This document shows, piece after piece, positions 1 to 35,168 of a stretch of 35,168 nt of DNA. The DNA is from an uncultured Oscillochloris sp. (GTDB taxonomy: Bacteria > Chloroflexota > Chloroflexia > Chloroflexales > Chloroflexaceae), in assembly GCA_903920315.1 (NCBI GenBank), contig CAIXLU010000527.1, positions 1-35,168 of the forward strand, written 5' to 3'. The notes under the pieces are model-generated. The model saw only the letters and a program-made list of their open reading frames with translations. It was not told where the DNA came from and did no database searches. Position 1 is the first letter of the stretch. Each line of letters starts with the position of its first letter. The position numbers and the translations under genes were made by a program.

Positions 1-15
1 GATGACGTTTAAAGA

Positions 16-70
16 GTAGGGGCATAGCATCGCCTAGTCGCTCCGCGACTGGGCGCTGCTACGCCCCTAC
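16..70. repeat. GTAGGGGC-family inverted repeat
   Basis: Outer arms GTAGGGGC (16-23) and GCCCCTAC (63-70) are exact inverses. A second perfect hairpin, AGTCGC/GCGACT (36-41/45-50), lies inside. The same outer arms recur at 6256-6314 and 29525-29681. It lies 12 nt before the FHA gene and could fold in its leader. The function is unknown. Confidence 0.75.
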
Positions 71-82
71 GGTGACGGCGGT

Positions 83-535
83 ATGTTTGATATTGCGAAT
101 CTCTCGATTGGTGTGATCACCCTGCTCTTGCGCGTGGCCGTTGTCTTCTTGCTCTACTTCTTCCTCTGGCAAGTCGTGCGCGTGGTTACCCGTGATCTGC
201 GGGCGGGTTCGGCATCCCCGGCACATCAAAACTCCTATGGCCAACTGGTGGTGTCCAGTTCTGGTCAGACCGGCATCCCGGTGGGGAAGATCTTCCCTCT
301 GAACCCGATGATGGTGATCGGTCGCAGCATTGAGACGGAGGTGGCGCTTAACGACACGTTTCTCTCATTGGAACATGCTCGTCTTGAGCGCCGCAACGGT
401 GTCTGGGTGCTGGAAGATCTGAACAGCACCAACGGAACCTTCCTCAACGGCTTTGAGGTGCGTGCGCTCACCGAAGTGAATGACGGCGATGTGATCCGTG
501 TCGGTCACGTCGAGCTGAAGGTGACGGTTCGCTAG
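83..535 (+). CDS. Membrane-anchored FHA-domain protein
   Basis: A 150-residue protein. Residues about 8-33 form a hydrophobic, probably membrane-spanning segment, followed by a short linker and a C-terminal forkhead-associated domain (about 60-150). The FHA signature is clear: G80-R81 of the GR turn, a SLEH stretch, and S115-T116-N117-G118 of the STNG loop. FHA domains bind phosphothreonine peptides, so this is probably a cytoplasmic phosphopeptide reader tethered to the membrane. Its kinase partner is not in the window. The ribosome binding site before ATG 83 is weak (GGTGACGG). It is separated from nuoA by 233 nt that hold a nuo promoter, so it is probably not part of the nuo operon. The family is sure; the role is unknown. 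Confidence 0.9.
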   Translation: MFDIANLSIGVITLLLRVAVVFLLYFFLWQVVRVVTRDLRAGSASPAHQNSYGQLVVSSSGQTGIPVGKIFPLNPMMVIGRSIETEVALNDTFLSLEHARLERRNGVWVLEDLNSTNGTFLNGFEVRALTEVNDGDVIRVGHVELKVTVR

Positions 536-629
536 ACTCCTGCCTTTTCCGCTCACCCTCATCATGCGCAGAGTGCTTAATTCGCTATCTCTGGTTAAGA
601 AATAGCCATTATGCTGGGTTGTATCGCCA

Positions 630-649
630 TTGTGATACAAATCACAATA
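630..649. promoter_or_regulatory. CRP/FNR-type palindromic operator upstream of nuoA
   Basis: ATTGTGAT and ATCACAAT are perfect 8-bp inverted arms around ACAA. They contain TGTGA-N6-TCACA, the consensus of CRP-family binding sites. The centre (about 639.5) is close to 90 bp upstream of the start site predicted from the -10 box at 718-723, a distance compatible with upstream (class I) activation. An overlapping inverted pair TTGTATC/GATACAA (620-626/635-641) shares part of the site. The match is directly visible; the regulator is inferred. Confidence 0.6.
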
Positions 650-693
650 TGCACTCTAAGGCATTAGGACGATAACCTTTAGAAATGGGTCGT

Positions 694-723
694 TTTGCAT
701 CGCTCGGTATGCTGTGCTATACT
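694..723 (+). promoter_or_regulatory. Sigma70-like promoter of the nuo operon
   Basis: A -10 box TATACT lies at 718-723. The -35 is either TTTGCA (694-699, 18-bp spacer) or TTGCAT (695-700, 17-bp spacer). The predicted start near 730 leaves a leader of about 39 nt before nuoA, whose GGAGGG ribosome binding site (755-760) is well placed. Confidence 0.6.
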
Positions 724-768
724 TCTCGCGCCCAACTGAGTACTGTATAGCCACGGAGGGTTCCCGCG

Positions 769-1125
769 ATGCTCGCGAACTATGCCTTTATTGGTATTTT
801 CTTTGTGGCCTCGTTCAGTTTTCCTCTCGCCCCCTTGGTTATGGCTTTCTTCCTCCGACCCAAGCGACCAACGCCGCTGAAGCAGTCGACGTATGAGTGT
901 GGCCTTGAGGTGATTGGCGATCTCCGGGTGCAGTTCAAAGTGCAGTACTACCTCTACGCCCTGGCCTTTGTGATTTTTGACATTGAGGTGGTCTTCCTTT
1001 ACCCGTGGGCGGTGGCCTTCCACAAACTAGGGATGTATGGCTTTACGGCGGCGGCGGTCTTCTTGGTGATGCTCTTCGCCGGTCTGGTCTACGAGTGGCG
1101 CAAGGGTGCGTTGGAGTGGGTGTAG
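769..1125 (+). CDS. nuoA: NADH-quinone oxidoreductase subunit A
   Basis: NuoA is a small membrane subunit of complex I beside the quinone channel, next to NuoH and NuoJ. The 118-residue product has the usual length and three hydrophobic helices. It carries the family landmarks STYECG in the TM1-TM2 loop, whose Cys sits by the quinone pathway, and [11 protein letters not shown] in TM2. GGAGGG precedes ATG 769 by 8 nt. It is the first gene of the operon, directly behind the promoter at 694-723. Its last 10 bases, including the TAG stop, are part of a 21-bp sequence repeated exactly 88 bp downstream (1204-1224), so the gene end was copied along with the following repeat. Confidence 0.97.
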
Positions 1126-1128
1126 GAA

Positions 1129-1297
1129 TTGCAGATTTCAGATTGCAGATTGTGGATTGTTGCGGCAATCCACAATCCACAATCTACAATCTGAAATCGA
1201 GATGTGGGTGTAGGAATTGCAGATGAGAGATTGTGGATTGTGGGTTGCTACGGCAGTCTAAAATCTAAAATCTAAAATCTGAAATCTGAAATCGAGA
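1129..1297. repeat. Twin ATTGTGG/GCAGATT repeat units between nuoA and nuoB
   Basis: Two related units fill the gap. Each begins with the nuoA stop and the sequence TGTAGGAATTGCAGAT (1121-1136 and 1209-1224), and each ends with CTGAAATCGAGAT. The first contains a perfect 11-bp inverted repeat, ATTGTGGATTG/CAATCCACAAT (1149-1159/1166-1176), with a 6-nt loop. The second ends in tandem TCTAAAA and CTGAAAT heptamers. The tail GAGAT serves as the weak ribosome binding site of nuoB. The same family occurs at 11611-11695 and partly at 7008-7039 and 32274-32309. Confidence 0.85.
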
Positions 1298-1298
1298 T

Positions 1299-2093
1299 AT
1301 GGCAGACGCAAACAACATCCAGCAGGATCTTGAGCAGCAGGGGATCTTCCTCTCAACGGTCAACCGCTTTTATAACTGGGGGCGGCGTTCGTCAATCTGG
1401 CCCATGTCGTTTGGCCTCGCCTGCTGCGCTATCGAGATGATGGCTTTCGGTCTGAGCCGCTACGATGTTGCCCGCTTCGGGGCCGAATTGTTCCGCGCCT
1501 CACCGCGCCAATCCGACTTGATGATTGTCGCCGGAACTGTCACGAAGAAGATGCTGCCCCAGTTGGTGCGGCTCTACAATCAGATGGCCGAGCCGCGTTA
1601 TGTGATCTCGATGGGTGCCTGCGCAACCTCCGGCGGTCCCTTCCGCGATGGCTACAATGTCGTACGTGGGGTTGACCTGTTCATTCCCGTGGATGTCTAC
1701 ATCCCCGGCTGCCCGCCGCGCCCTGAGGCGCTGCTCCACGCCCTGATCACGCTCCAGGAGCAGATTGACAATCAGAAGCTCGGTCATCTGCGCTGGTACG
1801 GTAAGGGCGAGAAGCCGCAGATGCAGGATTTTCCGGTGCCAACCTTCGGTGCCCAAGGTCTTGAGATTGACGGCAAACTGGTTGACCCGGTGGGCGGGTT
1901 GCCGTTGGTAAGCCCCTATACCTCGCCTGAGTACGGCGAGCAGAAGAGCGGGCAGATCGAACACCCCGAGATCGTGCGCCACTTCCCGATTATGGATCCT
2001 TCTGTCGCGCTGGAAGACGCGCTCAAGGCCCGTGGGATCGCCCCCGAGATCGCGGCCAATGATCTCAAGCGCGGTGGGGTGTCCAATGCCTAA
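1299..2093 (+). CDS. nuoB: NADH-quinone oxidoreductase subunit B
   Basis: NuoB holds the terminal 4Fe-4S cluster N2 that passes electrons to quinone at the junction of the peripheral and membrane arms. All four ligands are visible: the tandem C42-C43 in LACCAIEM, C108 in GACATSGG and C138 in [11 protein letters not shown]. At 264 residues it is longer than many NuoB proteins (about 160-220). The excess is a hydrophilic C-terminal extension after about residue 180 that contains no further Cys motif. It overlaps nuoC by 8 bp, which suggests coupled translation. The upstream ribosome binding site lies within repeat sequence and is poor. Confidence 0.97.
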
Positions 2094-2607
2094 CCTGAGT
2101 GCTGAAGATCTGCGCACACGTCTGGTTCGCGATCTTCCTGGTGCGGTACAGAGTGTGTCCCCGCTGAAGGTAGTTCCGCCGCCCGCGCAGGGCCACGCCC
2201 CCGCCGCCTTCGTGACCGGCGATACGCTGGTGGAAGCCGCTCGGATTGTTGATGTCGCCCTGTATCTGCGCGATAGGTTGAACTACGCCTATCTCTCTGA
2301 CATCTGTGTGGTGGACTATCTGGCCGACGAGATCTTCGAGATCGTCTACCGGTTCTACACGGTCGAGGGTGGCTCCTCCCTGGCGCTCAAGGTTCGCGTG
2401 CCACGCGAGAACCCTGTGGTGCCGTCGCTGACGGCCCACTGGCCGGGGGCGAATTTCCACGAGCGCGAGGCGTTCGACCTCTACGGGATTGTGTTTGTCG
2501 GCCACCCTTACCTCCACCGCATTTATATGTGGGACGAGTTCGAGGGTTTCCCGATGCGTAAAGATTTCCCCAGGCAGGGCGATAAGTATATTGGCGAGGA
2601 CGAGTAA
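2086..2607 (+). CDS. nuoC: NADH-quinone oxidoreductase subunit C
   Basis: NuoC is a cofactor-free subunit of the connecting module that packs on NuoD. The start chosen is ATG 2086, which overlaps the nuoB stop by 8 bp and gives 173 residues beginning MPNLSAEDL. An in-frame ATG at 2032 lies inside nuoB and would add 18 residues unlike the family. The family signature is intact near the C terminus: [14 protein letters not shown], then RI and GFPMRKDFP. It is not fused to NuoD, unlike in E. coli. A strong hairpin follows the stop. Confidence 0.95.
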
Positions 2608-2611
2608 GAGA

Positions 2612-2645
2612 GGGGTCGAGGGAGGGATGGCCCTCGCTCGACCCC
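2612..2645. repeat. 15-bp stem hairpin between nuoC and nuoD
   Basis: Arms 2612-2626 and 2631-2645 pair over 15 positions with one mismatch and a 4-nt ATGG loop. No T-run follows, so it is unlikely to end transcription. A structure 8 nt before the nuoD start could limit nuoD translation or protect the upstream mRNA end. Confidence 0.7.
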
Positions 2646-2652
2646 TCCCCCG

Positions 2653-3777
2653 ATGGATTACTCAGGTATGCTGAAAACGGAAGAGCTCCAGATCAATATT
2701 GGGCCGCAGCACCCCTCGACCCACGGCGTGTTTCGTATGCTGGTGACGGTGGACGGTGAGACGGTCACCGATCTCAAGCCGGTCTTTGGCTATCTGCACC
2801 GTAACCACGAGCAGATTGCAGAGGTGAATACCTACCTGCAAAATATGCCCTATACGGATCGGCTGGATTACTTCAACGCGATGGCGAACAACCAAGCCTA
2901 TGCCATGGCGGTGGAGAAAATGGTCGGGATTGAGGTACCCGAGCGCGCCGAGTATCTCCGCGTGTTGATGGTTGAACTGACCCGTATTCTCAACCACGCC
3001 GGTGCCCTAGGATTCCTGATCAACGATATGGGAGCCTGGCAGACCCAACTCGCCTTCGGTATGCGCGAGCGCGAGAAGATCCTTGATCTTTTCGAGTCGG
3101 TCTCGGGGGCGCGCTTGATGTGCAACTACTTCCGCTTTGGTGGAGTTGCCCGCGATCTGCCGCCGGACTTTATGCCGCGCCTGAAGGATCTGTTGGTCGC
3201 CATGCCGGCCTTCGTGGACGAGATGGAGCGCCTGCTGCGCGAGAACGAGATCCTGCTCCAGCGGTCTGAGGGTATCGGTATTTTGCCCAAGGATCTGGCT
3301 CTGGCCTATAGCGTCACCGGGCCGGTGCTGCGTGGCTCCGGCGTGGCCTACGATATTCGGCGGGCCGAACCCTATAGCATTTACGACCGGCTTGATTTTG
3401 ATATTCCAGTCGGCTCGGTGGGCGATGTCTACGACCGCATTCTGGTACGGATCGAGGAGATGCGCCAGAGCAGGCGGATCATCGAGCAGGTGATCGCGCA
3501 GTTGCCCGATGCGCAGGGTGGTCACATCAACCCCAAGGCCCGCCAGAATGTGCGCCCGCCGGTGGGCGATGTCTACGCTCGCGTCGAAACACCGAAGGGC
3601 GAACTGGGATTCTATCTGGTCAGCGATGGCTCTAGCAAGCCTTATCGTTACAAGGTACGTGCTCCCTCGTTCATTAACCTCACGCCCCTTGGTGATATGT
3701 GTCGGGGCTACAAGGTTGCCGATATGGTCGTGATCCTGGGCAGCATTGATATCGTGATGGGCGAGGTGGATCGGTGA
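2653..3777 (+). CDS. nuoD: NADH-quinone oxidoreductase subunit D
   Basis: NuoD is the 49-kDa-type subunit, related to [NiFe] hydrogenase large subunits, and forms the quinone pocket with NuoB. The product is 374 residues. The N-terminal [16 protein letters not shown] contains the quinone-binding His region, followed by [12 protein letters not shown] and the conserved tyrosine loop [14 protein letters not shown]. The C terminus has [10 protein letters not shown] and ends near DIVMGEVDR as in the family. ATG 2668 is a possible later start, but 2653 gives a normal N terminus. Its TGA overlaps the GTG of nuoI (GTGA), so the two are translationally coupled. Confidence 0.97.
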
Positions 3778-4889
3778 CGATTGAAATGCAGCGTGGCAGT
3801 GTGATCGTGATGGATCGGCGCAGAGGTAAGTTGCGCGCCGGGCAGGGTCTGCTCCAGGGTCTCAAGGTCGTCTGGGATCACTGGGCCGGTTCGTTTCGCA
3901 CGAATGATAACTTCAGCAAGATCCACGGCACCTTTACGGTCGAGTACCCCGATGAGCGCCTGCCGATGCCGCAGGCGTACCGGAATATGCCGGTGCTGCT
4001 CTTTGATGATGAGAGTGGCCACGAACTGTGTACTGGGTGCTATCAGTGTCAACGGATCTGCCCGCCTCAGGTGATTCACATCACGCAGGCGAAGGATCCG
4101 GTTACGGGCAAGATGGTACCGGCCGCAACGGAATTCATCATTGAGTACGATGCCTGTATGAGCTGCGGGTTCTGTGCTGAGGTCTGTCCGTTTGACTCGA
4201 TCAAGATGGATCATGTCTACGAGTTGTCTACCGCTGATCGGGTCTCGCTCACGATGCGCAAGACGCAGCTCAACCGGCCAATCTCGTACTACACTGGCAT
4301 TGCGCCAGATCTGTGGGCCGAGGCGCAGGCTGGGGCAATGAAGAAACTCCAGGGCAGCATCAAGCGCCGCCCTGATGTGATCGGCCTGGCGGCGAGCCTG
4401 ACCGAGAAGATTAAGGCCCGTCGTCTGGAGTTAGCCGCCGCAGGGCAGGTGGCAGGAGGCGGGGGGCAGGAGGCAGGGGTCGCACCTGCCGCGCCCGCTG
4501 CGAAGTTGACGCCTGAGGAGAAGGCAGCCAAGCTAGCGGCGATGAAGGCGGCCAAGCAGGCCGGGGGCGCTCCCGCGCCTGCCGAGGCACCGGTCGAGCT
4601 GTCGCCAGCGGACGCGAAGGCGGCCAAGTTGGCGGCAATCAAGGCAGCCAACGCGGCTAAACAGGCCGGGGCGGCACCCGCCGAGGCACCGGTCGAACTC
4701 TCCCCAGCGGACGCGAAGGCGGCCAAACTGGCGGCGATCAAGGCGGCGAATGCAGCTAAGCAGGCTGGAGCAGTGCCTGCGCCGGTCGAGGTACCATCCA
4801 CGCCGCTGGACGCGAAGGCGGCACGGCTGGCGGCGATCAAGGCGGCCAACGCAGCTAAGCAAGCTGCGGAGCAGAGCAACAACGAATAG
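3774..4889 (+). CDS. nuoI: NADH-quinone oxidoreductase subunit I with Ala/Lys repeat tail
   Basis: NuoI carries clusters N6a and N6b on the electron path to NuoB. Both ferredoxin motifs are complete: C86-C89-C92-C96P and C128-C131-C134-C138P. The core ends at about residue 215, the normal size. The remaining 155 or so residues are an Ala/Lys/Pro-rich tail. From about K244 it contains four imperfect copies of a unit with core [20 protein letters not shown]; the middle copies have a strict 33-residue (99-bp) period. The tail should be helical, basic and soluble. The segment before it (4441-4480) matches the GGCAGGAGGCAGG repeat also seen at 31698-31797. The start GTG 3774 overlaps the nuoD stop; ATG 3786 is an alternative. 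Confidence 0.95.
4582..4889 (+). repeat. 99-bp tandem repeat in the 3' end of nuoI
   Basis: Units beginning GAGGCACCGGTCGA at 4583 and 4682 are 99 bp apart and nearly identical over their length. A more divergent copy follows to the stop, and an older one precedes (4503-4582). The period is a multiple of three, so each copy adds 33 residues in frame. The high DNA identity of the two middle copies suggests recent expansion or homogenisation. Confidence 0.85.
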
Positions 4890-4928
4890 GTGGCCTTGCC
4901 ACAGCCAATGACGGCGAGAGAATAGCTC

Positions 4929-6260
4929 ATGCAAGATGTTGTCAACCAGGTGATCAATACCTCCTTCGGCTGGGGTTGGCCGAGTTGGGCGATTGCACTG
5001 ATCGGCTACCTGATCGTTGCCGCAATCCTTTTCGGGATCGCGCCCTTCCAGATGCTCTTCCTGACTCTCTACGAGCGGCGAGCCATCGCCCGTATGCAGG
5101 ATCGGATCGGGCCAAACCGGGTTGGCCCCGAGGGTGCGTTTCAACCCCTGGCTGACGGCGTAAAAATCTTCACGAAGGAAGACATCGTCCCCGCCGCCGC
5201 CGACCAATGGGTTCATTTCATCGCCCCCTGCGTGGTAGTGGCCCCGACGATGTTTATGTTCGCCGTACTGCCCTGGGGACCGGGCATGGTGCCGGTTGAT
5301 ATGAACCTCGGCCTGCTCTTCTTCTTCGCCATCTCCTCAGTGAGCGCGGTGGGGCTGATGATGGCGGGTTGGGCGTCGAGCAACAAGTTCGCCTTGGTCG
5401 GTGCGATGCGCGCCGTGGCCCAAATGGTGAGCTACGAGATCCCGGCAGTCCTGAGCCTGTTGGCGATTGTCATGGTGACGGGCAGCCTCTCGATTGTTGA
5501 GTTGATCAACTATCAGGGCGGTCTGTTCATCAGCACCAGGGATGTGGCCAGCGTGCCGGACTGGGGGCTGGGCTGGTTTATCTTCTCTCCGGTGGGTTTT
5601 CTGGCCTTTATCGCCTTCTTCATCGCCGCGCTCGCCGAGGGCGAGCGTACCCCCTTCGACATCCCCGAGGCCGACTCCGAGATTGTCGCTGGCTACATGA
5701 CTGAGTACAGCGGCATGAAGTTCGGCCTGTTCTACCTCGCCCAGTACGTCCTTAACTTCCTGCTCTGCGCGATCACGTCAATCATCTTCTTCGGTGGTTG
5801 GCAGGGGCCGGGCGTAGGCTGGCTCTACGCTCAGGCGATCACACCCGCGAACCTGCAGGGCGACTGGATCTTCAATGTGCTGGCCGGTGTCCTCGGTGTC
5901 TTCTACTTCCTGCTGAAAACCTACGGCTTCTTCTTTGTGATGGTCTGGATTCGCGGAGCCTACGCTCGTCTGCGTATTGACCAGTTGATGGACTTTGGCT
6001 GGAAGTTCCTCATTCCGCTGACCCTGGTGAATATCTTCAGCGCGGCGATCTGGGTGGGCCTGACAAAGTGGGGCGCGGCTGATGGACTGGCTTTTGTGGA
6101 GGGCTGGTCGCCGCTAATGCGCTGGGCGGTGGCCTTTGCGGTGACGTTGATCTTGAACCTGGGTGCCTACCTCTTCCTGGCGCGGATCTTCGCGCAATCA
6201 CAGGATGAGCGTACACGCCAGGACGACGAAGTTCTTGAGCAATTGACAAACGTGGCGTAG
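4929..6260 (+). CDS. nuoH: NADH-quinone oxidoreductase subunit H
   Basis: NuoH is the eight-helix membrane subunit that forms the quinone chamber and starts the proton pathway. Conserved stretches are plain: YERRAIARMQDRIGPNRVGP in the first cytoplasmic loop, QMVSYEIP, and the acidic loop EGERTPFDIPEADSEIVAGY. At 443 residues it is somewhat longer than typical (320-430), with hydrophilic insertions and an extended C terminus. GGCGAGAG upstream can serve as ribosome binding site. The TAG stop lies inside the left arm of the GTAGGGGC repeat that follows. Confidence 0.97.
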   Translation: MQDVVNQVINTSFGWGWPSWAIALIGYLIVAAILFGIAPFQMLFLTLYERRAIARMQDRIGPNRVGPEGAFQPLADGVKIFTKEDIVPAAADQWVHFIAPCVVVAPTMFMFAVLPWGPGMVPVDMNLGLLFFFAISSVSAVGLMMAGWASSNKFALVGAMRAVAQMVSYEIPAVLSLLAIVMVTGSLSIVELINYQGGLFISTRDVASVPDWGLGWFIFSPVGFLAFIAFFIAALAEGERTPFDIPEADSEIVAGYMTEYSGMKFGLFYLAQYVLNFLLCAITSIIFFGGWQGPGVGWLYAQAITPANLQGDWIFNVLAGVLGVFYFLLKTYGFFFVMVWIRGAYARLRIDQLMDFGWKFLIPLTLVNIFSAAIWVGLTKWGAADGLAFVEGWSPLMRWAVAFAVTLILNLGAYLFLARIFAQSQDERTRQDDEVLEQLTNVA

Positions 6261-6314
6261 GGGCGTAGCAGCAAGATGGGCGTGTGACGATCATCTCGTT
6301 GTTACGCCCCTACG
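6256..6314. repeat. GTAGGGGC-family hairpin between nuoH and nuoJ
   Basis: CGTAGGGGCGTA (6256-6267) and TACGCCCCTACG (6303-6314) are perfect 12-bp inverse arms around a 35-nt loop. The nuoH stop codon (6258-6260) is part of the left arm. It belongs to the same family as 16-70 and 29525-29681. Confidence 0.8.
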
Positions 6315-6324
6315 GTGGGAACCG

Positions 6325-6939
6325 ATGGATCTGTTGATTCAAATCATCTTTGGGCTGCTGGTGGCCCTGATCATCGGCGCGGCGATGATGGTAGTGACGG
6401 TGCGGAATGTTATCCACGCGGCGCTGTGGCTGATTGCCTCGTTCTTCGCTGTGGCTGCGCTCTACCTGGTCCTTGAGGCTGAGTTCATTGCCATTGTGCA
6501 GGTACTCGTCTACGTGGGGGCGATCTCGATTCTGATCCTGTTCGCGATCATGCTCACCCGCTCAAGCGAGGGCGAGCGGTTGCTCACCCAGCACTGGTGG
6601 GCGGCGGCGCTGATCTCGCTCGGCCTGTTTGGCGCGGTGCTGCTGCCCACGCTGGTTGGCCACACATGGAACATCCCCCTGCCTTCTGGTGCGCCGGGTA
6701 CGCCCGAGACACTCTCAGGAGTGGAGGAGATTGGTCGCGGCTTTGTCAACGAGTTTGTCATCCATTTTGAGGTGGCCGGTATCCTGCTCACCGTCGCCCT
6801 CATTGGCGCGATTGTGATCGCCTTTGAGGAACGCTCCCGGCGTCGCCGCGTACTCACCCTGTCGGAGGAGCATATCCTGCGGCAGCGCCAGCAGGCGACG
6901 GCGGAGCGGGTGTCGGCGGTCGCTGATGCAGTTGATTAA
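6325..6939 (+). CDS. nuoJ: NADH-quinone oxidoreductase subunit J
   Basis: NuoJ is a five-helix membrane subunit between NuoH/NuoA and NuoK; its third helix switches conformation during turnover. The 204-residue product has the family core AEFIAIVQVLVYVGAISILILFAIMLT near residues 52-78, including the conserved VYVGAI turn. Hydrophobic helices precede and follow it, and the C-terminal tail is charged and cytoplasmic. Length is normal. GGTGGGAA lies just before ATG 6325. A 121-nt gap with a dispersed repeat separates it from nuoK. Confidence 0.96.
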   Translation: MDLLIQIIFGLLVALIIGAAMMVVTVRNVIHAALWLIASFFAVAALYLVLEAEFIAIVQVLVYVGAISILILFAIMLTRSSEGERLLTQHWWAAALISLGLFGAVLLPTLVGHTWNIPLPSGAPGTPETLSGVEEIGRGFVNEFVIHFEVAGILLTVALIGAIVIAFEERSRRRRVLTLSEEHILRQRQQATAERVSAVADAVD

Positions 6940-6965
6940 TCGCTCTACGACAAGGTTCGCAGGTA

Positions 6966-7039
6966 CGTGACAGTTTGGGCACATGTAGCGACTCCTGTTG
7001 CGGCACATCTGCAATCTAAAATCTGCAATCTGCAATCTT
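6966..7039 (+). repeat. 74-bp dispersed repeat, copy 1
   Basis: It starts CGTGACAGTTTGGGCACATG, continues TCCTGTTGCGG and ends with GCAATCT heptamers. A second copy of identical length in the same orientation lies at 32236-32309, about 80% identical by eye. It sits between nuoJ and nuoK, upstream of the nuoK ribosome binding site. No protein-coding sense is evident. Confidence 0.8.
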
Positions 7040-7060
7040 GTCTACCGGAGGTAATGCCCG

Positions 7061-7378
7061 ATGACCCGTGCGATCCCGCTTGAGGCGGTGCTGGCGGTGG
7101 CCGCCGCTCTCTTCTGCATCGGCCTGTTCGGTGCCCTCTCGCGCCGTAACCTTGTCGGCGTACTCATGGGTATCGAGTTGATGCTCAACTCGGTGAATAT
7201 TAACCTGGTAGCCTTCTGGCGCTATCTGGAGCCGCGCTTTATCACCGGGCCATCCTTCGCCATCTTCATCATTACCGTGGCCGCCGCCGAGGCTGCCGTT
7301 GGCCTGGCGATGATTATCGCCATCTACCGCACGTGGAACACCGTGAATATTGATAGCGTGGATAGTTTGAAGGGTTAG
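7061..7378 (+). CDS. nuoK: NADH-quinone oxidoreductase subunit K
   Basis: NuoK is a three-helix membrane subunit resembling MrpC that carries two buried glutamates needed for proton transfer. Both are visible: the first in [13 protein letters not shown] of TM2 and the second in [16 protein letters not shown] of TM3. The 105-residue length is normal. CCGGAGGTAA gives a strong ribosome binding site before ATG 7061. A terminator-like hairpin follows the gene, between it and nuoL. Confidence 0.97.
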
Positions 7379-7386
7379 GGCGATAA

Positions 7387-7425
7387 GGTAGCGTGCGAGC
7401 AAGATTCCCGCGCTACCCTGTTTTT
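7387..7425 (+). terminator. Terminator-like hairpin between nuoK and nuoL
   Basis: GGTAGCG (7387-7393) pairs with CGCTACC (7411-7417), with possible further GC pairs inside, and is followed after CTG by five T (7421-7425). In the middle of an operon it would lower, not abolish, transcription of nuoL-M-M-N. It could equally be a degenerate repeat. No experiment supports it here. Confidence 0.4.
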
Positions 7426-7459
7426 CACGTGGCGCACACCGCCGCATGAATAATGGCCA

Positions 7460-7502
7460 CGGCTGTCGGCTGTCGGCTATCGGCTATCGGCTATCGGCTA
7501 TT
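7460..7502 (+). repeat. GGCTATC tandem repeat upstream of nuoL
   Basis: A run of 7-bp units, CGGCTGT then CGGCTAT, repeated about six times. An inverted relative lies inside a coding sequence at 31019-31055. It is open in the nuoL frame and would add an artificial N-terminal extension if translation began at ATG 7453. The ribosome binding site favours ATG 7528, so the repeat is taken as leader. Confidence 0.8.
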
Positions 7503-7527
7503 TTCGCATCAGTGGACAGAGGATCAG

Positions 7528-9849
7528 ATGTCGTTCTTCCTGCAATACCCTTGGCTGATCCCGGCGCTGCCGTTGTTTGGCTTCGCGCTGATCACCTTCA
7601 CGCCGCTGCGCCAAAGCAAGTCGGCTAGCACGTGGACGGCCACCGGCCTGATGCTGGTCGCTACGCTGTTGGCCCTTGGTCTGCTCGCTGCGGTGGCCGG
7701 GTCGCCTACCCACGCGGAGTCCGCCGGTGCGGCTGTTGGCGAACCTGCCGGTGATTCCGCTGGTGCGGCTGCTGGCACGGGTCACGGTGAGTCCGCCGGT
7801 ACGGCTGCTGGTACGGGTCACGGTGCGGTTGCTGGCGATACCACCAGTGAGCCTACCCACAAGAGCTTCGCCTTCCCGGCTCCCGCCGTGGTTCAGCGCT
7901 TCGAGTGGGCGCCCGCTGGATCATCCACCTTTGCGATGGGCGTGTACATCGACTCGCCTGTGGCTGTGATGCTGGCGATGGTCACCATCGCCGCAACCTG
8001 CATCCACCTCTTCTCGATTGGCTACATGGCCAGCAACCCGCGCCAGAGCCGCTTCTTCAGCTTTATCTCGCTCTTCACCTCGGCGATGTTGCTGATGACG
8101 ATGGCCGACAACCTGCTGCTCTTCTTCATGGCCTGGGAGATCATGGGTCTCTGCTCGTACCTGCTGATCGGCTTTCTTTATGAACGCCCCCAGGCATACC
8201 GCGCTGCCGTTAAGGCGTTCATCACCACGCGCATCGGCGATGTGCTGATGTTGCTCGGCCTCGTCTACCTGTGGACGCAGGCGGGTAGCCTGGCCCTGGG
8301 TACCGGCGAGGGCGAAATCTTTAACCCCGAGTTCCTCAAGCGCATTGGGGAGACAACAAACGCTCTGGGCATGAGCCACGCCAGCGGGATCGCCCTGCTG
8401 ATCTTCTGTGGCACCATTGGCAAATCGGCCCAGTTCCCGCTGCACGTCTGGCTACCCGACGCGATGGAGGGGCCGACCCCGGTGTCGGCACTCATTCACG
8501 CTGCCACGATGGTGGCCGCTGGCGTTTTCCTGGTTGCCCGCACCTACCCGATCTTCCAGGCCGACGATGGCACGACCCTACAGGTAGTGGCGTTTATCGG
8601 CGCGTTTACCGCACTGTTTGCGGCCAGCATCGCCGTGGCTCAGTACGATATTAAGCGCATCCTGGCCTACAGTACACTCAGCCAACTCGGCTTTATGGTC
8701 GCCGCCCTCGGCATTGGCGGCTGGGTGGCTGGGATGTTCCATCTGCTCACTCACGCCTTCTTTAAGGCACTGCTCTTCCTCGGTTCGGGCGCGATCATCC
8801 ACGCGATGGAGGGAACAACCGCCATCGAGAAGCTGCATCACAGCGATGAGTACGCCGCTCAGCAGACCGCGCAGGACATCCGTAATATGGGTGGCCTACG
8901 TACAAAGCTGCCCTGGACGTTCTGGACCTACTCGATTGGCTACCTGGCTCTGGCCGGGATCGTGCCTTTCGCTGGTTTCTGGAGCAAGGACGAGATCCTG
9001 GCCCACGCGGCGGAGGATGGCAACTTTGTGGTCTATGGCGTGCTGACCCTGGCGGCCTTCCTGACAGCCTTCTATATGACTCGCCAGTGGCTGCTGGTCT
9101 TTTTCGGCACCTTCCGTGGCGAGAAGCCAGTGGCCTTTGTGAACACGGAGTTGCACGTTGGGCACGATGATCACCTCGGACACGATGATCACGCAGGCCA
9201 CGCGAGCCACACCGATGCCCACGCTGACCACAGTCCTTGGCACGAGTCGCCGACGATGACGGCGGCGCTGGTGGTGTTGGCCAGTTTCGCGCTAACGGCG
9301 GGATTCTTCAACCTGCCCTTTGATATTCCCGGTGGCTTTTGGCTCACCCACCTGTGGAGTCAAGAGCCAGCGGAGATCAATTGGCTGGTGGCCAGTGTCT
9401 CGCTGGTGGTGGCGCTATCGGGCATCGGCATTGGCTGGCTCGCCTACCGCAACGCTTTCGGTGCGGCTCAGGACACTGACCCACTCAACGCACGGGTGCC
9501 CGGCATGTTCCGCCTGCTGAACGAGAAGTATCGCGTTGATGAGCTGTACGCCGCCAGCTTTGGCCGAGTCACGAACGCTCTGGCGTTGGCGTGGGCTTTC
9601 ATTGACCGCGCTCTGCTGAACGGGATTGTGGATGGTGTGGGCAAGCTGACGCTCTTCGTCAGCCAGGTGAACTTCATTATTGACGACACCTTGCTCAACG
9701 ATGGCCCCGACGCCCTGGCCAGTGGGACGAATGCGGCTGGCCGACAAACCCGTCGCCTCCAGACAGGGAAGGCCCAGGACTACATTGCCTATGTGTTTGC
9801 CGGTACCCTCGCCCTGGCGATGCTCTATCTGTATGTGATTAAGAAGTAG
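7528..9849 (+). CDS. nuoL: NADH-quinone oxidoreductase subunit L
   Basis: NuoL is the distal antiporter-like proton-pumping subunit. ATG 7528 (AGAGGA 4 nt upstream, protein MSFFLQYPWLIP) is preferred over ATG 7453, whose extra 25 residues come from repeat DNA. The product is 773 residues, longer than the usual 600-680. Pumping residues are intact: E in FMAWEIMG, K in GTIGKSAQFPLHVWLP, H in ALIHAATMV and K in GFWSKDEIL. Three parts enlarge it: a Gly/Ala/Ser/Glu loop (about 57-113), a His-rich loop before HESP (about 538-573, ten His), and a longer lateral helix. In that helix, residues 692-698 (IDRALLN) are echoed at 718-724 (IDDTLLN) before RRLQTG. The TAG stop lies inside the following repeat. 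Confidence 0.97.
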   Translation: MSFFLQYPWLIPALPLFGFALITFTPLRQSKSASTWTATGLMLVATLLALGLLAAVAGSPTHAESAGAAVGEPAGDSAGAAAGTGHGESAGTAAGTGHGAVAGDTTSEPTHKSFAFPAPAVVQRFEWAPAGSSTFAMGVYIDSPVAVMLAMVTIAATCIHLFSIGYMASNPRQSRFFSFISLFTSAMLLMTMADNLLLFFMAWEIMGLCSYLLIGFLYERPQAYRAAVKAFITTRIGDVLMLLGLVYLWTQAGSLALGTGEGEIFNPEFLKRIGETTNALGMSHASGIALLIFCGTIGKSAQFPLHVWLPDAMEGPTPVSALIHAATMVAAGVFLVARTYPIFQADDGTTLQVVAFIGAFTALFAASIAVAQYDIKRILAYSTLSQLGFMVAALGIGGWVAGMFHLLTHAFFKALLFLGSGAIIHAMEGTTAIEKLHHSDEYAAQQTAQDIRNMGGLRTKLPWTFWTYSIGYLALAGIVPFAGFWSKDEILAHAAEDGNFVVYGVLTLAAFLTAFYMTRQWLLVFFGTFRGEKPVAFVNTELHVGHDDHLGHDDHAGHASHTDAHADHSPWHESPTMTAALVVLASFALTAGFFNLPFDIPGGFWLTHLWSQEPAEINWLVASVSLVVALSGIGIGWLAYRNAFGAAQDTDPLNARVPGMFRLLNEKYRVDELYAASFGRVTNALALAWAFIDRALLNGIVDGVGKLTLFVSQVNFIIDDTLLNDGPDALASGTNAAGRQTRRLQTGKAQDYIAYVFAGTLALAMLYLYVIKK

Positions 9850-9863
9850 GGACGCCCCGCCGA

Positions 9864-9923
9864 GTAGAGACGCCCCGCTAGGGCGTCTCTACGACGCATC
9901 GCTGAGGCGTCGTAGAGACGCCC
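9864..9923. repeat. Triple-arm GTAGAGACGCCC repeat between nuoL and nuoM
   Basis: Three arms compete. The middle arm (9881-9897) pairs with the left arm 9864-9875 over 12 perfect bp with a 5-nt loop. Alternatively it pairs with the right arm 9907-9923 over 17 perfect bp with a 9-nt loop. The two hairpins are mutually exclusive. The second ends 18 nt before the nuoM start. Similar in base sequence to the GTAGGGGC family. Confidence 0.8.
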
Positions 9924-9941
9924 GAACCCGATGGGATTGAT

Positions 9942-11609
9942 ATGAACCTGCCCGCATACCTTATGCCTTCGCCGGATGGCGTACCGTGGCTGACGCTGCT
10001 GCTGCTGTCTCCCCTGCTAGGCATGGTTCTGGTCGGCCTCGCTGGTGCGCTGCGTTGGGATGATCGCCTGGTGAAGATCGGGGTTGCCGCATGGATGGGC
10101 CTACCAATGGCGATTGCCATCGTGGTAGCGGCTGGCTTTGCGTCTACGGCAACATCTGACGGACAGGGACTCGTGCAGTTTGTTGAGAAGATTCCCTGGA
10201 TCCAGGCTATCCGTGTGGACTATTTCCTGGGCGTGGATGGGCTGAGTCTGCCGCTGGTGCTGCTCACGGTGGTGATGGCTCCTCTGGCGGTTGCGGCCTC
10301 ATGGAGTGTGACCGAGCGGGTCAAGACGCACTTCGCCATGCTGCTGCTGCTTGAGGCGGCGATGCTCGGTTATTTCCTGGCACTCAACTTCTTCTTCTTC
10401 TTCATCTTCTGGGAATTCAGCCTAGTGCCGGCCTTCTTCCTCATCCAGCTCTGGGGCAGGGAGAACCGCACCTACGCTGCCTTTAAGTTCTTTATCTACA
10501 CGATGGCGGGATCGGTGGGCCTGCTGCTGCTCTTCCAGGTACTCTACCTGGCCACCCGCAGCGCCGGCGCACCCACCTTCGACCTGATCACCCTCGGGCG
10601 GCTCGGTCAGGGTCTTGCAGTGGAGGGGACTCAGGGCAATCTGCGCGACATCATCTTCGCCTATGTAGAGAAGCTGGGCCTGACAGCCTCCCTCGGGCGC
10701 TACCCACTGCTCTATACGAGCATTGCCTTCTGGGCGATATTCGTCGCCTTCGCGATCAAGCTGGCAGTCTGGCCCTTCCACACCTGGCTGCCCGATGCCT
10801 ATAGTCAGGCTCCGCTGGCTGGTTCGATCATGCTGTCGGCGGTGATGAGCAAGATGGGCGCCTACGGCATGCTGCGCATTCTGCTGCCGCTGGTTCCCGA
10901 CGCGGCCCAATACTTCGCCCCGGTGATGGGTGCCCTGGCTCTGGTGGGCATTGTGGCCGGTGCCTTCGGTGCCCTGGCCAATGTGGACGGCGATATTAAA
11001 CGACTGATCGCCTACACCAGTATCAACCACATGGGCTACGTGATGCTGGCGATTGCGGCGGCCGCCGCCGCACCCGGTGGAGCAACGCAAGACTCGCGGG
11101 CGATTGCGATCAATGGTGCCCTGATGCAAATGGTGGCCCACGGCCTGAGTACCGGCGTCCTGTTCTACCTGGCTGGGCTGCTGCACGCACGCACCGGAAG
11201 CTGGAATCTGAGTGGTCTCGGTGGCCTGCGCACGGTGGCCCCCACCTTCGCTGGCGTGATGGGTCTGGCCATGTTTGCGAACCTGGGCCTGCCCGGATTG
11301 GCAGGCTTCCTCGGCGAATTCTTCATCTTCCGAGGGGCGTGGGCTACCCTGCCACTCTTCACCAACCTGGCGGTGATCGGCCTGATCATCACCGCCCTAG
11401 CCCTGTTGCTGATGTTCCAGCGTATCTTCCTTGGACCGGCAGGAAAGGCCGCCCACGGGTTTACCGACCTGCATCCGGCTGAGCTATGGACGACCGTGCC
11501 CTTCCTGGCAGCCCTGCTCTTCTTCGGCGTCTACCCGGCCCCGATCATGAACCTGTTTAACGCCACCGCAACTCAGTTGGTGGCAGTGTTCCAGCGCGTC
11601 CTTTCGTGA
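9942..11609 (+). CDS. nuoM: NADH-quinone oxidoreductase subunit M, copy 1
   Basis: NuoM is an antiporter-like proton-pumping subunit located between NuoN and NuoL. The 555-residue product has about 14 hydrophobic helices and all the key charges: E in FIFWEFSLVPAFF (TM5), K273 in FAIKLAVWPFHTW (TM7), K in AVMSKMGAYG (TM8) and E in GFLGEFFIF (TM12). It is longer than most NuoM (about 500). The ribosome binding site GATGGGAT is weak. It is followed by a second, divergent NuoM gene with only repeat DNA between them. Confidence 0.96.
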   Translation: MNLPAYLMPSPDGVPWLTLLLLSPLLGMVLVGLAGALRWDDRLVKIGVAAWMGLPMAIAIVVAAGFASTATSDGQGLVQFVEKIPWIQAIRVDYFLGVDGLSLPLVLLTVVMAPLAVAASWSVTERVKTHFAMLLLLEAAMLGYFLALNFFFFFIFWEFSLVPAFFLIQLWGRENRTYAAFKFFIYTMAGSVGLLLLFQVLYLATRSAGAPTFDLITLGRLGQGLAVEGTQGNLRDIIFAYVEKLGLTASLGRYPLLYTSIAFWAIFVAFAIKLAVWPFHTWLPDAYSQAPLAGSIMLSAVMSKMGAYGMLRILLPLVPDAAQYFAPVMGALALVGIVAGAFGALANVDGDIKRLIAYTSINHMGYVMLAIAAAAAAPGGATQDSRAIAINGALMQMVAHGLSTGVLFYLAGLLHARTGSWNLSGLGGLRTVAPTFAGVMGLAMFANLGLPGLAGFLGEFFIFRGAWATLPLFTNLAVIGLIITALALLLMFQRIFLGPAGKAAHGFTDLHPAELWTTVPFLAALLFFGVYPAPIMNLFNATATQLVAVFQRVLS

Positions 11610-11610
11610 G

Positions 11611-11695
11611 ATTGTGGATTGTGGATTGTGGGTTGTGGATTGTGGATTGCAGACACTGCACCAATCCACAATCCACAATCCACAATCTGCAATCA
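11611..11695. repeat. ATTGTGG tandem and inverted repeat between the two nuoM genes
   Basis: After the first nuoM stop come five or six units of ATTGTGG (some GTTGTGG), then a spacer, then CAATCCACAATCCACAAT in inverse orientation. The block can fold into a long hairpin of 18 bp or more. It belongs to the family seen at 1129-1297. Read in frame with the second nuoM it would encode a spurious N terminus (MDCGLWVVDCGL), which is rejected. Confidence 0.85.
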
Positions 11696-11709
11696 TTAGA
11701 GTGAGCCAT

Positions 11710-13224
11710 ATGGGCCTGATCACCCTCTCAAACACCATCCCCTGGCTGAGCCTGATATGGCTGAGCCTGCTCGTGCCGACGCTGCTGATTGCCGCCATCC
11801 CGAGCAGCCAGAAGACTCTGATGCGTGTGGTCGGCACGGGGTTCGCCTTCATATCGCTGGTGCTGTCGGTGCTGGTCTTCGTGGGTTATAGCCCAGATGT
11901 CGGCGGCTTCCAGTTTGTTGAGCGACTCGATTGGATGCCTCAACTTGGCATCTCCTACTTGCTTGGTGTTGACGGGATCAGCCTGGCGATGCTGGTACTC
12001 AACGGGGTGGTGATCTTCACAGGCGCGCTGATGAGCTGGAACATTGATAACCGCACCAAAGAATACTGGGTGCTGCTACTGCTTCTCACCACCGGCGTTT
12101 ATGGGGTATTCGTCTCCCTGGACATGTTCCTCTTCTTTGTCTTCTACGAACTGGCTGTGCTGCCGATGTACCTGCTGATTGGCATCTGGGGCAGCACGCG
12201 CAAAGAGTACGGAGCGATGAAGCTGACCATGTTTTTGATGGCGGGCAGCGCCCTGGCGATCATCGGGATGCTGGCGATCTACTTCGGCAGCGGATTGCGC
12301 ACCTTCGACATGACCGTGCTGGCCCGCAATGTGACCATGTCGGCTGAACTGCAGCGGATCTTCTTCCCGCCGCTCTTCCTCGGTTTCGCCGTGCTGGCCG
12401 GCATGTTCCCCTTCCACACATGGAGCCCCACCGGCCACGTGGCCGCGCCCACGGCGGTGAGTATGCTCCACGCCGGTGTGTTGATGAAGCTGGGAGCCTA
12501 TGGCTGTCTGCGCGCCGCGATGTGGCTGATGCCCAGCGGTGCCCACGACTGGCTGCCGATCTTCGCCGTCATGACCATTCTGAATGTGGTCTATGGGGCA
12601 ACCATTGCGATGGCCCAGCGTGACGCCAAGTACATTATTGGCTACTCGTCGGTGAGCCACATGGGTCTGGTGATGATGGGTCTGGCCACCGGCACGCAGA
12701 TCGCACTGCTCGGCGCGGTGCTGCAAATGTTCGCCCACGGCGTGATGACCGCCCTCTTCTTCTCGGTGGTCGGGCGCATGGTCTACGAGCGCACCCACAC
12801 CCGCCAACTGCCGGAACTGGGGGGGCTGGGTAAAGTGATGCCCTTCGCGGCGGTGATGTTCATCCTGGGCGGGCTCTCCTCGATGGGCATGCCCGGTTTC
12901 GCCGGGTTCTGGGCCGAGTTCAATATCTTCATCGGCGTCTGGGAGAAATACCCGCTGATTGCCGTGATTGCCGCGATCTCCATCCCGATCACCGGAGCCT
13001 ACATCCTGCGCGCCGTCTACGCCGTCTTCTTTGCCGAGGTGAAGAATCCTGAGTTTCTGCATCTGCCCAAGCTGACGTGGCAAGAGTACACGGGGGCGAC
13101 AATCCTAGCGACCATTCTGATCGCTGTTGGGCTCTTCCCGTCGGTGCTGACTGAGGTGATCAATATGGGCGTCGCGCCGATTGCCCAGCAGCTCAACGAT
13201 GTGGTCGTGGCCGTTCGTCCGTAA
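11710..13224 (+). CDS. nuoM: NADH-quinone oxidoreductase subunit M, copy 2
   Basis: A second NuoM-type antiporter-like subunit of 504 residues, starting [12 protein letters not shown] at ATG 11710 behind TAGAGTGAG. The in-frame ATG 11614 lies in repeat DNA and is rejected. It has E in [14 protein letters not shown] (TM5), K in [14 protein letters not shown] (TM8) and E in GFWAEFNIF (TM12). The TM7 lysine expected five residues before PFHTW is absent: the position is L229 in [13 protein letters not shown]. Copy 1 keeps this lysine. The two copies are clearly divergent, so this is an old duplication or separate subfamily. Adjacent dual nuoM genes mark complex I types with a fourth pumping-type subunit. 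Confidence 0.95.
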
Positions 13225-13271
13225 ACAGGAGCAGGGTTTGGGGCATCGCCCCGATAATAAAGGTAGTGAAG

Positions 13272-14876
13272 ATGTTTCAGATCACCGACGTCCCGCGCAT
13301 CTTGCCGGAAATCCTGCTGCTGGTGCTGGCCCTGCTCGTGCTTGGCTCCGATATCTTTGAGCGCTGGGCGAACAACGACGCGGCGAGGCTTGAGCGGGTA
13401 CGTGCCTCGGCTCAGCTTACCGCGATTGGCCTAGGACTGATTTTTGTCATCGCTCTGGTGCAGAGTGGCTATGTGTACAAGCTGCCCGATACGGTGCCGG
13501 TAAATTTCCTCACGAACATCCTGCGTAACTTGCAGTCTGGTGGCCCTGGACAGGCACCGATCATCGGCGCGTTTGCTACCGACGACCTGACCATGATCTC
13601 CCGGCTCGTCTTCATTGGTGCAGCGTTCCTTACGAGCTTGCTCTGCCTGGACGACTATCCTTCCAGCAACCCGGCTGAGTTCTACGCCCTGATTATCTTC
13701 TCGACGCTGGGTATGTGCCTCATGGCGGGTGCCACCGAGTTGGTGATGATTTTCCTGGGTGTGGAGATGACCTCCATCCCGCTCTACATCCTGGCCGGTT
13801 ACTTCAGCAGCGAGGCCCGCTCGTCGGAGTCGGGGATGAAGTACCTGCTCTTTGGCGCGATGTCGTCGGCCATTCTGCTCTACGGTATGAGCCTGGTTTA
13901 CGGCTTTGCGGCCAACGCGGTAGGTGGCAACGGCGTAGCCAATGATCTGACTCAACTGAGCAGGATCGCTGCACTCTCGAAGCAGGGTGGCCCCTTGCTC
14001 ACGTTGAGCATGATCTTGATCATCGCCGGGATAGGCTATAAGGTGGCGGTGGTTCCCTTCCACGGCTGGTCGCCCGATGTGTACCAGGGAGCGCCCACGC
14101 CGGTGACGGCCTTCATCTCCACAGCATCGAAGGCGGCTGGCTTCATCGTCCTCTTCCGCCTGCTCACCGTCGCCTTCCCCAGACTCTCCGGCTCGGCCAT
14201 CCTGGATGCGAATCTGGGGGGCTGGACAAGCCTGCTGGCTCTGCTGGCTCTGCTCACGCTGATTGTGGGTAATCTGGCAGCCTTGCCGCAAACGAACGCG
14301 AAGCGCCTGCTAGCCTACTCTAGCATCGCTCAGGCTGGGTTCATCCTGCTCGGGCTGATCGCCTGGGCCGCGCCCCAGGCGTTTGATCGCAACCAGGGCA
14401 CCGCGTCTCTGCTCTACTATCTGGTGGTCTATACACTGACGAACGTCGGCGGCTTCGGCGCACTCTCGGCGATTAAGCTGGCTGTTGGTGGCGACGATGT
14501 CAGCGACCTGAACGGCTTGGCCCGGCGCAACCTGCCCCTGGCCGTTCTCTTCGCCTTCTGCGTCCTCTCACTCGCTGGCGTGCCGCCTCTGGCTGGATTT
14601 TTTGCCAAGTTCTATGTCTTTATGGTGGCCTGGCAAAGCGGGGCATGGTGGCTGGTGATTATCGCCTTGTTCACGACGATTGTGAGCCTCTACTACTACC
14701 TGCGGATGCTCAAGGCCATGTTTATCACCGCCCCGTCTAACGAGTCTCCTGTGGCTGTCCCCGCTGGAATTATGTCGGCTCTGGGTATTTCCGTCGCTGG
14801 CCTCGTGATCCTCGGCCTCTTCCCGAACCTTGTTCTGGGTATCCTCAGCCGTGTACAGACCGTCGCGGGGATGTAG
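13272..14876 (+). CDS. nuoN: NADH-quinone oxidoreductase subunit N
   Basis: NuoN is the antiporter-like subunit nearest NuoK. Key residues are present: E in [14 protein letters not shown] (TM5), K in [14 protein letters not shown] (TM7), K in STASKAAGF (TM8) and K in GFFAKFYVF (TM12). ATG 13272 is chosen because AAAGG (13259-13263) lies 8 nt upstream; GTG 13266 is too close to it. The product is 534 residues, a normal size. It is the last nuo gene; an 11-bp GC-rich hairpin follows within 45 nt. A short hairpin (GGGGC ATC GCCCC, about 13238-13250) lies in the gap before it. Confidence 0.97.
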
Positions 14877-14917
14877 AACCAATATTTTTCGGCTAACGAT
14901 TCGCCCTCACCCCCCCG

Positions 14918-14944
14918 CCCCCTCTCCCGTTCTGGGAGAGGGGG
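14918..14944. terminator. GC hairpin after nuoN
   Basis: CCCCCTCTCCC (14918-14928) and GGGAGAGGGGG (14934-14944) form a perfect 11-bp stem with a GTTCT loop. No T-run follows, so it is not a classical intrinsic terminator. The C-rich flank resembles a dispersed Chloroflexota repeat. It marks the end of the nuo genes and may define the mRNA 3' end. Confidence 0.5.
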
Positions 14945-14963
14945 AGTCACATCACACATTTTC

Positions 14964-17150
14964 ATGTCACCTTCCCCTTCCCTCGCTGGTACCCGCAGGA
15001 CGCGATCACCTCGTGTCCTCAGCATTCACACAGCTATCCCCTTCGGCGCGCTCCTGCTGATTCTGCTGCTGACCTCCTTCGCCTATCGCTCGCCACGCAC
15101 CGACACTCTCCTGATGGATCAACTCGGCTGGCTGAATCCGCCGGTGGGGATGTACGCCGCTGAGCCGTTCCCTGGACAGGGACACCTTTACCGCTGGACA
15201 TCCGACGAATCTGCGCTGCCATTGCCGAATCCCGGCGGTGCGATGTTGCTCCAGTTCCGTATGGGCGGACACCCCGGTGGCACGCCCGGTGCCGAGATCC
15301 GGGTCGGCTCGGTACGATTCTCCCTCGATGTGCCAGAGACGATCAGACGCTACCGCATGCTCATCCCGCCCGTAAGCCAGGAACGTCTGTCGTTCCAAGT
15401 CAGTGCGCCGCCCCTGGTGATGGAAGGTGACGGTCGCTCGCTTGGGCTGCTGCTTGGCCCCGTTCAGGTGATTGGTGGCGGCGATGCGCCTGTCATCATC
15501 CTGCTTGGTGCGGGACTCCTGTTTGTGGGCGGATCTCTCTTCGCTCGCCGATTGGGCTATGCGTCTTGGGTCCCCTCGGTTGTGCTGGCAGCGATGATCA
15601 TGCTGGCCGTGTACGGGAATGCGATGTTGAGCTGGCGCTACGCGGTGGTAGGCAGCAGCATGTTGCTCATGGCCGCGCTCAGTCTGGCGGCGCTGGTCTA
15701 CGAGCAGATCGCTGCGAAACAACGCCTGATGGCCATAGCTGTGGCAGCTCTGGTAGGCGTCGGCATCCCGTGGCTTAGTCTATTCGCCCCAGATGTAACA
15801 CTCATCGCCGCCGCACTGATCGCCGTTGCCGGCTCTATCTGGCTACGTACGCTTGGCGCACCAATTCTGCCTGCATATGTGGGCATGCTCCTCCTGGGAG
15901 TCGCAGTGTTCCTGGCTCAGCAGGCTAGCGGCATCGCGCCGCTGGCTCCTGGCCTCCTGCTGGCTCTGTTCAGCCTGAGTTGGCTTGGACTGGATAGTAT
16001 GCCCCGTGAGGCACAGGATGGGCGTGGCCGGATTCTAACGGATTGTGCGTGGCTTACGTTCTCCGCCGCAGTTGCCATAACCATTGGAATTCACCTGTAT
16101 ATCTGGAGCCTGCCGGTTGTTGGAAAGCCTGATATTAGCTATATCTGGCGCGACAGCATCGGGATCGCCGCAGGGAAGAACCCGTACGAGCGCATCATCG
16201 GCGGCAGCATGCAGACGAATGATAAGTACGCGACCTACTTCCCGCTCTTCTACCTCCTGGGCGCGCTGGTGCATACGCTTGGCGTGCAGACCTTCGAGTC
16301 CTGGCTGGCGTTTTGGCGAATCATCTTCCTTGCCTGCGATATTGGGACAGGACTGCTGATCTACACACTGCTGATCACAAGCGGTCGTCCGCTGCTGGCC
16401 GGTGGCGGAGCGGCCTTCTGGCTCCTGCATCGCTGGACTCTTTCCAGCGCCATGTCTGCGAATATTGATTTCCTGTCCATCTTCTTTCTGCTCCTCTCGC
16501 TGACGTTTCTGTCTCTCTACCAGGCCCGCAGCACCCCCGCCAGGTCTACGCAATGGCACCTGTGGGCGGCACTACTCAGCCTGAGCGTCTCGCTGGCGAT
16601 CAAGCAGATCGCCATCTTCCTTGTGCCGCTTTACTGCATCTGGGTCTGGCAAAGCTCTGGGGCACCGATATTCGCCACAGGCCGGGGACGTTGGCGGCAG
16701 ACCCGCATTGCGCAGAGCGCCGTCGCGCTGCTGGTGATCCTAAGCCTCCCGATGATCGTCGCACTGCCGTTTCTGGCATGGAACGCCCCCGGATTCATCA
16801 TGTCAATCCTCTTCTCGGCCACGCGCAGCCCGACGCTAAGTAGCTCGGCGATATCGGCCAGTTGGCTCCTGGGCGAGATCTTCCCGCACTTCACCGGCAT
16901 CATCTCCCGGGTGATCATCATCCTGGCACTCCTCTGGGTCTACACCGCCGTAGCCCGACGCGAGGTACACATGTTCACCGCCGGGTTGCTCACCCTGACC
17001 GTATTTGTCGGCTTTAACCCGGTATTCTTCAACCAATATCTCACATGGCTGCTCCCGTTTATTGTGCTGATCGCCTGTGATTCCAGATCATCCTTCTTGC
17101 CCGACAAAGGGTCGCGGCGGAGCCACCCACCGTTGCCTCCAGATGACTAA
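14964..17150 (+). CDS. GT87/DUF2029-like membrane glycosyltransferase
   Basis: A 728-residue multi-pass membrane protein. After one N-terminal hydrophobic segment (about 25-45) comes an extracytoplasmic-looking beta-rich region of about 130 residues. A series of hydrophobic helices fills the rest. Residues about 390-440 read AAGKNPYERI then KYATYFPLFYLLGALVHTLG, the pattern of the DUF2029/GT87 family of GT-C transferases, which use polyprenyl-phosphate sugars at the outer membrane face. Donor and acceptor cannot be told. ATG 14964 has no good ribosome binding site; GTG 15014 (before LSIHTAIPFG) is an alternative. It is probably a separate unit from nuo. Confidence 0.7.
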   Translation: MSPSPSLAGTRRTRSPRVLSIHTAIPFGALLLILLLTSFAYRSPRTDTLLMDQLGWLNPPVGMYAAEPFPGQGHLYRWTSDESALPLPNPGGAMLLQFRMGGHPGGTPGAEIRVGSVRFSLDVPETIRRYRMLIPPVSQERLSFQVSAPPLVMEGDGRSLGLLLGPVQVIGGGDAPVIILLGAGLLFVGGSLFARRLGYASWVPSVVLAAMIMLAVYGNAMLSWRYAVVGSSMLLMAALSLAALVYEQIAAKQRLMAIAVAALVGVGIPWLSLFAPDVTLIAAALIAVAGSIWLRTLGAPILPAYVGMLLLGVAVFLAQQASGIAPLAPGLLLALFSLSWLGLDSMPREAQDGRGRILTDCAWLTFSAAVAITIGIHLYIWSLPVVGKPDISYIWRDSIGIAAGKNPYERIIGGSMQTNDKYATYFPLFYLLGALVHTLGVQTFESWLAFWRIIFLACDIGTGLLIYTLLITSGRPLLAGGGAAFWLLHRWTLSSAMSANIDFLSIFFLLLSLTFLSLYQARSTPARSTQWHLWAALLSLSVSLAIKQIAIFLVPLYCIWVWQSSGAPIFATGRGRWRQTRIAQSAVALLVILSLPMIVALPFLAWNAPGFIMSILFSATRSPTLSSSAISASWLLGEIFPHFTGIISRVIIILALLWVYTAVARREVHMFTAGLLTLTVFVGFNPVFFNQYLTWLLPFIVLIACDSRSSFLPDKGSRRSHPPLPPDD

Positions 17151-17162
17151 GGCTGTCTGCTC

Positions 17163-17191
17163 TTGACGGAAAGTGTTGCGTCCGATATACT
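17163..17191 (+). promoter_or_regulatory. Sigma70-like promoter of the terC riboswitch mRNA
   Basis: TTGACG (17163-17168), a 17-bp spacer and TATACT (17186-17191) closely match the sigma70 consensus. The predicted start near 17198 falls exactly at the 5' edge of the riboswitch aptamer, which supports both calls. Confidence 0.8.
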
Positions 17192-17197
17192 GCATAT

Positions 17198-17302
17198 TGG
17201 TTAGGGAGTAGCCGCTCGCCTTCGGGCGAGACAGTCAGTCGTCAAGACAGAGCTAAAACGCTCTCGGCTGCCTGTGCGTGAGACACGCATGGCGAGACTA
17301 CC
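17198..17302 (+). ncRNA. yybP-ykoY (manganese) riboswitch aptamer
   Basis: The hallmarks of this class are in order. The 5' strand is TTAGGGAGTAGCC (17201-17213), followed by a hairpin GCTCGCC-TTCG-GGCGAG. Next come CAGTCGTCAAGACAG and a variable stem, then the 3' strand GCATGGCGAGACTACC (17287-17302), whose TGGCGAGAC is characteristic. This class binds Mn2+ and commonly controls Mn exporters and TerC-type proteins, which is the gene found downstream. Recognition is by motif and context; no covariance model was run. Confidence 0.87.
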
Positions 17303-17348
17303 ACGACATTCGTTGCCGTGGGGTTTCGCTTTTTTGTTGCCCCACGGC
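17301..17348 (+). promoter_or_regulatory. Expression platform of the manganese riboswitch
   Basis: Two overlapping structures follow the aptamer. CCACG (17301-17305) with CGTGG (17317-17321) is followed by a T-run at 17330-17335, a weak terminator. GCCGTGGGG (17315-17323) and CCCCACGGC (17340-17348) form a perfect 9-bp stem that would enclose the T-run. They share 17317-17321 and exclude each other. The first also uses bases next to the aptamer 3' strand, so ligand binding could bias the choice. Which state is ON is not settled by the sequence alone. Confidence 0.5.
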
Positions 17349-17377
17349 CAGGATTACAGACAAAGGAGTGTTTACAC

Positions 17378-18349
17378 ATGACTGACGGGACGATCTGGAT
17401 GTGGATTGGGTTCAACGCATTTGTGTTGGCCATGCTGGCCCTCGACTTGGGAGTGTTTCACCGAAAGGCGCACGATGTCTCGGTGCGCGAGGCTCTTACG
17501 TGGAGCGGAGTCTGGATTGCATTGGCCCTGACCTTCAATGTGATCATCTTCTTCTTCTGGGACAAGATGGTGCCGGGGAGCGGCTACAGCAATAGCGACG
17601 CCGGTCTAGCCTTCCTCACCGGCTACCTGATCGAGAAATCTCTTAGTGTTGATAACATCTTCGTGATCATGCTGATCTTCAGCTATTTTGCTGTGCCTAG
17701 CGCCTACCAGCATCGCGTGCTGTTTTGGGGCATCCTTGGTGCCCTGGTGATGCGTGGGGTGATGATCGGACTCGGCGCGGCGCTGATCCACGAGTTTAGC
17801 TGGATCATCTACATCTTCGGTGCATTTCTGATCTTTACCGGCATCCGTATGGCCTTCCACAAAGATGAGGAATTGCACCCCGAGAATAACCCGCTGATCA
17901 AGCTATTCCGGCGGTTCATGCCTGTGTCGGAGAAGTATGAGGGCGATACATTCTTCATCCGCCGCTCCGGTGTGCTGATGGCCACGCCACTCTTCCTCGT
18001 GCTGCTGATGATCGAGAGTACCGACCTGATCTTTGCGGTGGACTCGATCCCGGCCATTTTCGCCGTCACTCAGAACCCCTTCCTCGTCTATACCTCAAAC
18101 GTGTTTGCCATCCTGGGACTGCGCTCGCTCTACTTTGTGCTGGCCGGTGTCGTGACTATGTTCCATTATCTGAAGTTGGGCTTGGCGGTGGTGCTCACCT
18201 TCGTGGGTACAAAAATGCTGCTGATCGAGACGCCGTTTAAGATCCCGACCCTGATCTCGCTCGGTGTGGTGGCGCTCATTCTGGGAGTCTCCGTTGGAGC
18301 CTCGCTCATCCGGGCGCGGAACATCAAGCGGGCCGCCACATTGATGTAG
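17378..18349 (+). CDS. TerC family membrane protein (Alx-like)
   Basis: TerC/Alx proteins are integral membrane proteins linked to metal-ion, especially manganese, homeostasis and export. The product has 323 residues and about nine hydrophobic helices. The family's acidic motifs are present: LALDLGVFHRKAH in the first helix, EKSLSVDNIFVI in the third, and ESTDLIFAVDSIPAI in a later one, each with membrane-embedded Asp/Glu. ATG 17378 is chosen for its AAAGGAG (17362-17368) ribosome binding site; ATG 17318 lies in the riboswitch platform. Control by the upstream manganese riboswitch fits a role in Mn export. A bidirectional terminator follows. Confidence 0.95.
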   Translation: MTDGTIWMWIGFNAFVLAMLALDLGVFHRKAHDVSVREALTWSGVWIALALTFNVIIFFFWDKMVPGSGYSNSDAGLAFLTGYLIEKSLSVDNIFVIMLIFSYFAVPSAYQHRVLFWGILGALVMRGVMIGLGAALIHEFSWIIYIFGAFLIFTGIRMAFHKDEELHPENNPLIKLFRRFMPVSEKYEGDTFFIRRSGVLMATPLFLVLLMIESTDLIFAVDSIPAIFAVTQNPFLVYTSNVFAILGLRSLYFVLAGVVTMFHYLKLGLAVVLTFVGTKMLLIETPFKIPTLISLGVVALILGVSVGASLIRARNIKRAATLM

Positions 18350-18366
18350 AGGGAGAGAAACAGACA

Positions 18367-18406
18367 GAGAAAAACCCCCAGCACTGTTGTGCCGGGGGTT
18401 TTTCTC
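18367..18406. terminator. Bidirectional intrinsic terminator
   Basis: Arms 18367-18384 and 18389-18406 pair over 18 positions with one mismatch and a TGTT loop. GC core CCCCC/GGGGG is flanked by AAAAA on the left and TTTTT on the right, giving a U-run on either strand. It lies between the convergent terC and the small minus-strand gene ending at 18423 and can serve both. Confidence 0.92.
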
Positions 18407-18422
18407 ATGTGTCAGACTTCGG

Positions 18423-18659
18423 CTACAGCAAGTGCTGTCCGCCATGCATCTCTTCGATCAGATGTGATCGTGACTCCACATCCGCAAGCCGGGTTGAGGC
18501 AAACATTGACGCGGCACACATCAGATCGTGCTGTTGCGCGGCGGGCAACGCCTTTAGGTCTCCGAATGTGTAGCCAAGTCCCATCAAGTACTCGTTGATG
18601 TATGCCTGCTCTAGTTCGACACCTGGGGGGGGAAGGATCTCAGTCTGTAGATCGTCCAT
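18423..18659 (-). CDS. Small hypothetical protein (78 aa)
   Basis: A 78-residue soluble acidic protein beginning MDDLQTEILPPPGVELEQAY; the family is not recognised. It looks largely helical, with one Cys in LMCAAS, and has no membrane segment. A real gene is supported by AGAGGTGAC about 5 nt before ATG 18659 (minus strand), a TATAAT box at 18757-18752, and a bidirectional terminator 17 nt beyond its stop. The next gene upstream, trxB, ends about 200 nt away, so it probably has its own transcript. Function unknown. Confidence 0.7.
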   Translation of the reverse strand: MDDLQTEILPPPGVELEQAYINEYLMGLGYTFGDLKALPAAQQHDLMCAASMFASTRLADVESRSHLIEEMHGGQHLL

Positions 18660-18751
18660 ACGTCACCTCTAGCCGTTACTTCGTCGGAACAGCCTTATAA
18701 ACAGCCTCCCTGGAGGAGAGTGATGAGGGCACGTGAAGGAGAGGTGTAGCG

Positions 18752-18757
18752 ATTATA
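18752..18757 (-). promoter_or_regulatory. -10 box for the 78-aa gene
   Basis: On the minus strand this reads TATAAT, about 90 nt before the start codon at 18659. No convincing -35 is seen at 17 bp. Confidence 0.4.
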
Positions 18758-18856
18758 GCACTGTCAGACGCTCCCAGGCGTGTTGTTTCCATAACGTATG
18801 ATCCCCTACGGTAAAACTATACGCGCATGAGAGTGATGACGACCTCTGAGACGGTC

Positions 18857-19804
18857 CTACGCCCCGGCCTTTTTCTTGGCGGCGTACTCCTGCTCGGCCA
18901 GGAACCAGGTAGCCTCCATCGCGGCCTGGCAACCCTCGCCCGCCGCCGTGATTGCCTGACGGTAAATGTGATCCACCACATCCCCGGCGGCGAAGATGCC
19001 CGGCACCTTCGTGCGCGTGCGCCCGTCGGTGACGATATAGCCGTTCTCGTCAAGCTCCAGGATGCCCGTGAATAGCCCCGAGTTCGGGATATGGCCGATG
19101 TAGGGGAAGACTCCGTCTACCGCCAGATCATGAATTTCGCCGCTCTTGAGGTTGCGTACCTTCACGCTGGTCACCTTCTCATCGCCGATGATCGCGTCTA
19201 CGGTGCTGTCCCAGATAAAACGCACCTTCGGGTTGGACAAAGCCCGCTCCTGGAGGACTGGGTCGGCGCGTAGGCTATCGCGACGGTGGACAACGATCAG
19301 CTCATCAACAAAGCGGGTGAGAAACAAACCCTCGTCGAGGGCGCTATTGCCGCCGCCGACGATGACCACTTTCTTGTTGCGGAAGAAGAAGCCGTCGCAC
19401 GTGGCGCAGTAGCTCACGCCACGATTGGCCAACTCCTCCTCGCCGGGTACGCCCAGGTGGCGTGGAGAGGCTCCGGTAGAGACAATCAGCGTGTCAGCGG
19501 TCATCGTCTCCCCGTTGTCGGTGGTGAGGACGAAGGGACGCTGGCTGGCATCCACCTTGGTAATCAGGGCGTCCTTATACTGGGCACCAAAGCGGGCGGC
19601 CTGCTTCTCAATATTCTCGGCTAGTTCGTAGCCACCGATCCCATCAACAAAGCCGGGATAGTTCTCTACTTCGCTGGTGGTCGCAATCAGGCCGCCGGGC
19701 TGGAGGCCGCGCACCACCAGGGGCTCAAGGTTCGCTCGGGCGGCGTAGAGGGCGGCAGTGAGGCCCGCAGGCCCCGAACCAATAATGACAACGTGGCTGT
19801 GCAT
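18857..19804 (-). CDS. trxB: Thioredoxin-disulfide reductase
   Basis: A cytoplasmic FAD enzyme that reduces thioredoxin with NADPH. The product is 315 residues, the normal size. It has the FAD dinucleotide fold IIGSGPAG at residues 8-15, the redox pair C133-A-T-C136 followed by DG, the NAD(P)H fold VIVGGGNSALDEG with HRRD after it, and the closing FAD motif GIFAAGDV. The start chosen is ATG 19804 because GAAGGA lies 4-5 nt upstream, and MHSHVVIIG is a usual N terminus. ATG 19825 would add seven residues without a ribosome binding site. A TATACT box at 19853-19848 may be its -10. No thioredoxin gene is in the window. Confidence 0.95.
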   Translation of the reverse strand: MHSHVVIIGSGPAGLTAALYAARANLEPLVVRGLQPGGLIATTSEVENYPGFVDGIGGYELAENIEKQAARFGAQYKDALITKVDASQRPFVLTTDNGETMTADTLIVSTGASPRHLGVPGEEELANRGVSYCATCDGFFFRNKKVVIVGGGNSALDEGLFLTRFVDELIVVHRRDSLRADPVLQERALSNPKVRFIWDSTVDAIIGDEKVTSVKVRNLKSGEIHDLAVDGVFPYIGHIPNSGLFTGILELDENGYIVTDGRTRTKVPGIFAAGDVVDHIYRQAITAAGEGCQAAMEATWFLAEQEYAAKKKAGA

Positions 19805-19903
19805 ATGTTCCTTCTTCTCAATCATCGTGGGGGTGTTTCCCGTTAGGAGTATAGCATGCTCGGATCTGCATGAGGTACAAGAAGTTTGAGGGGTTGCATG
19901 TCC

Positions 19904-19976
19904 CTGAACAGATCATAGGGGTGGCTGAGATTGTCAGCTTTGCTGACAATCTCAACCACCCCTATGATCTGTTCAG
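19904..19976. repeat. 73-bp near-perfect palindrome (35-bp stem)
   Basis: Arms 19904-19938 and 19942-19976 pair over 35 bp with a single C/T mismatch and a 3-nt loop. It is less GC-rich than its surroundings. It starts 9 nt after the stop of the small minus-strand ORF (19986-20138) and precedes the trxB promoter region. No T-run or clear target-site duplication flanks it. It may be a transcript-end structure, an RNase III substrate, a small RNA or a miniature mobile element relic. Confidence 0.9.
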
Positions 19977-19985
19977 AGCGTATCG

Positions 19986-20138
19986 CTATGCGGCGGAGAT
20001 CTTCTGGTCCGCTACGAGGATCGCCGCTCGCGAGGCAGCGCGCAGCGCCTCGCCGGATGTTGCGCAGCGCCCAGAGAGTTTCCGTCCGTCTGCGAGGGTA
20101 ACATTCCAGACGCCTCGGTTGACCTGAATAGAAATCAT
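19986..20138 (-). CDS. Small ORF (50 aa) with strong ribosome binding site
   Basis: On the minus strand, ATG at 20138 opens 50 codons to TAG at 19988-19986. The protein begins MISIQVNRGVWNVTLADGR and ends ADQKISAA. GGAGGAGCT directly precedes the ATG, one of the best ribosome binding sites in the window. The predicted product looks like a short beta strand pair followed by a helix, mildly basic, with no membrane segment. The family is not recognised. The giant palindrome begins 9 nt after its stop. It lies between the histidine kinase (upstream on this strand) and trxB. Confidence 0.6.
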   Translation of the reverse strand: MISIQVNRGVWNVTLADGRKLSGRCATSGEALRAASRAAILVADQKISAA

Positions 20139-20284
20139 AGCTCCTCCGTGTGCTGCCGCAACACGCGGCGCGTATCCATCACTACTACTGGAGAAGCAAA
20201 CGCTCAGGCGATGGCTTTTTGGGAATGCTGTGTCTATCGCTTGGCTATGACTGAAACCTGAAACCCAGCACCGGAAACCTTGTC

Positions 20285-21856
20285 TCAGTTCGTAAGCTGG
20301 CGATGGGCGATGGGCAGCGTGAAGAGGAAGCGTGCGCCGCGACCGAGCTGGCTCTCGACCCGGATCGTGCCGCCGTGGGCCTCAATCACAGCGCGAGCCA
20401 GGTAGAGTCCCAGCCCACTGCCCTGAGTCTCGCGGCGCAGCCGGTTATCAACCCGGTAGAATCGCTCGAAGATCTGCTCCTGCTCCTCGGGGGCAATACC
20501 GATGCCCTGGTCGGAGACATAGGCAATCGCCATGTCGCCCTCGGCGCGGGAGCCAATGCGAATTGTGCCGCCATCAGGGCTGTACTTCACGGCGTTGGAG
20601 ACCAGATTAGTGAGAACCTGGCGCAACCGCTCGTAATCGCCGTGGACGGGCGGCATCTCGTCGGGGAAGCGCAACTCGAACTCAAACATGCCCTCGGTTT
20701 GGGCGGCGAACCCGCGCACCACATCGGCGGCCAGGCTCGCGAGCGGAAAATCGGAGCGGTCGAGGCGCACGTTGCCGGCGGCCACCCGCGAGACATCAAG
20801 CAGATCCTGGATCTGACGGGCCAGACGGTCGGCCTCCTCCTCAATGATCATCAAACCCTCGCGCAGTGTCTCCTGCGAGAAGGTGGCGTCTTGGCGGGCG
20901 AGGGTACTGGCGTAGCCCTTGATGATGCTGACGGGAGTCTTCAGCTCGTGCGAGATTACCGAGATAAAAGTGTTCTGAAGCTCCGCCTCGCGGCGCTGCG
21001 CGGTGATGTCGCGCACATTGGCAATGGCCCCGAGAAAGACACCGCCGGGTCCGCGCTGGGGAGCGTAGTGGCTTTGCGCGTAGAACTCGCGCCCATCGCG
21101 ACTGGTGATACGACCGTTAGCCACGGGAATATCCATCGGTGGTCGGCGCTGGAGTGGGCAGTCGGTCAGGCAGATATTAACATCCTGGGCGCTATGAATG
21201 CCCAACACTTCGGCGCAGGGACGGCCAATTGCCTCCTCGTGACTCCAGCCCGTGAGTTGCTCCATCGCCTTGTTGAAGGTCGTGATCCGCCAGCGGCTAT
21301 CAATGATCATGGCTCCATCGACACTCTGCTCAATCATCGCATCGAGGCGCTGCTTCTCACGCAGAACGCCCTGGTAGAGCCGGGCGTTAGAGACCGCAAT
21401 CGCGGCCTGGTCGGCAAAATCCTGAAGGAGCTGGCGGTCGTTGGCGGAGAAATCAACATTGAGGGCGGCGCGGAAGGCATAGATCACACCCACCGCCGAT
21501 TGGCGCACCGTGAGGGGCAGAGCGATCATCTGGCGCAGGTTCAGCCCGGTATCGGCAGCAACATCGCGCAGGACGGCGACGCCACGGCGGGTGATGTCGC
21601 CCATCGGCAGATCGAGCAGCGGGGCGAAGGCCGGCCAGATCTCGCGGGGGAGCTGAGACGATGCGCGGATACGCAAGACATCGCCGCTCTCCTCATCGTA
21701 GATCGCAATCAAGCCAGACGTGCCAGCAAGCATCTCAACGGCGTAGGTGATCACTAAGTTCAGCACGCTAGAAAGGTCGAGCTGCGCCGTGATAGCGCGG
21801 CTGATCTGGAGCAGATACTCGCGCTGGCGCAAACGGTTATCTGGCGATTCAAGCAT
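20285..21856 (-). CDS. GAF-PAS sensor histidine kinase
   Basis: A 523-residue kinase with domains in order: GAF (about 25-165), a short coiled linker, PAS (about 175-285), HisKA (about 293-355) and HATPase (about 400-515). The phosphoacceptor is H303 in SHELKTP. ATP-site motifs are intact: [10 protein letters not shown] (N box), DQGIGI (G1), FERFYR (F box) and [10 protein letters not shown] (G2). There is no membrane segment, so it senses a cytoplasmic signal or partner. The start is ATG 21856, with GGAGGA five nt upstream; an upstream in-frame ATG (21889) is rejected. No response regulator is adjacent, so it is an orphan kinase. Confidence 0.94.
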
Positions 21857-22253
21857 AGGAATCCTCCGAGACGGTATTGTAGCACGCATGTGGTGTCAGG
21901 CATCAGGTGAGTGGGTCGCCGATAGCGTTGACATGGCCCGCGAGGAACACAACAATGCTTTACACACCGCACACACGGACGTAGATAAATCTGTTAAGCA
22001 TTAATCATCGCATATTAGCGCATTGCAGTCGGTTTTAAGGCCGACAGAGACACATTTTTATGTGCCATATGATGCAGAATGGTGCGATTTTTTCTGCCGA
22101 CGTACTGGGCGTACCTACGACGTAAAATACTATTTACAACTCACACTAGACAGGCGGTAGGCTGCATGCTATGATGATAAATACTTACACGTAGGTAAGA
22201 GGCGATAAGGGTGAGTGGGGGGAGTTGGCTACTAGTATAGAAGGCAGAAACGT
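21857..22253. other. Divergent intergenic region, 397 nt
   Basis: AT-richer than the surroundings, with no plausible gene. It holds the ribosome binding site and a possible TACAAT -10 (21881-21876) for the minus-strand kinase, two small hairpins (GTCGG/CCGAC 22028-22045; CACAT/ATGTG 22051-22064), GACGTA at 21978, 22099 and 22119 (the last two 20 bp apart), and the promoter of the HTH gene. Confidence 0.6.
22147..22175 (+). promoter_or_regulatory. Sigma70-like promoter of the HTH/roadblock cluster
   Basis: TAGACA (22147-22152), a 17-bp spacer and TATGAT (22170-22175). The predicted start is near 22182. Just downstream, CTTAC-N6-GTAAG (22184-22199) is a short palindrome in operator position, possibly for the HTH protein itself. 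Confidence 0.65.
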
Positions 22254-22541
22254 ATGGATCTCGATATATCCAGCAAGCGGGCCAAAAAGCTCATGCGTGA
22301 ACACGGACTGACCGACGAAGAGATTCAGCAAATCGTTGCTTCGGCACGAATCAACCTTGCCACTTTCGATCCAGAGTATCGTACTAATGTCACACAGATC
22401 GCTGACGATCTTCAGAAGAGTCGGCCGACCATTTACGGGTGGGCGGATCGGGCCATCGCCGCAACGATCCACTCGCTGCGCAACATTCGTACCGGGCGAC
22501 CGCCCAAAGAGCGAGATCGGAGCATTGGCGTTGAGGTGTAG
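22254..22541 (+). CDS. Small helix-turn-helix protein
   Basis: A 95-residue, largely helical protein. Residues about 46-68 (NVTQIADDLQKSRPTIYGWA) have the pattern of a helix-turn-helix, and a basic segment (RNIRTGRPPKERDR) follows it. The N-terminal 40 residues form another helical pair (KKLMREHGLTDEEIQQIV). It is likely a DNA-binding regulator, resembling the HTH part of transposase- or MerR-like proteins, but no exact family is recognised. GAAGG lies about 9 nt before ATG 22254. A palindrome near its own transcription start hints at autoregulation. It heads the roadblock/MglA cluster, and a new TATAAT (22562-22567) follows it. Confidence 0.75.
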   Translation: MDLDISSKRAKKLMREHGLTDEEIQQIVASARINLATFDPEYRTNVTQIADDLQKSRPTIYGWADRAIAATIHSLRNIRTGRPPKERDRSIGVEV

Positions 22542-22561
22542 GATCGGGTCAAGCCCTCGTG

Positions 22562-22567
22562 TATAAT
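22562..22567 (+). promoter_or_regulatory. -10 box upstream of first roadblock gene
   Basis: A consensus TATAAT lies 53 nt before ATG 22621. No good -35 is seen, so a start site here is plausible but unproven. Confidence 0.45.
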
Positions 22568-22620
22568 AGGAAAGCTTGGCGCCGCCGTGGTCTGGCGCCC
22601 GCCGAAGGAGTCCCATACGT

Positions 22621-22986
22621 ATGAGCAGCAAGCTACGGGATCTGCTAGGTCGCTTTCGCGCTATCGAGAGCATTGATCTGGCGGCGGTTGTGGCGACGGA
22701 CGGACTACTGATCGAAAGCGCTGCCCGATCAGGGGTTGATGTGGACGCGATCTGCGCAGTAGCATCGAACGGACTGGCGATGGCCGAGGCGCTTGGTCGC
22801 GAGATTGCGAAGGGCGGCGCACTACAGACGATGCTAGAGTATGAACACGGCCTTGTGGTGATCGAACCGATCAATGCGGAGGCGATGCTGCTCTTGCTGG
22901 CCGGTTCGCGTGATGACCTTGGCTATGTGCGGTTTCTGGTCGCCAAGCATCGCAGCGATATGAGTGACGCTTTACGAGACATCTGA
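22621..22986 (+). CDS. Roadblock/LC7 domain protein (MglB-like)
   Basis: A 121-residue single-domain protein. The alternating strands and helices fit the roadblock/LC7 fold: a first helix (LRDLLGRFRAIESI), then VVATDGLLIESAA, a long helix, then LEYEHGLVVIEPI and MLLLLAG. Such proteins dimerise and act as GTPase-activating or scaffold partners of MglA-type GTPases, one of which lies 700 bp downstream. ATG 22621 is chosen for AAGGAG about 9 nt upstream; an earlier in-frame ATG lacks one. A second roadblock gene follows after 75 nt. Confidence 0.85.
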   Translation: MSSKLRDLLGRFRAIESIDLAAVVATDGLLIESAARSGVDVDAICAVASNGLAMAEALGREIAKGGALQTMLEYEHGLVVIEPINAEAMLLLLAGSRDDLGYVRFLVAKHRSDMSDALRDI

Positions 22987-22999
22987 TTCTCCTATATGC

Positions 23000-23005
23000 T
23001 ATAAT
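23000..23005 (+). promoter_or_regulatory. -10 box upstream of second roadblock gene
   Basis: TATAAT lies 57 nt before ATG 23062, the same arrangement as at 22562. No clear -35 is seen. Confidence 0.45.
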
Positions 23006-23061
23006 TCGGGAAGCGTGCAGTCGCCGGCCCCCCGATCGGATCACGTGTAAGGCAGGTATCG

Positions 23062-23556
23062 ATGGATCCACAGCTGACTAGCATCATTGTCCCCACCGAA
23101 GAGATCAACCAGATCGAGGAGTGCCTCGGTCGTCTTGTGGAAGATACCGGGAGCGACTACGCCCTTCTGCTCGATAAAAGTGGTCAGGTTATCTCCTCAA
23201 AGGGCGATGGTGACCGGCAGGACATCACGGCCCTTGGCGCGCTGATCGCCGGCGTCTTCGCGTCCTCACGCGAGGTTGCCAAGCTCCTCCGCGAGCGCGA
23301 CTTCCGGGCCTCGTTTCAGCAGGGCGTGCGCGAGAATATTTTCATCGCCATGATCGAGGAACAGTGGATTCTGTGCATCATCTTCAATAAAGGTACCCAC
23401 ATTGGCCTGGTAAAGGTACTCACGAAGAAGGCAACGGATGAACTTGCCTCGGTGCTCGACCGGGTGCGCCAGCAGCACAAGGCCCGCGATGAGGTTCTTG
23501 GCTCGTCGTTTCGGACGTCAATGGAAGATACGATTGATCTGCTCTTCCGCGACTAG
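23062..23556 (+). CDS. Second roadblock/LC7 domain protein
   Basis: A 164-residue protein. Residues about 14-125 fit the roadblock/LC7 fold: IEECLGRLVEDTG, then YALLLDKSGQVISSKG, a long helix ALGALIAGVFASSREVAKLL, then ENIFIAMIEEQWILCIIF. An extra C-terminal helical tail of about 35 residues (VLDRVRQQHKARDE onwards) is not part of the minimal fold and may contact a partner. AAGGCAGG precedes ATG 23062. It is distinct in sequence from the first roadblock protein, so the two may form a heterodimer or serve different GTPase states. MglA-like GTPase follows. Confidence 0.9.
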   Translation: MDPQLTSIIVPTEEINQIEECLGRLVEDTGSDYALLLDKSGQVISSKGDGDRQDITALGALIAGVFASSREVAKLLRERDFRASFQQGVRENIFIAMIEEQWILCIIFNKGTHIGLVKVLTKKATDELASVLDRVRQQHKARDEVLGSSFRTSMEDTIDLLFRD

Positions 23557-23673
23557 GAGGCTAGGTGTCAGCCGTCTCGCCGTGTGCCAGCGGCGCGTCC
23601 TTCCCTCCGACGTTTACCGCACGAGACGCTGGCCACCGACCGCTTTTGTATAGGCAGGCATGCGAGAGGACCT

Positions 23674-24261
23674 ATGGCTCTGATCAATGTTGCGGCGCGT
23701 GAGATCCACTGCAAGATCGTCTACTACGGCCCCGGCATGTGCGGTAAGACGACGAACCTACAGTACATCCATAGCCAAGTCCCCAAAGATGTCAAAGGTG
23801 ACCTGCTCTCGATCGCCACAGAGACAGAGCGTACACTATTTTTTGACTTCCTGCCCCTCGACCTTGGTAAAGTTCGTGGCTTCCAGACCCGCTTCCACCT
23901 CTATACAGTACCCGGACAGGTACTCTATGAGCGCACACGGGTGGCGGTACTCAACGGGGCCGATGGAGTGGTTTTTGTCGCGGACTCGAATAAGAACAAG
24001 ATGCAGGAAAATGTGAATAGTCTGCGCGAGTTGGCGCAGAATATCACCCGGCAGAATAAGAAGTTTGCCGAATTTCCCATTGTCCTCCAGTACAATAAGC
24101 GCGATCTGCCGAAAGATGTGGTCGCCTCGGTACAGACGATGGATCACTTTCTCGGTGTCGCAAAAATGAACTGGCCACGGATTGAGGCGGTAGCGACGAA
24201 GGGTCCCGGTGTCTTTGAGACGCTGCGTGCAATCAGCCGCGTGGTAATCAGTAAGCTTTAG
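23674..24261 (+). CDS. MglA-like small Ras-family GTPase
   Basis: A 195-residue GTPase resembling MglA, the bacterial small GTPase that sets cell polarity and gliding direction in Myxococcus. The P-loop GPGMCGKT spans residues 19-26. T78-V-P-G-Q82 replaces the DTAGQ of eukaryotic Ras, as is usual for MglA. N141-K-R-D144 is the guanine-specificity motif. The start is ATG 23674 (GAGAGGA upstream, protein MALINVAAREIHCKIVYYG); an earlier ATG at 23584 adds 30 unrelated residues. Two roadblock proteins precede it and a DUF4388 protein follows, the usual company of such GTPases. Role in this organism is inferred. Confidence 0.93.
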   Translation: MALINVAAREIHCKIVYYGPGMCGKTTNLQYIHSQVPKDVKGDLLSIATETERTLFFDFLPLDLGKVRGFQTRFHLYTVPGQVLYERTRVAVLNGADGVVFVADSNKNKMQENVNSLRELAQNITRQNKKFAEFPIVLQYNKRDLPKDVVASVQTMDHFLGVAKMNWPRIEAVATKGPGVFETLRAISRVVISKL

Positions 24262-24347
24262 GAGGTCGCAGGCAAAAGGTAACAGATGCCGATCTCCCGC
24301 TGTGGGGCTGCTGCTCGTTACCCCCGCTTGTTGCCTACGGTGAGGCT

Positions 24348-25148
24348 ATGGCCCTTGAAGGTGAGCTGGGCGAGTTCCCTCTGACCGACATCATCCAACT
24401 CCTTGACCTGAGTAAGAAGACGGGTGGGGTGGAGATTCGCGGCCAGCGTAGCGGTCAGCTTTTTCACGGCTGGCTCTACTTTCGCGACGGTAAGATCATC
24501 GGTGCCGAACTGCCCGGCGTCGCACCTCTTGAGGCAGTGTATACCTTTTTTACGTTCTCATCTGGTCCCTTCCGCTTCCACGATGACCGCATTCTCTCCC
24601 AGCCAACGATCGCCGTCAGCAATGAGGTGATCATTATGGAGGGGATTATGCGCCAGGATGCGTGGGTCAACATCCACCAGCACGTCTCCTCGCTCAGTCT
24701 TGTACCTCGGCTTGTGCCAAATCCCTCCAGTGGCCATACCGAGATTAACCTGGAGGCTGAGGAGTGGCGTATTCTGACGATGGTTGATGGCAGAAATACA
24801 ATCGGCCAGATTGCTCAGCGCAGTAGCCTCGGTGAGTTTCGTACATGTGAGATTATCGCCCAGCTCCTCCAGAGCGGCCTGATCGAGAACCGTGCGCTCT
24901 CCCCAGGCGAGACGCTTGCTCCTGAGTTTGAGCGGATCGCCGCGAGCCTGCTTGGCACGGGTGCACCGGGTGTACTTCAGGATGCCTATAAGCAAGCAAG
25001 TGTCTTTGATCCGAGCCGCGCCACCGGCGACCAGATGCTGGCTGTGGTTGACTTCTTTGAGATGCGAGTCACGCCGATTGTTGGTGCTGTCCGCGCTAGT
25101 CAGGCCGCCAAGGAGTTGCGCGCACGCACTCACGAAGTGATGGGCTAG
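24348..25148 (+). CDS. DUF4388 (PATAN-type) domain protein
   Basis: A 266-residue soluble protein. The N-terminal domain (about 1-110) begins LEGELGEFPLTDIIQLLDLSKKTGGVEIRG and continues GWLYFRDGKIIGAEL, which is diagnostic of DUF4388/PATAN. Residues about 125-185 (WRILTMVDGRNTIGQIAQ, then IIAQLLQSGLIE) look like a winged-helix unit. The C-terminal 80 residues are helical. PATAN proteins occur with two-component and MglA/roadblock systems and are thought to mediate protein contacts. The order here, directly after the GTPase, supports that. No DNA target is implied. Confidence 0.88.
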   Translation: MALEGELGEFPLTDIIQLLDLSKKTGGVEIRGQRSGQLFHGWLYFRDGKIIGAELPGVAPLEAVYTFFTFSSGPFRFHDDRILSQPTIAVSNEVIIMEGIMRQDAWVNIHQHVSSLSLVPRLVPNPSSGHTEINLEAEEWRILTMVDGRNTIGQIAQRSSLGEFRTCEIIAQLLQSGLIENRALSPGETLAPEFERIAASLLGTGAPGVLQDAYKQASVFDPSRATGDQMLAVVDFFEMRVTPIVGAVRASQAAKELRARTHEVMG

Positions 25149-25186
25149 GTTTTTTTCAGGGCTGGGGCGCTGCCCCAGGGTTATGG

Positions 25187-25192
25187 TACAAT
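25187..25192 (+). promoter_or_regulatory. Extended -10 promoter upstream of purH
   Basis: TACAAT preceded by TGG (TG-N extended -10). The start would fall near 25199, leaving a leader of about 60 nt that contains the terminator at 25206-25233. A GC hairpin CTGGGGC-GCT-GCCCCAG (about 25172-25188) overlaps it on the 5' side. Confidence 0.45.
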
Positions 25193-25205
25193 AAGCCCCA
25201 CGCGA

Positions 25206-25233
25206 CCCCGCCTGTCGCTTCAGGTGGGGTTTT
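25206..25233 (+). terminator. Intrinsic terminator in the purH leader
   Basis: CCCCGCCTG (25206-25214) and CAGGTGGGG (25221-25229) pair over 9 positions (one G-T) around TCGCTT, followed by TTTT. It is 27 nt before the purH start. It may end the transcript of the DUF4388 gene, or attenuate purH if the -10 at 25187 is used. No purine riboswitch core was recognised. Confidence 0.7.
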
Positions 25234-25259
25234 CTGCTGTTCGTTGATAGGGAGTTTCT

Positions 25260-26777
25260 GTGCGCGCACTGATCAGTGTCTACAATAAGGCGGGCATCGT
25301 TGAGTTGGCCCGCGAGCTTGTCGGCCTCGGCGTCGAGATTGTCTCCACCGGGAATACCCAGCGCCTGCTGGCTGAGGCGGGCCTGAATGCCCGTGCGGTC
25401 AGTGATGTGACGGGATTTCCTGAGATTCTCGATGGCCGGGTGAAGACGCTTCACCCCGCCATTCACGCTGGCCTGCTGGCCCGGCGTGATCTGCCCGCTC
25501 ATATGGCCCAGATGGACGAGCATGGTCTGCTGCCGATTGATGTGCTTGTGGTCAATCTCTACCCGTTCCGTGAGACGGTGGCTCGCCCAGGGGTGACTCT
25601 GGATGAGGCGATTGAACAGATTGATATTGGCGGTGTGGCACTGCTGCGCGCCGCTGGCAAGAATTACCACCACGTGCTGTCATTGGTAGACCCCGCCGAC
25701 TATGCGGAGGTGCTGGCTGGTATTCGCTCTGGCGACCTGCCTGAGTCGCTGCGCCGCCGGTTGGCTGCCAAGACCTTTGCGCATACGGCGGCCTATGATG
25801 CGGCGATTGGTGGCTACCTGGGCGCGGAGACGCTGCCGGAGAATCTGACGGTGAGTATGCCGTTGGCCCAATCTCTGCGTTACGGCGAGAATCCGCACCA
25901 GCAGGCTGCGCTCTATGGCGGATTCCTTGGTCACTTCGCGCAGCTCCACGGTAAAGAACTCTCGTACAACAATATCATTGACACGGCTGCCGCCCAGGAG
26001 CTGATTGAGGAGTTCCCTGCGGACGAGGCGGCTGCGGTGGTGATTGTGAAGCACACCAACCCCTGCGGTGTGGGCACAGGCGTAACACCCCTGGAGGCGT
26101 GGGAGCGCGCCTTCGCCACCGACCGCGAGGCTCCGTTTGGCGGAATTATCGCCGCCAACCGCAGTATTGATCTGGAACTAGCTCGTGCGATTGATGAGAT
26201 CTTCTCGGAGATCGTGATTGCGCCCGACTTCGCCCCTGAAGCCCTGGAGTTGCTGCGCAAGAAGAAGAACCGTCGTCTGCTGAAGCTGCTGCGCCCGGTG
26301 ACGAATCCCAACGAGTTGCTGCTACGCAGCGTACCCGGTGGTCTGCTGGCCCAGGTTGCCGACCGTAGCCCGCTGGCCGAGGAGGATTCGCGTGTGGTGA
26401 CGCAGCGCGCCCCCAGCGATGATGAATGGCGAGCGCTACGCTTCGCATGGCGCGTGGTGAAGCACGTGAAGTCGAACGCCATTGTGTATGCTGGGGCCGA
26501 TCACACCCTGGGCATTGGTGCCGGCCAGATGAGCCGGGTTGATAGCTCGCGTCTGGCTGTCTGGAAGGCACAGCAGGCCGGACTGGCGCTGACTGGCTCG
26601 GTGGTAGCCTCCGACGCTCTGTTCCCCTTCGCCGATGGGGTCGAGGCTGCCCTGGCTGCCGGAGCGACGGCGATCATCCAGCCGGGTGGATCGCTGCGCG
26701 ACGCGGATGTGATCGCCGCCGCTGATGCAGCGGGAGCGGCCATGGTCTTTACCGGACGACGGCATTTTAGGCACTAG
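25260..26777 (+). CDS. purH: Bifunctional AICAR transformylase/IMP cyclohydrolase
   Basis: PurH performs the last two steps of IMP synthesis: formylation of AICAR with 10-formyltetrahydrofolate and ring closure to IMP. The 505-residue length is normal. The N-terminal cyclohydrolase domain (about 1-190) has [17 protein letters not shown] and [15 protein letters not shown]. The transformylase domain has RYGENPHQ, the catalytic pair K264-H265 in KHTNPCG, and the closing [11 protein letters not shown]. The GTG start at 25260 has AGGGAG five to six nt upstream. Translation begins with [11 protein letters not shown], so there is no N-terminal extension. hisIE follows, which shares AICAR metabolism with histidine synthesis. 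Confidence 0.97.
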
Positions 26778-26840
26778 TGCAAGGGCGCGGCCGCAGGTGT
26801 GGTGAAACCACAATCGCTGCTGCGCCCCTACGGATGCGAC

Positions 26841-27452
26841 ATGGAATTCGATAACAACGGCCTGATCCCGGCAATTGTGCAGCACGCCCGCAGCGGCGAG
26901 GTGCTGATGCTCGGGTACATGAACGAAGAGGCGCTGCGCCTCACCCACGAGAGCGGTCTGGTGACATTTTGGAGCCGCTCACGCAGCGAAATCTGGCAGA
27001 AGGGAGCTACCAGCGGCAACACGCTGCGGGTGATCTCTATGCGCCAGGACTGTGATGGCGACGCGCTGCTGGTGCTGGCTGAACCCGCAGGGCCGACGTG
27101 TCATACGGGCGAGCGGAGCTGTTTCTTCCGCGATATGGCTGATGCCTCGCTGACTGAACCCGCCGTACCCGGTAGCATTCTTGCCCGTCTGACCGACGTT
27201 ATCCACCAGCGCGGCGAGCAGCAGGACGAGAGTTCGTACACGGCGAAACTGCTGCGCGGCGGAGTTGACCGGATCGGTAAGAAGATTGGCGAAGAGGCGG
27301 CGGAGGTGATCATTGGGGCGAAGAATGGCTCACCTGCCGAACTGACCTACGAAATGGCGGATCTGATCTATCACAGCCTGGTGCTGCTGGAGAATCAGGG
27401 CGTGGCCCCAGAGGACGTCTGGAGAGAATTGGAACGCCGCTTTCATCCATGA
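26841..27452 (+). CDS. hisIE: Fused phosphoribosyl-AMP cyclohydrolase/phosphoribosyl-ATP pyrophosphatase
   Basis: This protein carries steps two and three of histidine biosynthesis. The N-terminal HisI domain (about 1-105) has GYMNEEAL, the Zn/Mg motif DCDGD and [11 protein letters not shown]. The C-terminal HisE domain (about 115-203) has [26 protein letters not shown] and the [13 protein letters not shown] helix, as in MazG-like pyrophosphatases. The total of 203 residues from ATG 26841 is normal. A GTG at 26799 would add 14 residues encoded partly by repeat-like CGCCCCTACGG, so it is rejected. Other his genes are not in the window. Its neighbour purH recycles the AICAR released by histidine synthesis. 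Confidence 0.96.
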
Positions 27453-27513
27453 TCACAGCTTCGACGGCATTGTGGCCGTCTGCTCACCAGTTCGTCACTA
27501 GTTCCTACAGCCT

Positions 27514-29541
27514 ATGCCTATGATAGAGCATGCTGGCCGAGTCCTGGTAATTGATGACGATCTGGACATGTGCGATTACTGCGCACGGACGCTCCGTCAC
27601 GAGGGATTCAGAGTCGAATCAACGGAGATTTCCCCTGCGGCTGTGGCCGTGCTTCGCACGCACCCGTTTGATCTTGTGCTGCTCGATAGTGCTGGACTTG
27701 AGCATGGCGAGACCTCGCTTCTGGCACAGATCCGCGCCTACGATTCTAACCTGCCGGTGCTGCTGCTCAGCGACAGGGCGACAGTTGAGCAGGTGGCCGG
27801 CGCGATGCGGTGTGGACTCCAGGGTCTCATTCAGAAGCCATTCCCGCCTGATGAGCTGTGCGCAGTGACCGTGGAAGTGGTGGAGAAGCGGCGCACGGCC
27901 CGGGCGCATGAGCGCGTGGCGGCACTCCGACCACTGCTTCAGGTAAGCCAGCGCCTCCACTCTGAACTCGATCTCTCGCGGCTCCAGAACCTGATTATTG
28001 AGACGGTGCGCAACGAACTGGAGGCCGACCGTGCCTCGCTGATGCTGCTCGATGAGGGGGGCACGATCCTGCGCATGGCAGCATGCTCGGGGTTGCCGTC
28101 CACTGTAACGGTGGGGCACCGTGTGTCGGCGACGCGCAGTCTGGCGGGGTGGGTCGCCGCTCATCGTACCCCGCTCAGCATTGACGCGCACGGCGTGATC
28201 TCTCCGCCAAACGCCGATATTTGCGAGATGTCCTTTGAAAACGAGATGACCTCGTCGCTGGCCGTGCCCGTCCTCGCGGGCGACCATATGCTCGGCGTAT
28301 TAAACGCCGCCAAGGTGCGCTCGGGGCTCTCCTTTAGCGCCGCCGACCAGGACTTGCTGCTGCTGCTTGCGGGTCAAGCGGCCACGGCGATCACGAATGC
28401 GCGGCTCTACAGCCAGGTGGCTCAATCGGAAGAGCGTTACCGCGCCCTGCTTCATCACGCCAACGATGCCGTGTTGCTGCTTGATGCGAGTGGACGAACC
28501 ATTCTGGAGGCGAACCTGGCCCTTGAGCAGATCAGCGGCTACCGTCGCCACGAGATTCTGGCGCTGCGCCCCGCCGAGTTGCTGCCTGATGTGGGTAGTT
28601 TGGCGCAGAACGCCCTTAGCGGGACGGTGAATGGCTCTGGGCCTGGTGACTCTCAGGAGATTGAGACGGTCCTTCAGACACGCTGGGCGCAGCCGGTGCA
28701 GGTGGCAGTGAGCGTGAGCGTGGTGCCCTACGCAGGCCAGCGGCTGCTGCTGGTGATCGCCCGCGATGTTAGCGAGCGTCAGCGCATTGCCCGGCAACTG
28801 CTCCAGACGGAAAAGCTGGCCGCCCTTGGTCGGCTCTCTGCCTCGATGGCCCACGAGATCAATAATCCGCTTCAGGCCATCCATAACGCGGTTCACCTCA
28901 TGCTGAATCGGGCGCTCCCTGATGAGAAGCGCCAGCGTTATCTGGAAATGACCCGTGAGGAGATTGATCGGCTGATCAGTATTGTGCAGCGTATTCTCGA
29001 CTTCTACCGACCAACACGCGACGGCATGCGCCCGGTGGATCTGGGTACTATTCTCGACTCGGTGCTGACGCTTACGGCCAACCAACTCCACGAACACGGT
29101 ATCCACACGACCCGTACGAATCATATGGCGTTGCCACGAGTTTTCGCCGTGAGCAGCCACATTAAGCAGGTCTGCCTGAGCCTGATCTTCAATGCAATCG
29201 AGGCTATGCCTGATGGTGGCGAACTGCGGGTGAGAGTTTATGTGGCAGCAGAAGGGAGCGAGGTGAACACGGACGGATTTACGGTGGTGGCTGGCGGACT
29301 CGCTACGAATCCGATGACCGGGCCAGCGGTGGTGATGGAGATTGGCGATACGGGTGAGGGCATCTCCTCGCAGGATCTGCCTAAGATCTTTGAGCCCTTC
29401 TATACAACACGTACAAAGGGTACCGGATTGAGCCTGGCCCTGAGCTACAGCATCGTCGAGCAGCATCACGGGGAGATGGCAGTACGCTCCGAGCTTCATC
29501 AGGGGACGACATTTCGTATCCGGTTGCCGGTGGCGAAGTAG
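27514..29541 (+). CDS. REC-GAF-PAS hybrid sensor histidine kinase
   Basis: A 675-residue soluble kinase. An N-terminal receiver domain (about 8-125) has D14-D15-D16, phosphoacceptor D58 in FDLVLLD and the Lys of QKPF. A GAF domain (about 145-300), a PAS domain (about 305-415) and a HisKA/HATPase unit (about 425-675) follow. The phosphoacceptor is H447 in MAHEINNPLQA. ATP-site motifs are FNAIEAMPDGG, GDTGEGI and GTGLSLAL, the last with Ser for the usual second Gly. A receiver at the N terminus suggests input from another kinase. The start may be ATG 27514 or 27520; neither has a clear ribosome binding site. The TAG stop and last codons are repeated 110 bp downstream. Confidence 0.93.
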   Translation: MPMIEHAGRVLVIDDDLDMCDYCARTLRHEGFRVESTEISPAAVAVLRTHPFDLVLLDSAGLEHGETSLLAQIRAYDSNLPVLLLSDRATVEQVAGAMRCGLQGLIQKPFPPDELCAVTVEVVEKRRTARAHERVAALRPLLQVSQRLHSELDLSRLQNLIIETVRNELEADRASLMLLDEGGTILRMAACSGLPSTVTVGHRVSATRSLAGWVAAHRTPLSIDAHGVISPPNADICEMSFENEMTSSLAVPVLAGDHMLGVLNAAKVRSGLSFSAADQDLLLLLAGQAATAITNARLYSQVAQSEERYRALLHHANDAVLLLDASGRTILEANLALEQISGYRRHEILALRPAELLPDVGSLAQNALSGTVNGSGPGDSQEIETVLQTRWAQPVQVAVSVSVVPYAGQRLLLVIARDVSERQRIARQLLQTEKLAALGRLSASMAHEINNPLQAIHNAVHLMLNRALPDEKRQRYLEMTREEIDRLISIVQRILDFYRPTRDGMRPVDLGTILDSVLTLTANQLHEHGIHTTRTNHMALPRVFAVSSHIKQVCLSLIFNAIEAMPDGGELRVRVYVAAEGSEVNTDGFTVVAGGLATNPMTGPAVVMEIGDTGEGISSQDLPKIFEPFYTTRTKGTGLSLALSYSIVEQHHGEMAVRSELHQGTTFRIRLPVAK

Positions 29542-29681
29542 GGGCGGCTCGCGAGCCGCCCCTACGGCCAGAGCCGCCCCTACGGCCAGAGCCGCCCCTA
29601 CGGCCAGAGCCGCCCTTACGGCTAGAGCCGCCCCTGCCGGTGGCGAAGTAGGGGCGGCTCGCGAGCCGCCCCTACGGCCAG
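29525..29681. repeat. GTAGGGGC palindromes, 18-bp tandem array and duplicated gene end
   Basis: The 47 bp at 29525-29571 recur identically at 29635-29681. They hold the last codons and stop of the upstream kinase plus the palindrome GGGGCGGCTCGCGAGCCGCC with flanking TA/AC. Between them, an 18-bp unit CAGAGCCGCCCCTACGGC repeats about four times (29554-29635). The block also supplies the TAG stop of the minus-strand gene 29672-32152. Confidence 0.9.
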
Positions 29682-32152
29682 CGGTAGTGCTGGCCCGGCG
29701 GTAGACGCAGGCTCTCTTCGCCCAGGCGACCAAGTCCCTGATCCCCTGTCGCCGGGCGGCGCTCCAGACGTGCCTCGGTTGTCCACTGCACCAGCCAGTC
29801 GTTTCGCAGCAGTTCGCCGCTTACGGGTGTCCCCATACTTCTGCCATACTGCTCGGTCAGATCCTTGAATCCTGCGCAGACCCCGTTGTTGAGCGTATCA
29901 TCTGGACATCCCACGCTGCGGATGGTCTCGGCCAGATAGAGCTGTGTGCCCAAGGGGCGGGTGCCAACCGTGCCGTTACGCAGTTCCAGGCAGGCCCGCT
30001 CGAAGCACTGGAGTCGCCCCCAGGCGAAGGGTACCACCGGGGTGAGGGGCAGACCGATCCGCTCGATCCCGCCATACTCGGCCCATGCGCGCATAATTGG
30101 CGCAGGTACGAAGGCACCGGTCTCTTCAAAGGTGCGCCCGCCCGCCGACCGCATCGTGATCTCAACCAGTTGGCGGGCCGGTGCGATAGCCTCGCCGTTG
30201 GTGCGCAGTTCCACGGCCAGTTCGTAGCGACCGGGCGGCAGTTCAGCGGGCAGGGCTAAGGTCTGGAGGTGCTGAACATCTGCCCCAGCAGGCCAACGCT
30301 CCGGCGGGAGAGCTGCATAGATGAGCGGCAGTTCGCTCTCTAGTAAGGGATGCCCTCCCGGTGTTGTGATCTGTGCCGCCACCACGATGTCGGCCCCGGT
30401 TGGGATAACACCCTCCCGCCGCCAGTTCAGCGCGATGGTCAGCAATTCGCCCGGTTCGTAGGTGGCGCTCAGCGGCGCAGCCAGGGCGTAGCCTGTCAGA
30501 TCAAGGCCCGTGCCCATACGGGCAGGCGGGACGATAGCCTGCTGCGGCCCGGCATCCACTGGCCGGTAGAGGTCAAAAGTACCCAAAGATCCATCCTGAG
30601 CGTAGCGGTGACGCAGCACGGCGACGATCTCAGGGGTGAGCCAGTTGCCCAGGAAGTCGAGTACAGCCAAGGGCGGCGTGCCGCCGGACAGGTCAACCAG
30701 CAGGGCGGACTGATCGGCCAGTCCCTGGTCAATGAGTTGGCGGGCCTCGAAAACCTGCATACGCGACACGACCCCGGCGGCGGCGGCGGTCCCCGGCATA
30801 TCGGTGAAGATCTGCGGGCCAGCGGCGCGTATTTGCTGCTCCAGGGCCGTGTCCACCCGCCCGAAGGCCGCCAGCAAATCACCCTCGCGCCGCGCATCGT
30901 CCCAGAGTCCATAGCGCCCGACGGCCAGCCGAGGCGGGCTAGGCGCGACCAGCCCAGCCTGCCGGGGCCAGAATGGATCCCACAGGGGCGGGTAGGTGAT
31001 CATGGAGGCGATGAGGAGACCGATAACCGATAACCGATAGCCGATAGCCGATAGCCGAGGGCGGGAGGCCACAATCCAGACCAAACCGACATAAAGTTCC
31101 AAGAAATAGTTGCTGTAGGCTCCCACCTTGCCTACTCCAGCAGCGATGATCGCGCCGAAGAGGGTGTAGATCAGGGCGGGAATATCCGACGGGAGAGCGT
31201 GGCCCTCCCTGGAAAAACGCCCTCCACTTTTTTTATAATGGGCCACAAGGGAGACCAGGGCGGCGGCGGCCAGGGGCCAGCGCATCTGGATCTGGGTCTT
31301 CCAGAAGCCTTGGGCCAAACTGGCATCCCAGCGATTGGCGTTGGCGGCGATAACGTGCGTGGCAAACCAGCCACCGCTGGCCGACTGAAGCATGCCGAAG
31401 AGCAGTCCTCCGCCGCCGACAAGTGTGCCGCCGAGGATGAACATGGTCCGTAGCTGCGGGCCGCGCTCTGTCCGGTTCGCCCGTAGCAGATCGGTGAGTA
31501 ACCACAGGCATGCGGTAGCGGGGGCGGCGATGAGCGAGGGTTTGGTGAAGAGACAGGCCAGCAGGAGCATCCCGGCGAGAGCCGGGCGACGCCTGCTCAG
31601 AGCCACTAGCCCCCACAGGCCAAGGCTAAGTCCAAGCAGGTCAACACGCATCAGAACAGCCCACTCGCGGACGATGGGTATGGTGAGGAGGAGAAGGGGC
31701 AGGAGGCAGGAGGCAGGAGGCAGGTGGCAGGTGGCAGGTGGCAGGTGGCAGGTGGCAGGCTCCCGGCTCCCGGCCTCCTGCCTCCTGCCTCCTACCTCCG
31801 ATCCGAGCCTAGCGATGGCCGCTACCGCAGACAGAGCGGCAAGCAGCGAGATCAGCCGACCGGCGAGCAGGGTCGAGCCGGTGATCGTGGAGAGTCCGGC
31901 GCAGAGCAGCAGGTAGAGCGGCGGGTAGTTGATGATCAGATAGGGCGGATTTGTGGGATCGGCGTAGAGTTGCCAGATCGGCGTGCCGACCCGCACCTGT
32001 TCCACCTGGGCCAGCAGCGGCCCTTCGCCATAATCGAGGGGATGCGGGAAGCCAAGAATCTGGCGGGCGTGATCGGCGAAATAAAGGAGGTAGGCCGCCA
32101 TCATGACGGCGAGGCCGATCTGGGCAGCGCGCAGGGCCGTGCGGGCGATCAT
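29672..32152 (-). CDS. GT-C-type membrane protein with Chloroflexota C-terminal module
   Basis: An 826-residue protein. The first 400 or so residues are multi-spanning. LDYGEGPLLAQVEQVR after TM1 and NYPPLYLLLCAGLSTITG resemble the loop of GT39/ArnT-like GT-C glycosyltransferases. Residues about 400-665 are soluble and include a beta-sandwich. From 671, GGRTFEETGAFV, then AEYGGIERIGLPLTP and GRLQCFERACLEL match a module often seen in Chloroflexota surface proteins. Two stretches are encoded by repeat DNA in frame: about 117-153 (QEAGSREPATCHLPPATC) and about 364-378 (RLSAIGYRLSVIG). The stop comes from the repeat at 29672. ATG 32152 has a poor ribosome binding site. Confidence 0.75.
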   Translation of the reverse strand: MIARTALRAAQIGLAVMMAAYLLYFADHARQILGFPHPLDYGEGPLLAQVEQVRVGTPIWQLYADPTNPPYLIINYPPLYLLLCAGLSTITGSTLLAGRLISLLAALSAVAAIARLGSEVGGRRQEAGSREPATCHLPPATCHLPPASCLLPLLLLTIPIVREWAVLMRVDLLGLSLGLWGLVALSRRRPALAGMLLLACLFTKPSLIAAPATACLWLLTDLLRANRTERGPQLRTMFILGGTLVGGGGLLFGMLQSASGGWFATHVIAANANRWDASLAQGFWKTQIQMRWPLAAAALVSLVAHYKKSGGRFSREGHALPSDIPALIYTLFGAIIAAGVGKVGAYSNYFLELYVGLVWIVASRPRLSAIGYRLSVIGLLIASMITYPPLWDPFWPRQAGLVAPSPPRLAVGRYGLWDDARREGDLLAAFGRVDTALEQQIRAAGPQIFTDMPGTAAAAGVVSRMQVFEARQLIDQGLADQSALLVDLSGGTPPLAVLDFLGNWLTPEIVAVLRHRYAQDGSLGTFDLYRPVDAGPQQAIVPPARMGTGLDLTGYALAAPLSATYEPGELLTIALNWRREGVIPTGADIVVAAQITTPGGHPLLESELPLIYAALPPERWPAGADVQHLQTLALPAELPPGRYELAVELRTNGEAIAPARQLVEITMRSAGGRTFEETGAFVPAPIMRAWAEYGGIERIGLPLTPVVPFAWGRLQCFERACLELRNGTVGTRPLGTQLYLAETIRSVGCPDDTLNNGVCAGFKDLTEQYGRSMGTPVSGELLRNDWLVQWTTEARLERRPATGDQGLGRLGEESLRLPPGQHYRWP
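31019..31055 (-). repeat. GGCTATC tandem repeat inside the GT-C gene
   Basis: On the minus strand it reads CGGCTAT three times, then CGGTTAT twice, about five 7-bp units. It is the same family as 7460-7502. It is translated as RLSAIGYRLSVIG in a hydrophobic part of the protein. Confidence 0.85.
31698..31797. repeat. GGCAGGAGGCAGG/GGCAGGT repeat inside the GT-C gene
   Basis: Seven-bp units AGGAGGC (left), GGCAGGT (middle, about six copies) and GCCTCCT (right). Arms 31701-31720 and 31774-31793 are 20-bp perfect inverses. It lies wholly inside an open frame and encodes a Cys/His/Pro-rich loop. Related DNA occurs at 4441-4480 in nuoI. Confidence 0.88.
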
Positions 32153-32187
32153 GGGCGATCCCGTGGGTAGTCGTGGTGTTGGCCAGT

Positions 32188-32193
32188 ATTATA
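32188..32193 (-). promoter_or_regulatory. -10 box upstream of the GT-C gene
   Basis: On the minus strand this reads TATAAT, 36 nt before the start at 32152. No good -35 is seen. Confidence 0.4.
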
Positions 32194-32235
32194 CAAGCCT
32201 AGCGGGATCGTGCAGTTAGGCATGTTTCAAATCAG

Positions 32236-32309
32236 CGTGACAGTTCGGGTACATGCATTGCATCCTGTTGCGGAAAATCTGCAATCTGCAATCTAAAATT
32301 TGCAATCTT
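32236..32309 (+). repeat. 74-bp dispersed repeat, copy 2
   Basis: CGTGACAGTTCGGGTACATG, then TCCTGTTGCGG and GCAATCT heptamers, ending in TT. It has the same length and orientation as 6966-7039 and is about 80% identical. It sits between two minus-strand genes, directly after the stop of the DUF4173 gene. Confidence 0.8.
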
Positions 32310-32311
32310 CA

Positions 32312-33859
32312 TTAGGGCGAGATCATCTGCGAAATCGCTATGTTGGCGCTGCTGCGGCTCAGGTTCCAGCTCTGCCATCCGTCATCTGAGACATACAATT
32401 GCTGTTTCCTGATCATCAGTTGGCGGATTGCCTGTTCACGTTGCATCGGGTTAAGGAGCGGAAGGGCGTTGACAATGGTGGGTACCGCGTCATTCGAGAG
32501 CGAGAGCAGGTAGCCCAGATCAACCCCCTCATTATTGCTATACCGACCAGTGATGGAACTACGGGTCAAGGCGGAGGGGTTGGCCTGATAGCGGGCAATA
32601 TTCTCGCGGACGATCAGAGCGTCGGGGCTGATGATATTGAGGATGGTGAGGGAGATCAGGGCCGAGGCGAATCCGCCGGACAGGAAAATCCGTGGGCGGG
32701 CGCAGATCAGCGCGGCCACGAAGATCAGCAGCACCATAGCCAGCCAGATCATAAAGCCGTGAGTGTACAGGCGCAGGCGGGTGAAGCCGTAGGCCAGTTC
32801 GTAGAGCCACATGCGCTGGAAGGCGGAGGTCAGGATGCCGAGAACCAGCAACACCATCGCCGAGCTAGAAGCGTTGAAGGCTAGTCGGCGGGCCGCGTTT
32901 TCGCGGTGCGTCACGAGGGCCAGGGTGCAGAGCAGACCGAGGGCGAGGCATGCCACCGTGAGCAGTTCAAAGAATCCGCGCCGGGCGTACTCGGCGTAGG
33001 TCATGCCGCTACGGGCCAGGCTGCTGAGTCCGCCAAAGAGATAGGCACCCTGAATAGCCATAAATCCGGCGAAGAGCAGATCCAGCAGCAGCAACACGGT
33101 AATCGCCTCGGTGCTGCCCAGGAAGCGCCAGGCCATGCTGCTGCGTTCCAGACGCTCGGTATCGCCCTCGGCGGGGAGTTCGGCCATGGTCGGTACGCCC
33201 TCGGCCAGAGCGACAATCAGCAGACCCGCCGCGCCCCAGGCGAAGCAGATGATGATGATCGCGTGGACGATGGTTGTCCAGAGACTGAAGGGCAACTGGA
33301 GGGTGAGTAACTGGGTCACATAGCTGGCGAAAATGCTGTCGGCAGCGGTGAGCAGGCCAGCGAAAATCAGCAGCAGCGGCGTAGCCAGGATCACCCCACG
33401 AACTACCGGAGTCAGGGCACGCACTTGGTCGCCGCCGATCCGCAGCCGACTCATCTGGCGGAAAGCCAGGATCGCCGGGTAGATTCCAATCTCGAAGAGA
33501 GCATGGAAAGCTCGCTTGGCAAGACGGACGGGCGGCAGGCGGTGCAGGGCGTCGCTGCGAAAGCTGACGGCGAGCAGCAGGAGCAGGCCAATCAAAGCGA
33601 GCAGGTTGAGGGCGATGAGCATTGGCTCATCGCGCACAGCCAGCCAAATCGCGAAGCTGAACGCGGCGACTCCGAGCCAGCGGTTAGCCACGCCGGGACG
33701 AGCCTCTATCTGGCTGATGACAGACAGAGCCAACAGGCCGAGGATCACGAAGAAAGGAACCGAGATACCGAGTGCATGCCCGTAGAAAAACAGGTCGGCG
33801 CAGATACCGAGCAGCAGAGCGATGCCAAGCAGAATGTGAGGTGCGCGTAAGTTCGCCAT
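32312..33859 (-). CDS. DUF4173 family membrane protein
   Basis: A 515-residue integral membrane protein with roughly ten to twelve hydrophobic helices. The middle and C-terminal part matches DUF4173/DUF4153: GAYLFGGLSSLARSGMTYAEYARRGFFELL, then RENAARRLAF and TAFQRMWLYELAYGFTRLRLYTHGFMIWL-type helices. The last 100 residues are soluble, with a NIISPDALIVRENIARY segment that is typical of the family. Function is unknown; members are found near two-component and surface genes. GGAG lies six nt before ATG 33859. The gap to the next gene downstream holds the 74-bp repeat. Confidence 0.85.
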   Translation of the reverse strand: MANLRAPHILLGIALLLGICADLFFYGHALGISVPFFVILGLLALSVISQIEARPGVANRWLGVAAFSFAIWLAVRDEPMLIALNLLALIGLLLLLAVSFRSDALHRLPPVRLAKRAFHALFEIGIYPAILAFRQMSRLRIGGDQVRALTPVVRGVILATPLLLIFAGLLTAADSIFASYVTQLLTLQLPFSLWTTIVHAIIIICFAWGAAGLLIVALAEGVPTMAELPAEGDTERLERSSMAWRFLGSTEAITVLLLLDLLFAGFMAIQGAYLFGGLSSLARSGMTYAEYARRGFFELLTVACLALGLLCTLALVTHRENAARRLAFNASSSAMVLLVLGILTSAFQRMWLYELAYGFTRLRLYTHGFMIWLAMVLLIFVAALICARPRIFLSGGFASALISLTILNIISPDALIVRENIARYQANPSALTRSSITGRYSNNEGVDLGYLLSLSNDAVPTIVNALPLLNPMQREQAIRQLMIRKQQLYVSDDGWQSWNLSRSSANIAISQMISP

Positions 33860-33888
33860 AAGTGGCTCCGGGTCGCAGAGAACAAATA

Positions 33889-33917
33889 CCGCTGCCCTGG
33901 TTATACCAAGACAGCGG
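33889..33917 (-). terminator. Possible terminator after the acyl-CoA dehydrogenase gene
   Basis: CCGCTGCCCTGG (33889-33900) and CCAAGACAGCGG (33906-33917) pair over 12 positions with two C-A mismatches. On the minus strand it is followed by TATTTGTT, a poor U-run. It lies between the dehydrogenase stop and the DUF4173 start. Confidence 0.45.
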
Positions 33918-33973
33918 CATTGATTCGACCCTTTATGTGTGCCGTCCTACGCACGCAAGTGCTTGACAGGTGC

Positions 33974-35149
33974 CTACATCTTCATCTTGTAGCCGACTTC
34001 CTTGAGCAACTCGCGGGCGATGACATTCTTCTGGATCTCGTTGGTACCCTCAAAAATGCGAGTGACGCGGGCGTCACGATACATCCGCTCCAGGGGCAAC
34101 TCACGCGAGAAGCCCATACCACCGTGGATCTGGAGCGCCTCGTCAATCACCTGGCTGGCCATCTCCGTGCAGTAGAGCTTAACGATGCTGCTCTCCAGCG
34201 TGGCGGGCTGGTGCGCGTCCACACGTTTGGCGCAATCGTAGGCAATCTGCTCCATCGTGTAAATCTTCACCGCCATCTCGGCCAGCTTAAACTGGATGGC
34301 CTGGAAGTCGGCCAGGGGGCGTCCGAACTGGTGGCGCTCGATGGCGTACTTACGGCTAAGGTCAAACGCCTCTTTAGCCGCACCCACACTGCTGCCGCCC
34401 AGCCCCACCCGGCCAATATCGAGGGTCTTCATGGCGATCTGGAAGCCGTGGCCTATGCGGTGGGCACCGCCAAGAACGTTCTCCTCCGGGATACGGCACT
34501 CCTCGAAGAAGAGGCTCGCCGTGTGGGACGCCTTCAGACCCATCTTATGCTCAACCTTGCCGACGCGGAATCCGGGCGTACCCTTCTCGACGATAAAGGC
34601 GGTGATACCGCCACGGGCACCCTTTTCCTGATCGGTAACGGCGTGGACAATGATCACATCGGCGAAGCTGCCGTTGGTGATCCACATCTTTTGGCCGTTG
34701 AGTACCCACTCGTTGCCCTGGTGCGTGGCGGTGGTCTGAAGATGAGCGGCGTCAGAGCCAGCATCCGGCTCAGTGAGCGCCCATGCGCCGATCAACTGGC
34801 CGTGGTTCATGGCCGTGAGGTAATGATCCTTCTGGGCCGGGGTACCACCGAGAAAGATACTCATCGCCGCGAGCTGGGCGTGGGCACCGATGATTGTGGC
34901 GGTGCTGGCGCATGAGCGATTGAGCTCCTCCATCAGCACGCAGTAGCCGGTAATGCCCATCTCAAGCCCGCCGTACTTCTCGGGAAAGGGCACTCCCATC
35001 AGGCCGATCTCACCGGCCTTCTTCAGCACCTCAAAGGGGACTCGCTCTTCCTCATCGAGATCGTGGGCGATTGGGCGGATCTCCTTGTCCACGAAATCGC
35101 GAATAGTCTGGCGCAGCATCTTAATCTCATCGGTATGCTCGTACTCCAT
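33974..35149 (-). CDS. Acyl-CoA dehydrogenase
   Basis: A FAD enzyme that oxidises acyl-CoA to 2-enoyl-CoA, passing electrons to electron-transfer flavoprotein. The 391-residue length is that of short/medium-chain members. It has the family signature GAWALTEPDAGSDAA with KMWITNG after it, the helical domain with RHQFGRPLADFQAIQFKLA, and DEALQIHGGMGFSRE-type sequence near the end. The probable catalytic base is E367 in FEGTNEIQ. AAGGAGG lies 8 nt before ATG 35149. The substrate (butyryl, branched or other) cannot be told from motifs. It is the last complete gene; no partner ETF genes are visible. Confidence 0.95.
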   Translation of the reverse strand: MEYEHTDEIKMLRQTIRDFVDKEIRPIAHDLDEEERVPFEVLKKAGEIGLMGVPFPEKYGGLEMGITGYCVLMEELNRSCASTATIIGAHAQLAAMSIFLGGTPAQKDHYLTAMNHGQLIGAWALTEPDAGSDAAHLQTTATHQGNEWVLNGQKMWITNGSFADVIIVHAVTDQEKGARGGITAFIVEKGTPGFRVGKVEHKMGLKASHTASLFFEECRIPEENVLGGAHRIGHGFQIAMKTLDIGRVGLGGSSVGAAKEAFDLSRKYAIERHQFGRPLADFQAIQFKLAEMAVKIYTMEQIAYDCAKRVDAHQPATLESSIVKLYCTEMASQVIDEALQIHGGMGFSRELPLERMYRDARVTRIFEGTNEIQKNVIARELLKEVGYKMKM

Positions 35150-35168
35150 CGTCGTGGCCTCCTTGATA

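Follow-up and report, generated by a model that had tools for sequence, protein, structure and literature searches.

A complex I with a second NuoM subunit, the 2M complex I, goes back to Chadwick et al. (2018, ISME J 12:2668), whose account we take from later papers (PMC7117926, PMC8004040, PMC6606698, PMC9040806). To the extent of the text available from these and an earlier report (PMC3150298), both a NuoL insertion of about 26 residues and the occurrence of the 2M complex in Chloroflexi are already published, while the translocation of extra protons per two electrons has appeared only as a proposal. In the accessible portions of the literature the enzyme is cited as a natural one with a higher proton yield, which bears on slow-growing, alkaline and autotrophic life.

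The closest described systems come from Chloroflexus. A duplicated nuoM of C. aurantiacus was reported in 2011 (Caur_1976-1987; PMC3150298), and excerpts of a later paper, with reference to Chadwick et al. 2018, describe Cagg_1620-1631 of C. aggregans as a 2-M complex (PMC8004040); by the available sections of both, the lineage, whose earlier coverage the initial annotation of this DNA had left undecided, was already represented. Further afield, the available part of PMC9040806 states that MrpD2 of Manganitrophaceae carries a conserved insertion of 26 residues and that Nitrospira NuoL has one comparable in length and position. Complex_I_3 of Ca. Manganitrophaceae resembles the locus studied here in having a 26-residue C-terminal lateral-helix insertion together with two NuoM, and differs from it in that two MrpD-like subunits replace NuoL, giving five antiporter-like subunits in total.

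A nuo operon with two nuoM genes

The window, by which we mean the whole stretch of 35,168 nucleotides that was analysed, carries a forward-strand nuo operon in the order nuoA-B-C-D-I-H-J-K-L-M1-M2-N (about 769-14876; Table 1), which exceeds the range of 7528-13224 that was annotated initially. The host genome belongs to Chloroflexota, family Chloroflexaceae, is 96% complete and yielded one NuoL only. The two adjacent nuoM genes recognized from the beginning are indeed divergent, both products matching TIGR01972 while being only 33% identical to each other, and the nearest named M2 records are those of a Chloroflexales MAG (83%), Candidatus Chloroploca mongolica (80%) and Chloroflexus islandicus (77%). 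The open reading frame in the nuoM2 frame begins at 11614, inside a 7-bp repeat, and the likely start of nuoM2 is about 11710.

Table 1. Features of the nuo operon, in window coordinates
Feature	Position	Strand	Basis or remark
nuoA (by position)	769..1125	+	118 aa ORF; ORF list and gene order only
nuoB	1299..2093	+	NCBIfam PRK14819, 515 bits
nuoC (by position)	2032..2607	+	ORF list, between nuoB and nuoD; true start probably past the nuoB stop
nuoD	2653..3777	+	PRK12322/PRK06075
nuoI, 371 aa	3774..4889	+	TIGR01971; NuoI models cover residues 52-166
nuoH	4929..6260	+	Pfam PF00146
nuoJ	6325..6939	+	PF00499
nuoK	7061..7378	+	PF00420
nuoL, 773 aa	7528..9849	+	PRK06590, 577 bits
HL segment RVDELY..QTG, 79 aa	9532..9768	+	53-55 aa in most one-NuoM NuoL
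HL unit 1, FIDRALLNGIVDGVGKLTLFVSQVNF	9598..9675	+	
HL unit 2, IIDDTLLNDGPDALASGTNAAGRQTR	9676..9753	+	26 residues after unit 1
nuoM1	9942..11609	+	TIGR01972, 462 bits
nuoM2	11710..13224	+	TIGR01972, 448 bits; likely start MGLITLS
nuoM2 Leu codon at E. coli NuoM K234 position	12394..12396	+	
nuoN	13266..14876	+	TIGR01770, 370 bits

Like the published 2M complex I, as far as the available text describes it, the operon has two NuoM between nuoL and nuoN, a longer NuoL, a host in the Chloroflexi and no adjoining nuoEFG, and we found no defining difference between the two. It likewise shares its family, the two nuoM genes and the long lateral helix (HL) with the 12-gene nuo cluster of Chloroflexus, in which HL is 79 residues long both in L015 (probably C. 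aurantiacus) and in L017 (probably C. aggregans); Chloroflexus also possesses a second, 14-gene complex I, whereas the window genome yielded a single NuoL and no nuoEFG. That the window operon encodes a 2M complex I, of a kind already known for Chloroflexaceae, is well supported.

The second complex I found in the window's genus (L070, L071) was considered as a nuoM-less form and proved ordinary: nuoL is directly followed by nuoN, and nuoM lies on another contig and is close to the Chloroflexus type with one NuoM.

The lateral helix of NuoL

Comparison with standard NuoL sequences gave an HL segment of 79 residues against 53-55 in most one-NuoM (1M) Chloroflexota operons, and the excess of about 25 residues agrees with the 24-26 estimated at first sight. 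In AlphaFold models, the window NuoL has 81 residues between the start of HL and the last transmembrane helix, 27 more than the 54 of the 1M paralogue of C. aggregans. The fold of the window NuoL model matches solved NuoL/NdhF chains; pLDDT in HL was low (about 37-67), as one would anticipate when a helix is modelled in isolation from its partner subunits.

With 7528 as the start of nuoL, the motif IDRALLN occupies residues 692-698 (nt 9601-9621) and IDDTLLN residues 718-724 (nt 9679-9699), exactly 26 apart, as had been noted. Given that a match of 5/7 positions between 7-mers occurred at lag 26 in 0.14% of shuffles of the window NuoL, and at any lag in 5.7%, this match, taken alone, is a weak argument for duplication. 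Over 44 dereplicated (related) long helices, self-similarity peaked at lags 26-27 (z about 8, compared with shuffles of each sequence), one of these two lags being the best in 29 of the 44; the clearest copy in the window's clade is that of L042, in which WFDKNVIDWTVNAVGRGTWAVARGLR is followed by WFDINIVDGLVNALG. It is mainly the relatives that support an origin of the insertion by internal duplication of one HL unit, the window's own match being modest.

Helix length and the number of nuoM genes

We collected 80 Chloroflexota loci in a phylum-wide NuoL search and 80 named loci in a scan with an M2 alignment; since the latter were found by way of M2, the share of 2M operons among them is no frequency. 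HL measured 78-88 residues in all 82 complete L-M-M-N operons, each of which holds both nuoM genes between nuoL and nuoN in one operon, and none of the 82 combined two nuoM genes with a short HL. Among the L-M-N operons, HL was 53-55 residues in 46 of 51 and 79-84 in the other five.

Long helices accompanied by a single NuoM call for closer attention. In L040, L042 and L046 (genomes G088, G011 and G184) the HL, of 79-81 residues, is related to that of the 2M type, and genome-wide searches revealed no second NuoM suited to a long-helix complex in these three genomes, the only matches being canonical NuoM of other complexes or a truncated M1/canonical-like fragment. An assembly gap is ruled out as the reason for the missing gene, given these searches and the fact that the genes abut inside a contig. 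In L077 and L078 (G249 and G154) HL was lengthened separately, again with a single NuoM. Because long helices occur in 1M operons, the helix alone is no proof of a fourth subunit; the same operons uncouple helix length from subunit number and so offer a natural control. In L078 the added stretch resembles a clean tandem duplication of 26 residues, at a site nearer the N-terminus.

With the HL columns left out, a NuoL tree required two changes for the long helix and three for the 2M state. As the long helix arose only about twice, the agreement in 82 of 82 operons of this sample mostly reflects one ancient event and not many independent ones, and a sign test for co-gain, with 3 independent contrasts, had no power. 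L040, L042 and L046 belong to the 2M NuoL clade, two of the three lying inside 2M, and a single NuoL clade of the 2M rows was rejected (AU p 0.0007); their NuoM and NuoN sequences, by contrast, form a clade of their own outside 2M, and the three operons may either have shed M2 or predate its acquisition. The co-occurrence of long helix and 2M state extends to Verrucomicrobia-labelled MAGs. Long-helix 2M operons were seen in four MAGs (L116, L121, L130 and L163), of which three carry the label Verrucomicrobia and the fourth that of an uncultured bacterium.

On these data the long HL might be an ancestral or neutral trait of the NuoL clade, unconnected with M2, as its presence in L040, L042 and L046 and its separate lengthening in L077 and L078 would allow. 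We nonetheless consider this unlikely, in view of the absence of any short HL from the 82 two-NuoM operons and of an excess that corresponds to about the width of one subunit. In E. coli, pumping fell sharply when 6-7 residues were inserted into HL between L and M (PMC3274701), and an excess of 26 residues should therefore not be neutral.

In the arrangement that we favour, L, M1, M2 and N would, if assembled in their gene order, line up as four antiporter-like subunits in a longer membrane arm, and one extra unit of HL (26 x 1.5 Å, about 39 Å) would let the helix of NuoL still span the row.

Two NuoM types

M1 and M2 sequences fell into separate clades (support 98 and 96, respectively), by which a tandem copying of M1 into M2 is ruled out. 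M2 is nested in a clade with support of 100 that also holds the single NuoM of Clostridia and other Chloroflexota, likewise without K234, and M2 was probably recruited from this separate NuoM lineage.

The two types differ at the position of K234 (E. coli NuoM, TM7), a column that was confirmed on E. coli numbering for a dereplicated subset: M1 has Lys in 94 of 94 sequences, while M2 has Leu in 92 and Thr in 2 of 94. In the window, M1 has the equivalents of E144, K234, K265 and E407, the active-pump set, of which M2 keeps three; the equivalents of E144, K265, H322, H348 and E407 are retained in M2 and that of K234 is Leu. In four M2 sequences the K265 equivalent is missing as well. The remaining antiporter-like subunits of the window keep the standard pumping residues that were tested, namely the equivalents of E144, R175, K229, H254, H338, K342 and K399 in NuoL, by residue map, and of E133, K158, K217, K247, K295 and K395 in NuoN.

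In 12 of the 51 1M operons the sole NuoM is M2-like and lacks K234, with an HL of the normal short length, and since these operons rely on it, the K234-less type is likely functional. Loci whose sole NuoM has no K234 equivalent include L029, L030, L074, L122, L143, L145, L149, L155, L160 and L167, among them Moorella and Clostridia records.

That each type serves elsewhere as the sole NuoM (M1-like in L040, L042 and L046; M2-like in L029, L030, L074 and others) would also fit two forms of complex I that have the other subunits in common and differ in whether M1 or M2 is present. Such swapping would need no longer helix, HL is short in the 1M complexes with an M2-like NuoM, and both genes occur together in 82 long-HL operons; we hold it to be very improbable.

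Place and function of M2

Genes, helix length, residues and trees give good support for four antiporter-like subunits, and M2 is probably the fourth of them in the assembled complex; no solved structure of a four-antiporter complex I was among the sequence matches listed. The initial annotation went further and took the organism to build a four-pump complex I. Its 2M part stands, with an HL about one 26-residue unit longer in the window and a long HL in 82 of 82 two-NuoM operons, whereas its fourth pump is not established, K234 being missing from M2 in 94 of 94 cases.

In E. coli NuoM, the residues K234, E144 and K265 have been reported to be indispensable (PMC5061711), and recent models of coupling give the K234-E144 pair a central role (PMC13324432). 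M2 might accordingly sit in the complex without pumping, serving as a passive spacer or a lateral relay; the enzyme would then have the H+/2e- of a three-pump complex. The consistent replacement of K234 in M2, set against its invariance in M1, and the further loss of K265 in four M2 favour such a role; the E144, K265, H322, H348 and E407 equivalents present in the window M2 and the 12 1M operons that depend on a K234-less NuoM speak against it. A further point against it is that E. coli HycC, of the same fold family as NuoM, has Leu at the K234 position too (PMC5061711); HycC forms part of formate hydrogenlyase and not of complex I, and differs in its Leu from E. coli NuoM, whose K234 is reported as essential. 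On balance a non-pumping M2 seems to us a minority prospect, to be taken seriously.

We think it highly probable that the product of the operon is a complex I of the 2M type lacking an NADH module of its own, in which M2 probably belongs to the lateral proton relay and might or might not export a whole extra proton per two electrons. M2 would contribute to the relay through its K265, H322, H348 and E407 equivalents, without the usual K234-E144 gating pair.

A more general proposal, which we offer tentatively, is that the extra subunit of the large 2M clade is in no case an ordinary pump: M2, from a separate NuoM lineage that lost the TM7 lysine, would either gate without the K234-E144 pair or yield no proton gain. 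If so, the distal residue row would read K(L)-E(M1)-E(M2)-K(N) instead of K-E-K, breaking the simple alternation of charge-asymmetry models. In the literature searched, citing papers included and to the extent of the text available, there was no statement on the loss of K234 from M2; Chadwick et al. 2018 lay outside that search. If M2 systematically lacks a residue that is essential in E. coli NuoM, the energetic claim made for 2M complexes needs measuring, and 2M enzymes would form a natural test of the need for the K234-E144 pair and for K-E-K alternation in coupling.

Electron input and repeats

No nuoE, nuoF or nuoG, the genes that a canonical 14-subunit NADH:quinone oxidoreductase has, was found in the operon (769-14876), and when the window's genome was searched for NuoF and NuoG, the sole matches were HoxF- and HoxU-type genes belonging to a hydrogenase cluster. 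These are HoxEFU-type diaphorase genes (L182; contig C447, 2860-7916), with HoxE alongside, that accompany a [NiFe] hydrogenase. Electrons for the complex would probably come from ferredoxin or another diaphorase.

Several repeats mark the operon and its surroundings. Arrays of 7-bp units (e.g. GATTGTG, CAATCCA) lie between genes at 1116-1286, 7007-7038, 7460-7501, 11610-11687 and 32276-32308; the array before nuoM2 is found on many contigs of the genome and yields false upstream starts for nuoM2, as a related array does for nuoL. A 99-bp tandem repeat (4581-4765) encodes a part of the NuoI C-terminal extension that is rich in Ala, Lys and Pro, and a 36-bp tandem repeat (7717-7825) encodes a Ser-Ala-Gly-rich loop, inserted near the N-terminus of NuoL, that is predicted to be disordered (pLDDT about 30).
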